Assembly: GCF_030378065.1 (NCBI RefSeq)
Contig: NZ_JAUCGJ010000022.1
Location: 1-63,442 of the forward strand
Direction of reading: 5' to 3'
Length of the DNA: 63,442 nucleotides
Origin: Candidatus Venteria ishoeyi
GTDB taxonomy: Bacteria; Pseudomonadota; Gammaproteobacteria; Beggiatoales; Beggiatoaceae
In this document: one piece after another, positions 1 through 63,442 of the stretch
How the letters are laid out: every line of letters starts with the position of its first letter
How positions within the stretch are numbered: the first letter of the stretch is position 1
Position numbers and translations under genes: made by a program
Notes under the pieces: generated by a model
What the model was told of the DNA's origin: nothing
The model's input: the letters and a program-made list of their open reading frames with translations, nothing else
Databases searched by the model: none

Positions 1-88
1 GGCATGAAGATGCCTGAATATCATCGTATGACGGAATTGGAGGTAAGGCTTTTGGCATAATTCTATCTTTTATGGTGTCTATTTTTCC

Positions 89-198
89 TATATTTTAACT
101 CATTTTATGCTGACCGGGAATTGCTGCCTCACCGGTGCATCCTCATCAAGCAAACCGCATATATTTTAACTCATTTTATGCTGACCGGGAATTGCTGC
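89..198. repeat. 39-bp direct duplication at the broken 5' end of the restriction gene
   Basis: A 39-base segment at 89-127 recurs exactly at 160-198. It encodes the residues [12 protein letters not shown] of the downstream restriction-enzyme remnant. The offset of 71 bases is not a multiple of three, so the upstream copy lies in another frame and cannot extend the reading frame. It looks like a small tandem duplication or a junction scar formed during decay of the gene. Confidence 0.9.
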
Positions 199-977
199 TT
201 GAATACAACGTTCAGCGAGGTGAGCAGGCTAAAAGCATCAGCTATGATCAAATGAAGTTTGGTAACAGTTTCAAGCTAAAGGAAACCTCCAGTGAGCATA
301 ATGTCCACTCGATTCACTCAGCAGTGAAATACGACCTGATCGGCAAGGTGGCTGAAAACGTGCAACTGACCAGACATACTGTTACAGAGATTTTATCAGG
401 ACTCGAAAAGCCGGTATTTGCACAGTTTAAAAACAACCCGGAAAGCTTCATCTCTGAAGCCACGCGCCTGATTCAGGAACAAAAAGCGAGCGTTATTATC
501 GAGCACTTGAGCTACGATGCTGTAACCGAGACTCATGACATCGATATCTTTACAGATGGACAAAGTAAACAGGACTTCAGTAAAGCCGGAGATCTACTTA
601 AACGACATATATACGACTATGTCATTACCGACTCCAAAACAGAACGTAATTTTGTCAAAGAGCTTGATACAAGTTCCGAAGTAGTTGTATACGCTAAATT
701 ACCAAAAGGATTTTCAATCCCCACGCCGGTTGGAAACTACAATCCCGACTGGGCCATATCCTTCAAAGAAGGTACCGTTAAGCATGTCTACTTTGTCGCA
801 GAAACCAAAGGCTCCATGTCCAGCATGGAACTCCGTGAAATTGAAAAGACAAAGATAAAATGTGCACGTAAGTTCTTTGATGAAATTAATCGAAAGATTG
901 ACCCTGAAAATGTAAAATATGGTGTGGTAAATAGCTTTAGTAAACTGATGGAAATTGTTGGCGCTGGGGCTATCTGA
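135..977 (+). pseudogene. type III restriction endonuclease (Res), C-terminal remnant
   Basis: The 280-residue open frame matches the C-terminal part of type III restriction enzymes (Res subunit). Intact Res proteins are about 900-1000 residues, with an N-terminal helicase/ATPase that is absent here. The nuclease region is visible near the end: NPDWAI followed about 18 residues later by ETKG, which fits the PD-(D/E)XK catalytic pattern. The only start is a GTG at 135 without a good ribosome site, and the 5' side is disturbed by a 39-bp duplication. No modification (Mod) gene follows. It is most likely a non-functional relic, though separate expression of the nuclease domain cannot be excluded. 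Confidence 0.75.
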
Positions 978-1051
978 ATGATGCTATAGAAAATTGTTAT
1001 GAATGTGCTTTTCTACCTCATCAATAACTTACTGTAAAAAAATGCTGATAT

Positions 1052-1122
1052 AAAATCTCACACAAAGTTACAAAAACATCAGGAGCCTTCTTTGCGATCT
1101 TGGCGGCTTTGTGTGAGATTTT
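1052..1122. repeat. 16-bp inverted repeat, hairpin between convergent genes
   Basis: The arm at 1052-1067 (AAAATCTCACACAAAG) is an exact reverse complement of 1107-1122, with a 39-base loop and T-rich sequence after the right arm. It sits between the Res remnant and the end of rnfG, which are convergent, so it may act as a terminator. It also resembles dispersed CTTTGCG...TTTGTGTGAG-type intergenic palindromes. Confidence 0.7.
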
Positions 1123-1140
1123 TTTCATCGTATGTCGAAC

Positions 1141-1794
1141 TCAGATTTGTTCATTTGGATTCGCTTCAAACAACTGCTCACGATACTTTTCATAATATTT
1201 CAAACTTTTAAGCACGGCGCGAACTACAGCTCTCGGTGTAATCGTCGCGCCGGTGAATTGATCAAACACTCCACCATCACGCTTAACCTGCCAGCGATCT
1301 TCTTCCGGGTTATGCAATGAATGGCCTTGAAAACGGGTGATCCAGTCTGACTTACGTTCATCAACATCATCGCCCAGGCCTGGTGTTTCCTGGTGGCTGA
1401 TCACGCGCACGCCGAGTAAAGTACCCGCATAATCAATACCTACCAGTAAACGGATATTACCGTTATAGCCATCGGGGGCAACCGGCATAAAAGCCAGGGC
1501 CACTGGCTGTCCTGCTTTACGCGCGCGATAAACAGTGATGGGATCAGAGGTACCCAGTAATACCGGGTGTTGTATTTCAAGCGTGTCTATCAGTAAATCA
1601 TTATCGTGCAGCTCTGGTGGTAACAATTGGTGCAGCTTATTGAGTAAGGCAGCCCTTTCGTTGTTTTGAATTTTTTCACGAGTGCCTTCATAAGTCAGGG
1701 CCACAAGTAAGGTACCGAATACGGCAAAAATCAGTAAGACAATACCGCCACGCGCTGCATTTTTCAGTGCTGAGACTTCTTGTTTTTGGTTCAT
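1141..1794 (-). CDS. rnfG: electron transport complex subunit RnfG
   Basis: RnfG is a membrane-anchored, periplasmic subunit of the Rnf complex, which couples ferredoxin/NAD electron transfer to ion movement. It carries covalently bound FMN. The 217-residue protein has one N-terminal transmembrane helix (about residues 15-35). Near its C-terminus it has the flavinylation motif FTGATIT, a match to the S/T-G-A-T/S consensus in which the last threonine is linked to FMN by ApbE. An apbE gene is present at 60388-61407. The start ATG lies 9 bases from the stop of the small upstream gene, so the two are probably cotranscribed after rnfD. rnfE, which normally follows, is missing. NqrC of Na+-NQR is related but usually longer. 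Confidence 0.9.
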   Translation of the reverse strand: MNQKQEVSALKNAARGGIVLLIFAVFGTLLVALTYEGTREKIQNNERAALLNKLHQLLPPELHDNDLLIDTLEIQHPVLLGTSDPITVYRARKAGQPVALAFMPVAPDGYNGNIRLLVGIDYAGTLLGVRVISHQETPGLGDDVDERKSDWITRFQGHSLHNPEEDRWQVKRDGGVFDQFTGATITPRAVVRAVLKSLKYYEKYREQLFEANPNEQI

Positions 1795-1803
1795 GAAACT
1801 TCC

Positions 1804-2091
1804 TTAATCTGCATTCGCTTCCGTGCCTGCTGTTGTGTCTGATGGGATGCTGGTTTTTATTTCTGCTTCATCTTCTTCATTGTCTTCATCCAGATTTTCC
1901 TCATCTGCCTCTTCATCCTCATCTTCCGCAGGTGCCTCTTCTGTTTCCTGGGCATTATTTTTTTCGCTGTGTTGGGCATCACTCTGCTGGGTTACGGGCG
2001 GGGCAACCTTCAGACGCGTGGCAACATCATAGTAACAGGCAAAAAGTCCCATGATAAAACTTAAAAAAGCAACAATTAACAGTTTTATCAT
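1804..2091 (-). CDS. small membrane protein with acidic tail, between rnfD and rnfG
   Basis: Unrecognised 95-residue protein. It has one N-terminal transmembrane helix (about residues 2-20) followed by a very acidic low-complexity tail dominated by Asp and Glu. I chose the ATG at 2091 because the longer frame begins with a TTG inside rnfD, whereas the ATG lies 7 bases after the rnfD stop. By position it belongs to the rnfD-rnfG transcript and may be an accessory subunit or assembly factor of the complex, but that is inferred from context only. The topology of the acidic tail is not clear from the sequence. Confidence 0.6.
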   Translation of the reverse strand: MIKLLIVAFLSFIMGLFACYYDVATRLKVAPPVTQQSDAQHSEKNNAQETEEAPAEDEDEEADEENLDEDNEEDEAEIKTSIPSDTTAGTEANAD

Positions 2092-2098
2092 GTCTTTT

Positions 2099-3133
2099 CT
2101 AATCCCGGTTTTCTGCGCCAAAAACCGGTGGCTGGGTATAATAATCCAGCGTGGGTACAGCCATATTCATCAATAAAACGGCAAATGCAACGCCATCAGG
2201 ATAACCGCCCCAGCTGCGGATAATGTAGATAAGCAAACCAATGCCTGCGGCATAATAGAGCTTGCCACGATTGGAGGTTGCTGCGGTAATTGGGTCAGTG
2301 GCAATAAAAAAAGCACCCAACATGGTTGCACCGCTGAATAAATGGAATAAAGGCGAAGGCATGCTGTCGAGATAAAGCACATGAAATAAACTTGCAATTA
2401 CAAACAGGCTGCCCAGCAAGGCAACAGGAATCTGCCAGCCAATAATTTTCCGGTAAACCAGCCAGATGCCGCCTAATAATAAAGCCAGACTAATCCATTC
2501 CTGTTCTTGACCGCCAACCAAGCCAAAACCGGGTAGTTGCACAATTTCACTGAGCATCCAGGATTCGTTCAGATGATTTTTCATCACATCCAGCGTTGTG
2601 GCACCACTTAGACCATCAACCTGTAGGTTGTTAAAAATAATCTGAAAGCTTTCCATAAACCCCGCATAAAATACCGTACCATTGGCATCAGCAACTTGCC
2701 ATTGGGTCATTTCCACCGGAAATGAAATGAGTAACATGGCATAACCTACCATTGTGGGGTTGAAGCTGTTATAACCCAGGCCACCATATAAATGTTTGGC
2801 AAATATCAACGCAAAACTGATACCCAGTACACTAATCCACCAGGGGGCCAGCGGTGGAATCGCAACTGCCAGCAAACAGGCGCTGAGTAAGGCGGAATTA
2901 TCACTGACAAAGGCTTTAATCGGGCGTTTGCGTAGATGCAGCATTACAACTTCAGTCACTAATGCTGCGGTGCAGGTCAGTAGTAATTGCCAGAATATGC
3001 CCCAACCATAAAAGATAAATATCAATAAAATAGCGGGTATCAAGGCGTATAATACCTGGCGCATAATTTCAGAAATGGTATAAGACTGGTGGCTGTAAGG
3101 GGCTGGACTGACTGTAAATGGCATTTCACGCAT
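2099..3133 (-). CDS. rnfD: electron transport complex subunit RnfD
   Basis: RnfD is the polytopic inner-membrane subunit of Rnf and carries a covalent FMN. The 344-residue length is typical. About nine or ten hydrophobic segments are visible. The flavinylation motif LSGATTLD lies near residue 185, and the family motif GYNSFNPTMVGYA is present. NqrB is a relative but is larger. The second in-frame ATG at 3124 has a better ribosome site (GCAGGA) than the first at 3133 and may be the true start. It is first in the rnfD-small protein-rnfG unit and divergent from the permease. rnfA, rnfB, rnfC and rnfE are not in the window. Confidence 0.9.
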   Translation of the reverse strand: MREMPFTVSPAPYSHQSYTISEIMRQVLYALIPAILLIFIFYGWGIFWQLLLTCTAALVTEVVMLHLRKRPIKAFVSDNSALLSACLLAVAIPPLAPWWISVLGISFALIFAKHLYGGLGYNSFNPTMVGYAMLLISFPVEMTQWQVADANGTVFYAGFMESFQIIFNNLQVDGLSGATTLDVMKNHLNESWMLSEIVQLPGFGLVGGQEQEWISLALLLGGIWLVYRKIIGWQIPVALLGSLFVIASLFHVLYLDSMPSPLFHLFSGATMLGAFFIATDPITAATSNRGKLYYAAGIGLLIYIIRSWGGYPDGVAFAVLLMNMAVPTLDYYTQPPVFGAENRD

Positions 3134-3182
3134 CCTGCGGGTGTAAATTCGGGTTGATTATAACATTCAGGAAAATTCCACT

Positions 3183-4418
3183 ATGGATTTATTTATACAT
3201 ATTTTAGAACAAACCCTTTATTTCTATAATGAAATTGCCATTTATCTGGTATTGGGTTTTGTAATTGCAGCATTACTGCATATTCTGTTTCCAGAATCAC
3301 TGGTGCGTAAACATTTAGGGCATAACTCCTTTTTATCAGTATTAAAATCCACCGCTTTTGGTATTCCGCTGCCGATTTGTTCCTGTGGTGTGGTGCCGGT
3401 TGCCGCTTCCTTGAAAAAAAGCGGGGCTTCCAATGGGGCTACGGTTTCTTTTCTGATCTCAACCCCGCAAATTGGCGCGGACAGTTACTTAATTACCTAC
3501 TCATTATTAGGCTGGATTTTTGGTGTTTTTCGCATTATGGCCGCTTTAATAACCGCGTTGGCTGCCGGTTTATTTGTGAATTTATTTCAACGCAAGCCAA
3601 CAGGCATCGATAAACAAGAGGCAACAAGCTCAGGTACACAGGAAACTGCCAAAGATCGTTTGTCTCATATTGGTCGTTATATTGAATATGAATTACTTGG
3701 CCCAATCGCCAATGCGCTGTTGATTGGCATTGTCATTGCGGGTTTTATCAGTGCTTTGGTACCAGAAAATTTCTTTGAAGCCTGGATGGGCGGCACCTGG
3801 ACATCAATGTTGGTTATGCTGGTGGTGGGCATCCCCCTGTATATCTGTGCTTCCGCCTCAACCCCAATTGCGGCCTCGTTAATTTTGAAGGGCATGTCAC
3901 CCGGCGCGGCTTTGGTATTTTTATTAGTTGGTCCGGCAACCAATGCCATGAGCATTGCCACCGTACTGAAAATCGTGGGTAAGCGCGCCACTGCGATTTA
4001 TTTATTAACCATTGCCGTGGTCAGCTTGTTATTGGGCGGCCTGTTAAACCTGATGGTTGCACATTATGGGATGGGACAAATCATTTTTACCCATCAGCAT
4101 GAATTGTTACCCGCCTGGCTGAAATTAATCGGCTCAGGCTTGCTGTTGTTGATGCTGGCTGGTTATTATATGCGTCGCTTTTTTTCACAAAAAACACAGG
4201 AGATGTTGGATATGAGCAATCGTATTACCTTAACCGTTGATGGTATGACATGTATGCATTGCGCAGCGAATGTTAAACGCGCTGTTGAGGGTATTGAGGG
4301 TGCCGCTGACGCGCAAATTAATCTGGAAAATAAATCAGTTAGCTTTGAGTTGGATGACAGCAGCAAAACTGAGCAGATTAAACTGGAAATCCGGGCTGCG
4401 GGTTATGAAACATCATAA
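3183..4418 (+). CDS. SO_0444-type Cu/Zn efflux permease with C-terminal HMA domain
   Basis: This 411-residue inner-membrane protein belongs to the permease family of ArsP-like/DUF318 transporters, in the subgroup named for Shewanella SO_0444, thought to export copper or zinc. About eight transmembrane helices occupy residues 10-330. The two family signatures PICSCGVVP (Cys66 and Cys68) and YICASAS (Cys222) place cysteines where metal could bind. A heavy-metal-associated domain fills residues 349-411 with the motif GMTCMHC (Cys357, Cys360). AGGAAAA before the ATG is a reasonable ribosome site. It shares a 49-bp divergent promoter region with rnfD. The exact metal is not determinable from sequence. 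Confidence 0.85.
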   Translation: MDLFIHILEQTLYFYNEIAIYLVLGFVIAALLHILFPESLVRKHLGHNSFLSVLKSTAFGIPLPICSCGVVPVAASLKKSGASNGATVSFLISTPQIGADSYLITYSLLGWIFGVFRIMAALITALAAGLFVNLFQRKPTGIDKQEATSSGTQETAKDRLSHIGRYIEYELLGPIANALLIGIVIAGFISALVPENFFEAWMGGTWTSMLVMLVVGIPLYICASASTPIAASLILKGMSPGAALVFLLVGPATNAMSIATVLKIVGKRATAIYLLTIAVVSLLLGGLLNLMVAHYGMGQIIFTHQHELLPAWLKLIGSGLLLLMLAGYYMRRFFSQKTQEMLDMSNRITLTVDGMTCMHCAANVKRAVEGIEGAADAQINLENKSVSFELDDSSKTEQIKLEIRAAGYETS

Positions 4419-4568
4419 AGTTTTCCAGCCAGTTTTGCGTTAGTACTCTGCTTGCCCTCGCTATTGAAATAAAATGACTTCCAAATACTTCAATGGCATT
4501 GTTTCTGGCATCCTGCTGCAAAAAACAGGATAATGGCCCTTTTTTTATGACAAAGAACGACTAGGAAC

Positions 4569-5918
4569 ATGAGCGCACACATTCTTGTTGTTGATGATGA
4601 ACCCGATATTTGCAGCCTGCTACAGGAAATTCTTGAAGATGAGGGGTTCCATGTTGATATTGCTGAAAATGGGGAAAGTGCCCGCAATTTACGTCAGGAA
4701 AAACGTCCTGATGTGATTTTACTGGATATCTGGATGCCGGATATCGATGGCATTTCTCTATTAAAAGAATGGATGGAAAGTGGTTTGAATGAAACCCCGG
4801 TCATTATGATGTCCGGGCATGGCACGGTGGAAACTGCGGTGGAAGCCACCCGTTTGGGAGCCTATGATTTCATTGAGAAACCCATTGCCTTATCCAAACT
4901 CTTATTAACCATTCATCGTGCCTTGGAAATAAGTAATCTACGGCGCGAAAATACCGGCCTTAAACATAATGTTGAAGTTGCTGAGCCATTAGGGCGCAGT
5001 GAGGTGATGAACACCCTGCGCGAGCAGGTATTGCGTATGGAGCATCACGATGCTTCGGTATTGATTATCGGCGAGCCAGGCAGTGGTCGCTCGCTGTTTG
5101 CGCATTATCTGCACGATAACAGTCCGCGTAAAGGTGCGCCATTTATCAATGTGCGTATTGCTGGCATGAGCGCGGAAAATCAATCGGTCGAATTATTCGG
5201 TAGCGAAGGCAACACCCCGGCGCGTTTAGAGCAGGCAAATGGCGGTACCTTATTTATCCGTGATATTGCTGATTTAGACAGCGCGCTGCAAGCAAGGCTG
5301 CTCAGTAGTCTGGAAAACCAAGCCTTTGTGCATAATGCCACAAATCAAACCGTGCCGATTAATGTGCGTATTATCGCGGCGATCCCTTATGAATTAGAGC
5401 AGGTGGTCAGTACCGGAAAATTACGTGAAGACTTGTATTATTATCTGAATGTCCTACCCTTACATATACCACCTTTGCGCGAACATTGTGAAGATGTGCC
5501 GGAGTTGCTGGAGTATTATGTCAACCTGTTTGTTACTCAGGAAAATCTCCCTTACCGGCGTTTTACCGTGGCCGCACAAAATCGTTTACGCAATTATCAT
5601 TGGCCGGGTAATGTGCGAGAATTAAAAAATCTGGTACAGCGCCTGTTAATTTTAGGCCATGATGATGATATTGATGTGGACGAGGTTGAACCCACGCTCA
5701 ATGCACAGCAACGTGCGGTCACGACCAGTAATATGCCAATTTTTGATTTGCCATTGCGAGAAGCGCGCGAGCAGTTTGAACGGGCTTACCTGGAATATCA
5801 GTTGCAGGAAGCCGGTGGTAATGTCAGCAAAGTTGCCAGCCGGGTAGGGCTGGAGCGCACCCATTTATATCGCAAACTGCGTGCGCTGGATATTGATCCG
5901 AAACAGACGAAACGATGA
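4569..5918 (+). CDS. NtrX-like response regulator with degenerate AAA+ domain
   Basis: 449 residues: receiver domain (1-120; phosphoacceptor Asp53, Lys104), AAA+ domain (about 140-360) and a C-terminal Fis-type helix-turn-helix (about 410-445). The overall order is that of NtrC/NtrX sigma-54 activators, but key parts are altered. The GAFTGA loop that contacts sigma-54 is absent between ELFG (208-211) and GGTLF (225). The Walker A lysine is Arg174 (GEPGSGRS), and the Walker B acidic pair reads Arg231-Asp232. It is therefore unlikely to remodel sigma-54 polymerase and probably acts as a DNA-binding regulator controlled by phosphorylation. No NtrY-like sensor kinase is adjacent. ATG 4569 is preceded by AGGAA. 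Confidence 0.8.
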   Translation: MSAHILVVDDEPDICSLLQEILEDEGFHVDIAENGESARNLRQEKRPDVILLDIWMPDIDGISLLKEWMESGLNETPVIMMSGHGTVETAVEATRLGAYDFIEKPIALSKLLLTIHRALEISNLRRENTGLKHNVEVAEPLGRSEVMNTLREQVLRMEHHDASVLIIGEPGSGRSLFAHYLHDNSPRKGAPFINVRIAGMSAENQSVELFGSEGNTPARLEQANGGTLFIRDIADLDSALQARLLSSLENQAFVHNATNQTVPINVRIIAAIPYELEQVVSTGKLREDLYYYLNVLPLHIPPLREHCEDVPELLEYYVNLFVTQENLPYRRFTVAAQNRLRNYHWPGNVRELKNLVQRLLILGHDDDIDVDEVEPTLNAQQRAVTTSNMPIFDLPLREAREQFERAYLEYQLQEAGGNVSKVASRVGLERTHLYRKLRALDIDPKQTKR

Positions 5919-5932
5919 TAGAGGACAGCTTT

Positions 5933-6265
5933 ATGTATCAATCACTTATCACCAGTATCACAGTTATTGCTTTATTAAGTTCGACTATTGCATTTGCTGA
6001 AGGCAGCGCCCGACATAGTGAATTATCACTACAACACGGCATCAATGCCAGCGCTCAAGGCGCGGCAGGTAGCGCGCAGATCGTTTCAGGCGCTTCCAGT
6101 GTGCCGCTGGGGGCTTCTGCGGCGGTTAGTGGTACTTTGGCGGAAGATCTATCCGAATCAGCACAGCTTAAAATTGGTGATCCCCTGCCTATCGGTGATG
6201 CGGTTGTCAGCGCTGGGCCTGCGCCGAATGAAGCCTTACAGCAATCTACAGCGGTAGATGAATAG
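5933..6265 (+). CDS. small secreted protein of unknown function
   Basis: 110 residues with an N-terminal signal peptide (hydrophobic core SLITSITVIALLSS, likely cleavage after AFA near residue 22). The mature part is rich in Ala, Ser and Gly and has no recognisable domain. A longer frame starts at 5915 and overlaps the regulator stop by four bases. I prefer ATG 5933, which has GAGG eight bases upstream and begins the signal peptide cleanly. It is probably in the same transcript as the NtrX-like gene. It converges on the MoxR gene 27 bases downstream. Confidence 0.65.
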   Translation: MYQSLITSITVIALLSSTIAFAEGSARHSELSLQHGINASAQGAAGSAQIVSGASSVPLGASAAVSGTLAEDLSESAQLKIGDPLPIGDAVVSAGPAPNEALQQSTAVDE

Positions 6266-6292
6266 TTATGCTCATCTACTTAAGCTGAATCA

Positions 6293-7336
6293 TTACTCAT
6301 ACAACATCACTTCTGCCACCTGCTGCGCCCAAGCTTGAAACTGTGGCACACGGAACAATTCATCACCAATGGCGCGTTGCATATCAGAAATGAGCATCAC
6401 GCCCATTTCACGCTGTGGGAAATAACCGGCATATTCTAAAATACGCCCGTATACTGCCTGTGAATCCTCGCTGCCCTTGGCACGGATAGCGCGACCCACC
6501 AAAGCTGAGGCTACCGCATATTGTAAGTCGATAGCCTTAGGCACGGGGACATCCTCGCCATTTAAGATGGCATCCAGGCTGGGCATATTCTCCAGGTTAT
6601 CAATAAACGCTTTTAATTCAATGCCTGCCGCCGGGCCAATACAAGCTTGCAGCCCTCCCAGTAATAAATCCGGCAATTCCATGAATTTTTGCACAGCACG
6701 ATGGGCAAACTCCCAGGAGCGCGGCGAAGGGAAAGCTACGGGATTATGCGCGGGATCAAAATCAAATAATAATTCCGGGCGAAAACGCAAAAATCCGATA
6801 ATACGCTCATCAATCTGATTCTGATAAGCCCAGGCCACCCAGTCATCCAAATGGGTATCCACTTCAAAATGGGAAAAACGGTTTGCCAGCGGCGCGGGCA
6901 TGGTGTAAGTCACGCCACGATCACCCTGGCGGTTGCCTGCTGCGACAATAATCCAATGCTCCGGCACTTCATAAGCGCCCAGACGCCGATCCAGAATCAG
7001 TTGGTAGGCTGCCGCAGAGACACTGGGTGGAGCTGAGGTAATTTCATCCAGAAACAGTATGCCGGCTTCACCATGACGCTCACGGTCGGGCAATAAGGCG
7101 GGTACTGCCCATTCCACCAGTTCTTTGCTGCGAAAAGGAATACCCCGTAAATCACTGGGTTCCATTTGTGATAGACGGATATCAATCACTGGCACCTGAT
7201 GCCGTGCAGCAACCTGAGCCACAATCTGGGATTTACCCACACCCGGCGGCCCCCATAACATAACCGGTGTATGATGTCCGGCAACGGCGCTGATAAATTC
7301 ACGATCAAGTAACACACTCAGTTGAGCTGGACGCAT
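6293..7336 (-). CDS. MoxR-family AAA+ ATPase
   Basis: 347-residue AAA+ ATPase of the MoxR/AAA_5 group, chaperone-like enzymes that help assemble or activate metalloproteins or surface complexes, usually with VWA or DUF58 partners. Walker A is GPPGVGKS (about residues 29-36), Walker B is ILFLDEIT, and a sensor asparagine follows in AAGNRQGDRG. The C-terminal region is an alpha-helical lid. No VWA partner is next to it. A DUF58 protein is at 28948-29853, well away, so whether they pair is inference. A gap of 80 bases separates it from the exported protein upstream. Confidence 0.85.
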   Translation of the reverse strand: MRPAQLSVLLDREFISAVAGHHTPVMLWGPPGVGKSQIVAQVAARHQVPVIDIRLSQMEPSDLRGIPFRSKELVEWAVPALLPDRERHGEAGILFLDEITSAPPSVSAAAYQLILDRRLGAYEVPEHWIIVAAGNRQGDRGVTYTMPAPLANRFSHFEVDTHLDDWVAWAYQNQIDERIIGFLRFRPELLFDFDPAHNPVAFPSPRSWEFAHRAVQKFMELPDLLLGGLQACIGPAAGIELKAFIDNLENMPSLDAILNGEDVPVPKAIDLQYAVASALVGRAIRAKGSEDSQAVYGRILEYAGYFPQREMGVMLISDMQRAIGDELFRVPQFQAWAQQVAEVMLYE

Positions 7337-7416
7337 CTTGTTATTAATCCTTAAAGTTCAGATGTTTCGCTGTAAGAGTGACTTTGATATATGCGTAGCA
7401 TGCAAAATTCAAGAGC

Positions 7417-9000
7417 CTATGAAATCTCTCTCACTTTACGCATTCCCAGACCTAGCACTAATAAAGACAATAAAATCATCGCCCATTCTGACAGGGTGGG
7501 AATTGAGGCTGCGGGATTATTGACTGTAGGCACTGGGGCAACGGCTTGTCCAGTCACAAATAAACGAAACAGTGGCATTGCCGGATCATTGCTTTGAAAT
7601 TGTAATCTACCGCTGAACTGTCCGATTGTTGTGGGACTAAATTGTACCCCAAAACGGCTGGTGCCTCCGGGGGTGATAGGCGTTTGTGGGAAGTTGACCA
7701 GTTGATAAGCCGCAGGCAGACTGGAATTACTGAGCACTAAATCAGCCGTGCCGGTGTTTTGCAGCGAGATTAATAAAGTTTGGCTGCCACCACTGGGCAG
7801 ACTGGCAAAGTTCAGGTTATCCACATCGCTGTTCAATGCTTGCCCATTACTGTTCAGTACCGTCAGTTTGGGCACTGTGCTGATAACGCTGCCTTGCAAA
7901 GATAGTTGAAACGGATTTTCATCCGGGTCATTATTATCCAGTTGCAAGTTCCCGGAAAATTGTCCAGCATTATTGGCATCCAGTTGCACGATTAAATCCA
8001 GACTGGCAGCAGATGCCAGCAACGTTGGCAGGGCGCTGGTATTTTGCAGGGAAAAGCCTGCAGGTAAAGTCAACTGACTCAGGTTCAAGTCCGCAGCACC
8101 AAGCCCAGCGCTGTTTTGCACCCGCAAAGTTTTTGTCAGTGGCTGGTTTTCAGGTGTGCTGCCAAAGTCAACAAGACTGCTGCCGCTGACTAAATCTGTA
8201 GCCCCATCAAATATCTGAATTTCAGCAGGAATGGTACTGAAACCACGTAAAAAAACCGCAGAATCAAAACTGGAATCACGCACATCGGCAACTGCCAGTT
8301 TCAGATGGTATTGATTGCCTGCCGTCAATGCCGTGGTGGCAGTTTGCAGGCGGGTAAAACCGTCATATTCAATCGCAAACGGAGCGACTTGATTGGCAAA
8401 ATCATTATAGTCATTATTAACAAATTCAGTGCTATTGCTGGTTTTATTAATACTGTTAATCGAAATATTGGTCAGATTGATTTTTTGAGTGGGGTTAGCG
8501 ATATCATGCAGAAAAAAACCAAAAACATCATTAAAATTGGAATTTACAAACTCATTATATTCTTCTGAGGCTAACAAATATTGGAAAGACAGATTGCTAC
8601 CCTGGGCGAGAAAGTCAAATTCCAATACTGCCGCATCGTAACTGCTGCCTGTTGTGGTTAAGTTATTGAGATCGCTATCCCCTGCACTATTAAAATTGGT
8701 TGTTTTACCACCGGAAAGGTTAGGGCCGCTGGCATCCTGGGTTTTGCCTGTACTCAGCACAATACCACTATCGATGTCCAGGCCGGAACTTGTCCCCTGA
8801 TTGAACACAGCCGCTGCTTCAGTCGCGCCATGATACTGGCATTGCGAAACCGAAGAACCGGCAAGGCAGGCTTGTGGGTCATTGAGCAGTTGCTGCACCA
8901 GGGTATTGGCTGTTTGCGGACTTAATATATCAAGCGCACTCGCCACGGGATTAAGTAAGGTTAAAAATATGGCTGTTAAAAAATATGCTATAGGTTTCAT
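7417..9000 (-). CDS. exported choice-of-anchor L / IPTL-CTERM protein
   Basis: 527-residue exported protein. It has a signal peptide (residues 1-22, cleavage near ASA), a choice-of-anchor L domain (about 25-240, including ASEEYNEFVN and DVFGFFL), then two choice-of-anchor D-type immunoglobulin-like repeats (about 245-480). It ends in an IPTL-CTERM sorting tail: IPTLSEWAM, a hydrophobic helix and a basic end. The tail is predicted to be recognised by an exosortase-type enzyme, giving surface attachment or release. AGGAA lies 9 bases before the ATG. Function is unknown; adhesion or a matrix role is plausible. It is divergent from the zinc-ribbon gene across a 139-bp intergenic region. Confidence 0.85.
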   Translation of the reverse strand: MKPIAYFLTAIFLTLLNPVASALDILSPQTANTLVQQLLNDPQACLAGSSVSQCQYHGATEAAAVFNQGTSSGLDIDSGIVLSTGKTQDASGPNLSGGKTTNFNSAGDSDLNNLTTTGSSYDAAVLEFDFLAQGSNLSFQYLLASEEYNEFVNSNFNDVFGFFLHDIANPTQKINLTNISINSINKTSNSTEFVNNDYNDFANQVAPFAIEYDGFTRLQTATTALTAGNQYHLKLAVADVRDSSFDSAVFLRGFSTIPAEIQIFDGATDLVSGSSLVDFGSTPENQPLTKTLRVQNSAGLGAADLNLSQLTLPAGFSLQNTSALPTLLASAASLDLIVQLDANNAGQFSGNLQLDNNDPDENPFQLSLQGSVISTVPKLTVLNSNGQALNSDVDNLNFASLPSGGSQTLLISLQNTGTADLVLSNSSLPAAYQLVNFPQTPITPGGTSRFGVQFSPTTIGQFSGRLQFQSNDPAMPLFRLFVTGQAVAPVPTVNNPAASIPTLSEWAMILLSLLVLGLGMRKVREIS

Positions 9001-9139
9001 GGTTTATATTCCTGAACATCGGGTTTTATCCAATAATATACAGGGCAAAACGAAAAAAGTCTTGTTTGTTGCTTATTCACGCTATGGGTTTTGTTACACT
9101 AAAGAAACGGGAACAATAATTTTATAAGGTCAAATCCTC

Positions 9140-10192
9140 ATGACAGAAAAACAGACAAAAACCTATGAAATGATGTGGGACTGTAAGTTTTGCGGCACCA
9201 CCAAGCTGCTGGGTAAAACGCATCGTTATTGTCCGGCCTGCGGCGCGGCGCAAGACCCGGAACAACGTTATTATCCCTCGGATCAGGATAAGGTTGCAGT
9301 TGAAGATCATCAGTTTATTGGTGCTGACAAGCTTTGTCAGGCTTGTGATACGCCAAATGCCGCCAATGTTGAGTTTTGTATCAGTTGCGGTTCGCCCATG
9401 AGCGAAGCGGCGCAGGCGAAAGTACGGGATTCACAGTTGCGTGCTACTGATGAAAGCTTCTCGGAAACACGTCAGGCTGATCAACTGACTGACCAGGCAA
9501 CAGCAGAAAAAGCACAATTGGCTGCGCAACAGGCAAAAAAGAAAAAACAAATCTGGATAATTGCCGGCGTAGCGGTGGTTATTGCTTTAATTGCCACATT
9601 TTTGCTGTGGAGCAAAGAAGTGACGGTGGAGTTGCAGCAACATCGTTGGGAATACAGTATACAAATCGAGCAATATCGCGCCCAGGCCAAAGCCAGTTGG
9701 TGTGATGCCATGCCACATGATGCTTATCGCATTAATCGCAGTGAAAAAGTGCGCAGCCATAAACAGGTAGCGGATGGTCAGGAATGCAGTATGCGCCGTA
9801 TTGATCAAGGTGATGGCACCTATCAGGAAAAACAGGAATGCCGCACCCGCTACCGTAAAGAACCCATTTATGATCAATATTGTAATTACCAGCTCAACCG
9901 TTGGGCGCACAACCGCGCTGCAACCAGCCAGGGACAGGATAAAAAACCACGCTGGGCCAGTTTTAAGCTGGCTTGTGGCGGTCAAAGACAAAGCCAGAAG
10001 CTGGGTTGTGAACGCGAAGGGCAGCGCTTGGCCCAGCATTATTTGATGCTCAGTGATAAGCAAAATGGTAAAACCTATCAATGCGAGGTGCAGCAAGCCT
10101 TGTGGCAACAGTCACAGCTTAAATCACGCTGGCATCTGGACATTAATCTTGCAGGTAGTCCACGTTGCGGCACTTTGGAGCCTTTAAGGTAA
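9140..10192 (+). CDS. membrane protein with two zinc ribbons, first gene of the borosin-like cluster
   Basis: 350 residues. Two cytosolic four-cysteine zinc ribbons come first (Cys15/18/31/34 and Cys66/69/80/83), followed by an Ala/Gln-rich linker, a single transmembrane helix (about 137-157) and a 190-residue C-terminal domain predicted outside. That domain has conserved-looking Trp, Tyr and Cys (for example IYDQYCNYQLNRW) and about seven cysteines that could form disulfides. I do not recognise a named family for the C-terminal domain. Its TAA stop overlaps the ATG of the methyltransferase gene by one base (TAATG), so the two are translationally coupled. The biochemical role is unknown. Confidence 0.7.
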   Translation: MTEKQTKTYEMMWDCKFCGTTKLLGKTHRYCPACGAAQDPEQRYYPSDQDKVAVEDHQFIGADKLCQACDTPNAANVEFCISCGSPMSEAAQAKVRDSQLRATDESFSETRQADQLTDQATAEKAQLAAQQAKKKKQIWIIAGVAVVIALIATFLLWSKEVTVELQQHRWEYSIQIEQYRAQAKASWCDAMPHDAYRINRSEKVRSHKQVADGQECSMRRIDQGDGTYQEKQECRTRYRKEPIYDQYCNYQLNRWAHNRAATSQGQDKKPRWASFKLACGGQRQSQKLGCEREGQRLAQHYLMLSDKQNGKTYQCEVQQALWQQSQLKSRWHLDINLAGSPRCGTLEPLR

Positions 10193-11724
10193 TGGATAAA
10201 AAAGGCAGTTTAATCGTCGCTGGCTCTGGCATAAAAAGTATTGCCCATATCACGCTGGAAACCCGCGCCTGGATACGTAGTGCAGATTTATTATTATATT
10301 GCGTTGCTGATCCGGCAACTGCCATCTGGCTGCGCAAACAGAATCCACGTTGCACTGATTTATCCGGCTTTTATCAGGATCAGCAGCCGCGTATACAAAC
10401 TTATCAAAACATGGCGCAATACATCATGCAGGAAGTACGGCGGGGGCAGCAAGTCTGTGTCGTGTTTTACGGTCATCCCGGCGTATTCAGTCTGCCGCCA
10501 CATTTAGCCATTGCCATGGCGCGCGCAGAGGGTTTTCCTGCCGCCATGCTGCCCGGCGTTTCTGCTGAAGATTGTTTGTTTGCCGATATTGGTTTTGACC
10601 CGGCAAACAGTGGTTGCCTGAGTCTGGAAAGTACGGAAATGCTGCTATGCAAACGGCAGTTGCCTACAGATATGCATGTGATTTTATGGCAACCCGGTAA
10701 TGTCGGTGAGCTGCATTATCAGGAAAAGACCCATGACAACCCGAATAAACAGGTATTGCTGGAATATTTGCAGCAGTTTTATCCGGCACAACATGCAATA
10801 TTTATTTACCAGGCCAGCCCTTATCCAGGCTGTCCGGCACAGATTGAATACCTGCCTTTAGCGCAATTACAACAGCGCAGCTTAGGTTCAATCAGCACCT
10901 TATACCTGCCGCCTGTATCGCCACCGCAGATTGATAAAAGCATGGCTGAAAAACTGGGTATAGCGTTAGAATCGCCCATACCTGAAAATAGTGAGCAAAC
11001 GCATAACAACTCAGCAACAGATGATGCCATCACGTTGAGCGCAATGACCAGTCATGCCTGCCCACCTGCTAAACAACCCTTGCCAGGTCGTAGCGCACTG
11101 ACAAATTTATTGGAAAATTTTGCTCTACAACCCGCATTACTTGCCGTATTACAACAGCAACCCACGGTAATACGTCTGGCAATGACACTGAATCAAACGG
11201 AATACCAAGCCATTTGCGATGCCAGTCCCAGCGCAGTTTATCAAGCTTTGTATCAGAGTGAGGCCATCACCTCCCAAACCAGCAATAATCTGGAAAAGCT
11301 GGAGCAGAGCAAGCCACAACAAACATCGCAAATGCAAATCAGCGTATCGGCACAACAGTTTTTTTATTTGCTTATTGCTCAAACAGATTTGGCTGCGGCT
11401 TATGCCGAAGTGACAGCGCAGGCGCAAATGTCAGAGCAAGCCGCGCAGTTGCTTGAACAGTGGTTACAGGAGCAAGGGCAGCAATGCAAGCCACAGGAGC
11501 TTTATGCCTGCTTAACATTACAACCCCATCATTTTTCCATACCGACACTGAATTATGTGCGCAAACTGATTAAAATGGCGACCTATGTGGCGCAAGGGGA
11601 GAAGTTGCCTGGTAGTGATTGGTACGATCTCATGGATATTTGGTTGGACATTTCCCGGAATCTTCGCCAGCATAAACACTTACAAGCGGCGATACCACAA
11701 CCGTTGGTTGTACGCAGTGAATAA
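10192..11724 (+). CDS. borosin-type peptide alpha-N-methyltransferase with fused leader-like domains
   Basis: 510 residues. Residues 5-240 form a tetrapyrrole-methylase-fold SAM methyltransferase. They match, from remembered family sequences, the fungal borosin enzyme OphMA closely: VFYGHPGVF (91-99) and LPGVSAEDCLFAD (120-132), and the catalytic Tyr/Arg/Tyr set corresponds to Tyr61, Arg67 and Tyr71. Borosin enzymes methylate backbone amides of a peptide. Residues about 301-355 resemble the borosin-binding/leader domain of OphMA and of Shewanella SonA. Residues about 383-441 look like a second, Nif11-like leader domain. A helical region and a short tail (IPQPLVVRSE) follow. In OphMA the substrate is the enzyme's own C-terminus, so self-modification is possible here, but the core is not identified. 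I start at ATG 10192, coupled to the upstream stop. A different tetrapyrrole methylase substrate is the alternative. Confidence 0.8.
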   Translation: MDKKGSLIVAGSGIKSIAHITLETRAWIRSADLLLYCVADPATAIWLRKQNPRCTDLSGFYQDQQPRIQTYQNMAQYIMQEVRRGQQVCVVFYGHPGVFSLPPHLAIAMARAEGFPAAMLPGVSAEDCLFADIGFDPANSGCLSLESTEMLLCKRQLPTDMHVILWQPGNVGELHYQEKTHDNPNKQVLLEYLQQFYPAQHAIFIYQASPYPGCPAQIEYLPLAQLQQRSLGSISTLYLPPVSPPQIDKSMAEKLGIALESPIPENSEQTHNNSATDDAITLSAMTSHACPPAKQPLPGRSALTNLLENFALQPALLAVLQQQPTVIRLAMTLNQTEYQAICDASPSAVYQALYQSEAITSQTSNNLEKLEQSKPQQTSQMQISVSAQQFFYLLIAQTDLAAAYAEVTAQAQMSEQAAQLLEQWLQEQGQQCKPQELYACLTLQPHHFSIPTLNYVRKLIKMATYVAQGEKLPGSDWYDLMDIWLDISRNLRQHKHLQAAIPQPLVVRSE

Positions 11725-11771
11725 TAAAAAAGAAGCTTATATCAAACTCAGCTTATTTATTAAAGGCACCC

Positions 11772-12737
11772 ATGTCACTAAGCCCTGTAAAAATTAGATA
11801 TCTCATATTTTTTATTGCGATTATCGCTTGTTTGGGCGTGTTATTTTTCACTGGTCTGATTGAGTTCCCTTTTCAAGATTCCAAGCCCATCACCGTCGTT
11901 AAAGAAACCACGCAAAAAATTAAAAATAAAATTCCCTTTATCAAAAAAAAGAAAAAACCTGAACCTAAACCCGAGAAGCTGCCTAACAGTAATTTTCAGC
12001 TCAATGCACTCGATACCCAGTTAAATGATTTTCAAAATAAAATTCAGGTGCAGGCACAACTTTATCAAATTATACGCCTGCAAAATAAACAATTATTACG
12101 GCAATATGATGGACAACATAAAAATAATAAAACCCGTTATTATCAACCCGCTTGTAATCACGGCAACCCTAATGAAAGTTGTCAGAAACGCCGGAAAAAT
12201 CAGGTTTTAAAATTAGTTGCTGAGCTTATAAAATTCTCTAAAGTGGTAAGTGATCTGAGTCATAAACGAACCACGATAACTACAACATTGAAAGAAGCTG
12301 AGCAAATCCTCAATAATATGAGAAAGCAAATTCAACAGCAACAAGCGCAGGTTGAACAACGTCAACAGCAGTATGAAAAAAATCTGAATCTTGATCACGT
12401 ATTGGCAGAAAATTATGATACTTATCAGCAACATGTAAAAAATGCCATGATTACAGAAATGAATGAACAATTCCAGCGCTGGACTGAGTTTGATGAGCGT
12501 TTGGGCTATTTACAAAATAACCTTTATACCTACCAGCAACAACAAGAAATGTTATTAAATCTTATCAGTACTTTTGCACCAATTTTCCAGGAAGCCGCTA
12601 ATAGCGCAGCACTTTCACAGCAAACACGGCTTTCTCCAGAAACCAGTATTTTGCTTACGGATATGGAGCAGTTATTTCAAGATTTTGATGCCCAGCTTGG
12701 TTTATTGACAGGCCTTCCAGGTGCTGTTAAACCCTGA
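11772..12737 (+). CDS. single-pass coiled-coil membrane protein, third gene of the borosin-like cluster
   Basis: 321 residues. A transmembrane helix (about 9-28) is followed by a Lys/Pro-rich stretch (about 45-70), then a long Gln/Glu-rich helical region predicted as coiled coil (about 80-290), with two cysteines near 125-135. No family recognised. It lies 47 bases after the methyltransferase on the same strand with no obvious terminator, so cotranscription is likely. It may be a scaffold or envelope partner, by inference only. The base composition is more AT-rich than the two upstream genes, which may reflect a separate origin. Confidence 0.6.
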   Translation: MSLSPVKIRYLIFFIAIIACLGVLFFTGLIEFPFQDSKPITVVKETTQKIKNKIPFIKKKKKPEPKPEKLPNSNFQLNALDTQLNDFQNKIQVQAQLYQIIRLQNKQLLRQYDGQHKNNKTRYYQPACNHGNPNESCQKRRKNQVLKLVAELIKFSKVVSDLSHKRTTITTTLKEAEQILNNMRKQIQQQQAQVEQRQQQYEKNLNLDHVLAENYDTYQQHVKNAMITEMNEQFQRWTEFDERLGYLQNNLYTYQQQQEMLLNLISTFAPIFQEAANSAALSQQTRLSPETSILLTDMEQLFQDFDAQLGLLTGLPGAVKP

Positions 12738-12786
12738 AAAAATTGCTCATTCTCTACTGGCAACGCCGACATTCTGTCAGCTTTCT

Positions 12787-12814
12787 GGGGCTACCGTCTG
12801 GAAGACGGCACCCC
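12787..12814. terminator. hairpin between convergent genes
   Basis: GGGG-ct-ACCGTCT-gga-AGACGG-ca-CCCC can fold into a stem with a six-base inner helix and a GGGG/CCCC outer helix. It lies in the 97-bp gap between the convergent coiled-coil gene and lysA. There is no clear T tract, so terminator function is tentative. Confidence 0.5.
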
Positions 12815-12834
12815 TGGCAAATTACAAAGTCGTA

Positions 12835-14076
12835 TTAGATGCACTCCAACACCATTAAATCATCCAGCGTTTCTCTTTTGCGCACAACTCTGGCGGTGTC
12901 ACCCTGCACCATAATCTCCGGCGGCCTGGGGCGACTGTTATATTGCGAACTCATCACAAAGCCATAAGCCCCCGCAGAGCGCACGGCTAAAATATCTTGT
13001 TCACAAATCGACAGATGGCGCTGCTTGCCAAGAAAATCGCCCGTTTCACAAATAGGCCCAACAACGTCATAAGGCAATGCTTCACTATCATGCCGAGGTT
13101 GCAGCGGAATGATTTCCTGCCAGGCTTGATATAAAGATGGACGTAATAAATCATTCATAGCCGCATCAACAATGGCAAAATGATGCACTGGTGTCGTTTT
13201 CAGGTATTCCACTGTGGTTAATAAAACCCCGGCATTCGCGGCAATTGCACGCCCTGGCTCCAGCAAAATCTGATAAGGTGCATCACCCAGCGCTGCATTT
13301 AAGGCCTGACAATATTGTGCAGGTTCTGTCGGGCTTTCACTACGATAACGCACACCCAACCCCCCCCCTAAGTCAAGATGATGCAGTTCTATACCTTGGG
13401 CTTTTAATTGTTCAACCAGTTTTAACACCCGTTCCAGGGCATCCATAAATGGACTGATTTCCGTTAATTGCGAACCAATGTGGCAATCAATACCCATGAT
13501 TTTAATATGGGATAATGTAGCCGCTTCCTGATAAACATGTAAAGCGGCATCAACATCAATGCCAAATTTATTTTCTTTTAAGCCCGTGGAAATATAAGGA
13601 TGGGTGTTGGCATCAACATCGGGGTTAACGCGAATGGACACGGATGCCTGTTTATCCATCTCTGCGGCAACCTGATTTAAACGCAATAATTCCGAACGAG
13701 ATTCGACATTAAAACAATAAATACCCACTTCCAGCGCGCGACGCATTTCCGCTTCAGTCTTACCCACGCCAGAGAAAACCACTTTCCCCGGATCGCCACC
13801 TGCGCGTAATACCCGTTCTAACTCACCCTGTGAAACGATATCAAACCCACTGCCTAATTTTGCCAGCAAAGCCAGTACAGCAAGGTTAGAATTCGCTTTT
13901 ACTGCATAACAGATTAAATGGGGGCGTCTGCTCAAGGCATCATCAAAAGCACGCCAATGGCGCTCTAAAGTTGCCGCAGAGTAGACATAACACGGGGTAC
14001 CATATTCTTTGGCCAATTGTTGTAAATCGACATCTTCAGCATGCAGGGTACCTGCTTGATAACGAAAATAATCCAT
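12835..14076 (-). CDS. lysA: diaminopimelate decarboxylase
   Basis: Decarboxylates meso-diaminopimelate to L-lysine, the last step of lysine synthesis, in the cytosol with PLP. The 413-residue length is normal. The PLP lysine is Lys60 (YAVKANSN). HIGSQ, EPGRAI and the active-site CETGDFLG near the C-terminus are all present, as in group IV fold-III decarboxylases. lptM is six bases upstream on the same strand, the usual lptM-lysA pairing of gammaproteobacteria. dapF, which often follows, is not here. dapB, from the same pathway, is at 57907-58707. Confidence 0.95.
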   Translation of the reverse strand: MDYFRYQAGTLHAEDVDLQQLAKEYGTPCYVYSAATLERHWRAFDDALSRRPHLICYAVKANSNLAVLALLAKLGSGFDIVSQGELERVLRAGGDPGKVVFSGVGKTEAEMRRALEVGIYCFNVESRSELLRLNQVAAEMDKQASVSIRVNPDVDANTHPYISTGLKENKFGIDVDAALHVYQEAATLSHIKIMGIDCHIGSQLTEISPFMDALERVLKLVEQLKAQGIELHHLDLGGGLGVRYRSESPTEPAQYCQALNAALGDAPYQILLEPGRAIAANAGVLLTTVEYLKTTPVHHFAIVDAAMNDLLRPSLYQAWQEIIPLQPRHDSEALPYDVVGPICETGDFLGKQRHLSICEQDILAVRSAGAYGFVMSSQYNSRPRPPEIMVQGDTARVVRKRETLDDLMVLECI

Positions 14077-14082
14077 GATGTT

Positions 14083-14277
14083 TTATTTTTTATCCGTTGT
14101 GTGAGGTTTTTTATTCATTGTTTGTGCTTTCTGTGGCACTTTGATGGTATCAGGGCGCGTTTCAGTTTGTGCTTCGGCTTGTGCTTGCGGTAAATATAAA
14201 GGGCCTTTCTGACCGCACGCTGTCAATGTGAAGCTCAACAAACAAAGAAACAGAAAAAATAAACGAGATAAAGGCAT
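14083..14277 (-). CDS. lptM: LPS-assembly lipoprotein LptM (YifL/LppL)
   Basis: 64-residue lipoprotein. The signal peptide ends in the lipobox LTAC, so Cys21 would be lipidated. It is followed directly by GQKGPLYLP, the hallmark of LptM, which helps mature the LptD/LptE lipopolysaccharide translocon in the outer membrane. The remainder is a short polar tail. It sits just before lysA, the typical arrangement, which supports the call. Confidence 0.9.
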   Translation of the reverse strand: MPLSRLFFLFLCLLSFTLTACGQKGPLYLPQAQAEAQTETRPDTIKVPQKAQTMNKKPHTTDKK

Positions 14278-14336
14278 TTGTATTTTCAGTCTGTATTAAA
14301 AAAAGGCATTACTTTAGCATATTTAACCTGGGTTCG

Positions 14337-14394
14337 GTGTAAGCTTCTTTATAGCTGCTGTGCAGCTAAAAATCACTTCCACCTTACGCCAGAT
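14337..14394. promoter_or_regulatory. hairpins in the lptM / CorA-like divergent region
   Basis: TAGCTGC (14352-14358) pairs exactly with GCAGCTA (14362-14368) around a TGT loop. An outer imperfect pair GGTGTAAG (14337-14344) / CTTACGCC encloses it. The 151-bp region must hold promoters for both divergent genes. No convincing -35/-10 pair was found by eye. Confidence 0.4.
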
Positions 14395-14428
14395 TATTGA
14401 TAGTGTGTACCAGATTTAGGAGAATTTA

Positions 14429-15151
14429 ATGCAAGCTGAAATTGTGCCTCGTAACTGGGCAGTACCAGAAATATTTCGTGCCCGTTTTGGTAAACATAGT
14501 GGACGACAGCGTCTGATGGCAGCAGATGGACATTTGCTGCTGATTTTACATTTACCACCTCAATGTGATAGTAGTGAACGTCAAAGCCGTTTATTCTGGT
14601 GCTCGCCAGAAGGACATTGGAAAGCATCAAAAGCAGCAGGAGATGGTTGGCGGGCTTTACTGCAATTATTGGAACACTATCAGCAAATAATAGAAAAGTT
14701 TGAAATTCATCTGGAAAAAGCACAGCAAGCGGAAGATTTTTTTAAGCTGGTACGTGAAATTGCCCCGATTGCGCGTACCTTGCGCCATCAACATGATACG
14801 CTACAGCAGGCGCGTGAACAGTTTCAATCCGTCAAAGAACTGATTTCCCTGCGCGATCATGCTTATCAACTGACACGTTCTGCGGACTTATTAGAACAGG
14901 AAGCCAAATATGCAATGGATTTTACAATTGCCAGACGCGGTGAAGAACAGGCCGCGCTCAGCCATAAAATTGCTGCTTCAGGACATCGTTTAAATTTACT
15001 GGTCAGTTTATTTTTACCCGTTACCGCGCTGGCAACCATTTTCAGCATGAAGTTCCCAAGCGGTCTGGAAATGTTGCCGGGTATATTCTGGATTATACTG
15101 GCTTGCGGTGTTGGGATAGGTTATATGATGCGGCAATCTTTAGACGAGTAA
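14429..15151 (+). CDS. CorA-like membrane protein lacking the GMN motif
   Basis: 240 residues with the layout of CorA/MIT metal transporters: a soluble N-terminal part, a long helical stalk (about 75-180) and two C-terminal transmembrane helices (about 190-208 and 215-233). At the end of the first helix, where CorA has its pore-entry Gly-Met-Asn signature, this protein has FSMKFPSG. The selectivity motif is therefore missing, and Mg2+ transport cannot be assumed. The protein is also shorter than CorA (about 316). AGGAG lies 6 bases before the ATG. It converges on the histidine kinase gene downstream. Confidence 0.6.
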   Translation: MQAEIVPRNWAVPEIFRARFGKHSGRQRLMAADGHLLLILHLPPQCDSSERQSRLFWCSPEGHWKASKAAGDGWRALLQLLEHYQQIIEKFEIHLEKAQQAEDFFKLVREIAPIARTLRHQHDTLQQAREQFQSVKELISLRDHAYQLTRSADLLEQEAKYAMDFTIARRGEEQAALSHKIAASGHRLNLLVSLFLPVTALATIFSMKFPSGLEMLPGIFWIILACGVGIGYMMRQSLDE

Positions 15152-15176
15152 ATCGCCCTGCCGCGCAATGGGGTCA

Positions 15177-16319
15177 TTATTCCGCACGTTCATAAGGAAA
15201 ACGCAAACTGACCCGGTAGCTGCGTTCATCGTTTTGGATATCTAAATGACCCTGACGACCATAATAGACATTCAGACGTTGACGCAAGTTCTCCAGCGCA
15301 ATCCGGTTGCCTTTACCTTTTTGTGGCACTGGCATATCCGGTGGTGGCAGTGGATTTTCAATATCAATTTTAATATCGTGCTCATCACTCATGCCGACCA
15401 CTTGAATTAAGCCACCTTCGGGCAAGGGTTGAATACCATAATAAATGGCATTTTCCAGTAATGGTTGCAAACTAAGTTTAGGCAGCAGCGCATCTTTGGG
15501 AATGGTTTCCATATGCCATTCCACTTGCAAACGATTGCCCATACGCAGTCCTTCAATGCGCAGATAACGTTGACATAACTGTAACTCATCTTCCAGCGTT
15601 ACCCGCTTTTTGGCATCACTTAAGGTGGCACGAAACAGTTCAGACAAATCTTCTACAGCCTGCTCTGCCAAATCCGGATCAAAGCGGGTTAAACTGGCAA
15701 TGGTATTCATGCTGTTAAATAGAAAATGCGGGTGAATACGCGCCTGCAAAGCCTGCACCCGAAATTCCGCTTCGGCCTCAGTGGTCAGACGCCAGTGGTA
15801 AATCAGATAAAAATAACGCAGTGCCACAAGGGTGACAATGGCGCTGATTGCCAGATTACGAAACATAAACAGGTGATAGCGTATCGGCACCACATTAATC
15901 AAACCTTCGCCTGTAATTCTTAATTTCATGGCTGGCATGATAAATTGCTGCTCTGAACCCGGCATGGGGTTTTTTACCGAGCTTATCACCGGATTAACAA
16001 AAAAATACCAGGCAATATGGGTAAATAGTGCCGTAATTAATAAGATCAGCATATAACTGAATAACACTGCAAATATTTTATTGCGCCGTTCCAGCCAATT
16101 ACGCAATAAACATAACAACATGCCACTGCAAAGTGTTACGCCCAGAGTAAACAGGGAAACATGCCAGAGTATTTCCAGTTTGTACTGAGCCACTTCCATC
16201 GGTGCTAAAACCAATAAAATTGCTAACAACTGAGAAATCATCAGGGCGCTGAATAACATTTGCCATTGACAGAAGTCCGGCAGAAAAGTGCTGGTTGGAG
16301 AGGAAGAGGCTGGCGGCAT
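15177..16319 (-). CDS. LytS/AlgZ-family sensor histidine kinase
   Basis: 380 residues. Several transmembrane helices lie in residues 20-180, followed by the His_kinase domain of the LytS/YehU/AlgZ type: the phosphoacceptor segment RIHPHFLFNSMN (likely His198) and an ATP-binding region with LQPLLENAIYYG. A periplasmic loop is predicted around 110-145. Such kinases pair with LytTR response regulators, but no such gene lies beside it. The signal sensed is unknown. It is followed by the convergent CorA-like gene and lies 49 bases after the PilZ gene. Confidence 0.85.
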   Translation of the reverse strand: MPPASSSPTSTFLPDFCQWQMLFSALMISQLLAILLVLAPMEVAQYKLEILWHVSLFTLGVTLCSGMLLCLLRNWLERRNKIFAVLFSYMLILLITALFTHIAWYFFVNPVISSVKNPMPGSEQQFIMPAMKLRITGEGLINVVPIRYHLFMFRNLAISAIVTLVALRYFYLIYHWRLTTEAEAEFRVQALQARIHPHFLFNSMNTIASLTRFDPDLAEQAVEDLSELFRATLSDAKKRVTLEDELQLCQRYLRIEGLRMGNRLQVEWHMETIPKDALLPKLSLQPLLENAIYYGIQPLPEGGLIQVVGMSDEHDIKIDIENPLPPPDMPVPQKGKGNRIALENLRQRLNVYYGRQGHLDIQNDERSYRVSLRFPYERAE

Positions 16320-16368
16320 GGTGTTTTAGCCCGAGGCAAAATGTCTATACGAAAACCTCGTATAGACG

Positions 16369-16758
16369 CTAAGCTTCATCTAACGGTTTAACATAACGTG
16401 TGGGATGAAAATCAGGATCAAAACCTAATAAACTCTGAATTTCCTGGATTAATTTTTGATCGGCAACGGGCAAATCAGGAAACTGGCAACCGATAACAAA
16501 CAGATGATCCTGATGCACATAAGGACGAAACCAGCGGATTTCCACAGTAATGGGAAAGATAGGTTGATGAAATGGTAGATGTTTGGGTAAATGAATCCAG
16601 AATTTCTGGATGTCTCCCGGTTCAATGGCGTGATGGGCAATCATTAACATGCCGTGTAAAGAAATATCTGCCAGATAACCCAGCAATTTTCCTTGTGCAT
16701 CCATGATATGTGGGTAACGATGCAATTGTCGGCGATCTTCCAGGCGCTGATTTTTCAT
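16369..16758 (-). CDS. PilZ domain c-di-GMP-binding protein
   Basis: 129 residues consisting essentially of one PilZ domain. The two cyclic-di-GMP-binding elements are visible: RRQLHRYP near residue 9 (RxxxR pattern) and DISLHG near residue 32 (D/NxSxxG). It would act as a cytosolic effector that changes motility, adhesion or polysaccharide output when c-di-GMP binds. I prefer the ATG at 16758, with GGGA spaced 7 bases, over the longer frame starting at 16776. It may be cotranscribed with the LytS-type kinase 49 bases downstream. Confidence 0.85.
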   Translation of the reverse strand: MKNQRLEDRRQLHRYPHIMDAQGKLLGYLADISLHGMLMIAHHAIEPGDIQKFWIHLPKHLPFHQPIFPITVEIRWFRPYVHQDHLFVIGCQFPDLPVADQKLIQEIQSLLGFDPDFHPTRYVKPLDEA

Positions 16759-16824
16759 AACTTTCCCTTTTACCAAAGTCTCTGTACATCCAGTAGATTT
16801 ACAGCATTTTTTGATGCTTAGTAC

Positions 16825-18156
16825 CTACAATACAATCATTTTTACCGGAAAATTACAACAAAAACAGCTTCCCTGAGCGACTTGACTTTGAATTTCAAGG
16901 TGAGCGCAATGCCGGTTTAAGACGTGTTTGACAATTGCCAGACCCAATCCTGTACCACCTTGATTACGGGAGCGCCCAACATCCACCCGATAAAAGCGTT
17001 CAGTCAAACGGGGCAAATGCTCAGACGCAATACCCTCTCCGCTATCGGTTACACTCATATGCGCACCATCATCATCCCAGAACCAGCGAATATGAATTTT
17101 GCCTTGTGCAGGTGTATAACGCACGGCATTAAAAATCAAATTACCAAATGCGCTGTTGAGTTCATCAGCCTGACCATAGACTTGTAAATCAGGCACGGAT
17201 TCCAAGCTTAGTTGATGTTGCTGTCCACCGCTTAAGGCGATAGCTTCAAGATGTAGGTTTTCCAATAATTGGGTAACAGCAACCGGTACACTTTGCTCAT
17301 TGGGTACTTCTGATTCCAGACGAGATAAAACCAGCAAATCATTAATAATATTCTGCATCCGCAAACTTTGCTGTACCATTAATTCCAGTGGCTGCTGCCA
17401 TTCCTGTGTCAGCTCCTGACAGGCTGGTGATTGCTGCTGCGCGCTGAACTCATCTTGAAACGTTTCAATAAAACCGTGCAATACCGTCAGTGGCGTGCGC
17501 AATTCATGGGAAACATTAGCAACAAAATCCTGCCTGATCTGCTTTAAGCGGTGAAGTTTAGTCACATCCCGGGCAATTAATAAATGCTTATTGCCGCCAT
17601 AGGGTACCAGTTGCACCTGTAGCATCTTATCGGGATTGCAAGGCGAGGGCATTTCTATGGTATCGCGTAAGGTTTCTGGAGGGCTTTGCAGGTATTCATG
17701 GAAAATTGGATTATGAATCAGCCGGGGTAATAATTTGCCTGTATCACAGCAGGCTTTTAGACCCAACAGACGCGTTGCGGCCCGATTGAGCCATTCAATT
17801 TTATAACGGCTGTTCAGTACAACCGTCGCATCTGGCATTGCCTGGGTGGAAGTACGAAAACGATTGAGCAGGTTAGTCAGTTTACGTTTACGTTTACGAT
17901 TGTGTTTTTGTAAACTGGAAATTTTATTAACTGCCTTACCCCACAACCCCACCGTAATGGAATCGGGCAATACCAAATTGTAATCTTTCTCCAGCCAGCA
18001 TACCAGACGATATAAGTTAAACAGGTGCCAACTGAGTATCAAAGTAAGCGTTATTAACAACAGTTCCAGGGTATACCCCGTCAGTGTACTGAGCAGGGCA
18101 ACTAACAGAAAAGTGGTGCTGATATAAAAAAATGTATAAAGCAGTGATGATTTCAT
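16825..18156 (-). CDS. phoR: phosphate regulon sensor kinase PhoR
   Basis: 443 residues. Two close N-terminal transmembrane helices (about 7-45) are followed by a cytosolic PAS domain (about 100-200), HisKA with His217 (SHELRTP) and HATPase_c with GTGLGLAIVKH. The short periplasmic exposure and PAS domain are typical of PhoR, which phosphorylates PhoB under phosphate limitation. Its ATG overlaps the phoB stop by four bases, so the two are translationally coupled. pstSCAB and phoU are not in the window. Confidence 0.88.
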   Translation of the reverse strand: MKSSLLYTFFYISTTFLLVALLSTLTGYTLELLLITLTLILSWHLFNLYRLVCWLEKDYNLVLPDSITVGLWGKAVNKISSLQKHNRKRKRKLTNLLNRFRTSTQAMPDATVVLNSRYKIEWLNRAATRLLGLKACCDTGKLLPRLIHNPIFHEYLQSPPETLRDTIEMPSPCNPDKMLQVQLVPYGGNKHLLIARDVTKLHRLKQIRQDFVANVSHELRTPLTVLHGFIETFQDEFSAQQQSPACQELTQEWQQPLELMVQQSLRMQNIINDLLVLSRLESEVPNEQSVPVAVTQLLENLHLEAIALSGGQQHQLSLESVPDLQVYGQADELNSAFGNLIFNAVRYTPAQGKIHIRWFWDDDGAHMSVTDSGEGIASEHLPRLTERFYRVDVGRSRNQGGTGLGLAIVKHVLNRHCAHLEIQSQVAQGSCFCCNFPVKMIVL

Positions 18157-18848
18157 GAATGCTCAGAAAAACGATAACCCACACCATGCACTGTTTGGAT
18201 AATATGATCGTATTCATAATCTACCAAGGCTTTACGCAAGCGACGAATATGCACATCAACTGTACGCTCTTCAATATAAACATCATTACCCCAGACCTTG
18301 TCTAATACCTGACTGCGACTGTAAACCCGGGTTCTATGCATCATAAAGAACTGTAATAAACGAAATTCAGTTGGCCCTAAATGTACATCCTGCTCACTAA
18401 TTGTTAGGCGGTGTTCTTCCGGGTAAAGTTTTAACGCCTGAATGCGCAGACAGCTTTCTGCATCCTGTTCGCCCGAACGTCTTAGCACCGCGTTAATGCG
18501 CGCAGATAATTCTCGCGGTGAAAATGGCTTGGTGACATAATCATCCGCACCGACATTCAGGCCATGCACCTTATCAGCTTCTTCAGCGCGCGCTGTCAAC
18601 ATAATAATTGGAATATTCTGAGTTACTTTTTGTTTTTTCAGATGGCGCGAAAAGTCAATACCACTCAAGCCGGGCAACATCCAATCCATGAGGATTAAAG
18701 CGGGAGGCTGCTCAAAAATCAAGGCCTTTGCCTGTTCTGCATCACCTGCCTCCTGGATATCAAAACCGCTACGTTGCAGGTTCATTCTTAACATTTCCCG
18801 AATCGGCGCTTCATCTTCGACCAGTAAAATAACAGGTTTAGGTGTCAT
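18153..18848 (-). CDS. phoB: phosphate regulon response regulator PhoB
   Basis: 231 residues: receiver domain with Asp55 (LILMDWMLPG) and Lys105-type KPFSPREL, then an OmpR/PhoB winged helix ending with VHGVGYRFS. It activates phosphate-scavenging genes when phosphorylated by PhoR, which is encoded next with a four-base overlap. The open frame extends 39 codons upstream, but family members begin at MTPKPVILLVEDE. An ATG at 18863 (MARYVM) is an alternative, and neither has a strong ribosome site. Confidence 0.9.
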   Translation of the reverse strand: MTPKPVILLVEDEAPIREMLRMNLQRSGFDIQEAGDAEQAKALIFEQPPALILMDWMLPGLSGIDFSRHLKKQKVTQNIPIIMLTARAEEADKVHGLNVGADDYVTKPFSPRELSARINAVLRRSGEQDAESCLRIQALKLYPEEHRLTISEQDVHLGPTEFRLLQFFMMHRTRVYSRSQVLDKVWGNDVYIEERTVDVHIRRLRKALVDYEYDHIIQTVHGVGYRFSEHS

Positions 18849-18908
18849 AACATATCGAGCCATAGTAGTGGAAAATAAGAATTTTACCAAAAACTGAAGC
18901 TTATTTTT

Positions 18909-18935
18909 TATACAAAATAAAGAAATTTTTGTATA
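18909..18935. promoter_or_regulatory. 9-bp inverted repeat upstream of phoB
   Basis: TATACAAAA (18909-18917) and TTTTGTATA (18927-18935) are exact reverse complements around nine bases. They are 61 bases upstream of the phoB start and could be an operator, or a degenerate copy of the repeat seen at 19001 and 20587. A canonical Pho box was not recognised. Confidence 0.5.
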
Positions 18936-19000
18936 ACACCCCAGCCATATGTCAACGTGAAGCAAAAGTGGTTTTTTCGTATTTCAAATCTTCAAAACCT

Positions 19001-19026
19001 GCAAAAAAGAAGCTTTTGCGTAACAC
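19001..19026 (+). repeat. short dispersed repeat (copy next to mgtE stop)
   Basis: GCAAAAAAGAAGCTTTTGCG followed by TAACAC. Nearly the same bases occur at 20587-20611 on the other side of mgtE in the same orientation, with a looser copy at 60270. The AAAGCTTTT-like core is palindromic. Confidence 0.6.
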
Positions 19027-19031
19027 TAACC

Positions 19032-20435
19032 CTACAAATAAATCTGTGTCGCAATAACAAAAAAGATAAACACACCGATAATATCATTACCAGTGGTGAT
19101 AAAAACCCCGGTTGCAACTGCTGGATCAATGCCAAAACGATGTAATAACAAGGGGATAGTTGCACCTAATGAGGCGGCAATGATAACCACCAGAAACAGC
19201 GACAGGCTACTGGTTAAGGCGAGCTTCAGTGGATTATCAAAATTCATCACCGTTGAAAATAATAAAATACTGATAATTAAAGTTACAGCAACCACCAGCC
19301 CATTAACCACCGCCCCTAGCAGTTCTTTGCTTAAACGTGGTAATAAGTCACTGGACCAGACTTCACCGGAAGCCAAACCTTGCACGGCAATGGTTGCACT
19401 TTGAATACCGGCATTTCCCGCCATTGCCATGACGATGGGAATGAAACTGGCAAGGATCACCGCACGTTGTAGTTCACTTTCAAAGGAGCCAACCACCGTT
19501 GCCGCCAAACCTGCACCCAGCAACCCCCCTAATAACCAAGGCAAACGTCCCCGGACAATTTGCCAGACTGAACTGGTGGGTTGTTCGTCCGCAGAAATGC
19601 CCCCCATTTTACGTTGATCTTCTTCGGCTTCTTCACGGATGACATCAACCACATCGTCAATTGTGATGCAACCCACTAAACAATTGCTGTCATCCACTAC
19701 CGGCAAGGACAACATATCATAGCGCTCCATCACCAATGCGACTTCTTCCTGATCCATATCAGTAGGTACCGATACAACATCGGTGTCCGTAATCTGTGTG
19801 ATTGGTGTCATCGGTACGGCTAACAGCAAATCTTTCAAGCTGACAGAACCCAGCAAATGTCCATGCTCATTGACCACAAATAACTCAGACAATTCTTCAA
19901 TTTGATCGGCGTGACGACGCACTGCTTCAATGGCCTGACGTACGCTCCAGCCATTAGGTACGGCAACATAATGTGCCGCCATAATGCCGCCGGCAGAATC
20001 TTCCTCATAGGTCAGCAACTGTGCAATCGCACTGGAATCCGATAAGGTTGGCAACAATTTGGCAATCAGGTGGGGGGGTAAATTACTGAGTACATCCGCT
20101 GCATCATCGGTATCCAACTCTTCCAGCAACGGCGTTAAACGTGGTACAGTCGCTTCACTTAACAAACTGGTACGAAATTCATCGTCCAATTCTGCCAGTA
20201 CGCCGCTGGCAAGCTCAGTGGGTAGCCATTGAAAAAATTGTCTGGCGTAAGGGTAGGGCAGGTGTAAAACGATAGGTGCAATATCTGCAGGATGCCAGTC
20301 ATGAATTTTATCCAGCACGATATCTCGCTTTCCCTCCTCAATCAGTTCATATAAAGTGTTAAATAATGCAGCTTCAGCTTCACTAAAACGTGCCACTTTT
20401 TTGACTGTGGCCGTAGGTAAGGGTGAATTTGTCAT
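19032..20435 (-). CDS. mgtE: magnesium transporter MgtE
   Basis: 467 residues with the MgtE layout: N-terminal helical domain (about 20-130), paired CBS domains (about 135-265) that sense Mg2+, a plug helix and five transmembrane helices (about 285-465). The conserved pore segments include PIVMAMAGNAGIQSAT and the terminal TGNDIIGVFIFF. The first ATG of the open frame is 20477, but ATG 20435 has AAGGA eight bases upstream and fits family starts. It is bounded on both sides by copies of a short repeat. It imports Mg2+ or Co2+ across the inner membrane. Confidence 0.93.
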   Translation of the reverse strand: MTNSPLPTATVKKVARFSEAEAALFNTLYELIEEGKRDIVLDKIHDWHPADIAPIVLHLPYPYARQFFQWLPTELASGVLAELDDEFRTSLLSEATVPRLTPLLEELDTDDAADVLSNLPPHLIAKLLPTLSDSSAIAQLLTYEEDSAGGIMAAHYVAVPNGWSVRQAIEAVRRHADQIEELSELFVVNEHGHLLGSVSLKDLLLAVPMTPITQITDTDVVSVPTDMDQEEVALVMERYDMLSLPVVDDSNCLVGCITIDDVVDVIREEAEEDQRKMGGISADEQPTSSVWQIVRGRLPWLLGGLLGAGLAATVVGSFESELQRAVILASFIPIVMAMAGNAGIQSATIAVQGLASGEVWSSDLLPRLSKELLGAVVNGLVVAVTLIISILLFSTVMNFDNPLKLALTSSLSLFLVVIIAASLGATIPLLLHRFGIDPAVATGVFITTGNDIIGVFIFFVIATQIYL

Positions 20436-20537
20436 GGGACACTTCCTTGATATAATGGTTGCCGAGGAAGCCATCAATACTGAGACAGCAGCCTAGGAGT
20501 CTATCGGACTTCGGGTAATCTACTACAAAAAATCTGG

Positions 20538-20611
20538 ATTTGATCAAATTTTCTATTTATTTTTGTTAAATAGAATCGCTTGAAGTACAAAAAAGAAGTT
20601 TTTGCGTAACT
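20538..20611. promoter_or_regulatory. palindromes and repeat copy upstream of mgtE
   Basis: The 286-bp gap between the mgtE start and the next gene holds a perfect 12-base palindrome ATTTGATCAAAT (20538-20549). It also holds an inverted repeat TCTATTTA/TAAATAGA (20552-20559 and 20567-20574) and a second copy of the mgtE-flanking repeat (20587-20611). They could be operators or an RNA leader for Mg2+ control, but no known riboswitch was recognised. Confidence 0.4.
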
Positions 20612-20721
20612 CCAGTTATTTAATCTCGGAATACGTATTGCATATCATTTTACAGGTTTTATGTAATTTAAACCTCAAACTGTTTATCCACCGTATGTAA
20701 AAACCAGGCTGGCATACTATT

Positions 20722-21513
20722 ATGCAAGAAATTGATATTGATGAAATGCGCCAGATTTTGCAAAGAACACCACCGGAAACTTTGCGTCGGGTACTGCCCA
20801 GAGAATTAATTCAGGATTACATCAAGCACCATTTGCTGGAAATGGAGCGCATGATGAAGTCGTTTCAGGCAGTATTAACCTTTCCAACCACTGGTCGCTA
20901 TCTTCCCCAACAGGCTTTAGCACAGATGCAGGAACTATTAATCCAAGATCTGGATGGGCATGTGAAAAAAATTCAGGGAGAGATCCGGCACTTGCTCAAT
21001 ACCATTTTGCATATGAAAGTTGCACAATCTCATATTATGCTCAATGTAGTGTCCAATTTTGCGCTGCCTTACTGTCTGCTTAACACCATTGATTACCGCG
21101 TGAACCAACATACGGTTGTTCCCTGTTACGTGACCTTGTGGGCGCAGCAGGAAGAAGCTAAATCCCCCGTTTATGTCTGGACGGAGCTTTCTCCCATCAA
21201 TCCGGAAAATACCATTCCACTGCATGATCTTAAATCGAATCCACAAATTGTGCGTTATCCCACAGGACAAGCTGAATTTCAGGCGTTTAATACTGTTATT
21301 TCCGTGGAATTACATGATGTGCCAACCCGTATGGATGCAGAACTCAGCGGCAAATCTGTATTAGAACTCCTGAAAGAATTAAAAGCGTTGCGCGAGTCCC
21401 TGGTGCGCAACCAGAAGTTACCAGGCAACTTTTTACATATCCGCTGGGCGCGTTACCAGAAGTCTTCACCGACTTTTATCGCTATTCGTGAAATGGATAT
21501 TGCTGCGACTTAA
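20722..21513 (+). CDS. conserved-looking cytosolic protein of unknown function
   Basis: 263 residues without signal peptide or transmembrane segment. The N-terminal third is helical and charged (about 1-55). A long helix around 60-100 is followed by a mixed region and a short C-terminal helical part (about 215-235). I do not recognise a family. It lies 107 bases before the A/V-ATPase genes on the same strand, where some ATPase operons carry subunit C or I, but no similarity to these was seen. The upstream ribosome site is weak. Confidence 0.55.
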   Translation: MQEIDIDEMRQILQRTPPETLRRVLPRELIQDYIKHHLLEMERMMKSFQAVLTFPTTGRYLPQQALAQMQELLIQDLDGHVKKIQGEIRHLLNTILHMKVAQSHIMLNVVSNFALPYCLLNTIDYRVNQHTVVPCYVTLWAQQEEAKSPVYVWTELSPINPENTIPLHDLKSNPQIVRYPTGQAEFQAFNTVISVELHDVPTRMDAELSGKSVLELLKELKALRESLVRNQKLPGNFLHIRWARYQKSSPTFIAIREMDIAAT

Positions 21514-21620
21514 AACCATAGTATTTTTCCTATCGTATTAGACTGATATGCAATTTAGGCTGATATGCAATATACTTTAATAATTGGTTACTTACTAATA
21601 TTAAAGGAAAGGAGAGGCTC

Positions 21621-22082
21621 ATGCTATGGATAAGTGGATTAATGGGGTTTACCGTGCTTTTGATTATTGCATCAGGTTTTTATCTCCATAGTGCTGAGCA
21701 AGCTGAAGGCGTTGCCAGCAAATTTCAAAAACAATGGCTTAAGCATATTTTAGGTTTTAACGCCTTGTTATTTATTGGTAGTTTTCTGGCACTGACACTT
21801 CTGGCAACGCAACAGGTGTTTGCAGAGCCTGTGGCTATTGCTGCAAGCAAACCTATGGAAATGACGATGGGCGCTGGTTTGGTTTTTCTTGGTATTGCCT
21901 TGCCGACCATTTTCGCTGTACTGGCAGCGGCTTATGCCGTTGCCGCAATTGGTACTGCCGCATTGGCCGTTATTGCCGAAAAACCGGAAACCTTTGGGCG
22001 CAGTCTGATTTTTATGGGGCTGGCGGAAGGTATCGCCATTTACGGCCTGGTACTCAGCATCCTGATGCTGGATAAAATTTAA
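21621..22082 (+). CDS. A/V-type ATPase proteolipid subunit K
   Basis: 153 residues. The last two transmembrane helices form the typical c/K hairpin, Gly/Ala-rich and ending with GLAEGIAIYGLV, in which the glutamate is the ion-carrying carboxylate of the rotor ring. Two additional hydrophobic segments precede it (about 3-22 and 45-65), which makes the protein longer than a simple c subunit. AAGGAAAGGAGAGG provides a strong ribosome site. Its stop overlaps the next start (TAATG), beginning a tightly coupled K-F-E-A run. The ion (H+ or Na+) cannot be told confidently. Confidence 0.85.
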   Translation: MLWISGLMGFTVLLIIASGFYLHSAEQAEGVASKFQKQWLKHILGFNALLFIGSFLALTLLATQQVFAEPVAIAASKPMEMTMGAGLVFLGIALPTIFAVLAAAYAVAAIGTAALAVIAEKPETFGRSLIFMGLAEGIAIYGLVLSILMLDKI

Positions 22083-22432
22083 TGCGTTTATTGGCTTTTG
22101 GTGAAAAACACCTCATGCAGGGCTTTGCGCTGCTGGGGTTTGAAACCTATCCTGATGCCGACTTAAGCGTACTGGAGCAATCTGCCTGTCATTTACTCAG
22201 CAGTAAAGAAAGGGCCTTGATTTTAATTGAACAAAGTCTGATTTGTTATCCCCACTGCAAATGTTTAACCCAGCTACGCAATGAAAGCGCGCATGTGGTG
22301 ATTATTGAAATCCCTCCACTAAATGCCCCCAGTGCTTATCGCCCCCGGGTTGAAGAACTGGTCAATAAAATTTTAGGCCCCCAAGCACTGAATACTCTGG
22401 ATACTGAAACTGAACAGGTGATTGATAAATGA
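22082..22432 (+). CDS. A/V-type ATPase subunit F
   Basis: 116 residues with the subunit F pattern: an N-terminal strand LLAFGEKHLMQGFALLGF, a middle ALILIEQSL and the late VVIIEIPPL, which match the CheY-like fold of F, a central-stalk regulator. It begins on the stop of subunit K and overlaps subunit E by four bases (ATGA), so expression is coupled. Confidence 0.78.
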   Translation: MRLLAFGEKHLMQGFALLGFETYPDADLSVLEQSACHLLSSKERALILIEQSLICYPHCKCLTQLRNESAHVVIIEIPPLNAPSAYRPRVEELVNKILGPQALNTLDTETEQVIDK

Positions 22433-23130
22433 GTTCCAGTACGGAAAGTGAGCGCCAACAAGCTGATGCCTTGGGTGATGCTATCTTGCAACACGCTAAG
22501 GAACTCGCTGCGCAACAGCAAGCAGAAATGAAGCAAATGCTCTACCGCATCCACCAGGAATCCGGCTATCACTTACAGTTACAGGAACAACAAACCATTG
22601 CGCAGGCACAGGAAGCCGCCCAACAACAGGTCGTGCGTGAAGTGCAGGCCGCGCAAATGGCTATGCGTGCAGACTTGGATCGCTTGTGCTGGCAACTGGT
22701 TGATGATGTATTGCATAAACTGGAGGCACGCTTACAAGATAGCGTGCAAGATGAAAAAAACTACCTGCTATTATTATTTGACTTATTAAAACAAGCAGCT
22801 GACTGCATTGAACAGGAACAACTGGTGGCAAAAGTAACGGCCTTGGATTATGCGCGTTTGCAACAGCAAACTGATAACTGGCAGGATATCGTCACAAAAC
22901 TGGGTATCGTGCAACAAGTTGAGTTGAAAACCTTGTCTCAGCAACAGGAAAAAACGGCGATTGGTGGTATTTTAGTGTGCAGCATTGATGAGCGTATTTG
23001 CGTTGATAACACCTTTCATGGGCAGCTTGAACGCAACAAGGAACGCCTGCGGCAAATTATTCTGGCGCGTTTATTACCTGCCGATGAATCTCCCGGCATC
23101 GCCTTTACCGAGTTATCGTTCAATGGGTAA
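22429..23130 (+). CDS. A/V-type ATPase subunit E (peripheral stalk)
   Basis: 233 residues. A long Gln/Ala/Glu-rich helix (about 5-95), typical of peripheral-stalk subunit E, is followed by a C-terminal globular part with GGILVCSIDERICVDNTF, the usual E-subunit core. It overlaps F by four bases and the catalytic subunit A by eight bases. The stalk normally pairs with subunit G/H or the I subunit, none of which is found here. Confidence 0.8.
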   Translation: MSSSTESERQQADALGDAILQHAKELAAQQQAEMKQMLYRIHQESGYHLQLQEQQTIAQAQEAAQQQVVREVQAAQMAMRADLDRLCWQLVDDVLHKLEARLQDSVQDEKNYLLLLFDLLKQAADCIEQEQLVAKVTALDYARLQQQTDNWQDIVTKLGIVQQVELKTLSQQQEKTAIGGILVCSIDERICVDNTFHGQLERNKERLRQIILARLLPADESPGIAFTELSFNG

Positions 23131-24901
23131 AATTATTGAAATTAACGGCCCTATCGTGCGTGTTGAAATTGACAATATTCATAATGGCGAACAGGTTAAG
23201 GTGGGCCATCTGGAATTGATGGGCGAAGTTATCAGCCTGGAAGGCAGGCAAGCCATCGTTCAGGTTTATGAAGCCACCGACACCTTAAAACCCGGTGGCA
23301 AGGTCGAAGCCCTGGGACATCCTTTATCCGTGGAACTGGGGCCGGGTTTATTAGGCCAGATTTTTGATGGGGTACAACGCCCCTTACCGCAGATTTTAGC
23401 GCGTAGTGGTGATTATATCGGACGGGGCTTAAACCTGGATCCGCTGGATCGGGAAAAAACCTGGCCATTTGTACCCACAACTACTTATAAGCCCGGTGAC
23501 AAAATCAGTGCCGGACAAATTCTGGGCAGTGTGCAGGAAACCGAGACCATTAATCAGCAAATTATGTTGCCTCCAGACTTGTGCGGCATTTTATTAAGCC
23601 TGTCGCCTGCGGGTAGTTACAGCATAGAACAAACCATTGCCACTATTCAGGATAGCCAGGATAAGATACATGAAGTCAAACTATTTCAACGCTGGCCCGT
23701 GCGTATGCCCAGACCTTATCAAAAACGCACCCATGCCAGTGAGCCACTGTTTACCGGACAACGGATTTTAGATACCTTTTTCCCCTTGCTTAAAGGCGGC
23801 AAAGCTGCCGTGCCAGGGCCGTTTGGCGCGGGTAAAACCATGGTGCAGCAACAGATTGCACGCTGGGCAGATGCCGATATTGTCCTCTATGTGGGTTGTG
23901 GCGAGCGCGGCAATGAGCTGGTTGATATTCTGGAAAGCTTTCCCAAACTGATGGACCCTTATACCGGGCGCTCTTTGATGGAGCGCACGCTGCTGGTTGC
24001 CAATACCTCCAATATGCCAGTGGTGGCGCGGGAAGCATCGATTTATATTGGCATTACCATTGCCGAATTTTTCCGCGATCAGGGTTTTGACGTGGTAATG
24101 GTGGCAGATTCCACCAGTCGCTGGGCGGAAGCACTGCGTGAAGTCTCTGGGCGCTTGGGACAAATGCCGGTGGAAGAAGGTTACCCCGCTTACCTGGCCT
24201 CCAATCTGGCGGCTTTTTATGAGCGCGCAGGGCAGGTGGAAGCGCTGAACGGCAAAACCGGATCAGTGACCATTATCGGCGCAGTCTCTCCCCCTGGCGG
24301 TGACTTTTCCGAGCCTGTCACCAGCCATACCAAAGAAATTATCCAGACTTTCTGGGCCTTATCCAAAGAACTTGCCGATGCCCGCCACTACCCCGCCGTG
24401 GACTGGAATGAAAGCTTTTCTGATTATGTCAAACAATCCCAGTTGTGGTGGGGAGAACATATAGACAGTCGCTGGGCGGCTTACCGTGCGCAGGCGATGA
24501 GCTTATTAACCCAGGCCGATGAATTAACCCGTATCGTTAACCTGGTCGGACAAGAAGCCTTGTCCGCTCCACAACGCTGGGTGCTGGAAGGGGCTAAACT
24601 GATTAAAGAGGGTTTATTGCAACAAAGCGCCTTGGATGAAATTGACAGTTTCTGCTCACAGGAAAAGCAGTTTTTATTATTGGAAATCATGCTCGATATT
24701 TACCAACAAGGGCAGGAACTCTTGGCCCTGGACGTGCCCGCCCAACAACTGGCTGACCTGCCTTTGCTGGCCCAGGCCAAACGTTTGAAATCACGTTATC
24801 GAAATGATCAACCGGAAGCAATGAAGGCTTTTAAGCAAGAAGTGGAAATTTTGTTTGACCGGATTCGTTATGAGTATAAACAGGTGCATTCATCCATCTA
24901 A
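23123..24901 (+). CDS. A/V-type ATPase catalytic subunit A
   Basis: 592 residues, the usual size. The N-terminal barrel starts MGKIIEINGPIVRVE. The A-subunit-specific insertion lies about residues 115-200, and the nucleotide-binding P-loop is GPFGAGKT (about 233-240). The catalytic domain includes GCGERGNE and DSTSRWAEALRE. It hydrolyses or makes ATP in the A3B3 head. I chose ATG 23123, which overlaps subunit E by eight bases. Subunits B, D, I and C do not follow; a hairpin comes next, so the operon ends here. Confidence 0.92.
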   Translation: MGKIIEINGPIVRVEIDNIHNGEQVKVGHLELMGEVISLEGRQAIVQVYEATDTLKPGGKVEALGHPLSVELGPGLLGQIFDGVQRPLPQILARSGDYIGRGLNLDPLDREKTWPFVPTTTYKPGDKISAGQILGSVQETETINQQIMLPPDLCGILLSLSPAGSYSIEQTIATIQDSQDKIHEVKLFQRWPVRMPRPYQKRTHASEPLFTGQRILDTFFPLLKGGKAAVPGPFGAGKTMVQQQIARWADADIVLYVGCGERGNELVDILESFPKLMDPYTGRSLMERTLLVANTSNMPVVAREASIYIGITIAEFFRDQGFDVVMVADSTSRWAEALREVSGRLGQMPVEEGYPAYLASNLAAFYERAGQVEALNGKTGSVTIIGAVSPPGGDFSEPVTSHTKEIIQTFWALSKELADARHYPAVDWNESFSDYVKQSQLWWGEHIDSRWAAYRAQAMSLLTQADELTRIVNLVGQEALSAPQRWVLEGAKLIKEGLLQQSALDEIDSFCSQEKQFLLLEIMLDIYQQGQELLALDVPAQQLADLPLLAQAKRLKSRYRNDQPEAMKAFKQEVEILFDRIRYEYKQVHSSI

Positions 24902-24915
24902 ATGTAGCAAGTGCT

Positions 24916-24944
24916 GTAGAGACGTAGCAATGCTACGTCTCTAC
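24916..24944. terminator. 13-bp hairpin, bidirectional terminator
   Basis: GTAGAGACGTAGC (24916-24928) pairs exactly with GCTACGTCTCTAC (24932-24944) around AAT, followed by TATTTTAG. It sits in the 47-bp gap between the convergent ATPase operon and the next gene, so it probably terminates both. The GTAGAGACGTAGC type of arm also occurs as a common dispersed repeat in bacteria. Confidence 0.75.
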
Positions 24945-24948
24945 TATT

Positions 24949-26076
24949 TTAGATAATGTAAAAAATACTGGGGCCTTTTAAAACCACAAAAGTTTGCCCT
25001 GAGGCTGTCGCCTGATAGCCGAGAAATAATGCAAAAGGTCGGCCAGCTGCGCCTTGTGGACGGCGGATCTCACCCAGATTAAAATTCACCTGTCCGGTTG
25101 TTAAGGACTGCGATCCGGCATAGGGGGTAATAGGCGAGAGGTTTATTTTCTGCTCCGGCGTAATCGTAGCACCGTTCCAGTTTTGCCAGTTACCATTTAC
25201 GCATTGCTGCCAGATAGCAGTATTGACACTACTGATATTGGTGGGATCCAGCCATGCGCCTAAGACCAGATAGCTGACTTGCATACCTTCATCACGGGGG
25301 TCGGGGTCAATGCTGAGATTTGCGCTTAGACTGCTGCCTTCTTTAAGCTGGGTTCCGTCAACCTGGCGAATACCCTGCATGAATACGCCCAGACCAAATT
25401 CTGTTGCGGTTTGGGTGCGTTCCGGGTGGTTTAACAACACTGCGCTGGTGCTGGGTGCTGGATCGGGATCATCTTCACGGCGAATCGGTGCCTCAATAAT
25501 GCCATCGACATCTGTCGATCCCCCGCCCGCCCAAGGACGCGCATTACGCCAGGTGTTATAGGCATTGGCATCACCGATTAACATGGAAAATTTTAACGAG
25601 CCAAAGTTCAGTTGCAGTGAGCCTGCGGGGTTATACAATATAAAATGTAAATAGCGTGGCTCATCCAAAGCCGGATAGACCGGGCTGCCGGTGCCATATA
25701 AAGGCTCATTCAAAGCCGCTGTGACCGGGTGTAAATCACTAAAATATAAATTACCATTACTGGCATCCTGGGGCCGTTGAATAGGTCGTATCCGGTAAAT
25801 GCCCGGATCATAATCAAAACCACCAACCACCGGTTTTTGTAATGGATTATTGCCAGCGCCGCCCTGCCAGTTATTGGACTCACCACTGATTGCAACATAA
25901 GTTGTACCGGGTGGGGCCAATACTCGAATACGCAGGCGTCGCCCGGGGGTAACCGTGCGCACCGGCATGTTGGCACCGGTATAACCCACCTCCAGCAAAC
26001 TGTTATTATGCCCGATCTGCGGGTAGCTGGTTGCATCCAGTGGGGGTAATAAATAATCAAAATCCCATGACATCAA
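24949..26076 (-). CDS. beta-rich protein of unknown function
   Basis: 375 residues, rich in Gly, Pro, Asn and aromatic residues. There is no signal peptide, transmembrane helix or recognised domain. Short beta-strand-like stretches are spread along its length. Its composition resembles extracellular or surface proteins, but no export signal is seen, so it could be cytosolic or leave by a signal-less route. Upstream AGGAGAAGTTTG gives a good ribosome site. It follows the L,D-transpeptidase gene on the same strand, with an inverted repeat between them. Confidence 0.6.
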   Translation of the reverse strand: MMSWDFDYLLPPLDATSYPQIGHNNSLLEVGYTGANMPVRTVTPGRRLRIRVLAPPGTTYVAISGESNNWQGGAGNNPLQKPVVGGFDYDPGIYRIRPIQRPQDASNGNLYFSDLHPVTAALNEPLYGTGSPVYPALDEPRYLHFILYNPAGSLQLNFGSLKFSMLIGDANAYNTWRNARPWAGGGSTDVDGIIEAPIRREDDPDPAPSTSAVLLNHPERTQTATEFGLGVFMQGIRQVDGTQLKEGSSLSANLSIDPDPRDEGMQVSYLVLGAWLDPTNISSVNTAIWQQCVNGNWQNWNGATITPEQKINLSPITPYAGSQSLTTGQVNFNLGEIRRPQGAAGRPFALFLGYQATASGQTFVVLKGPSIFYII

Positions 26077-26099
26077 ACTTCTCCTTTGGTTATTTATTT

Positions 26100-26139
26100 A
26101 CTGGTGTTACGTAGTTGCTGTTTTTTGTGCAACACCAGT
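26100..26139. terminator. inverted repeat between the transpeptidase and the next gene
   Basis: ACTGGTGTT (26100-26108) and AACACCAGT (26131-26139) are exact reverse complements with a T-rich loop. A nested pair GTTGC/GCAAC could form instead. It lies 14 bases past the L,D-transpeptidase stop and 24 bases upstream of the next start, so attenuation or termination is plausible. It shares the GGTGTTACG...TTTTGTG core with other repeats in this window. Confidence 0.5.
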
Positions 26140-26152
26140 GAGTAGTATAAAC

Positions 26153-26629
26153 CTAATCGGTAATCCACACGACAGTCCCCGTATCCACCAAGTCAAATAA
26201 TTGAACTAAAGCCTTATCTCGCATACGGATACAACCATGAGACAAGGCTTGCCCCATAGGATATTCTGGTGGACAACCATGAATATAAATATAACGCCGT
26301 AAGGTATCAACCTTACCATAACGGTTTTTACCCGGTTCCAGGCCACCCAGCCAAAGTATGCGGGTCAATATCCAGTCCCGCTGTGGCTGCGCCTTACCCA
26401 AGGCCGCTGTATAAATTTCTCCGGTGGCGCGTCTGCCCACAAATACACTGCCTAATGGTGCGCCTGTGCCAATTTTAGCTTTAACGACCAGCTTACCGCA
26501 TGGTGTGCAACCACTGCCTGCCTGCTCTCCAGGACCATTTAATGCAGTGGAAACCGGTGTGGATAAAAGTGTTTGTTGTTGTTGAATAAATGTTAATCGC
26601 TGAGTGGCTAACTGAATATGAATCATCAT
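26153..26629 (-). CDS. L,D-transpeptidase (YkuD) family protein
   Basis: 158 residues, mainly a single YkuD domain. The catalytic segment IHGCPPEY...SHGCIRM contains the conserved His and Cys that form 3-3 peptidoglycan cross-links or attach proteins to peptidoglycan. Most family members are exported, but no N-terminal signal peptide is visible and the sequence starts with polar residues. The start may be wrong, the enzyme may be exported by an unusual route, or it may act on another substrate. An additional pair of cysteines (SGCTPC) lies before the domain. Confidence 0.75.
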   Translation of the reverse strand: MMIHIQLATQRLTFIQQQQTLLSTPVSTALNGPGEQAGSGCTPCGKLVVKAKIGTGAPLGSVFVGRRATGEIYTAALGKAQPQRDWILTRILWLGGLEPGKNRYGKVDTLRRYIYIHGCPPEYPMGQALSHGCIRMRDKALVQLFDLVDTGTVVWITD

Positions 26630-26698
26630 TGCTTATCCTTTACTGTATACTATACCGATTCTTTAATATAACCATTTCGTTACTATTCCGTTACTAAA

Positions 26699-28915
26699 AT
26701 GAAAAAATTTATATTTTATCACTTCATTGCAACCATGCTCGTTTGCATATCACCCCAGATTTATGCGTCCAATGTGTCTCAGCTTGAGGTCTTGCGCAAT
26801 ATGTCGCTGGAAGAACTGATGAATGTTTCGATTATCACGGCTTCCGGACACGCTGAAAAACTAAATAATACGCCTTCGGTGGTACAGGTGCTCACCCGTA
26901 AACAAATTCAGGAGCGGCGTTATCGTAACCTCAGTGACTTGCTGGCAGATTTACCTGGCGTTGACATACAAAGAAACAGCAAATCCAGTATCTATAACAA
27001 CATTACCCTACGTGGGCATTTAAGTAATAACCGGTTTTTAATCCTGCAAGATGGTGTACGCATTGAATCCCCCGGTTTAGGTAAAATCGCTGTTGCGGAT
27101 AATTTCCCCTTATTTCATGCGCGTCAGGTTGAGGTGGTTTACGGCCCGACTTCAGCCTTATATGGCGCAGATGCGTTTGCCGGTGTGATTAATATTATCA
27201 CCGAAGACGGCAGTGAAGTGGAGGGTGCTGACATCTCCGTTAGCGTAGGCGCGGACAATTATCGCTATCAGCGCGCGCAAGCCGGAATGCAGTTAAGTGA
27301 AACGGTTGATTTGGTGGTTGCAGGACATAAACACCGTTCCGATACCGCTGACTTAGGCCATTATTATCCGCAGGATTTCCCCAAAGTGGATGCCGTTACT
27401 TTTGATGGCAGAACGATTGTTGCCGCTGAAGATCGGGAAGATTATACCAGCCCGATTAAAAGTCACAGCTTATTTGCCAAGCTTAAAGTCACTGAGCATT
27501 TTACTTTAGGGATAAATCAATCGCATTTTCAGAGTTTATCCAATACCGGTGATAAACCCGATGCCGCACTGTATCTGAATGAAAGTATCTGGCAGACCAA
27601 TATCCAGTCTATTTATGGTAAATTTAATTTTAATCTGACCGACAAACTCTCAGGTGAGTTATTGCTCGATCATGTACATGATGAGATTTCGCCCCATTCT
27701 AAATATGTTAATATTTATGTTAATTTCATGGATGAAGGCTATCAGTATGCAAAAAGTCGAAAAAATAGTATTGAGCAGAAATTTGACTATTTAATCAACG
27801 ATCAGCAGCGTCTGATTTTTGGCTTGGTCTATGAAAGTTTTTATGCCATTCCGCAAATACCATCCTTGGAAGCACCCTATAATAAAGATCGGCCACTCAA
27901 TGAACAAAACCAGTATTACCCCGGTACGCAGGGTAACTTACCTATTATTTTCCGTGATCTGCACTATGATAATCAGGCGGCCTATGCGCAATTACAATCA
28001 GAATGGAACCCACAATGGGCAACTATATTGGGTATTCGTTATGATAATAACTCCCGCTACCAGGCTACCTGGAACCCACGTATCGGCGTAGTCTACCGTT
28101 ATACGCCGGATACGGTATTCAAACTCAATTATGGTGAAGCTTTCCGCGCGCCTTCCACCAGCGAAGCAATGGGGACATTTGGCGGTTTCACGGGTAAACA
28201 AAATGCACAGGGTGAATATATCAGCAACTTTTTCCGGACGCCCAATCTGGATTTGGAACCTGAAAAAAATCAGCACCTGGAACTGAATCTGACCACCTTA
28301 TTCAGTCCTCATTTTAGCACTATGTTCAGCACTTATTATGACAAGTCGGATAACCTCATTCTTACCCAGAGACAAAAACCGGTTAATCAATTTATCCCTG
28401 GCGCAGAAATTCTTAACAGTAATATCAAAGGCAATGCCGGTGAGGAAGTCCACTATGGGCTGGATGTCTCATTGAATTACCAGCATCAATTCAGTCATGG
28501 CATTGACGGTGACTTCTGGGCTGGCTACGGTTTTATCCAGGGCTGGATACGTGAAACCAAGGAAGGGGAAAAAATACAGTTACCTTATATTGCACCGCAT
28601 AAACTGAAGCTGGGCGCAACTCTGCGTTATGGCAAATATTTTATGACAACTAAATGGCATGTGCTGAGTAAAACCTATACTGGCGAAGAAGACCCCAATG
28701 ATGAAACCAATCGCCTGAGTGCACCCGGTTATACTTTATTGGACATGCATTTTGGCGCAAGGGATGTTGGTTTTAAAAATCTTTCTCTGCACCTGGATAT
28801 TTATAACCTGCTGGACAGACGTTACTATGCCGCCGCAGGTTCCGCCAGCACCACTTTTGTAAAAATGCCACAACAGCCGCGTTCTTTGGTATTATCCCTG
28901 GGTTATCGTTTTTAG
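26699..28915 (+). CDS. TonB-dependent outer-membrane receptor
   Basis: 738 residues. A signal peptide (cleavage near IYAS, about residue 24) is followed by a plug domain (about 50-165) with VVQVLTRKQIQERR and LYGADAFAGVINI, then a 22-strand-type barrel ending in the C-terminal aromatic YRF required for outer-membrane insertion. It would import a bulky ligand such as a siderophore, haem, cobalamin or metal complex using TonB. The substrate cannot be assigned, and no transporter or TonB gene is adjacent. The start is poor in ribosome-site signals. It precedes a DUF58 gene by 32 bases. Confidence 0.9.
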   Translation: MKKFIFYHFIATMLVCISPQIYASNVSQLEVLRNMSLEELMNVSIITASGHAEKLNNTPSVVQVLTRKQIQERRYRNLSDLLADLPGVDIQRNSKSSIYNNITLRGHLSNNRFLILQDGVRIESPGLGKIAVADNFPLFHARQVEVVYGPTSALYGADAFAGVINIITEDGSEVEGADISVSVGADNYRYQRAQAGMQLSETVDLVVAGHKHRSDTADLGHYYPQDFPKVDAVTFDGRTIVAAEDREDYTSPIKSHSLFAKLKVTEHFTLGINQSHFQSLSNTGDKPDAALYLNESIWQTNIQSIYGKFNFNLTDKLSGELLLDHVHDEISPHSKYVNIYVNFMDEGYQYAKSRKNSIEQKFDYLINDQQRLIFGLVYESFYAIPQIPSLEAPYNKDRPLNEQNQYYPGTQGNLPIIFRDLHYDNQAAYAQLQSEWNPQWATILGIRYDNNSRYQATWNPRIGVVYRYTPDTVFKLNYGEAFRAPSTSEAMGTFGGFTGKQNAQGEYISNFFRTPNLDLEPEKNQHLELNLTTLFSPHFSTMFSTYYDKSDNLILTQRQKPVNQFIPGAEILNSNIKGNAGEEVHYGLDVSLNYQHQFSHGIDGDFWAGYGFIQGWIRETKEGEKIQLPYIAPHKLKLGATLRYGKYFMTTKWHVLSKTYTGEEDPNDETNRLSAPGYTLLDMHFGARDVGFKNLSLHLDIYNLLDRRYYAAAGSASTTFVKMPQQPRSLVLSLGYRF

Positions 28916-28947
28916 GTTAAAGTACCTACACCGAACTCAGGTTAATC

Positions 28948-29853
28948 ATGCCCAACACAAAAAAACAATCCGGCGTCAGCGTTGATCTGGATGAACTCAT
29001 CCAATTACAATTTCAGGCCAGTCGTGCAAAACGTGGCAGTAAACGCAAAGTGATGACTTTGCTTTCCGGCGGACGTTTATCCGGTTTTCGCGGTCGCGGC
29101 ATGGAATTTCTGGAAACCCGGCATTATCAGCCGGGTGATGATATTCGCGCCATTGACTGGCGTGTGACCGCCCGCAGCAATAATAAACCCCACACTAAAA
29201 TCTTTCACGAGGAGCGCGAGCGCCCGGTATTGGTACTTCTGGATCAGCGCGCGGCAATGCGCTTTGGCAGTCGGGTGGCGTTTAAATCCGTGCAGGCCGC
29301 ACGCGCCAGCGCATTACTGGCGTGGTCAGCCATGCAAAATGGTGATCGGGTGGGCGGTGTGGTATTAAATGATGATCGGTATCAGGACATACGCCCCGCA
29401 GGTGGTCGGCGCGGTATTTTAAGACTGTTTCAACATATGGCGCAGTCCACAAACGATAAGGCAACGCCACCCGGTGGGCAAAACACGACTTTAGCAAGTG
29501 CCTTGCTGCAATTACGTCGCATCAGTCATCCGGGCAGTTTTATTACAATATTCAGTGATTTTCAGGATTTTGATAAGGAGGCGCAACATCACCTTGGGCA
29601 GTTGGCGCAACATACGGATGTGCTGGGTGTTTTCATTTACGACAGTTTGGAACAGCAACTGCCACCACCGGGTTTATACGCCATCAGTGATGGTAAGCAA
29701 CAACGCTGGCTGAACAGTGCTGATAAACGCGCCAGAGAGATTTATCAAAACTTGTTTAAACAACGCTATCAGGCGCTTGAGCAGCATTTTCAACAACGCG
29801 GTTTACGTTTAACGCAATTGGCAACGCATGATGATCCGGCAACAATTTTATAA
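28948..29853 (+). CDS. DUF58 domain protein
   Basis: 301 residues. The DUF58 core is clear: MEFLETRHYQPGDDIRAIDW, RVTARSN, then a VWA-like second half (about 90-290). The metal-site DxSxS typical of VWA proteins reads LLDQRAAM, so it is degenerate, as in many DUF58 proteins. Such proteins usually lie in operons with a MoxR ATPase and membrane VWA proteins. Here the MoxR gene is at 6293, about 22 kb away, and the upstream neighbour is a TonB receptor. The C-terminal helices are charged. Function unknown. Confidence 0.8.
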   Translation: MPNTKKQSGVSVDLDELIQLQFQASRAKRGSKRKVMTLLSGGRLSGFRGRGMEFLETRHYQPGDDIRAIDWRVTARSNNKPHTKIFHEERERPVLVLLDQRAAMRFGSRVAFKSVQAARASALLAWSAMQNGDRVGGVVLNDDRYQDIRPAGGRRGILRLFQHMAQSTNDKATPPGGQNTTLASALLQLRRISHPGSFITIFSDFQDFDKEAQHHLGQLAQHTDVLGVFIYDSLEQQLPPPGLYAISDGKQQRWLNSADKRAREIYQNLFKQRYQALEQHFQQRGLRLTQLATHDDPATIL

Positions 29854-29883
29854 TTAGGTAACTTGCAAGAAATAACAGCCCAT

Positions 29884-30255
29884 TCAGATTGATTCTAAAT
29901 TTTCATAAACTTCAGGTAAGAAACGTGGCGTACACATTGCCAGAAAGATTAAATCCTGCTGCCCCATATTGCGGATTCTTTGTTGGCACTGCGCCGGGAT
30001 GATAACAACGTCACCGGCACTGACTGCTTGTGCTGGCATAGTACCCACTTCCACCAGTCCTTCGCCCTCAAGTATCAGGTAACGCTCTACAGTGCCTTTA
30101 AGCCGGTGCCACTGCGTCGTTACACCCGGCTCCACGCGGGCGCGGGCTATAGAGAGCGCGGGATCATCATTGCTATTGGATAATTCGGTAATATAACAGC
30201 CTTCGGGGATGTAATATTCCGTTGTTTGGGTGTTTTGTTTAATGGTTGGCTGCAT
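29884..30255 (-). CDS. single-domain cupin protein
   Basis: 123 residues forming one small beta-barrel cupin (about 40-115). The first motif contains WHRLKGTVERYLILEGEG, in which His52 and Glu58 could bind a metal. The second motif reads VVIIPAQCQQRIRN and lacks the usual His, so the metal site is incomplete. Function is not inferable. It converges on the DUF58 gene. A 15-base direct repeat (30250-30264 and 30266-30280) spans its start. Confidence 0.7.
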   Translation of the reverse strand: MQPTIKQNTQTTEYYIPEGCYITELSNSNDDPALSIARARVEPGVTTQWHRLKGTVERYLILEGEGLVEVGTMPAQAVSAGDVVIIPAQCQQRIRNMGQQDLIFLAMCTPRFLPEVYENLESI

Positions 30256-30289
30256 TTCCCGATACCTGCATTTCCCGATATGCCCTTGC

Positions 30290-30453
30290 TAAGGAGTGAG
30301 AATTTTATAACTTCAGCAACTTGGCTGGTCTTTTCCTCCATTTTCTGCGTTGTGAAAACAGTTACATAGCTTGCTATGCGCCTGTTTTCACGCCTTGAAA
30401 ATGAATAAAAACCCTGCGCCCAGTTTCTGCATTTATTTCATCCTCACTCCTAA
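30290..30453 (+). mobile_element. MITE-like palindromic element, copy A
   Basis: About 164 bp with terminal inverted repeats AAGGAGTGAG and CTCACTCCT. The interior is an imperfect palindrome over its whole length, with an inner hairpin CATAGCTTGCTATG and arms GTGAAAACAG/CTGTTTTCAC. Other copies are at 39180, 52028 and 60093. This copy lacks about 12 bases found left of the centre in the others, and its arms are perfectly paired there. There is no coding capacity. Its right end provides the stop codon of the next gene. Confidence 0.8.
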
Positions 30454-30791
30454 GCACGTTTGCGACGACTGTATCTCCGGTTACTTTTTTGTAGATTATT
30501 TAAGATACCAGATAAATGATATTTTAATAAACTCAGGCGTCCTTGATAACCGCATTGAATACAACGCTGTTGGTTTTGTTCTTCGCTACTGACGGCAGTA
30601 CCGCATTCAGGACACAGTGGACGCATCCAAAGCAGTAACAATAATATTAACACAAACATATCTGAGCCAAATACGGTCAGTGGAATCACGCTGACAATAC
30701 CCCATTCCCAGCCATTACGGTGTTTGCGTGCAGCCAGCAAGCCTAATAGGCCAGCCAGACTCAAACCATATAGCAAATCAAAACCATCCAT
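30450..30791 (-). CDS. small membrane protein with C-terminal zinc ribbon
   Basis: 113 residues from the ATG at 30791 (GGAG eight bases upstream). A longer open frame to 31007 exists, but its extra part looks like translated intergenic DNA. Two transmembrane helices (about 6-21 and 32-56) precede a four-cysteine zinc ribbon (CPECG...CIQCG, about residues 58-84) and a basic tail rich in Arg and Lys. No family recognised. The TAG stop lies inside the terminal repeat of MITE copy A, so the natural C-terminus may have been altered by insertion. Confidence 0.6.
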   Translation of the reverse strand: MDGFDLLYGLSLAGLLGLLAARKHRNGWEWGIVSVIPLTVFGSDMFVLILLLLLWMRPLCPECGTAVSSEEQNQQRCIQCGYQGRLSLLKYHLSGILNNLQKSNRRYSRRKRA

Positions 30792-31179
30792 AGCGATACT
30801 CCAAAACTTTGCTTTAATGAGAAATCCGCTTAAGCGAATGTGATGCCAAATCAACCTGAAACTAACATTGAATTCAGGTTGATTTTTTGAAAAAAGCGCG
30901 ATCATCCTTAATGGCTGCTTTTTTGAAAAAAAGGAGTTTACACGATAAGAACAATACTGCAACATAATTATCATATATATCCAGATTATAAAAAACATCA
31001 TAATCAAGTTATTTTGACGTATTGTTAAAGTAAATTATAAAGACAGGAAAAATGATGAGAGCAGGATGAGCAAAGCGATACATGCCTAATTTTCTGTGTT
31101 GTGAAAACAGTTGCATATAGGTTCTCAGCTAAATGCTTTACGGATAACACCCCTTCGGAGGGGTGTTATCCATTGGCTT
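30792..31179. other. 388-bp gene-free stretch with repeat fragments
   Basis: AT-rich spacer between the zinc-ribbon membrane protein and the M1/ChaN fusion. Sequence at 30845-30900 holds TGAATTCAGGTTGATTTTTTG and related near-repeats. At 31086-31117 there is a fragment matching the left half of the MITE (TTTTCTG...GTGAAAACAGTT), joined directly to the hairpin repeat at 31116-31173. No gene was found in it. Confidence 0.6.
31116..31173 (-). repeat. GGATAACACCCC hairpin repeat, copy 1
   Basis: GGATAACACCCC pairs with GGGGTGTTATCC (31142-31171) around TTCGGA. The flank TATAGGTTCTCAG...AAATG...TTTACGG is shared with the copy at 54101-54159, in opposite orientation. It begins eight bases past the stop of the M1/ChaN fusion gene, a terminator-like position, but no T tract follows. 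Confidence 0.8.
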
Positions 31180-34100
31180 TTAAAACTGGATGCTGAGTTG
31201 AATAATTTTCTCACCACGTTTGAGATGTAAGGTGGCTTGTTGACCAGCACCAATCTGAAATAAGGCAATTTTCAGGTCTGTCAGGGTTTGAATGGGAATG
31301 TCACCCAGTTTTATGATCCAGTCTTGTTTGGCAACTCCCGCCGCTTGCGCAGGACTGTCGGGAACAATGTCCTGGATTTCGACACCTTCGGGTTTATCTT
31401 CAATGATAACGCCCATTTTTGGCGCAGCCTGACCCTCAAGTTCCGGGGACAATAATATATAATCACCAATATCGGCCTGGATATTATCATCCTGTAATAG
31501 CGTCAGGTAAGGACGTTGTGCACGGCGAAACAAACGCTGCGGAATACCGTAATCGTTGCGGATGTGACCATTACCCGCCAGTATCACCAGTTGGGTATCG
31601 GGATGTTGTTGCAGATATTGATGGGCGACTTCAGCCATGCCTTCATCCCATAAAATCTGCGCTTGCAGGAAATGTGTAAAAGAGCGTTTTCCATGTTCAC
31701 TGGGCATGCCGTGTTGATGAGTTGGTTTGTCGGTTTTTAGCGGTGGTTTCTTTTCTATTTTTTCCTGGTGTTGTTTTTCTGCATCCTGTGCTGTTATTTC
31801 TGGTTTTGCCTGTTCTGATTTCTTAGTATGCTTCAGTGGCATCTTAAACGCTTTTGCCATTGCGTTCCTGTGTAGGCCATAAACAGCTTGCAAATCCTGC
31901 TGATAATCCATACCCGAAAAATCCAGCGCCGCAGGAATTTGTTTCTGTTGCGCAGCTTCCAGGCTAGGCAGCCCGTTTCTGGCTGTCTGGCGGGTTATTT
32001 TGCCATTGAGATTAAGCGCAATCAGAGGGATTTTATGGGTTTTGGCGTAATCAATAATCGGTTTATACAGATTATAATCAAACCGCCATTGCGTGAAATA
32101 ATTGGATTTCCGTAAAAATTGGGCCTCATTAATATCACCGGCAATATATGCATCTAAGACACTTTGCGCTTCACGGGCGAACATTTCCATGCCAATCGCA
32201 ATTGGTTTGCCTTGTTGCTGAAGAAAACGAATAATTTCCAACTGATTGATATGGTGGGCATACTGATCGTGATGCTCGCCAATGAAAATGACAGGACTTT
32301 GCGCCAGTTCCGGCAAAATTTTATTCAGTGTAGTGAGTTGCAGGTTTTGTTGGCCTGAAAAACGCAGGGCTTGAACCGCCTCATGGCTGAGTACCGGAAT
32401 ACCGGAAACTGTATCCTGAATATTTTTTTGTACGGATTTTCCGGTGAAGGCAATTTCCGTGTATTTGCCATAATGTGGCAGTCGCCGTGCGTTCCTGGCA
32501 GCTTGCTCAGCATTATGAGCCGCTAACCAAAGCAGTTTATAATGCGGATTCAGGGGATTTTTAAATACACGCAGTGCCACTTCCGCTTCAGGCAGGTGCT
32601 GCCCTGCTAACCACTGTGCAGCCAGTGGGTTGTCTCTGCCTAATAGCACCACAGTATTTTTTTGTAACATTGCCCAATCGCTGTTTTCTGCGCTGCTCAG
32701 GCTGATATTTTCCAATCCCAGCGAGGCTAATAAGGGCTGATAAGTGCTGCCCTGCTGGGCTTCTCCAATAATGAGCAAGTCCTGTTTTTGTTCCAGTATA
32801 TGGGCCAATACTGGAGGTGTTTCCGCAGCATCAAGCTTACGCATCACATCATAGTCTTTATCCAGAACAATATTTAAGGGACGCTGCTCCAAAGCTAAGC
32901 GCACTGTGGTTTTTTTATCTTTTAAATCCAGCCATTGTATTTCCCAGCGGGTTTTATTGTCTGCTGCTTCATATTCAAGATGCAGTGGAACGCGCAAAAT
33001 ATAAGCGGTTTCAGTTGTCTGCAATACTTCAAATTGCAGCTTAAGCTGTCCTTTAATAATGCTTAAACCAGCATTTTCCACCTGTAATGCCGGAATATCT
33101 TTGCGCGTCAGCCAGTCGCTGAAAAAATCAGCCAACGTATCTTTGCTGACTTGTTCAAAGGCATGTTGTATGTCTGTCCAGCCAGCACGTTGAAACTGTT
33201 TATTTTGAATCAATAAGCGTAATGCTTTAAAGAAATCATCATCACCATAGCGTTGGCGCAACTGGTGAAATACCATCGCCGATTTACCATAACCAATCGC
33301 ACTTTGTGCTTTATTCGTGCGACTGTGAAAATCTTGCAGTGGAAATGCTTTATCTTCAGTCACCCGAATACTGTAATCGGTTAATAACTGCTTACGAAAA
33401 GCGGCACCCTCACCGCGCTGGTTTGCATATTCATAATCTGCCAGGTAATTGGTCAAACCTTCTGACCAGTTACCGCCACTTTGATCGATATACACGGAAT
33501 TGCCAAACCATTGATGTAGAATTTCATGACCCAATGATGTGCGTACAATAAATGGTAAACGAATCACGCGACTCCCCAGCAAAGTGTAGCTGGGTAAAGA
33601 CCAGCCTGTTGGAAATAAGTTAGAGACAATGGCAAAGCGTTTATAGGGATAAGGCGTTAATAGCTTTTCATAAAGCTTGATATAATGTTGAGTATAGGCC
33701 AGATAGGTTTTGGCTTGTCGGGCATTTTCCGGGGTAAAAAAGGTTTCCAGTTGTACCTCACCCGTTTTACCTGAATAGGTTTGTTGTTGTATTTGATAGT
33801 GCTTGCTGGCAATTAAGTTCACCGAGTCACGCGGGTAGTCAAAAATAAATTTAAGATTGCCTGCCTTATCTTGCTGGGTGCGGTCACTTTCTGAATTAGC
33901 AGTAAAACCTTCAGGTAATCGTGTTTGCAACTGATAATAAGCCAGTTGTTCTGGATAAGGATACCAATGTCCACTCAGCACCAGATTCTCAGCATCCAAA
34001 AGATTGTGCTGGGTGCGATTGGGTTTAAAGCGATAACTGAGTGGGAAACTTTTACCCGCCTGTAAATTTAACGGCAGACGCTGTAGCAAACGATTACCGG

Positions 34101-34308
34101 GTTTTCCTGCCAGCATGACCGATTGCATATGCTCATTCCAATGCAACAGCACCTGGGTATCGGTATCACTGCGCAATTGAATATCAACCTGAATCTGTTG
34201 TTCAGGCCAGTCCACTTGCAAGTTGATGTGATAATCCAGGCGCGCCTGGGCATTGAATGTCCATAACATGAGCTGCGTGAACAAGAAAATAAAGCAAAAT
34301 GATTTCAA
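31180..34308 (-). CDS. M1-type peptidase / ChaN / PDZ fusion protein
   Basis: 1042 residues, exported (signal peptide about 1-22). The N-terminal half resembles an M1 aminopeptidase: zinc motif HEILH (261-265) and downstream Glu283 in WSEG. The spacing to the third ligand is one residue shorter than usual, and the GAMEN exopeptidase motif is not seen. Residues about 660-940 form a ChaN/DUF399-type domain (IFIGEHHDQ, GMEMFAREAQSVLDAY), a family linked to haem binding. A C-terminal PDZ domain (about 960-1042) carries the DSPAQAAGV motif. A Lys/Glu-rich insert lies near 855-890. The start is a TTG supported by GGAG seven bases upstream. Likely a periplasmic protease with haem or iron connection; the substrate is unknown. 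Confidence 0.8.
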   Translation of the reverse strand: MKSFCFIFLFTQLMLWTFNAQARLDYHINLQVDWPEQQIQVDIQLRSDTDTQVLLHWNEHMQSVMLAGKPGNRLLQRLPLNLQAGKSFPLSYRFKPNRTQHNLLDAENLVLSGHWYPYPEQLAYYQLQTRLPEGFTANSESDRTQQDKAGNLKFIFDYPRDSVNLIASKHYQIQQQTYSGKTGEVQLETFFTPENARQAKTYLAYTQHYIKLYEKLLTPYPYKRFAIVSNLFPTGWSLPSYTLLGSRVIRLPFIVRTSLGHEILHQWFGNSVYIDQSGGNWSEGLTNYLADYEYANQRGEGAAFRKQLLTDYSIRVTEDKAFPLQDFHSRTNKAQSAIGYGKSAMVFHQLRQRYGDDDFFKALRLLIQNKQFQRAGWTDIQHAFEQVSKDTLADFFSDWLTRKDIPALQVENAGLSIIKGQLKLQFEVLQTTETAYILRVPLHLEYEAADNKTRWEIQWLDLKDKKTTVRLALEQRPLNIVLDKDYDVMRKLDAAETPPVLAHILEQKQDLLIIGEAQQGSTYQPLLASLGLENISLSSAENSDWAMLQKNTVVLLGRDNPLAAQWLAGQHLPEAEVALRVFKNPLNPHYKLLWLAAHNAEQAARNARRLPHYGKYTEIAFTGKSVQKNIQDTVSGIPVLSHEAVQALRFSGQQNLQLTTLNKILPELAQSPVIFIGEHHDQYAHHINQLEIIRFLQQQGKPIAIGMEMFAREAQSVLDAYIAGDINEAQFLRKSNYFTQWRFDYNLYKPIIDYAKTHKIPLIALNLNGKITRQTARNGLPSLEAAQQKQIPAALDFSGMDYQQDLQAVYGLHRNAMAKAFKMPLKHTKKSEQAKPEITAQDAEKQHQEKIEKKPPLKTDKPTHQHGMPSEHGKRSFTHFLQAQILWDEGMAEVAHQYLQQHPDTQLVILAGNGHIRNDYGIPQRLFRRAQRPYLTLLQDDNIQADIGDYILLSPELEGQAAPKMGVIIEDKPEGVEIQDIVPDSPAQAAGVAKQDWIIKLGDIPIQTLTDLKIALFQIGAGQQATLHLKRGEKIIQLSIQF

Positions 34309-34357
34309 TGCCAGTCTCCAATCAATAAGAATAAACCAAAATAGCCTGGAGACAGGA

Positions 34358-34834
34358 TCATCTGAGACATCCTTGTTCCCGCATCCAGGTATTTTGATCG
34401 ACTTTATTTGTTAAGTCTTCAGGTACCTGGTAAAACGTGATAACTTCTGTGCCACCATCACTGCTTAATAAATAACTGGTACCATTACTGAGTGACAAAC
34501 GTTTTTGTGGCCAGGGCATGGATTGTTTACCAAAGGCCCAGTTGATACGAAGTTTTTCTTGGGTACTGGTATTCTTAAGGTATACTTTTTCAGGTTTATT
34601 TGTTTGAGGACGCCAAAGATATACCGTCTGAGAAGAAAAGTAACACACCGTGCCACCGTATGTAATATCAACCCAACCAATTCCCAGTCCAGTTTTATTA
34701 CTGCTGCGAACAGGAGGGCCAAAGCGTTCGCTGGACTCTATAATCTCTTGCTCTTCTGAGCCTGCACTTGTGTTTGCCATGACTACAGGCGTTAAACAGA
34801 ACATTACAAATAGTGTACGACGAATAAAAAACAT
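34358..34834 (-). CDS. small exported protein of unknown function
   Basis: 158 residues from ATG 34834, preceded by GGGAGAG at seven bases. The signal peptide covers residues 1-21 (cleavage near VMA). The mature protein, about 137 residues, has beta-rich patterns and two cysteines ([10 protein letters not shown] and the C-terminal GCLR) that may form a disulfide. No family recognised. Its start codon overlaps that of the divergent hybrid kinase on the CATG at 34832-34835. It is followed on the same strand by the M1/ChaN fusion after 49 bases, so they may be cotranscribed. Confidence 0.65.
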
Positions 34835-37800
34835 GAATACTCTCCCAATATATGGTTTGATGCTACTGTCTCTTTTATGTTGTTTCATACAATATAGTGT
34901 TGCGGCAATTTCTGAAGAAAATCAGAGTCCTACACCGGATACTATAAAATTTCATCACTTATCTGTAAACAATGGTTTATCACACCATACAGTTTATGAC
35001 ATTTTACAAGATCATCAGGGTTATATGTGGTTTGCAACGCAAGATGGCCTGAATCGATATGATGCTTACGATTTTACCCATTATAAACAGGATTCCAAAA
35101 ACCCGCACAGTTTAGAAGAAAATTTTGTACTGACATTGCATGAAGATCGCTTGGGACAATTATGGTTAGGTACCTATGGCGGAGGGTTGTACCGTTTTGA
35201 CCACAGTCTGGAACGTTTTGTCAGCTATCGGCATCATGCTGAAATTGCAAGCAGTCTCAGCAATGATACCGTTTGGGATATTTTAGAGGATCATCAAGGT
35301 CGCCTCTGGATTGCAACCGATGAAGGACTTAATCGTCTTGATAGTCCCTTGAATGCAACCATATTAGAATTCACCCGCTATCCTTATGCTGGAAAAAATA
35401 ATAAAAACCTCAACTGTCACTATGTCATGCATTTATTTGAAGACAGTATGGACAATTTATGGTTGGGTACTGATGGTTGTGGTTTATATCGTATTAATAC
35501 AGAAACTGGCGAGATTCGTAACTATCGCCATGATATCGATAAGCCACATACGCTCAGCCACAATGCGGTCTTATCAATTGCCGAAGATAGCCAGCAACGC
35601 TTATGGATAGGTACCGCCAAGGGATTAAATCATTATCAGTCTGAGCAGGAGCAATTTATACGCTATCTTCACGATCCTGCCGCTGAAAACAGCCTGAGTC
35701 ATAACCAGATTCGCTGTTTATTAGCCGATAAGGCCGGGGGAATATGGGTTGGCACCAATGGTGGTGGACTGAATTATTTTGATAGCAAGCAACAGATTTT
35801 TGTACGTTTCAATCAGCAAACCGAAACAAACTTTGCCAACAGCGATATTATCCGCAGCTTGTACCGGGATCGCTCCGGTATCTTATGGGTGGGTACTGAA
35901 GGTGGCGGTTTGTATCTTGATTATGGTTTGCCCCCTTTTCATAATATACAATCATACCCAGGTATCGACAACAGCCTCAGCCATCCGCGTGTTTTGTCTT
36001 TATTAGAAGATCATCAGGGACAATTATGGGTAGGCACCCGTTCCGGGCTGGATGTCACAGATAAAAAGCAAAATCATTTTCAGCATTTTTTAGAAAAAAA
36101 AACCATTTTTGCCTTAGCTGAAGATGCTTTCCAGCAGCTGTGGGTGGGTACATTAGGGGATGGTTTATTTGCTTTTGACAGCCAGCGCCAAGTGATCGCG
36201 CATTACCAATATAGTCGGAAAAATTCAAATAGTCTCAGTAGTGATAATATTCGCGCACTGGCACTCGATCAGCATAACAGCTTATGGATAGGCACCCGCT
36301 ACGGCCTTAACCGTCTTCAGATTTCCCCCACTGTTGACAATAGACCCGATAGTGTAGAAACCAAATTTGAGCGTTTTCTGCATAAAGCAAAAGATACACA
36401 CAGTCTTAGCCATAATATTATTTTAGCGCTCCATGTTGATCATCAAAACCGTTTATGGGTTGGTACTCAAGGTGGTGGCTTAAATCAATGGCTGCCTGAA
36501 ACCAAAAATTTTCACCGATATTTACATGATGCAGCAGATAATAACAGCATTAGTCATAATACAGTTGCCAGTATTTATGAAGACAGTCAACATCGTCTGT
36601 GGATAGGCACCTTAGGCGGCGGCTTAAATCGCTGGGATGAATCCCGGAATCACTTTATACGTTATGATCATTTAAAAAACGGGTCCGGCAAAGAACCCAG
36701 CCAGGTAATTTACGCCATTTTGGAAGATGAACAGGGGAGTTTATGGCTCAGTGGCAACCAACAGCTTTGTTATTTTCAACCACAAATAGAAGATTATCAT
36801 TGTTATGACAAGACTGATGGAATATTAGTTAAAGAGTTTTTCAGTGCTGCCTGGCGTGATAAAAAAGGCCAGCTTTATTTTGGTGGACAAAATGGTTTTG
36901 AGCGTTTTTATCCGCAACAAATTAAAAATAACCCCTATGCGCCACCTGTTGTTCTCACTGAGCTTAGTATTTTTGGTCATCCGGTTGGCATAGGAAAAAA
37001 CAGCCCCTTATCTCAGGTTATCAATAAAACCCAGCAACTCAATTTACCCTGGGATCAGGCATTTTTTTCACTGCAATTTGCTGCACTTAATTTTATTCAC
37101 CCGGAAAAAAATCAATACGCTTACCAACTTGAAGGTTTTGATAAGAGTTGGAATTTAACCGGTAATCGTAGGCAAGCCTGGTATACCAACGTGCCGCCGG
37201 GAGAATATCAATTTCGCGTCAAGGCATCAAATAATGATAATTTATGGAATCAGCAAGGCACGACATTACAAATTCATATTATTCCACCCTGGTGGCAAAC
37301 CTGGTGGTTTAAAGGCTTATTGTTGTTTATTGCATTAGGTTTATTTATTGTTTCTCCTTTTGTTTATTACCGCTGGCAATTACATCATCAAACCCGGCGC
37401 GCTAGTGAACTGGAAGCACAGGTCAGCACTCGCACCCAGGAGTTGCTGCAAGCCAAACAACAAGCAGAGAAAGCCACCGAGACCAAATCCAGTTTTCTGG
37501 CGAATATGAGTCATGAAATTCGCACACCGATGAATGCCATTATCGGCATGTCCAATCTGGCTTTACAAACGGGTTTGAACCCCAAACAACTGCATTACAT
37601 TGAAAAAGTGCATACGGCAGGAAATGTGTTGCTGGCAATTATTAACGATATTCTGGATTTTTCTAAAATTGAAGCTAAAAAAATGGAAATGGAACAGGTT
37701 GATTTCCAAATCCAGGAGGTATTTGATAATACCAAGAGCTTATTAGAATTTAAGGCGCTGGAAAAAAACCTGCAACTGAAATTTTATATTGCAGAAAATA

Positions 37801-39050
37801 CACCGCTAACATTGACAGGTGATCCTTTACGTTTAGGACAAATCCTGGTGAACTTAGGCAATAATGCCATTAAGTTTACTGAATCAGGAATCATAAATAT
37901 CAGTGTTTTTAAGATGCTTGAACAAGATGATTTTGTTAAATTACGTTTTTCTGTTTCAGACACTGGCATAGGGATGAATGCTAAACAACAACAAAAATTA
38001 TTTCAGCCCTTTTCTCAGGTCGATAGTTCCACCACTCGAAACTATGGTGGCACCGGCTTGGGTTTAAGTATTTGTAAAAAGCTGGTGGAAATGATGGATG
38101 GCACAATTTGGGTGGACAGTGAAGCAGGTAAAGGCAGTCTTTTTGGTTTCACCGCCAACTTTACAACGGGACAAACGCAACCCAAAACATCGCAGAAAAA
38201 AGCCCCTGTTTTTGTTGAAACTTTGCATGGCGCTAAAATACTTTTGGTTGAAGACAATGCAATCAATCAGGAACTGGCAATGACCTTGTTAAATAAACAG
38301 GGCATCATAACCACGCTGGCTGAAAATGGGCAGCAAGCCTTGGAACAATTGCAACAACAGCAGTTTGACGGGGTATTAATGGATATTCAAATGCCCATTA
38401 TGGATGGTTACAGCACAACCCGGGAAATCAGAAAGCAGCCCGCGCTAAAGAATCTGCCAATTATTGCAATGACCGCCAATGCCATGCCTGAGGATATAAA
38501 ATGCAGCAAAGCGGCAGGTATGAATGATCATATTGCCAAACCATTACAAGCGGCAGCCATGCTTAAAACGATGGCGCGTTGGATTAAACCTGCAATACCA
38601 ACTCTCATAACCCCAGTGGTAGCAACTGATGATACAGCATCCAAACTGGCAGCAATAAAAAACCAAACAATACCGGAAAATTTGGATTTTTCAAAACTGG
38701 TGGGAATTGATACCGATGCAGGTCTCGCAATAACGATTGATGATGAGCAATTATATTATCGTTTACTACTCAATTTTTATGATACCTATCAGGATTTTGC
38801 ACAACAATTTAACACGCTGAAAAAGCAGGCAGACTATCAGGAAGCAACCCGTCTTGTGCACAGCCTGAAAGGAGTTGCTTCACATGTCGGTGCCTTTGAA
38901 GTACAGTTTGCCGCGCAGGAACTGGAAAAAGCCTGTACTCAGAATTTGCCAGAAGCTGAAATTCAGAAAAGCCTGCAACACTTGGTGAATAAATTAAACC
39001 CAGTGATCTCAGCCTTAGGTAATTTCAAGCATGATGCAAGCATACAATAA
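34833..39050 (+). CDS. propeller-type hybrid histidine kinase with receiver and HPt
   Basis: 1405 residues. The parts in order are: signal/anchor segment (about 1-25); about 12-14 two-component-regulator propeller repeats (45-700) with recurring LWIGT/LWVGT GGGL motifs; a Y_Y_Y domain (about 755-820); transmembrane helix (about 830-850); HisKA with His894; HATPase_c; a receiver with Asp1184; and an HPt domain with His1343. The periplasmic propellers likely bind a polysaccharide-like or other ligand, and the complete phosphorelay ends in HPt, which needs a separate response regulator (none adjacent). The ATG at 34833 begins the signal sequence; 34860 is an alternative. Upstream frame is shadow of the divergent gene. 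Confidence 0.9.
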
Positions 39051-39179
39051 ACCCCATCCACTTTGAAATCGACAAAAATATTCTATTAATGTCATACCTG
39101 CGCAGGCAGGTATCCAGTCGCTGTTCACGAAGGCTGGGTTCCCGTCTACACGGGAATAACAAAAACTGCGGTTTTCAAC
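39051..39179. repeat. double-hairpin dispersed repeat
   Basis: Two hairpins follow the kinase gene: ATACCTGC/GCAGGTAT (39094-39101 and 39106-39113) and TTCCCGT/ACGGGAA (39139-39145 and 39150-39156). The GTCATACCTGCG...GGTATCCAG wording is of the widespread GTCATTCCCGC...GGGAATCCAG repeat type. With the adjacent MITE copy B it fills the whole 320-bp gap between the kinase gene and sbcD. Confidence 0.7.
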
Positions 39180-39355
39180 TTAGGAGTGAGAATTTTATAA
39201 CTTCAGCAACCTGGCTGGTCTTTTTCTCCATTTTCTGCGTTGTGCCTATTTGGACTTAGGCAGTTACATAGCTTGCTATGCGCCTGTTTTCACGCCTTGA
39301 AAATGAATAAAAATCCTGCGCCCAGTTTCTGTATTTATTTCATCCTCACTCCTTA
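39180..39355 (+). mobile_element. MITE-like palindromic element, copy B
   Basis: About 176 bp. The terminal repeats are TTAGGAGTGAG and CTCACTCCTTAG, and the inner hairpin is CATAGCTTGCTATG. It contains the GCCTATTTGGACTTAGGC segment that copy A lacks. It ends 16 bases before the sbcD stop, between convergent genes. Confidence 0.82.
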
Positions 39356-39370
39356 GACGGGGTTTAGCAA

Positions 39371-40600
39371 TTATTGCCTATCACTCTCGGCTTCTAATAC
39401 CTGAGTATGCAGTATTTGAAATAAATCCTGTAATTGCGCGGTTTCTTCTGCTGTTTTAGCGCTATCTTCACATTTTTTCAAAAAAACATCCAAGGGTTGC
39501 AAATCGTCCAGGCCGGGAGCGATTGCAGTTAATGCGGTCTCTGCATTTTGTTGCACTAACAATTTTAAGATGTGTAGGTTTTGAGTTTGGCAACAGGCTG
39601 ATAATTGTTGCTCAGCCATTGCTTCAGACTGATTTAAGGTGATTTCCAGCCAAGCAGGAAACTCAGTGGATGCCAGTGGTGGAAAATCATTTATCAGTTG
39701 TAATACTTGTTCCAAATCACCTTGCAGTCGCAGTAAACGTCGTGTGCGAGGCACTTCTATTTCACGCACAACTGTTAACTGTGCCCCGTCAAATTCCGCG
39801 ATTAAAACCTGACTACGGTTTTCTGCTTCAGCAAAACCCAGAGGAATTAATGCGCCACAATAACGCAGACGGTCTTGCTTGGCGATCCGTTGCGTACGGT
39901 GTAAATGACCCAGAGCCACATAATCCAACTGTGCGGGAAAACAATCTGCGCCAACCTGTCCCAGGTTGCCAACATGAATGGCTTGCTCGCTGTCGGAAGT
40001 CAACGCGCCAGCGGCAAATAGATGCCCGGTTGCAATATGTGGCACACTATGACCGTGTTCGTGCATGGCCTGACAAATTGCCGCATAATGCTGATGAATA
40101 CCCTGGCGTAAGCTCTGTTCTCGCTCTGTTGCACTTTCTCCAGCTTTGGCATATTTTAAATCGCGATCTCGCAGATAAGGCATGGCACCAATCACCGCTA
40201 TTAACTTATCCTGCTTATCAGTAACTGGAAATACCTGACGCTTAAAATCCACCTCGCCATCAGCTTGACGCGCACTGCAACCCACAACCTGAATACATTG
40301 CTTTTCCAGTACCGGTTGCGCAGCTTCCAACAAAGCCGGAGAATCATGATTACCGCCAATAATGATAATTTGCTGACATTGCGTTTCAGCAGCAGCGGCA
40401 AGAAATTGATAATACTGGCGTAAAGCATAGTTGGGGGGATTGGCTGTATCAAACACATCACCGGCAATAATTAATATATCAATCTGCTCGGTTAGCAGTG
40501 TTTCCAGCAGCCAGTCCAGGGCATGTTGATGCTCTTTTCGGCGTTCCTGGTTAATCAGCTTATGCCCAAGATGCCAGTCAGAGGTATGCAGTAATTTCAT
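39371..40600 (-). CDS. sbcD: nuclease SbcCD subunit D
   Basis: 409-residue Mre11-type phosphoesterase. The metal-binding motifs are present: HTSDWHLGH at the N-terminus, AGDVFD, GGNHDS and GHLFAAG. With SbcC it cuts DNA hairpins and blocked ends. sbcC normally follows sbcD but is missing here, with a MITE copy instead. It overlaps murG by four bases, an unusual pairing. A hairpin nuclease next to hairpin repeats is suggestive but probably coincidental. Confidence 0.92.
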   Translation of the reverse strand: MKLLHTSDWHLGHKLINQERRKEHQHALDWLLETLLTEQIDILIIAGDVFDTANPPNYALRQYYQFLAAAAETQCQQIIIIGGNHDSPALLEAAQPVLEKQCIQVVGCSARQADGEVDFKRQVFPVTDKQDKLIAVIGAMPYLRDRDLKYAKAGESATEREQSLRQGIHQHYAAICQAMHEHGHSVPHIATGHLFAAGALTSDSEQAIHVGNLGQVGADCFPAQLDYVALGHLHRTQRIAKQDRLRYCGALIPLGFAEAENRSQVLIAEFDGAQLTVVREIEVPRTRRLLRLQGDLEQVLQLINDFPPLASTEFPAWLEITLNQSEAMAEQQLSACCQTQNLHILKLLVQQNAETALTAIAPGLDDLQPLDVFLKKCEDSAKTAEETAQLQDLFQILHTQVLEAESDRQ

Positions 40601-41697
40601 TGTTTCCGTACACCTAAGCAGGTCTTAATCACTTTGCTGACTGCTTTAGGACGTGCTAAGGCGCGGGCTGTGGCGGACATGTGTTGCAGGCGTTCTGGCT
40701 GAGCACACAATTCATCCAGCAGATTTGCCAACTTATCTGCATTTAAGTCAGTTTGTTGAATGAGTAAGGCAGCACCTTCATCAACCAGGAATTTCGCATT
40801 AGCCGTTTGATGATCGTCTACCGCAAAAGGAAACGGGATAAAAATGGCGGGTAAGCCTGCTTGCGCCACTTCGCTCACCGTCATCGCCCCCGCACGGCAC
40901 ACAATAATATCCGCCCAGCGATAAGCCGCAGCCATATTTTCAATAAAAGGTTCCACCCGGTCATCATGCTGTTCACGCCGCATCACTGAACCCTGACGTC
41001 CCGTTTGATGCCATAGCTGTACCGGGTTTTTCATTTTCTGCACAGCTTGCGGCAGTGTCATATTTAAAGCCTGCGCGCCGAGGCTGCCGCCTAAGACTAA
41101 TAAACGCAAAGGACTATGCAGTGGACGGGGACTGGGGGGATTGATAGACAAAATATCAAAACGCAGGGGATTACCCGTGTGCAATGCCTGATATTTTTTG
41201 GCAAAAGTGCCGGGGAAGGCTTCCATCACCCGCTTGGCAAAACGTGCCAGAATACGGTTGGTTAAACCGGGAATGGCATTTTGCTCATGAATTAATAAGG
41301 GGATACCCAGCATCCAGGCGGCAATACCACCCGGCCCTGAAGCAAAACCGCCCATGCCCAATACCGCGCCGGGCTGCACTTTAGCCATCACCCAGCCCGC
41401 CTGATAAATCGCATATAACAAACGAAATGGGGCGAAAATCTGGGTCCAGCGGCTTTTTCCACGCAAACCGCTGATGGAAATATAACTGATGTCAAGACCG
41501 GCATTAGGCACAACCCGTGATTCCAGCCCCTTGCGCGTACCCAGCCAATGCACGGGTATCCCCTTACCTTTTAAGGCAGTTGCACAGGCCAGCGCGGGAA
41601 ATACATGACCGCCGGTACCGCCTGCCATAATTAACACAGGACGCGTGGAATTAGTATTAGAGGTGTGTGATGCAGGGCTATTGGCTTGCTGGCTCAC
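40597..41697 (-). CDS. murG: UDP-GlcNAc:undecaprenyl-pyrophosphoryl-MurNAc-pentapeptide transferase
   Basis: MurG adds GlcNAc to lipid I to make lipid II at the inner face of the membrane. The 366-residue length is normal. The N-terminal GGTGGHVFPALA loop, the HEQNAIPG segment and the donor-binding GGSLGAQ and CRAGAMTVSE motifs are all seen. A Ser/Thr/Asn-rich N-terminal extension of about 18 residues precedes the fold. It is outside the usual dcw cluster and is coupled to sbcD by a four-base overlap. Confidence 0.95.
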   Translation of the reverse strand: MSQQANSPASHTSNTNSTRPVLIMAGGTGGHVFPALACATALKGKGIPVHWLGTRKGLESRVVPNAGLDISYISISGLRGKSRWTQIFAPFRLLYAIYQAGWVMAKVQPGAVLGMGGFASGPGGIAAWMLGIPLLIHEQNAIPGLTNRILARFAKRVMEAFPGTFAKKYQALHTGNPLRFDILSINPPSPRPLHSPLRLLVLGGSLGAQALNMTLPQAVQKMKNPVQLWHQTGRQGSVMRREQHDDRVEPFIENMAAAYRWADIIVCRAGAMTVSEVAQAGLPAIFIPFPFAVDDHQTANAKFLVDEGAALLIQQTDLNADKLANLLDELCAQPERLQHMSATARALARPKAVSKVIKTCLGVRKQ

Positions 41698-41714
41698 ATT
41701 GCTTTCCTATCATG

Positions 41715-42263
41715 TTATTTTTCATTTTCTAATGCTGGCGCACCTATAATAAGCTGCTTTTCTTGCGCTAATTCCTCATTGAAAACAACTACTGCGGTGG
41801 GAGATAAGGCCCAGGTTTTTACGGTGGCACGAAGTGACTTATCCAGAGCCTCTTTTAAAGGTGGTATCCATTCGGTTTTACATTTTTTAACAACCAAAAC
41901 TAAACGAAAATCAAGCACAGCAAGATCAAGCTTTTGAAATTTTTGTGGTAACTCAGCATAAGCTGCCTGATGACGCTTTAAGCAGGCTGCAAGCCCTAAC
42001 GACAATGCATTAATTAATTTTTGGCTAACACTGGCAATGTACTTATCAAAATCTGTTTCATTTTTAGAATGTGGAGAACTTGTTTTTGCTTCCACAACCC
42101 AAATGACCGGCCCTTTTTTTGAATGGCGCAATAACAGGAATTCAGCAATGGGAACACTGTCTTGCACACGTTGATACATTGTGCTTTTTTCAATATAAAA
42201 AAAAGAGCCTTCAGGATAAGGGCCAAATGCCATACCCGATTCGGTAATTGGATCAGTTGTCAT
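41715..42263 (-). CDS. possible PD-(D/E)XK nuclease-like partner of the ATPase
   Basis: 182 residues with no named family. A strand-rich region holds Glu41 and then WVVEAKTS (Glu58-x-Lys60), which fits a PD-(D/E)XK nuclease core, although the motif is short and could be chance. The remainder is helical with a final strand VVVFNEE. It starts on the stop of the ATPase gene (four-base overlap), so the two products probably act together. ATPase-plus-nuclease gene pairs are common in phage defence; that role is inference. Confidence 0.55.
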   Translation of the reverse strand: MTTDPITESGMAFGPYPEGSFFYIEKSTMYQRVQDSVPIAEFLLLRHSKKGPVIWVVEAKTSSPHSKNETDFDKYIASVSQKLINALSLGLAACLKRHQAAYAELPQKFQKLDLAVLDFRLVLVVKKCKTEWIPPLKEALDKSLRATVKTWALSPTAVVVFNEELAQEKQLIIGAPALENEK

Positions 42264-43273
42264 TGCAATGCCAACGCTACTTCTTTTTTATAAAGTCTAA
42301 TAGACTCATCAATAATAGGGTTATCTGGCATTCCTTCCCTTAAATCGGCTGTTTTCCAGGCAGCGTTATGAGAAGATAATATAGGAATTGAGCTGTTTTT
42401 CTGCTGTGCCAGTAAAAATAATTTTTTTACCACAAAATAAGAATGGCTGGCGAGGAAAAACTGAATACCATAATCAGCAAGTACGCCTACAATATCAAGT
42501 AATTGTGAAATAGCAGAGGGATGTAATGCAGATTCTGGTTCATCAATAAAAATAATGGAATCTTTACTCAAATAGCGATTACCTAACAAGGTATCTAAAA
42601 TTGCAATTTTTTTAATACCTTCAGCAGTCAGGCCAATAGGAAATTTTTGATTGCCTTTTTTAAAATGCCAGCGTGCTGTTGCTTCTTCAAATTCTATTTT
42701 TCCATCCAGCATGACTTCTAAATTTTTACGCACCTGAGCAAATGCAGTATAATTTTTTCCACCACGGGTCGATTGTCTTAAAGCCCGCGCTAAATCAAGA
42801 TAAGTATCATCAAAACCAAAAGCCTTGTCTTGCTCCCGGGATTTTAAGATAATCGAGTGCAGAGATAAAACTTCTTTAGCGGGTAAGAAAATTGAATGAT
42901 TTTCACGGGCTGGTACATGATTTTCCAGATTGGAAATTTTCTTAGTCGTATCCTTCCCATATTCATAATGAAACGTCTTACCTGAAAAATCCAGCATACA
43001 TGATAAGGGGTTTTCTGCGCCCTTAGTAACCAAGTCACCGATTTTTTCTGCCTGAAATGTCCAATAGAGTTTTTCCACTAAAATTTCTGAGGCAGAGCGT
43101 TGTTCTTCCCCTCTTTTATAATCTTCAAGTGTGCGTATGCTACTGTAAATTGTTTTTAATAAAAAAGTTTTGCCACAGCCGTTATCACCAATTATCAGGT
43201 TAATATTAGCCAATCCTTCCCAGTGAATATCTGTTAGTGGACCAAAATTTTTGAGGACAACTTTCTTCAGCAT
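42260..43273 (-). CDS. SMC/ABC-like AAA ATPase (OLD-type group)
   Basis: 337 residues. The P-loop is GDNGCGKT (29-36) within an N-terminal KKVVLKNFGPLTDI start typical of AAA_15/AAA_21 ATPases. Walker B FIDEPESALHP (about 245-255) and the H-loop FLASHSYFV follow. There is no long coiled coil, TOPRIM or nuclease domain fused to it. The partner downstream overlaps by four bases. Such stand-alone ATPases with a small partner are seen in many antiphage or anti-plasmid systems, but I cannot name this one. The start ATG is 42 bases from a convincing purine-rich region, so the ribosome site is weak. Confidence 0.7.
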   Translation of the reverse strand: MLKKVVLKNFGPLTDIHWEGLANINLIIGDNGCGKTFLLKTIYSSIRTLEDYKRGEEQRSASEILVEKLYWTFQAEKIGDLVTKGAENPLSCMLDFSGKTFHYEYGKDTTKKISNLENHVPARENHSIFLPAKEVLSLHSIILKSREQDKAFGFDDTYLDLARALRQSTRGGKNYTAFAQVRKNLEVMLDGKIEFEEATARWHFKKGNQKFPIGLTAEGIKKIAILDTLLGNRYLSKDSIIFIDEPESALHPSAISQLLDIVGVLADYGIQFFLASHSYFVVKKLFLLAQQKNSSIPILSSHNAAWKTADLREGMPDNPIIDESIRLYKKEVALALQ

Positions 43274-43347
43274 ACTATTAAATCCTTAAAAATATTAATC
43301 TCCATATGTATGACATGGAAAAAGCGGTAACTTACTGCCATCATCGC

Positions 43348-44535
43348 TTACTCTGAAGACCGCAATATCTCAATCGCTGTATTAGGCTGCCAATGAATGT
43401 CTGGTTCTTTATCCAGATATTGTTTATCCATCACAAAACGTAAAACACGCTGCAAGCGATGCATACGGAAAATAGAATCTATCCGAAAAATTTCCCGGCC
43501 CTGCTCATCAAAAAATAATAATGAGGGGGTGTAAAATAAATCCAATTGCTCAGCCCATGCCCGCGCATGAGTTTTTTGACCGTCAGGGGTAATCAAAGGC
43601 GTGTCAGCCCACATATCCAACTGCACAATATCCATCATTTCCAGTGACTCCAGTATCACGGGATCATTCATATAGCTTTTATGAAAAATATCACAGGCAT
43701 GACAGCGCCCTTGCTCGAATATCACTACCAGTGGACGTTTAGCCGCTTTATGCTGGTGTCGATCCAGTAGATAAGGGGGGGCTTGAAACAGGGAATTTGA
43801 ATTCAGGCTGTAATCCCCTTCGGGTGGTGGTTTAACCGTGGTCAGATATTGCCTGAAACGACTGCTTTGATAGTTCCCTGAAACCACAAAATCCAATCCG
43901 GCACGGAATACATAAGGGGGATAATAACCACGCAAGCGCAGTGCCTCTACCGGATTGCCTTGTTGGTCGCTGACATAAAATGACATGGCTGGCGTAAACC
44001 CCATTTTCTGCGCTTTGGCGTATTCCTGTTCAGTTATGTTCTGACCATCAAAATCAGTGAGTTCCAAGTCACCTAAGGCATTAATACCGATAATGTCAAA
44101 ATATTTTAATAAATAATTTTGAATATCCGGTTTACCTAAAACCACATCTTGTAATTGTTCACAATAAGGGCAGTTGCGGGTGCTAAAGTAAAGAATAATA
44201 CCGTGTTTGCCATTGGCTTTTGCCTGGGCTAAATCTTCTTTGAGATCCAGCAGCGTTTTTTTAAAAAAATCGGGATATTCCAGAAAATGTGGTAAAAAGG
44301 CATCATCAAATTCGTAAATACCTTCTTCATCCGGTTCAATGCTGAGTGGAACGGCTAATTCAGTATTGGCCTGAGCAGACAAGGCATAGGCACTTAATAG
44401 CATAAACCCCAGGTAAAACAAATACGCAGCTTTACCTGCACAGTATTTTGCATAAGCTTGCAGCACGCATAACATATTGCTACGCAGCGTATTGCCAGGT
44501 ACTAGAGAGGCAGGTAATATCGGTATTTTTTTCAT
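43348..44535 (-). CDS. double thioredoxin-fold periplasmic protein (SoxW-like)
   Basis: 395 residues with two thioredoxin-like domains in tandem. The first (about 95-215) carries CPYC in YFSTRNCPYCEQL. The second (about 265-375) carries CHAC in FEQGRCHACDIF. An N-terminal hydrophobic segment (about 38-55) ending near AQA is a signal peptide or anchor, with an unusually long leader before it. The domains resemble SoxW-type thioredoxins involved in periplasmic thiol redox. The internal duplication would give two independent redox sites. Neighbours give no clue, since the next gene is divergent. Confidence 0.78.
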   Translation of the reverse strand: MKKIPILPASLVPGNTLRSNMLCVLQAYAKYCAGKAAYLFYLGFMLLSAYALSAQANTELAVPLSIEPDEEGIYEFDDAFLPHFLEYPDFFKKTLLDLKEDLAQAKANGKHGIILYFSTRNCPYCEQLQDVVLGKPDIQNYLLKYFDIIGINALGDLELTDFDGQNITEQEYAKAQKMGFTPAMSFYVSDQQGNPVEALRLRGYYPPYVFRAGLDFVVSGNYQSSRFRQYLTTVKPPPEGDYSLNSNSLFQAPPYLLDRHQHKAAKRPLVVIFEQGRCHACDIFHKSYMNDPVILESLEMMDIVQLDMWADTPLITPDGQKTHARAWAEQLDLFYTPSLLFFDEQGREIFRIDSIFRMHRLQRVLRFVMDKQYLDKEPDIHWQPNTAIEILRSSE

Positions 44536-44621
44536 AAATTTGATACAAGGTGAATAATTTTTTGTAAATTTTAGTTTATTCTATCAAAAGTATGCTGACA
44601 ATATAAGGAGTTGTGAAGCAC

Positions 44622-45965
44622 ATGGTCGATAATATACTTAACCCACTCAATGCTTTGGTGTGGGGACCCTGGATGCTGGGGTTAATTCTGGGCACCGGTT
44701 TATATTTGATGTTGGGTCTGGGTTTGTTGCCACTGCGCAAATTAGGCACCGGCTTTAAAATGCTGTGGACAGGGCGTAGCGCGCAGGGTGAAGGGGATAT
44801 CAGCCCGTTTAATGCTTTAATGACCTCTTTATCAGCCACCATTGGCACGGGTAATATTGCCGGGGTCGCCACGGCTATTGCCATCGGTGGCCCCGGTGCC
44901 TTATTCTGGATGTGGTGTACCGCATTGGTGGGGATGGCAACCAAATATGCCGAGGCCGTATGTGCCGTACATTTTCGGGAAGTGGATGAAAATGGACAAT
45001 ATGTTGGTGGCCCGATGTATTATATTAAAAATGGTCTGGCGCAACATTGGCATTGGCTGGCAACCGCGTTTGCACTATTTGGCATGATTGCAGGTTTTGG
45101 TATTGGTAATGCCGTACAAGCCAATTCAGTGGCGGATGTTTTATTTGACGCTTTTAAATTACCGGTTTGGGTTACTGGCGCGGTATTAGCAGTATTGACG
45201 GGTTTGGTACTGTTGGGTGGCATTCAGCGTATTGCCAGGGTTGCTGGCAAGTTGGTGCCGCTGATGGCCGTTTTATATGTGGGCGGCGGTTTGATCATCT
45301 TGTTAATGCATTGGACAGAAATCCCCGCAGCCGTTACTTTTATCGTCACCGAAGCCTTTACCCCCACGGCAGCAACGGGTGGTTTTGCCGGTGCTAGTGT
45401 CTGGCTGGCAATACAATATGGTGTTGCCCGAGGGGTATTTTCCAATGAGGCCGGTCTTGGCAGCGCGCCAATTGCACATGCGGCAGCAGCGACTAAAGGG
45501 CCGGTTTCTCAAGGTTTGATTGCCATGTTAGGCACTTTTATTGATACCCTGATTGTGTGCTCCATCACCGGGCTGGTGATTGTCATTTCCGGTGCCTGGG
45601 AATCCGGTGCCACTGGCGCGGCTTTATCTTCTGCGGCATTTGAGCAAAGTTTGCCTGGGGTGGGTACGTATCTGGTCAGTTTTGGCCTGACGGTGTTTGC
45701 TTTTACCACCTTGCTGGGTTGGAGCGTATATAGTGAAAAATGTACCGAATACCTGTTTGGCGTGCGCGCAATTTTTGCTTTTCGGGTAGCCTGGATTTTA
45801 ATGATTTTAGTGGGCGCAATGGCGCATAGCCATTTAGCCGTGGTATGGTTGATTTCAGATACGCTGAATGCTCTAATGGCATTACCGAATCTCATTGCTT
45901 TATTATTACTCAGTCCGCTAATTTTTAAGTTGAGCCGAAATTATTTTACCGATGTTACGCAGTAG
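44622..45965 (+). CDS. alanine/glycine:cation symporter (AGCS family)
   Basis: 447-residue inner-membrane symporter. The family signature ATIGTGNIAGVATAIAIGGPGALFWMW lies near residues 70-96, and about ten or eleven hydrophobic segments are seen. It takes up alanine or glycine with Na+ or H+. I prefer ATG 44622, which has GGAG eleven bases upstream; the frame also opens with GTG at 44613, too close to the AAGGAG. It is divergent from the double-thioredoxin gene. Confidence 0.9.
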   Translation: MVDNILNPLNALVWGPWMLGLILGTGLYLMLGLGLLPLRKLGTGFKMLWTGRSAQGEGDISPFNALMTSLSATIGTGNIAGVATAIAIGGPGALFWMWCTALVGMATKYAEAVCAVHFREVDENGQYVGGPMYYIKNGLAQHWHWLATAFALFGMIAGFGIGNAVQANSVADVLFDAFKLPVWVTGAVLAVLTGLVLLGGIQRIARVAGKLVPLMAVLYVGGGLIILLMHWTEIPAAVTFIVTEAFTPTAATGGFAGASVWLAIQYGVARGVFSNEAGLGSAPIAHAAAATKGPVSQGLIAMLGTFIDTLIVCSITGLVIVISGAWESGATGAALSSAAFEQSLPGVGTYLVSFGLTVFAFTTLLGWSVYSEKCTEYLFGVRAIFAFRVAWILMILVGAMAHSHLAVVWLISDTLNALMALPNLIALLLLSPLIFKLSRNYFTDVTQ

Positions 45966-46056
45966 CTTCTTTTTTGGACGAATACAATTTTTTTTGTCAA
46001 AAAAAACCGCCACTGTGCAACGCTTTAACATAACAATAAAACAGGAATGCTTCATA

Positions 46057-47409
46057 ATGAATCAACAGCTTCTTCGTTTCCCCCACATATTTTCCCGATT
46101 GGGCTGTACTGCGCTCAGTATTTTTCTGGCACCTGTTTTACTATCGCCCTTAGCTTACGCTGATACATTGCAACAAGTCATTTCCCGTACCCTGCAAAGC
46201 AATCCTGATGTGGCGATTACTGCTCAGACTCGCTTGGCGGTTGAGCAGGAACTTAAACGTGCGCGCGCGGGTTATTATCCGCGCATTGACTTGAATCTGG
46301 GCTATGGTCTGGAAAACAGTGAAAACGTGACCACCAATTTACGCACGGGCAGCGATTTAGAATTAAAACGCCGCGAAGCCAGTATCAGCTTAAATCAAAT
46401 GCTATTTGATGGTTTTAGTACGCGCAATGAAACCCAGCGTCAGCAATTCAGGGTGCAGGCACAAGCAAATCGGGTGCAGGAAACCAGCAACACGCTTGCG
46501 CTGCGCAGTACTGAAGTCTATCTGGATGTGTTTCGGCGGCAAGCTTTGCTGGAACTGGCTAAAGATAATCTGGTGGTACATCAAAAAACCTTAAATCAAA
46601 TTCAACAGCGTTATGAACAGGGCGCAGGCCGCCGCGCGGATGTTGATCAAGCCGCTGCGCGAGAAGCTTTGGCAAGTGCAGATTTATTATTAACCCAGGG
46701 TGAAATCCGTAATACCCGTGCCAATTATTTACGTGTTACCGGAGAGTTGCCAGAAAACCTGGAAGCGGTTGATGCGCAGTTATTGCAAACAGCAATGGAT
46801 AAAGACCTGGATAGCTTGTTAGGTCTGGCGGATGAGCATCACCCGCTATTGCAGGCAGCGCAGGCCGATGTGAAAGCTGCACAAGCTGCGTATGCGCAGA
46901 CACGCGCCGCTTATATGCCGCATCTGGATATGGAGTTAGCCGCCAATCGCAATCGTAATCTGGATGGTATCGAATTTAAAAACAACGATGCCAGTGCTAT
47001 GCTGCATTTACGTTATAACCTCTATCGCGGTGGCGCGGATAAAGCCCGCCGTAAAGAAACCGCCCACCGCATTGCCGTGGCAAAAGAAACCTTGAAACGG
47101 GCGCAGCGCATGGTTGCCGAAGAGATTCGTCTGGCCTGGAATAACCAGCAAACCATCACTGAACGCATGGAATATTTAAAAAAACATGTCGCCACCACAG
47201 AAGCCGTTGTCAGCTCTTATCAAAAACAGTTTCAATTAGGACAACGCACGCTGCTGGATGTACTCAATGCAAAAAATGAATTGTATCAGGCGCGCACAGC
47301 TTTATCTTCAGCAAGTTATGCAGAAATATTCAGTCATTTTCGCTTGTTGAGCAGCAGCGGACAATTACTGTCGGCGCTGAATATTGAATCTTTAGCTGAA
47401 GCCCAATAA
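46057..47409 (+). CDS. TolC-family outer-membrane efflux/secretion protein
   Basis: 450 residues. The signal peptide (about 1-33, cleavage near AYA) is followed by two repeated TolC halves with long amphipathic helices. The family features are seen at RAGYYPRIDLNLGYG and in the second half RAAYMPHLDMELAANRN. It forms a trimeric channel tunnel for type I secretion or drug efflux. The ATG at 46057 has AGGAA upstream; the frame opens earlier at 45952 within the symporter end. No ABC transporter or membrane-fusion gene is next to it. A large transporter-HEAT-cNMP gene follows after five bases, so an operon is likely. Confidence 0.9.
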   Translation: MNQQLLRFPHIFSRLGCTALSIFLAPVLLSPLAYADTLQQVISRTLQSNPDVAITAQTRLAVEQELKRARAGYYPRIDLNLGYGLENSENVTTNLRTGSDLELKRREASISLNQMLFDGFSTRNETQRQQFRVQAQANRVQETSNTLALRSTEVYLDVFRRQALLELAKDNLVVHQKTLNQIQQRYEQGAGRRADVDQAAAREALASADLLLTQGEIRNTRANYLRVTGELPENLEAVDAQLLQTAMDKDLDSLLGLADEHHPLLQAAQADVKAAQAAYAQTRAAYMPHLDMELAANRNRNLDGIEFKNNDASAMLHLRYNLYRGGADKARRKETAHRIAVAKETLKRAQRMVAEEIRLAWNNQQTITERMEYLKKHVATTEAVVSSYQKQFQLGQRTLLDVLNAKNELYQARTALSSASYAEIFSHFRLLSSSGQLLSALNIESLAEAQ

Positions 47410-47414
47410 ACCTA

Positions 47415-50399
47415 TTGAAATTGAATATGTACCAGGAACGGCGTGCGCTGAGTATTGCCATATTTTTTAATATACTGATCTGGGCCAGCGTCACCCTGAG
47501 CCGCACTTATATTGATGTCCTGTTTCTCTCAACCTATGACACCGCTTTGCTGCCTGGGTTTTTTACTGCGCAGACGCTACTGATTCTGAGCCTGTCGATT
47601 GCCATTACGCCTTTTGCCGCCAAAGGCAGCAGTTGGCTTAATATCAGTATTTTTATGGCAATGGCACTGCTGGTATTGTTAGGTCATTATTTGTTGACCG
47701 CCTATCCGGCGTTACGCAGCGAAGCCTCCTGGTTCCCGTTTATTTTCACGCTCTGGCTGTCTGCCATCCCGGTACTGTTAATCGTACTGTCACTCAATGT
47801 GATAGCTGATGCTTTTGATGTCCGGCGCTTTAAACGCCTGGTTATCTGGATTAATGTGGTGGGCAATATCGGCGGTTTACTCACTGGCTTGCTGATTCCC
47901 AAATTAATTAATAATTATGGCGCAAGTACGCTGTTAGTATTACTGGTATCTTTTATTGCGCTGGCAACCCTGTGTCTATTTTTTCTCAAGCCATTACCAG
48001 TGGCAACACGCAATTACAGTAAAGGCCAGTCCCCCTTCAATTACCCGCTGTTTCGTTACATCGCCCTGTGTACTTTCCTGTTAATGGTGGTGGATATTCT
48101 CACCGATTACGCCTTAAAAGTTGAACTGGCAGCCATGTTTACAGACAAAGAAGACATCGGCTCTTTTATGGGGCCGTTTTATGGCCTGTCGAATATTCTG
48201 ATGCTGGCGGCCCAAATTATTGGTACGCAACGTTTATTACATGTCTTTGGTGTGGCGGGATTACTGTCGGTTATTCCCTGGTTTTGCATGGGTAGCAGCG
48301 TCTTATTGATGGCAATACCTCATCTCTGGACAGCGGCTTTGATTCGCATGGGTGAGACCGTTTTTCGTTTCAGCTTTTATTCCATTGGGCGCGAAATTGC
48401 GCTAAAACCCTTACCCGCTAAAATTCGCCGGGGCGGAAAATTTCTGAATACCGCAGCCGGTTATCTGGGCGCTGGCATCACCGCGATTATTCTATGGATA
48501 ATGGGTGACAGCTTAAACCTTGTCATGGTAGGGGGCTTAATTATTACTGCCAGTATCGTCTGGTTAATTGTTGCCAGACGTGTAACGGCAAGTTATCAGG
48601 ATACGCTGGAAGAAGCGATACGGATTAAACGTTTCAGCCTGTCCAGTGATGAAATAGATACAGGTCATGTGGTACCGGGCGATGATAGTAATCGTGACAA
48701 TATGCTGCATATCACCAAAATTGCTTTTAAAGATAAAGATGTAGATATTATCCGCTTTGGTTTTACTTTATTGGCACGTACCCAGGCAACCTGTCTGCCA
48801 GAGGAAGCTTATCCTCATGTCAATGCCGCAGATTATGATGTGCGGGTAGATTTTGTGCAGGCCGCTTACCAGCTTAAAGATCAAAGGGTCGTGCCTTTAT
48901 TGCTGGCACGCCTGGAAGTGGAAGAAGATGGCAAGGTGCTGTGGTGGTTATTAAAAATTCTGGCACATCTGGCACCGGAAGAAGTGGCCTCAATTGCGCC
49001 GCGTTGGCTTAACAGTCCGTTACCACTGGCGCGAGCAGGCGCGGTTCTGGTTTTGCTCAGTAATGGCACGCTCAATGATTTAACCCGCGCGGTCAACACC
49101 CTGCAAGTGATGCTCAGCAGCCCGGATGAAGCCATGCGCCGGGGCGCGGCTTATGCCATCAGTGCATCAAAAGTAGGCAACCTGGAAGCCGAACTGGAAA
49201 AATTATTACATGATCCGGTAGAAGCTGTCAGTATTGCAGCAATGTGGGCCGTAGCAGATAAAAAATACCTGCATTTATTACCCGTCCTGGCAGAAAAACT
49301 GGGCAAAGGACGTAGCTCATTGTATGCCAGTCGCACCCTGGTACAACTTGGCGTGCCTGCTTTGCCACACGTCTTAAAAGTGATTGAGGACGGCAGTCAG
49401 ATTGCCGCGCGTACCGGGGTTCGCATTTTAACCATGATTCATGATGAAAAAGCGGATGAAGCCATTGTTCAGGTTGCCAAAAATGGCAATGTTATCACCC
49501 GCACTTTTTTAGCCAAAGCCTGCTCAATGCGCACAAAACAGCAGGAAAATACAGATTACCTGGTAAAGCAGGCACGTTTATCGGTACAGGAAGAAGCCAA
49601 TACCGTGCGCCTGTTGCGAGCCTTAAATTGTGCTGAAGAACTGCCTGTGCATAGCCGTTATGAAATCAGTCAGCGTAAAAAAATGGCAGAAGCCCGTTTA
49701 TTATACTGGTTTGACGTTGCCACCTGTTCAGTGGAACTCAGCGGCGTCATTCCCTCACTGTTGCAGGACAATACCTCGCAGGCCATTGCCAGCCGTCATG
49801 CCACCGCTTTGGAATTTTTAGAGGGGCAGACCAAAGATAAATTGCTGTTAAAAGCAATTCTGGTTTTTGAAGAAAACACACAAAAAATTTCCCGTGAAGA
49901 CATTGAGGCCGCTATTTTGGCAGTGCCGACACTCAATGATCTCTGGCTGGAAAAATTTATTGGTATTGAGCATGGCTGGCAATACCACAAAGGAAAAAAC
50001 ATGGAAATCACTGAAAAGGTCATGTTATTACGCCGGGTTAAATTATTTGCTGATTTACCGGGGGAAATCCTGCTCACCATTGCTGAAACCTGTGAAGACA
50101 GGGAGCTGGTCAAGGATGAAGTACTGTTTTCCAAAGGTGATGCACCTGATGGTATGTATATTGTTGCCGCCGGAGAAGTGCAGATTAGACAAGACAAAGA
50201 AGTAATCAACACCCTGAAACAATATGATTTTTTTGGTGAACTGGGTTTATTTGATGACTCGCCCAGAATGGCTGATGCCATCGCCAGCGGCGATGGCATG
50301 ATTTTATTCTTGCAAAAAGAAGTTTTTGACGGGATTACCGAAGACTTGCCCGAAGTGTTACGGGCATTGGTTAAAACGGTTATCAGCTATCTGAAGTAA
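47415..50399 (+). CDS. transporter-HEAT-cyclic nucleotide-binding fusion protein
   Basis: 994 residues. Residues about 1-400 form roughly twelve transmembrane helices resembling the ADP/ATP-translocase (Npt1)/MFS group. Residues 430-830 are helical with HEAT-like repeats, for example the LLARLEVEEDGKVLWWLLKIL block. Residues about 860-990 form a cyclic nucleotide-binding domain with FGELGLFDDSPRMADAIA. The domain could gate the transporter in response to cAMP or c-di-nucleotides. The frame opens with TTG 47415 and has ATG at 47427; neither has a clear ribosome site, so translation is probably coupled to the TolC-like gene five bases upstream. The substrate is unknown. Confidence 0.8.
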   Translation: MKLNMYQERRALSIAIFFNILIWASVTLSRTYIDVLFLSTYDTALLPGFFTAQTLLILSLSIAITPFAAKGSSWLNISIFMAMALLVLLGHYLLTAYPALRSEASWFPFIFTLWLSAIPVLLIVLSLNVIADAFDVRRFKRLVIWINVVGNIGGLLTGLLIPKLINNYGASTLLVLLVSFIALATLCLFFLKPLPVATRNYSKGQSPFNYPLFRYIALCTFLLMVVDILTDYALKVELAAMFTDKEDIGSFMGPFYGLSNILMLAAQIIGTQRLLHVFGVAGLLSVIPWFCMGSSVLLMAIPHLWTAALIRMGETVFRFSFYSIGREIALKPLPAKIRRGGKFLNTAAGYLGAGITAIILWIMGDSLNLVMVGGLIITASIVWLIVARRVTASYQDTLEEAIRIKRFSLSSDEIDTGHVVPGDDSNRDNMLHITKIAFKDKDVDIIRFGFTLLARTQATCLPEEAYPHVNAADYDVRVDFVQAAYQLKDQRVVPLLLARLEVEEDGKVLWWLLKILAHLAPEEVASIAPRWLNSPLPLARAGAVLVLLSNGTLNDLTRAVNTLQVMLSSPDEAMRRGAAYAISASKVGNLEAELEKLLHDPVEAVSIAAMWAVADKKYLHLLPVLAEKLGKGRSSLYASRTLVQLGVPALPHVLKVIEDGSQIAARTGVRILTMIHDEKADEAIVQVAKNGNVITRTFLAKACSMRTKQQENTDYLVKQARLSVQEEANTVRLLRALNCAEELPVHSRYEISQRKKMAEARLLYWFDVATCSVELSGVIPSLLQDNTSQAIASRHATALEFLEGQTKDKLLLKAILVFEENTQKISREDIEAAILAVPTLNDLWLEKFIGIEHGWQYHKGKNMEITEKVMLLRRVKLFADLPGEILLTIAETCEDRELVKDEVLFSKGDAPDGMYIVAAGEVQIRQDKEVINTLKQYDFFGELGLFDDSPRMADAIASGDGMILFLQKEVFDGITEDLPEVLRALVKTVISYLK

Positions 50400-50450
50400 T
50401 TACGGTGGGCAACCAAGGCCAAATTGACCTGATAATAAATTGTTAGCAAT

Positions 50451-50897
50451 ATGGAAATATTTAAAGAAATCCCCTTTGGTTCCAAGCAATATGAGCAAGA
50501 ACTCATACTTAGAAATAAAAGTTTGCGTGAGCCACTTGGTCTCTCTCTAAGTGAAGTTGATTTAAATGGTGAAGAACAACAGTATCACTTTGGCCTTTTT
50601 GCGGATAATAAGATACTTGGTTGTGTTGTCTTTAAAATAATAAACAATTCAACTGTAAAGCTAAGGCAAATGGCTATTCAGACGATCCTGCAAGGCAAAG
50701 GTTTTGGCTCTAAATTAATAAATAAAGCTGAACAGCAAATATATAAACTCGGGTATGAAAATATCGAAATGTCAGCAAGATTTACAGCCATACAATTTTA
50801 TCAAAAACTTGGCTATAGTGCTTTGGGTAAACCTTTTATTGAACAAGGTATTGAACATATTAAAATGTATAAAAATACTGCTAACAAATCGTTGTAG
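50451..50897 (+). CDS. GNAT N-acetyltransferase
   Basis: 148-residue single GNAT domain. The acetyl-CoA loop is seen in QGKGFGSKLINKAE (about 82-95), followed by ENIEMSARFTAIQFYQKLGY, the usual beta5-alpha4 region. The target molecule is not inferable. Base composition is markedly AT-rich compared with the gene upstream, marking the start of an accessory island. No clear ribosome site. Its TAG stop is directly followed by a hairpin repeat. Confidence 0.85.
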   Translation: MEIFKEIPFGSKQYEQELILRNKSLREPLGLSLSEVDLNGEEQQYHFGLFADNKILGCVVFKIINNSTVKLRQMAIQTILQGKGFGSKLINKAEQQIYKLGYENIEMSARFTAIQFYQKLGYSALGKPFIEQGIEHIKMYKNTANKSL

Positions 50898-50971
50898 GGA
50901 CGCTACCCTTTTATAATAGATTAAAATTTAATCTTTTAGATGTTTTCTCCTGTAAAGCGTTCCCTTTTATT
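50898..50971 (+). repeat. GGACGCTAC hairpin repeat, copy 1
   Basis: Starts GGACGCTACCCTTTT. The inner perfect palindrome GATTAAAATTTAATC (50919-50933) and the tail TTTTAGATGTTTTCTCCTG are shared with the copy at 53454. An outer pair AGGGACGCT/AGCGTTCCCT can enclose the element. The two copies differ by paired changes in the stem. Confidence 0.7.
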
Positions 50972-51000
50972 CTACCTTGATGCACCACAAAGGATGATCC

Positions 51001-51028
51001 TTGAGCAACTGAGAAATTTCGTTATAAT
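51001..51028 (+). promoter_or_regulatory. sigma-70-type promoter for leader peptide and methyltransferase
   Basis: TTGAGC at 51001-51006 and a perfect TATAAT at 51023-51028 are separated by 16 bases. Transcription would start near 51035, some 30 bases before the leader peptide ATG. Confidence 0.65.
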
Positions 51029-51064
51029 CGTTTTATTACATTAACAACAATCAGGAGGTGACTT

Positions 51065-51133
51065 ATGAAATCTAATTATATGAACTCGTTAATTACATCA
51101 GTGGCAATTAAAATCAGGTATATTATGACCTGA
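51065..51133 (+). CDS. 22-codon leader peptide upstream of methyltransferase
   Basis: ATG 51065 to TGA 51131 encodes a 22-residue peptide (starting MKSNYMNSLITSVAI, ending IRYIMT). It has a near-perfect ribosome site AGGAGGTGA at 51053-51061, far better than those of neighbouring full-size genes. The last codons lie within a hairpin TCAGGT/ACCTGA (51114-51119 and 51128-51133). An alternative pair ATCAGT/ACTGAT can form with downstream bases. This is the layout of translational attenuators such as those before erm methyltransferases. A free small peptide is the alternative. Confidence 0.55.
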   Translation: MKSNYMNSLITSVAIKIRYIMT

Positions 51134-51184
51134 CTAACTGATTGTCGCTGAATAGATGTTTAAAACAATTGTCGGTGACAAATA

Positions 51185-52024
51185 ATGTATACACAATTAA
51201 AAGAGATAAACCATAAACCAAAACCTTTTGAGTTTTATACTGCTGATTCGTTGTGGGCAGACCCACATACATCAGAACAGATGCTATCTTATCATCTCAA
51301 TGAGGATGTTGATTTAGCCTCAAGAAACAAGGTATTTATTGAAAAATCCATTGATTGGATTGTTTCCCATTTTTCTATTGGAGAACAAACTAAGGTATGT
51401 GATTTTGGATGCGGCCCTGGCCTCTATACATCCGGTTTGGCGCGTTCTGGCGCGAAGGTGACTGGCGTGGACTTTTCAAAGAACTCTATTGAGTATGCGA
51501 AAACATACGCTAAAAATGAAGGCCTAAACATTGATTACGTTCTTCAAAATTACCTTGAGTATAAGCCTGAAGAGCAATACGATATAATCACAATGATTAT
51601 GTGTGATTTTTGTGCTTTAAGCCCTGTACAAAGAAAGAAAATTATCAAAAAATTCCATCGTCTACTTAAAAATGGTGGGCGCATATTATTGGATGTATAT
51701 TCATTAAAAGGTTTTGAAGAAAGAACTGAAATATCATTGTATGAACACATGCAGTTACATGGGTTCTGGTCAAAAAATGATTATTACGGCTTTCTAAATA
51801 CCTTTAAATATGAAGATGAAAAAGTAGTACTAGATAAATATACAATCGTTGAAGAAGAAGGCTCTAAGGTTGTATATAACTGGCTACAGTATTTTAGTGA
51901 AGACACGCTAATAAATGAACTGAAAAATGCTGGTTTTAATATTCAGGCTATTTATGATGATGTAGCAGGTTCTAATTATTCAAAGAATAATACTGAATTT
52001 GCAGTCATTGCAACAAAACAATAG
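51185..52024 (+). CDS. class I SAM-dependent methyltransferase
   Basis: 279 residues. The SAM-binding motif VCDFGCGPGLYTSGLA (about residues 72-87) with the acidic GVDFS after it marks the Rossmann fold, and the motif-IV region is DIITMIMCDF. The C-terminal half is less conserved-looking and may recognise the substrate, which is unknown. It is not an obvious rRNA methyltransferase. The 51-base gap from the leader peptide and the promoter at 51001 suggest controlled expression. AT-rich, probably acquired. MITE copy C lies immediately after it. Confidence 0.8.
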   Translation: MYTQLKEINHKPKPFEFYTADSLWADPHTSEQMLSYHLNEDVDLASRNKVFIEKSIDWIVSHFSIGEQTKVCDFGCGPGLYTSGLARSGAKVTGVDFSKNSIEYAKTYAKNEGLNIDYVLQNYLEYKPEEQYDIITMIMCDFCALSPVQRKKIIKKFHRLLKNGGRILLDVYSLKGFEERTEISLYEHMQLHGFWSKNDYYGFLNTFKYEDEKVVLDKYTIVEEEGSKVVYNWLQYFSEDTLINELKNAGFNIQAIYDDVAGSNYSKNNTEFAVIATKQ

Positions 52025-52027
52025 CGT

Positions 52028-52204
52028 ATAGGAGTGAGGATGAAATAAATACAGAAACTGGGCGCAGGATTTTTATTCATTTTCAAGGCGTGAAAACAGG
52101 CGCATAGCAAGCTATGTAACTACCTAAGTCCAAACCGGCACAACGTAGAAAATGGAGAAAAAGACCAGCCAAGTTGCTGAAGTTATAAAATTCTCATTCC
52201 CTAT
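52028..52204 (-). mobile_element. MITE-like palindromic element, copy C (reverse)
   Basis: About 177 bp in the opposite orientation to the other copies. The ends are TATAGGAGTGAG and CTCATTCCCTATA, and the interior has the same CATAGCAAGCTATG hairpin. It begins four bases past the methyltransferase stop. Confidence 0.82.
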
Positions 52205-52236
52205 AGACTTTCAGATAATTAATTTCCTGGAAAATC

Positions 52237-52282
52237 AACGGATAACACCCCTCCGAAGGACAACCTAGAAGCGTCCCCTTTT
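52237..52282 (+). repeat. truncated GGATAACACCCC hairpin plus repeat fragment
   Basis: CGGATAACACCCCTCCGAAGG matches the first half of the hairpin repeat at 54103 and stops just past the loop. It is followed by AAGCGTCCCCTTTT, which resembles the right arm of the GGACGCTAC repeat. Probably debris of two repeat families. Together with MITE copy C and the operator region it accounts for the 369-bp gap 52025-52393. Confidence 0.6.
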
Positions 52283-52304
52283 CTCTTGTTATGTTTTACA
52301 CAGC

Positions 52305-52388
52305 TAATGTGAAGAATTTTCCACATTAATGACTTGTCCTTTAAGTAAAGGTGGGCTATCCTTTAAGAAAAACTATTACTTAAAGGAT
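52305..52388. promoter_or_regulatory. palindromic operators over promoter and ribosome site of HTH regulator
   Basis: ATCCTTTAAG (52358-52367) and CTTAAAGGAT (52379-52388) are exact reverse complements with eleven bases between. A third half-site TCCTTTAAG is at 52337-52345. The right arm contains the AAAGGA ribosome site of the gene starting at 52394. A separate inverted repeat TAATGTG/CACATTA lies at 52305-52311 and 52322-52328. Autoregulation by the encoded winged-helix protein is the simplest reading. Confidence 0.65.
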
Positions 52389-52393
52389 GAGCT

Positions 52394-53437
52394 ATGATTT
52401 CTAACAAAGAACGTGGAAAGATAATCAGACGTCAAATACTGCGTGATATTAAACACCATCCAAAAGATATTGCAAAACATATTGCAAATATTTTTTCTAT
52501 TTCTGCACAAGCGACTAATAATCATTTGAGGCGGTTAGAGGCGGGGGGCTGGATTTCCACTCAAGGAAAAGGTAAGGGAAAGCAATATTTTTTGGGAAAT
52601 AGGCGAAAATATCAATCATTATTTGAGTTGTCTGATACTTTTACTGAAGATAAGGTTTGGAGGGATCATTTTGCCTTTATATTTGAAGATCTATCTGAGG
52701 ATTTAATAGATATATGCCATTATGGGTTCACAGAAATGGTTAATAATTCAATTGACCACTCAGATGGAAAGCAGGTATATATCTCTGTAGAGAGAAAGCC
52801 TGAAGATATAACTATTATAATTGTGGATGATGGTGAAGGAATATTCAGTAGAATTAAACGCTTATGCGATTTGAATGATGAAAAGCAAGCCATATTAGAA
52901 CTTTCAAAGGGAAAACTGACAACTGACCCTGACAATCATTCAGGTGAAGGAGTTTTTTTTACATCTCGAATTTTTGACTTGTTTGAAATTGACTCTAAAG
53001 GATTAAAATTTAGTCATCAAGATAAACTAGAGTTTGACTTTTTAGTTGACTCAGATTTATTAAAGGAAAGTTCTGGGACTTTAGTTTATATGGAAATAAA
53101 CAGGGGCACCGAAAGAACTATCAAAAGTATTTTTGATAGCTTCACATCAGGCCCTGATAAGTTTCAATTTAACAAAACGGTCATTCCTGTAAAATTAGCA
53201 GAATACGAAAATGAAAAACTGGTTTCCCGCTCTCAAGCAAAAAGACTCTTAGCTAGAGTTGAACAATTTAGCAATGTAATTTTTGACTTTTCTGATGTGG
53301 CTTTCATTGGCCAAGCTTTTGCTGATGAAATTTTCAGAGTGTATGCAACAAAGCATCCTTACATTGTCTTATTGCCAGTTGAAATGAATAGTTCAGTAAA
53401 AATGATGGTTAATAGAGCTATTGCAAATAAGGATTAA
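52394..53437 (+). CDS. winged-helix / GHKL ATPase / STAS-like (DUF4325) regulator
   Basis: 347 residues. The N-terminal winged helix-turn-helix (about 10-70) reads SISAQATNNHLRRLEAGGWI. A histidine-kinase-like ATPase domain (about 90-235) carries an N box FTEMVNNSIDHSDG and a G box IIIVDDGEGIF, without a phosphoacceptor His domain. The C-terminal STAS-like DUF4325 domain (about 260-345) carries FDFSDVAFIGQAFADEIFR. The arrangement resembles an anti-sigma kinase joined to its antagonist and to a DNA-binding domain. AT-rich. A palindromic operator covers its ribosome site. Confidence 0.78.
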   Translation: MISNKERGKIIRRQILRDIKHHPKDIAKHIANIFSISAQATNNHLRRLEAGGWISTQGKGKGKQYFLGNRRKYQSLFELSDTFTEDKVWRDHFAFIFEDLSEDLIDICHYGFTEMVNNSIDHSDGKQVYISVERKPEDITIIIVDDGEGIFSRIKRLCDLNDEKQAILELSKGKLTTDPDNHSGEGVFFTSRIFDLFEIDSKGLKFSHQDKLEFDFLVDSDLLKESSGTLVYMEINRGTERTIKSIFDSFTSGPDKFQFNKTVIPVKLAEYENEKLVSRSQAKRLLARVEQFSNVIFDFSDVAFIGQAFADEIFRVYATKHPYIVLLPVEMNSSVKMMVNRAIANKD

Positions 53438-53453
53438 TAAGGATTGGATTAAT

Positions 53454-53510
53454 GGACGCTACACTTTTAATTGATTGAAATTCAATCTTTTAGATGCTTT
53501 CTCCTGTAAA
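53454..53510 (+). repeat. GGACGCTAC hairpin repeat, copy 2
   Basis: Same wording as 50898-50956: GGACGCTAC, then inner palindrome GATTGAAATTCAATC (53473-53487), then TTTTAGATGCTTTCTCCTG. Relative to copy 1, A-T pairs became G-C pairs on both sides of the stem. Its right end supplies the false upstream ATG of the GNAT frame. Confidence 0.75.
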
Positions 53511-53568
53511 AAATGGAGGCATCACATTTTATTCCTTTTATTCGTTAGATTTCTCAAGAAAGAAAAGT

Positions 53569-54081
53569 ATGTACAAATATCGGGAAGCCACAGAAAATGA
53601 TTTTAATGAAATCTGTTCTCTCATAAAAAGCAGAGAAGAGATGTTTTTGGTTTACCCAAAAGGTAATTACCCGCTTACTGTTGCTCAGATAACAGAATTA
53701 TCAAAAGAGAGAATGGAGTTAACAGTAGCAGTTGATGAATTCGGAATCGTTGGTTTTGCCAATATCTATGATTACAATGAAAATGAATATATGTTTATTG
53801 GCAACGTCATTATCGAGAAGCAGTATAGAGGTAAGGGGTTAGGAAAAGAAATAGTTTCATATATGCTGGAGAAAGCATTTGTTAAATATGGGCTTTGTGA
53901 AGTCAGAATTTCAGTATTTAGTGAAAATATTCCAGCATTACTGCTGTATTCAAATTTTGGCTTTACCCCCTATGCATTAGAAGAAAGAAAAAATCATGAA
54001 GGTAGAAGAGTTGCCCTTATCCACATGAAGATGGAAAACAACAGATTAAAGGGGATACTGCTAGCCAGTCGAAAAAAATAG
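53569..54081 (+). CDS. GNAT N-acetyltransferase
   Basis: 170-residue GNAT domain. The acetyl-CoA loop is QYRGKGLGKEIVSYMLEKA (about 85-103), followed by EVRISVFSENIPALLLYSNFGF. The open frame begins at 53494, but that part is inside the hairpin repeat, so ATG 53569 (preceded by AAGAAAG) is the likely start. The substrate is unknown. AT-rich like its neighbours. A terminator-like hairpin repeat begins 19 bases after the stop. Confidence 0.85.
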   Translation: MYKYREATENDFNEICSLIKSREEMFLVYPKGNYPLTVAQITELSKERMELTVAVDEFGIVGFANIYDYNENEYMFIGNVIIEKQYRGKGLGKEIVSYMLEKAFVKYGLCEVRISVFSENIPALLLYSNFGFTPYALEERKNHEGRRVALIHMKMENNRLKGILLASRKK

Positions 54082-54100
54082 CGCGGTAGGGCAGAAAAGC

Positions 54101-54159
54101 AACGGATAACACCCCTCCGAAGGGGTGTTATCCGTAAACCATTTATCTGAGAACCTATA
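54101..54159 (+). repeat. GGATAACACCCC hairpin repeat, copy 2
   Basis: CGGATAACACCCCT (54103-54116) pairs exactly with AGGGGTGTTATCCG (54121-54134) around CCGA, a 14-bp stem. The flank TAAACC-ATTTA-CTGAGAACCTATAA is shared with copy 1 at 31116. Relative to the preceding gene the orientation is the same as in copy 1, just after a stop codon. Confidence 0.85.
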
Positions 54160-54226
54160 ATCGCTTGCTACAATGAATGCAGCCAAAATCTCACGTTAAC
54201 TTATTTGTGCTTTTTTTGCTTTGGAA

Positions 54227-55201
54227 TTAGCGCAATGCCCCGGACAAACCAAACTGACTGCTCAAATGCGTAGCAACTGAAGCGCCTAAGCGTTCGGTTA
54301 ATTTTTCCAGGTAGGTTTTACTGACGGTGAAATCGACAATATCTTCGGCTTTGATCACTTCTCTGGCAACATAACTGCTGCTGGCGAAATCGTCTACCAG
54401 CCCCATTGCCAGTGCTTCTTCACCACTCCAGATTAAACCGGAAAAAACCTTGTCATTGTCTTTCAGGCGTTCACCGCGACCTTTTTTAACCACATCAATA
54501 AACTGCTGATGCAACTGCTCTAAAACCTTTTCTACATGTGCCACTTCCGCCGGGTTTTCCGGTGAAAACGGGTCTAAAAAGCCTTTGTGCTCGCCTGCGG
54601 TGTGCAGTCTGCGCTGTACACCCAGTTTTTCCATGCTGTCAACAAAACCAAAGCCGTTCATGATAACACCGATAGAACCGACCAGACTGGATTTATTGGC
54701 ATAGATTTTATCCGCACCTGCGGCAATATAATAACCGCCGGAAGCGCATAAGTCGCTGATAACGGCATATAAGGGAATGTCTTCGTATTTTTCTCGCAAA
54801 CGGTGGATTTCATCGTTAATATAAGCCGATTGCACCGGGCTGCCGCCAGGACTGTTAATACGTAAAATTACACCTGCGGTGTTGTCATCTTCAAAAGCTT
54901 CACGCAAGGCGGTGACAATATTATCCGCGCTGGCATCGGCATCGTTGGAAATAATGCCGGATACATCAACCAAAGCCGTGTGTTTCTTATCGCCGTCTTT
55001 TTTTGTTGCACTCCAGTCCGGGTTCATCATTAACAGTAAAACAAATAAATAAGCAAATGCCAGGAATTTGAAAAAAATGCCCCAACGCTTTGTGCGGCGC
55101 TGCTCTTCCAGACTGGCTAAAGCCAATTTTCGGACGGTGTTACGTTCCCAGTTTTCGTCCAGTTCCTGTCCATCTGTTTTATTTTTTTTAATGCCAAACA
55201 T
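54227..55201 (-). CDS. sppA: signal peptide peptidase SppA-type S49 protease
   Basis: 324 residues, the short single-domain form. One transmembrane helix (about 43-62) anchors the catalytic domain on the periplasmic side. The Ser nucleophile is in DLCASGGYYIAAGA and the general-base Lys in NKSSLVGSIGVI. It degrades leftover signal peptides in the membrane. It begins on the stop codon of the HAD gene (one-base overlap). The gene order rluC-HAD-sppA is common in gammaproteobacteria. Confidence 0.9.
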   Translation of the reverse strand: MFGIKKNKTDGQELDENWERNTVRKLALASLEEQRRTKRWGIFFKFLAFAYLFVLLLMMNPDWSATKKDGDKKHTALVDVSGIISNDADASADNIVTALREAFEDDNTAGVILRINSPGGSPVQSAYINDEIHRLREKYEDIPLYAVISDLCASGGYYIAAGADKIYANKSSLVGSIGVIMNGFGFVDSMEKLGVQRRLHTAGEHKGFLDPFSPENPAEVAHVEKVLEQLHQQFIDVVKKGRGERLKDNDKVFSGLIWSGEEALAMGLVDDFASSSYVAREVIKAEDIVDFTVSKTYLEKLTERLGASVATHLSSQFGLSGALR

Positions 55202-55842
55202 TATAAAATTCCGCTTAATTCAGTAAAGTGATGAATGCAGTGTATCGGGTGATAAAGTTGCAGGCGCTCACAATCATGCACGCCATGACTGATGCCAATG
55301 GCATCAACACCCGCGTTAACCGCCATTTCCAGATCATATTCGCTGTCACCAACCATCAGCGCCTGGTCTGGCGTGATGTTTAATTCTGCCAGAATCTGCC
55401 CCAGCATCAGAGGATTTGGTTTGGAAGCGGTTTCATCCGCGCAGCGACTGCTTTGAAATAAATCACCCAAGCCACACAGGTTCATGGAAAGGTTCAGGCC
55501 ACGCCGACTTTTACTGGTGGCTACCGCCAGTTGGTAACGCCCTGCCAGGTCTTTTAATGTGGTTTCCACACCTGGAAATAAAGGGGTTGCGGTTTCATTA
55601 ACTTCCAGATAATGATGCCGGTATTCATCTGCCAGTGCCTGACACGCTGTCCGGGGTAATTCCGGGTACAGGGTTTGCGCGGCTTCGAGCAGACCCAGGC
55701 CAATGATATGACGAATCTCAGCATCCGTTTTTGGTGCTTGGCTCTGTGTCTGAATGGCAAATTGAAAGCTGCTGACGATGCGTGCGATGGAGTCCATCAC
55801 CGTGCCATCCCAGTCAAAAATTAATAATTGATATTGTTTCAT
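55201..55842 (-). CDS. HAD-superfamily phosphatase (Gph/PpaX-like)
   Basis: 213-residue HAD hydrolase. The catalytic motif DWDGTVMDS at the N-terminus carries the nucleophile Asp. The subclass I cap domain is about residues 15-85, and the final motif is VGDSEYDLEMAVNAG. The probable substrate is a small phospho-ester or pyrophosphate (as in phosphoglycolate or pyrophosphatase relatives), not certain. Coupled by one base to sppA and 90 bases after rluC. Confidence 0.87.
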   Translation of the reverse strand: MKQYQLLIFDWDGTVMDSIARIVSSFQFAIQTQSQAPKTDAEIRHIIGLGLLEAAQTLYPELPRTACQALADEYRHHYLEVNETATPLFPGVETTLKDLAGRYQLAVATSKSRRGLNLSMNLCGLGDLFQSSRCADETASKPNPLMLGQILAELNITPDQALMVGDSEYDLEMAVNAGVDAIGISHGVHDCERLQLYHPIHCIHHFTELSGIL

Positions 55843-55932
55843 GCTCGATTTATCGGTTAAAGATTTTTTCCATTGATAAAGAAATATCTTTATTGGTTTT
55901 TAATAAAGTATCCATATTTGGCTTGCGTGATA

Positions 55933-56925
55933 TCACAGTTGCTGTAAAACACTATCCAATTCTGCTGGCAAGGGGGCAATGACTTCCAGTTTTTTATCGC
56001 TGTCCGGCAGCGTAAAAATAATGCGGTAGGCGTGTAAAAACAAACGCCGTAATTTTTTCTGGCTGCGCAGATACTGGTTAAATTCTGCATCCCCATATTT
56101 CTCATCACCTGCCAGCGGGTGTTCACTGTATTGAGCGTGAACCCGAATCTGGTGGGTGCGTCCAGTGGTGAGTTTGGCTTCAACCAGACAAGCACCAGGA
56201 TACTGTTTTTTGAAATGGAAATGGGTTAATGCCGGTTTACCTGTTTTATCAACCCGCACCAGACGCTCACCTGATTTTAAGGTATTCTTTTTCAGCGGTA
56301 CATTCACCGCAGACATACGCGCTTCCCAGTCGCCCTGCATCAAGGCCAGATAATATTTACCCAGTTGATTATTGCGTAATAATTCATGCAGATAACGCAG
56401 CATGGCAGGTTTTTTGGCGATCAGTAAACAACCTGAAGTATCGCGATCCAGGCGATGCACCAACTCCAGATAAGGTGCATCAGAGTATAAGGCACGCAGA
56501 CCTTCAATCACCCCAAAATGTATGCCACTGCCGCCATGTACCGCAAGGCCAGAGGGTTTGTTAATAACCAGCAGTTCGCCATCTTCATACAATACGCTGT
56601 TTTTCAGCCGTTCCAGCCAGATTTTTGATGGGCCGACAGTATTTTCTTCAGATTTCGGCTGATGAAATAAAGGCGGTAGACGTAAAATATCACCGGCTTT
56701 TAAGCGATAGACGGGTTTAATGCGCCCTTTATTAATGCGGATTTGCCCAGTGCGCAACAGCCGGTAAATATGCCCTTTAGGAACATCTTTAAGGGTTTTA
56801 AATAAAAAGTTATCAATGCGTTGTCCGGCTTGCAGCGCCTCGATTTCCAGAAAACGAACCTGCTTTTGCACGTTCGGGTGGGTTTCAGGTTTGTTCAAAT
56901 TGCGCGATCTCCTGGCGTATGCCAT
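55933..56925 (-). CDS. rluC: 23S rRNA pseudouridine synthase RluC
   Basis: 330 residues. The S4 RNA-binding domain (about 30-90) carries GHIYRLLRTGQIRINKGR. The catalytic domain carries the motif HRLDRDTSGCLL with the nucleophilic Asp, and the late RTHQIRVH. It modifies 23S rRNA uridines at the 955/2504/2580 positions (E. coli numbering). The frame opens at a TTG at 56928; ATG 56925 overlaps the zipA end by about 40 bases, and a GTG at 56871 would avoid it. Confidence 0.93.
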   Translation of the reverse strand: MAYARRSRNLNKPETHPNVQKQVRFLEIEALQAGQRIDNFLFKTLKDVPKGHIYRLLRTGQIRINKGRIKPVYRLKAGDILRLPPLFHQPKSEENTVGPSKIWLERLKNSVLYEDGELLVINKPSGLAVHGGSGIHFGVIEGLRALYSDAPYLELVHRLDRDTSGCLLIAKKPAMLRYLHELLRNNQLGKYYLALMQGDWEARMSAVNVPLKKNTLKSGERLVRVDKTGKPALTHFHFKKQYPGACLVEAKLTTGRTHQIRVHAQYSEHPLAGDEKYGDAEFNQYLRSQKKLRRLFLHAYRIIFTLPDSDKKLEVIAPLPAELDSVLQQL

Positions 56926-57787
56926 CAATATGTTCTGCGGTCAGGGTTTGCCTGCGTTCATTTTCCAGATTACCATCAAGCATCTGGGCAAGACGCTGGG
57001 CAGTATGTAACATGAGTTCAAATGCGACGCGACCATCTAATAAACCAGGAAGCTGCATAAATAAAACCAAACCCGTGGTATGCAGCGTGGACATTAAATC
57101 ACGCTCAAAAACACCTGGTTTTAATTGGTTAGCCATACTGAATATGGGTTTTTCACTGGCTTTCAGTTCCATGCCATAATGATGAAAAAGTTGCATATCA
57201 GCATGTAGCATACCCAGTTTTTCGCTCACTTCCAAAATATCCTGACCCTGAAACTTGCGCCCCGGTTTGGCGGATACGCCCAGCATAATAATCAACTCGG
57301 GGGCTTTTTCTGGTGCTTCATCCGCCTCAGTGCGGCTGGCCTTATCTGCTGAATCTGCTGAATCTGCTGAGACTTGTGTGTGCGAGATTTCAGCCGCAGA
57401 TGTTTCTGGCTCGGCTTCAACAACGGGGGGATTCACTTCGTCATGAAACGCCGTTTCTGTGGCAAGCGTTTCCTGTTGCTGGTCTTCTTCCAGCCTGATT
57501 TCAGCGTCATCCGGCCAGTTTTCTATACGATCATCTGCCAGAGGAATATTATCTTCTGGCATATTAACCGGCTCCTGCCCTTGTCCCGGTTCATCTAACA
57601 GCGGATCATCATAATCGGTTTTTTTGTCAAAATATCCCCGGTTATATAACTCTTTATCGGCAACCAGAATTTCATCATCATAATGATTGCGGTTACGAAA
57701 AATCAGCCAGAGCAACCCCAGCAATACTGGTACACCCAACAAGCCGAGTATCCAAGGTGTTTGTAACAGCGTTTCCATCGCTTCCAT
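56885..57787 (-). CDS. zipA: cell division protein ZipA
   Basis: 300 residues with the ZipA layout: an N-terminal membrane anchor (about 8-27, periplasm to cytosol), a long acidic Glu/Asp-rich linker (about 40-160), and the C-terminal FtsZ-tail-binding domain (about 165-300). The domain carries the GVSAKPGRKFQG and MELKASEKPIFSMANQLKPG strands. It tethers the FtsZ ring to the membrane. Its usual neighbours smc and ligA are not here. Restricted to gammaproteobacteria, so it is a good phylogenetic marker. Confidence 0.92.
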   Translation of the reverse strand: MEAMETLLQTPWILGLLGVPVLLGLLWLIFRNRNHYDDEILVADKELYNRGYFDKKTDYDDPLLDEPGQGQEPVNMPEDNIPLADDRIENWPDDAEIRLEEDQQQETLATETAFHDEVNPPVVEAEPETSAAEISHTQVSADSADSADKASRTEADEAPEKAPELIIMLGVSAKPGRKFQGQDILEVSEKLGMLHADMQLFHHYGMELKASEKPIFSMANQLKPGVFERDLMSTLHTTGLVLFMQLPGLLDGRVAFELMLHTAQRLAQMLDGNLENERRQTLTAEHIDGIRQEIAQFEQT

Positions 57788-57906
57788 GATTTATTTAGCC
57801 ATTCTGAAATGAGTAATATGATTCAAAAACTTAGTGTGAGTTTTTTGTTTTTGGCGGCTTTCATCGCCATAAGCGATGAATGAAGCCTGAATCAAACTCA
57901 ACTTAA

Positions 57907-58719
<813 letters not shown>

Positions 58720-58766
58720 TTAATACAAAACACGAAAAGCAGACTATTGTAACAAGCTACCCGTCC

Positions 58767-59981
58767 CTATGTCCGGTATTCAGCATTAATTTTGACGTAA
58801 TCATAAGAAAAATCACAAGTCCATACTGTCGTATGCGCCTTACCGCGCCCTAACTGCACTTTCAGTTGAATTTCTGATTGCTCCATTACCGCCTGACCTT
58901 GGGCTTCGTCATAACTTGCCGCGCGCCCACCTTCTTGCACAATACACACCTCATCCAGATAAATTTTGATTTGCGCAACATCCAAATCATTGACCTCTGA
59001 GCGCCCCACCGCTGCAAGAATACGTCCCCAGTTTGGATCACTGGCAAAAAAAGCGGTTTTCACCAAAGGTGATTGGGCAATGGTATAAGCCACTTGTAAA
59101 CATTCAGCTTCCGTTGCACCCTGTTCAACTCTCACCGTGATTAACTTGGTGCCACCTTCGGCATCCCGTACCATCTCCTTAGCCAGATGTATGCAAAGTG
59201 CAGTCAAGGCATGTTGGAAACGCTCAAACTCTGGATCATCGGCCTGTTCCAGTTGCGCCATGCCGCTTTGCCCGGTTGCCGCCAGCACACAGGCATCATT
59301 AGTCGAGGTATCACCATCAACGCTGATACGGTTAAAACTCTGTGCTGTTGCACTTAATAAGGCTTGCTGTAACAAAGGTTCAGCAAGTGCCGCATCCGTT
59401 GCCACAAAACTCAGCAAGGTTGCCATATTAGGATGGATCATGCCCGAACCTTTGGCAATACCGGAAATATTAACCGTATTCCCACCCAGCTTAAGCGATA
59501 CGGAAGCCATTTTTGGTCGGGTGTCAGTGGTCATAATTGCTTTTGCCGCATCCTGCCAGCCATTTTCTGACAAATTGGACAGGCTCGTTGGCAAAGCGGC
59601 AAGCAAACGCTCAACGGGCAAATCTTCACCGATAACACCGGTAGAAAAGGGTAAAACCTCTCTATCACTGCACCCGGTCAAATGCGCAACCCCTGCACAG
59701 CAAGCCAGGGCCGCTGCACGTCCCGCTTCGCCAGTACCCGCATTAGCATTGCCGGAATTTATTAACCAATAGCGCGGCTCGGTGGTTGCCAGATGGCGGC
59801 GGGTAACTTCCACCGGTGCGGCACAAAAGGCATTACGGGTTAATACCGCAGCACACATGCTGTCAGCAGCAATTTCAAATAAGCACAAATCCTGGCGATC
59901 AGGGTATTTAATCCCGGCGGCAGCAGTGCCTAAACGAATGCCAGAAATTGGCAGACAGGTATCTGAAATATGGAAGGCCAT
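58767..59981 (-). CDS. argJ: bifunctional ornithine acetyltransferase / N-acetylglutamate synthase
   Basis: 404 residues. ArgJ transfers the acetyl group from N-acetylornithine to glutamate and in bifunctional forms uses acetyl-CoA. The self-cleavage site is MIHPNMATLLSF, giving Thr188 as the new N-terminal nucleophile of the beta chain. The oxyanion-hole STGVIGE is present. The final segment ending in EYRT is as in the family. A ribosome site AAGGAAATCATA lies upstream. It is probably expressed with dapB. Confidence 0.95.
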   Translation of the reverse strand: MAFHISDTCLPISGIRLGTAAAGIKYPDRQDLCLFEIAADSMCAAVLTRNAFCAAPVEVTRRHLATTEPRYWLINSGNANAGTGEAGRAAALACCAGVAHLTGCSDREVLPFSTGVIGEDLPVERLLAALPTSLSNLSENGWQDAAKAIMTTDTRPKMASVSLKLGGNTVNISGIAKGSGMIHPNMATLLSFVATDAALAEPLLQQALLSATAQSFNRISVDGDTSTNDACVLAATGQSGMAQLEQADDPEFERFQHALTALCIHLAKEMVRDAEGGTKLITVRVEQGATEAECLQVAYTIAQSPLVKTAFFASDPNWGRILAAVGRSEVNDLDVAQIKIYLDEVCIVQEGGRAASYDEAQGQAVMEQSEIQLKVQLGRGKAHTTVWTCDFSYDYVKINAEYRT

Positions 59982-60387
59982 TATGATTTCCTTGTTTTAT
60001 TCCTATAACACACTTTATAAAGCGTACTATCCATGAAACTCAGGTGTTACGCATTCTTGTTATTTTTGGCTTAAATCTTATATTTTCTTGGATTAAGGAA
60101 CGAGGATTTTATAATTCCCGAAACCAAGCTGGCCTTTTTCTCCATTTTCTGCGTTATGCCTGTTTGGACTTAGGCAGTTACATAGCTTGCTATGCGCCTG
60201 TTTTCATGCCTTGAAAATGAACAAAAATCCTACGCCCGGTTTCGGTTCTTATTTCATCCTCGTTCCTAAGCAAAAATAAGCTTTTGTGTAACGCCTGTTA
60301 AACTATTTTTCTAAAAAACGATAAGCATAATAAACCAGCATCTAAAATAGAAGTTATTTTTCTTGCAATACGCCAATATGCGGTAAA
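59982..60387. other. 406-bp gene-free stretch: MITE copy D nested in another inverted repeat
   Basis: Contains CAGGTGTTACGC at 60043-60054 and AGCTTTTGTGTAACGCCTG near 60279-60297, which are near reverse complements and flank MITE copy D (60093-60269). The remaining 60300-60387 is AT-rich with no gene or hairpin seen. Confidence 0.65.
60093..60269 (+). mobile_element. MITE-like palindromic element, copy D (diverged ends)
   Basis: About 177 bp. Its terminal repeats read TTAAGGAACGAGG and CCTCGTTCCTAA, compared with GGAGTGAG/CTCACTCC in the other copies. Both arms changed together. The inner hairpin CATAGCTTGCTATG is unchanged. Subterminal positions also covary (CCGAAACC on both arms). Confidence 0.82.
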
Positions 60388-61407
60388 TTAGAAGCTGCTC
60401 CATTCTTTTAAGCCATGAGGCGTTTGTTCAATTAAAATCGTATGAATATTTCGCTGACGGGCGAACGACAAGGCTTCCTCCCTGCCTAACACCATAAACA
60501 GGGTAGCTAAGGCATCGGCAGTCATGCTATTGGCATGAAACACCGTGGCAGATAGCAAGGCGTGCTGTACCGGCCATCCCGTTTTTGGATGAATGGTATG
60601 GGCAAAGCGTTGCTGATTGATTTCAAAAAAATTCCGGTAATTGCCGGAACTGGCCAGCCCCTGATTATCTAAATCCACAACGCGCCAGACTTCGCGTTTA
60701 CCCGCTTCTGGTTTTTCAATCGCAATTTGCCAACTGTTAGCCTGTGCATTTTTGCCCTGCGCACGTATTTCACCGCCAATTTCCACCAGATAATTTTTCA
60801 CCTGATGCTGTTCCAGCCACTGCGCCAAGCGATCAACCCCGTAGCCTTTGGCAATGGCGGATAAATCCACATATAAATCGGCATGATCTTTTTTTAAGGC
60901 GGGCGGATTGTTGCGGGTATGTAATTGCTGATAACCACAACGCGCCAGCACCGCTGTGATTTGTGCTTCATCCGGTATATGCTCAGCACGAATTTCCGGG
61001 CCGAAGCCCCATAAATTGACCAGTGGGCCAACGGTAATATCAAATGCGCCATCACTGTCCCGGCTTAATGCCAATGCCGTCTGAATAAGCTTTAATAAAG
61101 GCTCGGAAACGCTAATCCAATCGGTTGAGGGATTGGCATTAAAACGGGAAAGCTCTGAATCGGATAAATACGTGGAAAAATGCGCATTGACCATTTCCAG
61201 TTGCTTTTGCAGCCCGTTTTCGACTTGCGTTTGTGACAGGCCGGGCGGCGGATTAATAATTTTTACACTATAAGACGTGCCCATCGTCTGACCATGCAAC
61301 TGCATCACGACAGGCGCAGCGTCTGGAGCATCCGGCGTACAGGCAGCCAGACTCAGCATGAACAGCAGCGCAACCAGGGATAACCCTTTAAGCGATTGAG
61401 AATCCAT
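60388..61407 (-). CDS. apbE: FAD:protein FMN transferase ApbE
   Basis: 339-residue lipoprotein. The signal peptide ends in lipobox LAAC, placing the enzyme on the periplasmic side. It transfers FMN from FAD to the Thr of S/T-G-A-T motifs in proteins such as RnfG, RnfD and NqrB/C. Signature segments are GTSYSVKI near the start, FDITVGPLVNLWGFG and ASSGNYRNFFEI. ATG 61407 gives the lipoprotein start and avoids the 26-base overlap with trkA that the longer frame at 61443 would have. Its likely targets rnfG and rnfD are encoded at 1141-3133. Confidence 0.92.
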   Translation of the reverse strand: MDSQSLKGLSLVALLFMLSLAACTPDAPDAAPVVMQLHGQTMGTSYSVKIINPPPGLSQTQVENGLQKQLEMVNAHFSTYLSDSELSRFNANPSTDWISVSEPLLKLIQTALALSRDSDGAFDITVGPLVNLWGFGPEIRAEHIPDEAQITAVLARCGYQQLHTRNNPPALKKDHADLYVDLSAIAKGYGVDRLAQWLEQHQVKNYLVEIGGEIRAQGKNAQANSWQIAIEKPEAGKREVWRVVDLDNQGLASSGNYRNFFEINQQRFAHTIHPKTGWPVQHALLSATVFHANSMTADALATLFMVLGREEALSFARQRNIHTILIEQTPHGLKEWSSF

Positions 61408-61417
61408 ATAAAACAAC

Positions 61418-62791
61418 CTAAAAAAAAGAAAAACCCACTTCAAACAAACGCTCCACCGCGCTGATATGATTTTTATCCATCAGAAATAAAATCACATGAT
61501 CTTCTGATTTAATCACCGTATCGTGATGCGGCATAATCACCTCATCACCGCGTACAATTGCGCCAATGGTGGTTTGTGGCGGTAACTTAATATCCTCAAT
61601 TTTCCTGCCCACCACCTTGGAAGAATTGCGATCCCCATGCGCAATCGCTTCAATGGCCTCGGCAGCGCCCCGGCGCAGAGCGTGTACCCGTACCACATCA
61701 CCGCGCCGCACCCGCGCCAGCAGGCTGCCTATGGTGATTTGCTGGGGCGAGATGGCAATATCAATATTACTGCTCTCCACCAAATCCACATAACTGCTGC
61801 GATTGATCAAAGCCATCACCTTACGCGCACCCAGGCGTTTTGCCAGCATCGCGGCAAGAATATTGAGCTGATCATCATTGGTCAGGGCGCAGAAAATATC
61901 GGTTTCCTTGACATTGGCTTCCTTCAGCAGCGTTTCATCACCCACATCCCCTTCCAGCACGATCACCCGGTCAAATAAGGTTGAAACTTCAGCGGCGCGC
62001 TCGCTGTCATATTCAATCAGTTTAACGTGATAATGGGATTCCAGGCTTTCCGCCAGGCGTTTGCCGATATTACCTGCACCGCCAATCATCACCCGGCGTA
62101 TGGGCTTTTCCAGTTTGCGCATCTCGCTCATGACTTTGCGCACATGCGGGGCCGCCGCCAGGAAAAACACCTCATCATCGGCTTCAATCACCTGCTTGCC
62201 TTCCGGGGTGATGGCGCGCCCCCGGCGGTAAATTGCCACGATACGGCTGTCAATATTGGGGATGTGATCATGCAGCGTGCGCAGCTCATGCCCAACCAGC
62301 GGGCCACCATAAAACGCCTTGGTCGCCACCAGTTGCACCTTGCCATCGGTAAAATCCTGCACCTGCAAGGCATCGGGATAATCAATCAGGCGTTGTATCG
62401 CCCGTGTTACCAGCATTTCCGGGCTGATATGCTCGCTGATGGAAAAGCCTTTTTCCTCAAATAACTGTGGATAACCCAGGTATTCGGGTTTACGCACGCG
62501 GGCAATGCGGTTGGTGATCTTAAATAAAATACGCGCAATCTGGCAGGCCACCATATTGGTTTCATCGCTGTTGGTGACTGCCAGCATTAATTCCGCATCC
62601 TCCGCCCCCGCCTGTTGCAACACATCGGGATGGGAGGCATGGCCATGCACGGTGCGTAGATCATAATGATTACGCAAATGATTCAAGGCTTTTTCATTAC
62701 TGTCCACCACCGTGACATCATTGGCTTCATTGGCAAGATTTGCGGCAACCGAGCTGCCGACCTGACCTGCGCCGAGAATGATGATTTTCAT
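61418..62791 (-). CDS. trkA: Trk system potassium uptake protein TrkA
   Basis: 457 residues with two RCK (TrkA-N/TrkA-C) halves. The NAD-binding GxGxxG motif is GAGQVGSS at the N-terminus and GGAGNIGKR in the second half (about 233-241). It is the cytosolic gating subunit of Trk K+ channels. trkH is not adjacent. apbE follows 11 bases downstream, so a shared transcript is plausible. Confidence 0.93.
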   Translation of the reverse strand: MKIIILGAGQVGSSVAANLANEANDVTVVDSNEKALNHLRNHYDLRTVHGHASHPDVLQQAGAEDAELMLAVTNSDETNMVACQIARILFKITNRIARVRKPEYLGYPQLFEEKGFSISEHISPEMLVTRAIQRLIDYPDALQVQDFTDGKVQLVATKAFYGGPLVGHELRTLHDHIPNIDSRIVAIYRRGRAITPEGKQVIEADDEVFFLAAAPHVRKVMSEMRKLEKPIRRVMIGGAGNIGKRLAESLESHYHVKLIEYDSERAAEVSTLFDRVIVLEGDVGDETLLKEANVKETDIFCALTNDDQLNILAAMLAKRLGARKVMALINRSSYVDLVESSNIDIAISPQQITIGSLLARVRRGDVVRVHALRRGAAEAIEAIAHGDRNSSKVVGRKIEDIKLPPQTTIGAIVRGDEVIMPHHDTVIKSEDHVILFLMDKNHISAVERLFEVGFSFF

Positions 62792-62828
62792 AATTATTCC
62801 GTTTATTTTATGCTTTTAATGCGCGTTG

Positions 62829-63442
62829 CTAATCACAGGATAAACCCATTTGCGCTAAAACTGTTTTGATTTGTTCGGCTTCGGGGATTTGCAGGCGTTG
62901 TGCGTCCGTCAGGGCAAGGCACAGGAGTTCTTGTACGCGCTGGCTGTTTTTCCTTGCGTCCATTTGCCACAGCAACATGGCTAGTTGGGCGCGTGTAATC
63001 AGTAATGAGTGCACATCGCCAAGCTTCTCATAGACGGGAAGTTCTTCATGCTCACGAATCTTGAGCGCATCATCGAGTTGTCCGCGCGCTTGCAATATGT
63101 CGGCTATCTTCCCCGTGGTGACGGCTTTTGAGCGCACATCGCCGAGCTTTTCAAATGCAGGAAGCAGTTCATTCTTAAGAATCTTGAGCGCATCGTCGAG
63201 TTGTCCGCGCGCTTGCAATATGTCGGCTATCTTCCCCATGGTGATGGCTTTTTCGCGCACATCGCCGAGCTTCTCATAGACGGGAAGTTCTTCATGCTCA
63301 CGAATCTTGAGCGCGTCGTCGAGTTGTCCGCGCGCTTGCAATATGTCGGCTATCTTCCCCATGGTGATGGCTTTTTCGCGCACATCGCCGAGCTTCTCAT
63401 AGACGGGAAGCTGCTCTGTCTGTCGAATCTTGAGCGCGTCGT
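62829..63442 (-). CDS. TPR-repeat protein, C-terminal part (runs off window)
   Basis: Partial gene reading leftwards. The visible 204 residues are three-plus nearly identical 41-residue TPR-like repeats (ILQARGQLDDALKI, LPVYEKLGDV) followed by a non-repeated helical tail with LCLALTDAQRLQIPEAEQ. Such 40-42-residue repeats occur in proteins with N-terminal NTPase or CHAT domains, but that end lies beyond the window. No start is visible. It serves as a protein-interaction scaffold in the cytosol; specific function unknown. Confidence 0.8.
   Translation of the reverse strand, partial: DALKIRQTEQLPVYEKLGDVREKAITMGKIADILQARGQLDDALKIREHEELPVYEKLGDVREKAITMGKIADILQARGQLDDALKILKNELLPAFEKLGDVRSKAVTTGKIADILQARGQLDDALKIREHEELPVYEKLGDVHSLLITRAQLAMLLWQMDARKNSQRVQELLCLALTDAQRLQIPEAEQIKTVLAQMGLSCD
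63061..63442. repeat. 123-bp tandem DNA repeats in TPR gene
   Basis: The wording TTGAGCGC-TC-TCGAGTTG recurs at 63061, 63184, 63307 and 63430, exactly 123 bases apart. The units are almost identical at DNA level, showing recent duplication or gene conversion inside the coding sequence. Confidence 0.9.

Follow-up and report, generated by a model that had tools for sequence, protein, structure and literature searches.

A fused borosin-type methyltransferase of Candidatus Venteria ishoeyi with a borosin-binding domain, a Nif11-like domain and a C-terminal tail in one chain

A gene of Candidatus Venteria ishoeyi (positions 10192..11724, + strand; ATG at 10192, stop at 11722-11724) encodes a protein of 510 residues that, judged from its sequence and a structure model, is almost certainly a borosin-type enzyme, a predicted peptide backbone α-N-methyltransferase. 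A borosin-binding domain (BBD) lies in cis behind the methyltransferase (MT) domain, and the less ordinary feature is what follows it, namely a Nif11-like domain and a tail. These 139 residues behind the BBD (372-510) are the unusual part of the protein and had gone unmentioned in an earlier sequence-only reading of this DNA. The explanation that we prefer, and consider somewhat likely, is a fused borosin that methylates its own C-terminal 139 residues, where the core would lie, most probably in the disordered end. Its enzyme family, its BBD, its membership in a group of fused enzymes and its extra domain are supported by computation. The window, that is the whole stretch of 63,442 nucleotides that we analysed, starts at the first base of its contig, the remainder of which is 4.2 kb; the draft assembly of the host comprises 4.41 Mb in 115 contigs.

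The MT domain spans residues 1-260 (10192..10971, + strand), as delimited by PF00590, phmmer, AlphaFold pLDDT and superposition on OphMA. Pfam recognised TP_methylase (PF00590) alone on the 510-residue protein, at 67 bits against a cut-off of 27.8. A phmmer search of the PDB returned dbOphMA (3.6e-64), OphMA (1e-61 to 2e-60), MroMA (3e-61, with an alignment reaching residue 354 or 355 of the 510) and SonM (4e-53 to 1.5e-52), every borosin enzyme listed standing at or below 1.5e-52. All statements about structure refer to an AlphaFold model built from a 41-row alignment (mean pLDDT 80, pTM 0.70); a single-sequence model (pLDDT 37.5) was discarded. The MT domain is modelled with pLDDT block means of 84-98. 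VIA-align superposes it on OphMA with a Z of 34.3 and an rmsd of 1.3 over 257 residues, in rows that stop by residue 290, which is no evidence of a new fold beyond that point. Likewise, the SonM fold matches the MT domain with a TM-score of 0.94 on the SonM length, and Foldseek ranks MroMA and OphMA at the top with an rmsd near 15, a value that we ascribe to the OphMA clasp sitting on the other subunit.

A tetrapyrrole (cobalamin/sirohaem) methylase merely resembling a borosin enzyme would share the superfamily PF00590. In keeping with such a protein, NCBIfam matched YabN and cobalamin methylases, though weakly and far under their cut-offs, and siroheme synthase superposes with a Z of 19. However, the first non-borosin matches in the PDB, to a cobalamin enzyme and a siroheme synthase, had E-values of 0.07 and 0.81 respectively, the Z of 19 compares with 34 for OphMA, and two other tetrapyrrole methylases of the same genome fall outside the borosin enzymes in the tree described below, on very long branches. 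We therefore hold a tetrapyrrole methylase to be extremely improbable. OphMA, MroMA and SonM come out far ahead in the structure comparison that the sequence-only reading had proposed, and sequence, fold and tree all side with the borosin enzymes over the cobalamin and sirohaem methylases, bearing out its assignment of the protein to the borosin-type backbone N-methyltransferases.

That assignment had rested on a tetrapyrrole-methylase fold and on motifs that indeed lie where it placed them. VFYGHPGVF, LPGVSAEDCLFAD, Tyr61, Arg67 and Tyr71 all fall in an ungapped alignment to dbOphMA and OphMA. The three residues (codons 10372-10374, 10390-10392 and 10402-10404, together 10372..10404, + strand) correspond to Tyr66, Arg72 and Tyr76 of OphMA; an offset of 5 also fits the structure-alignment ranges and the mutant names. 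Of the 41 aligned rows, 36 retain Tyr61, 39 retain Arg67 and all 41 retain Tyr71, Tyr93, Ser124 and Gln167, so that the claimed match to the OphMA catalytic places stands. Ser58 is found where OphMA has Tyr63, and we count this against the self-methylating reading.

A linker of low confidence (residues 261-300, 10972..11091, + strand; pLDDT <50 at 269-293) leads to the BBD, the clasp part (residues 301-371, 11092..11304, + strand), delimited by phmmer, profile and model. The model confidently predicts its helices, five of them at residues 302-371, with pLDDT block means of 84-92 as far as residue 360 and of 72 over 361-370; the BBD of SonA is also described with five helices in the portion of PMC8429565 available to us. 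A profile made from ten other fused BBDs, with the query protein left out, scored 10.9 bits against residues 261-510 (aligned 296-349), compared with 7.7 for the best of 2000 shuffles, and gave E 0.0047 for the query protein among 82 proteins. By sequence the match is thus weak, and since the same holds for the Nif11-like domain described below, we count it against the preferred explanation. A profile that included the query protein found the OphMA clasp (dbOphMA 2.6e-13) and SonA (0.012) in the PDB. The suggestion that residues of about 301-355 resemble a BBD is consequently confirmed, weakly by sequence and through the five modelled helices, and the clasp fold is retained. Searched up to E 10, the draft genome yielded no second BBD (profile including the query) and no other copy of the Nif11-like domain, so no trans precursor carrying either was found. 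The separate BBD-core precursor that marks split type IV borosins is absent at that threshold, and the earlier statement that no separate precursor lies nearby holds for BBD precursors.

We examined relatives in several samples. A scan of genome contigs matched at least 591 stretches, with at least 568 relatives; the 81 loci considered here are the best-scoring 80 of these at least 568 plus one viral contig, and are thus a biased sample. Twelve of the 81 encode the enzyme and a C-terminal BBD in a single ORF (ten of the 12 are rows of the BBD profile); in 36 the BBD stands ahead of the enzyme or on a different ORF (E 0.01 or better), and 33 show none at E 0.01. A tree by a quick method, with SH-aLRT and without bootstrap, was built from the first 285 residues of 87 rows, comprising 78 of the 81 relatives (L062, L081 and L093 were left out), five others, the query, dbOphMA and the two tetrapyrrole methylases of the host genome. 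All 14 fused rows form one group, with the query and fungal dbOphMA inside it (SH-aLRT 95). Within this group the branching around the query is without resolved order, the nearest rows by path being L021 and L022; the quick method and this unsettled branching count against the preferred explanation. Split enzymes of Thioploca type, from the host's own family, group among cyanobacterial ones and apart from the query, which suggests that the fused gene was probably not derived from the split gene of the family.

Of the 369 genomes in the class sample, 10 match at 1e-10, the host included, and in the other nine the best match ends by residue 273. In the family sample the matches (4 of 42 genomes) are the host's own, two short ORFs that are 47% identical to the query over residues 4-259, and one fragment; the order-level search gave the same set. 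Phages gave no match, plasmids gave 13 matching records with none covering 80% of the query, and viral contigs gave none by single protein and one (L101) by alignment. Two Thioploca-type genomes carry an MT without a BBD (L018 5306-6151, L019 5494-6273), with no BBD found in the surrounding 12 kb, between genes that we take to be ffh-like and recC-like. At L020 (1-4000) an MT-family fragment lies upstream of another gene, presumably a RiPP radical-SAM enzyme, and at L093 (6004-7626) two MT domains stand in tandem in one ORF. The fused MT-BBD protein of L060 (5968-7647) ends in long near-identical ATEEHV/DASEEH repeats, a run that is possibly a repetitive acidic core.

The Nif11-like domain, hereafter X (residues 385-442, 11344..11517, + strand; profile and model), has four predicted helices, with pLDDT block means of 63-78 for residues 391-440 and 52 for 381-390. 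X was first spotted from the DNA beside L021, where the start of the downstream ORF resembles residues 385-442. A profile including the query found, untrained, the ORF directly after the L022 enzyme (1.4e-11). The profile without the query scored 14.9 bits (aligned 386-436), the highest of 2000 shuffles reaching 10.9, and gave E 0.00089 for the query protein among 82 proteins, and single-sequence comparisons with these relatives were not significant. The evidence, though modest, points to a weak but detectable kinship between X and the Nif11-like domain of the relatives. The name derives from one of six X members, presumably that of L022, which matches Pfam Nif11 (PF07862) at 7.5e-5; the whole L022 protein reaches 17.9 bits, under the cut-off of 23.8. 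One of the six also matches NCBIfam leader_Nif11 at 0.041, and the X of the query itself matches neither family. The Pfam Death domain gave a weak match to X (0.037).

Of the 12 fused relatives whose genomes were searched, five have X, each as a single copy at the borosin locus, and all five are profile rows; the remaining seven have none at E 0.1. Across the phylum sample one of 398 genomes has it, the host's own, excluding a match (3.5e-4) that was set aside because its ORF looks like another enzyme, which we take to be a 5-formyl-THF cyclo-ligase. Also set aside were matches of the X profile to CagY (6.2e-9 and 7.6e-9), in which no single stretch passes; we take this CagY to be a repetitive protein of 1927 residues. 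An ORF of 81 residues in a family genome, the top single-sequence match to X (3.4e-4) and a match to residues 357-510 at 9.3e-4, was taken as chance, and the gene beside it presumably encodes a VapC-type toxin.

The C-terminal tail (residues 443-510, 11518..11721, + strand; AlphaFold model) is our proposed core site. It is modelled as two low-confidence helices (450-468 and 474-492) followed by a disordered end. Residues 352-510 and 287-510 matched nothing above cut-off in Pfam or NCBIfam, and residues 287-510 gave nothing below E 0.9 in the PDB; the weak C-terminal matches were Pfam Clostridium_P47 (0.036 and 0.071) and clathrin (0.94, PDB). The core of omphalotin is a long hydrophobic run. 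On reading residues 372-510 we recognised no core peptide, the tail having neither a hydrophobic run of this kind nor acidic/Val repeats like those of type III, and the alternation of acidic and other residues that marks type III is not seen anywhere in this stretch. We count the absence of a recognisable core against a core in cis. Furthermore, a narrow Val/Thr/acidic repeat pattern is missing from every frame of the window.

The loci of several fused relatives carry putative cores on separate proteins. At L021 (Methylumidiphilus) and L022 (Azorhizobium), the closest tree rows by path, the enzyme has the MT-BBD order of the query, but the Nif11-like domain starts a separate downstream protein, a putative precursor (L021 3223-4899, L022 2684-4417) that continues in beta repeats (W.G.YG...GP..VV) and has TTDV/TTEV tracts towards its end. 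L029 (an alphaproteobacterium), L030 (Burkholderia arboris) and L031 (Sphingomonas) have MT-BBD-X in one chain like the query, but the chain ends soon after X, without the 68-residue tail. Their downstream beta-repeat protein, likewise a putative precursor (L030 7363-8289, L031 7395-8327), lacks X; for L030 and L031 we could read its (TTEV)n tract. The gene boundary thus comes either before or after the Nif11-like domain, which sits on the putative precursor in L021/L022 and on the enzyme in L029-L031 and in the query. A gene 49-61% identical among the three loci follows the beta-repeat protein (L029 8295-8960, L030 about 8333-8950, L031 8324-9010); the L031 copy has a weak match to PhyH dioxygenase, below cut-off, and the gene may encode a further tailoring enzyme.

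The likely core on a separate protein in L029-L031 argues for a trans core in the query too. It would then be a class 2 borosin, an MT-BBD-Nif11-like enzyme with its core on a separate protein elsewhere in the genome, akin to the beta-repeat/(TTEV)n proteins next to L029-L031, and we give this alternative substantial weight while thinking it less than likely. Besides L029-L031, the loci in which X itself sits on the separate beta-repeat protein (L021/L022) favour it, as does a class, described in the part of PMC11395268 available to us, in which MT and BBD share a chain and the core has a different one. Against it, neither a beta-repeat protein nor an acidic/Val/Thr tract matching the search pattern was found in the window or in the remaining 4.2 kb of the contig, and the query has a 68-residue tail after X that L029-L031 lack. 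A more specific form of the preferred explanation, a self-methylating borosin with BBD and Nif11-like leader in one chain and a core of a new kind within the 68-residue tail, is tentative, and we put it forward with considerable doubt; taken with L021/L022 and L029-L031, it would picture a leader moving between precursor and enzyme.

The genes around the MT gene bear on a third alternative. Its start codon shares bases with the stop codon of the gene upstream (TAATG, 10190-10194), AAGG lies just 5', and the next gene begins 47 bases 3' of the MT gene, an arrangement that makes a three-gene operon likely. The protein of the upstream gene (9140..10192, + strand) matches zinc ribbons weakly and, read from its sequence, has a membrane helix. 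The downstream gene (11772..12737, + strand), possibly of the same operon, encodes a 321-residue protein with an N-terminal membrane helix and a coiled coil, both read from the sequence, and matches no family above cut-off. Neither a protease nor a transporter nor any further RiPP gene was recognised when the three adjacent genes were scanned, which we count against a self-methylating core in cis. The upstream gene is present in 11 of the 42 family genomes, the host's own counted; in the eight relatives' loci that were opened it adjoins other genes, and an MT-like ORF is absent. Promoter-like sites number 13 against 7.5 expected and terminator-like sites 6 against 5.3 expected. Elsewhere in the window, a gene on the - strand (7417-9000) encodes a Choice-of-anchor L/D protein with an IPTL-CTERM sorting signal. 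The adjacent genes without recognised RiPP function, the other neighbours of the upstream gene in relatives and the tail without a convincing match behind X would all suit a core or partner that has been lost or replaced, leaving an MT that acts on another protein, for example an operon neighbour, or a relic. Yet the frame is open over 510 codons and the active-site residues, BBD and X are all kept, and we regard such a loss as improbable.

According to the preferred explanation, a fused borosin with its core in cis, residues 1-260 would act as a SAM-dependent peptide backbone (α-N) methyltransferase. OphMA forms a head-to-tail dimer in which the BBD of each subunit wraps around its partner. 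By analogy, the query protein would dimerise head to tail with each BBD holding the partner, and such wrapping would feed the chain behind the BBD into the partner's active site, where the backbone amides of the core would be methylated one after another. The core would lie in cis within residues 372-510, most likely in the flexible stretch that ends the chain behind X, and might later be cleaved off. Dimer, activity, core site and cleavage are proposed here from the behaviour of known borosins.

Peptides gain stability and membrane permeability when their backbone is N-methylated, and enzymes that modify themselves serve as tools for producing peptides of this kind. A bacterial fused enzyme that groups with a fungal one bears on the origin of the fungal omphalotin-type genes, and a movable Nif11-like domain offers a natural experiment on the role of a leader that has become part of the enzyme.

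The fungal enzymes OphMA, dbOphMA and MroMA resemble the query in their MT domain, active-site residues and BBD, C-terminal in one chain. Their chains close with a short core not far behind the BBD, whereas in the query a helical domain and the 68-residue tail follow, and Ser58 takes the place of Tyr63 of OphMA. SonM and SonA, a split type IV pair (PMC8429565, as far as available to us), share the MT fold and the BBD with the query, but SonA is a separate precursor and the BBD of the query is in cis. Borosins of types 0 to XI in four classes are described in the available part of PMC11395268, including KchMA, a bacterial fused borosin of type III that is reported to methylate itself. The idea in the sequence-only reading that enzyme and BBD in one bacterial chain might mark a new borosin type therefore finds no support, since KchMA is published and 12 of the 81 best-scoring relatives are built alike. 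The MT-BBD-Nif11-like arrangement appeared in none of the titles and abstracts searched, a set that lies outside the type V-X papers; three papers contain both 'borosin' and 'Nif11', each naming borosin once. KchMA is likened to the query by its description alone, as a bacterial fused borosin; it differs in being longer, its modified residues lying at 742-796, and in its described type III core of alternating acidic and other residues (PMC11395268, available part). The same source, to the extent available, describes 'cluster 4' fused borosins with about 160 residues after a potential core, and the query, with about 140 residues after its BBD, could belong to this cluster, to which it is likened by description only.
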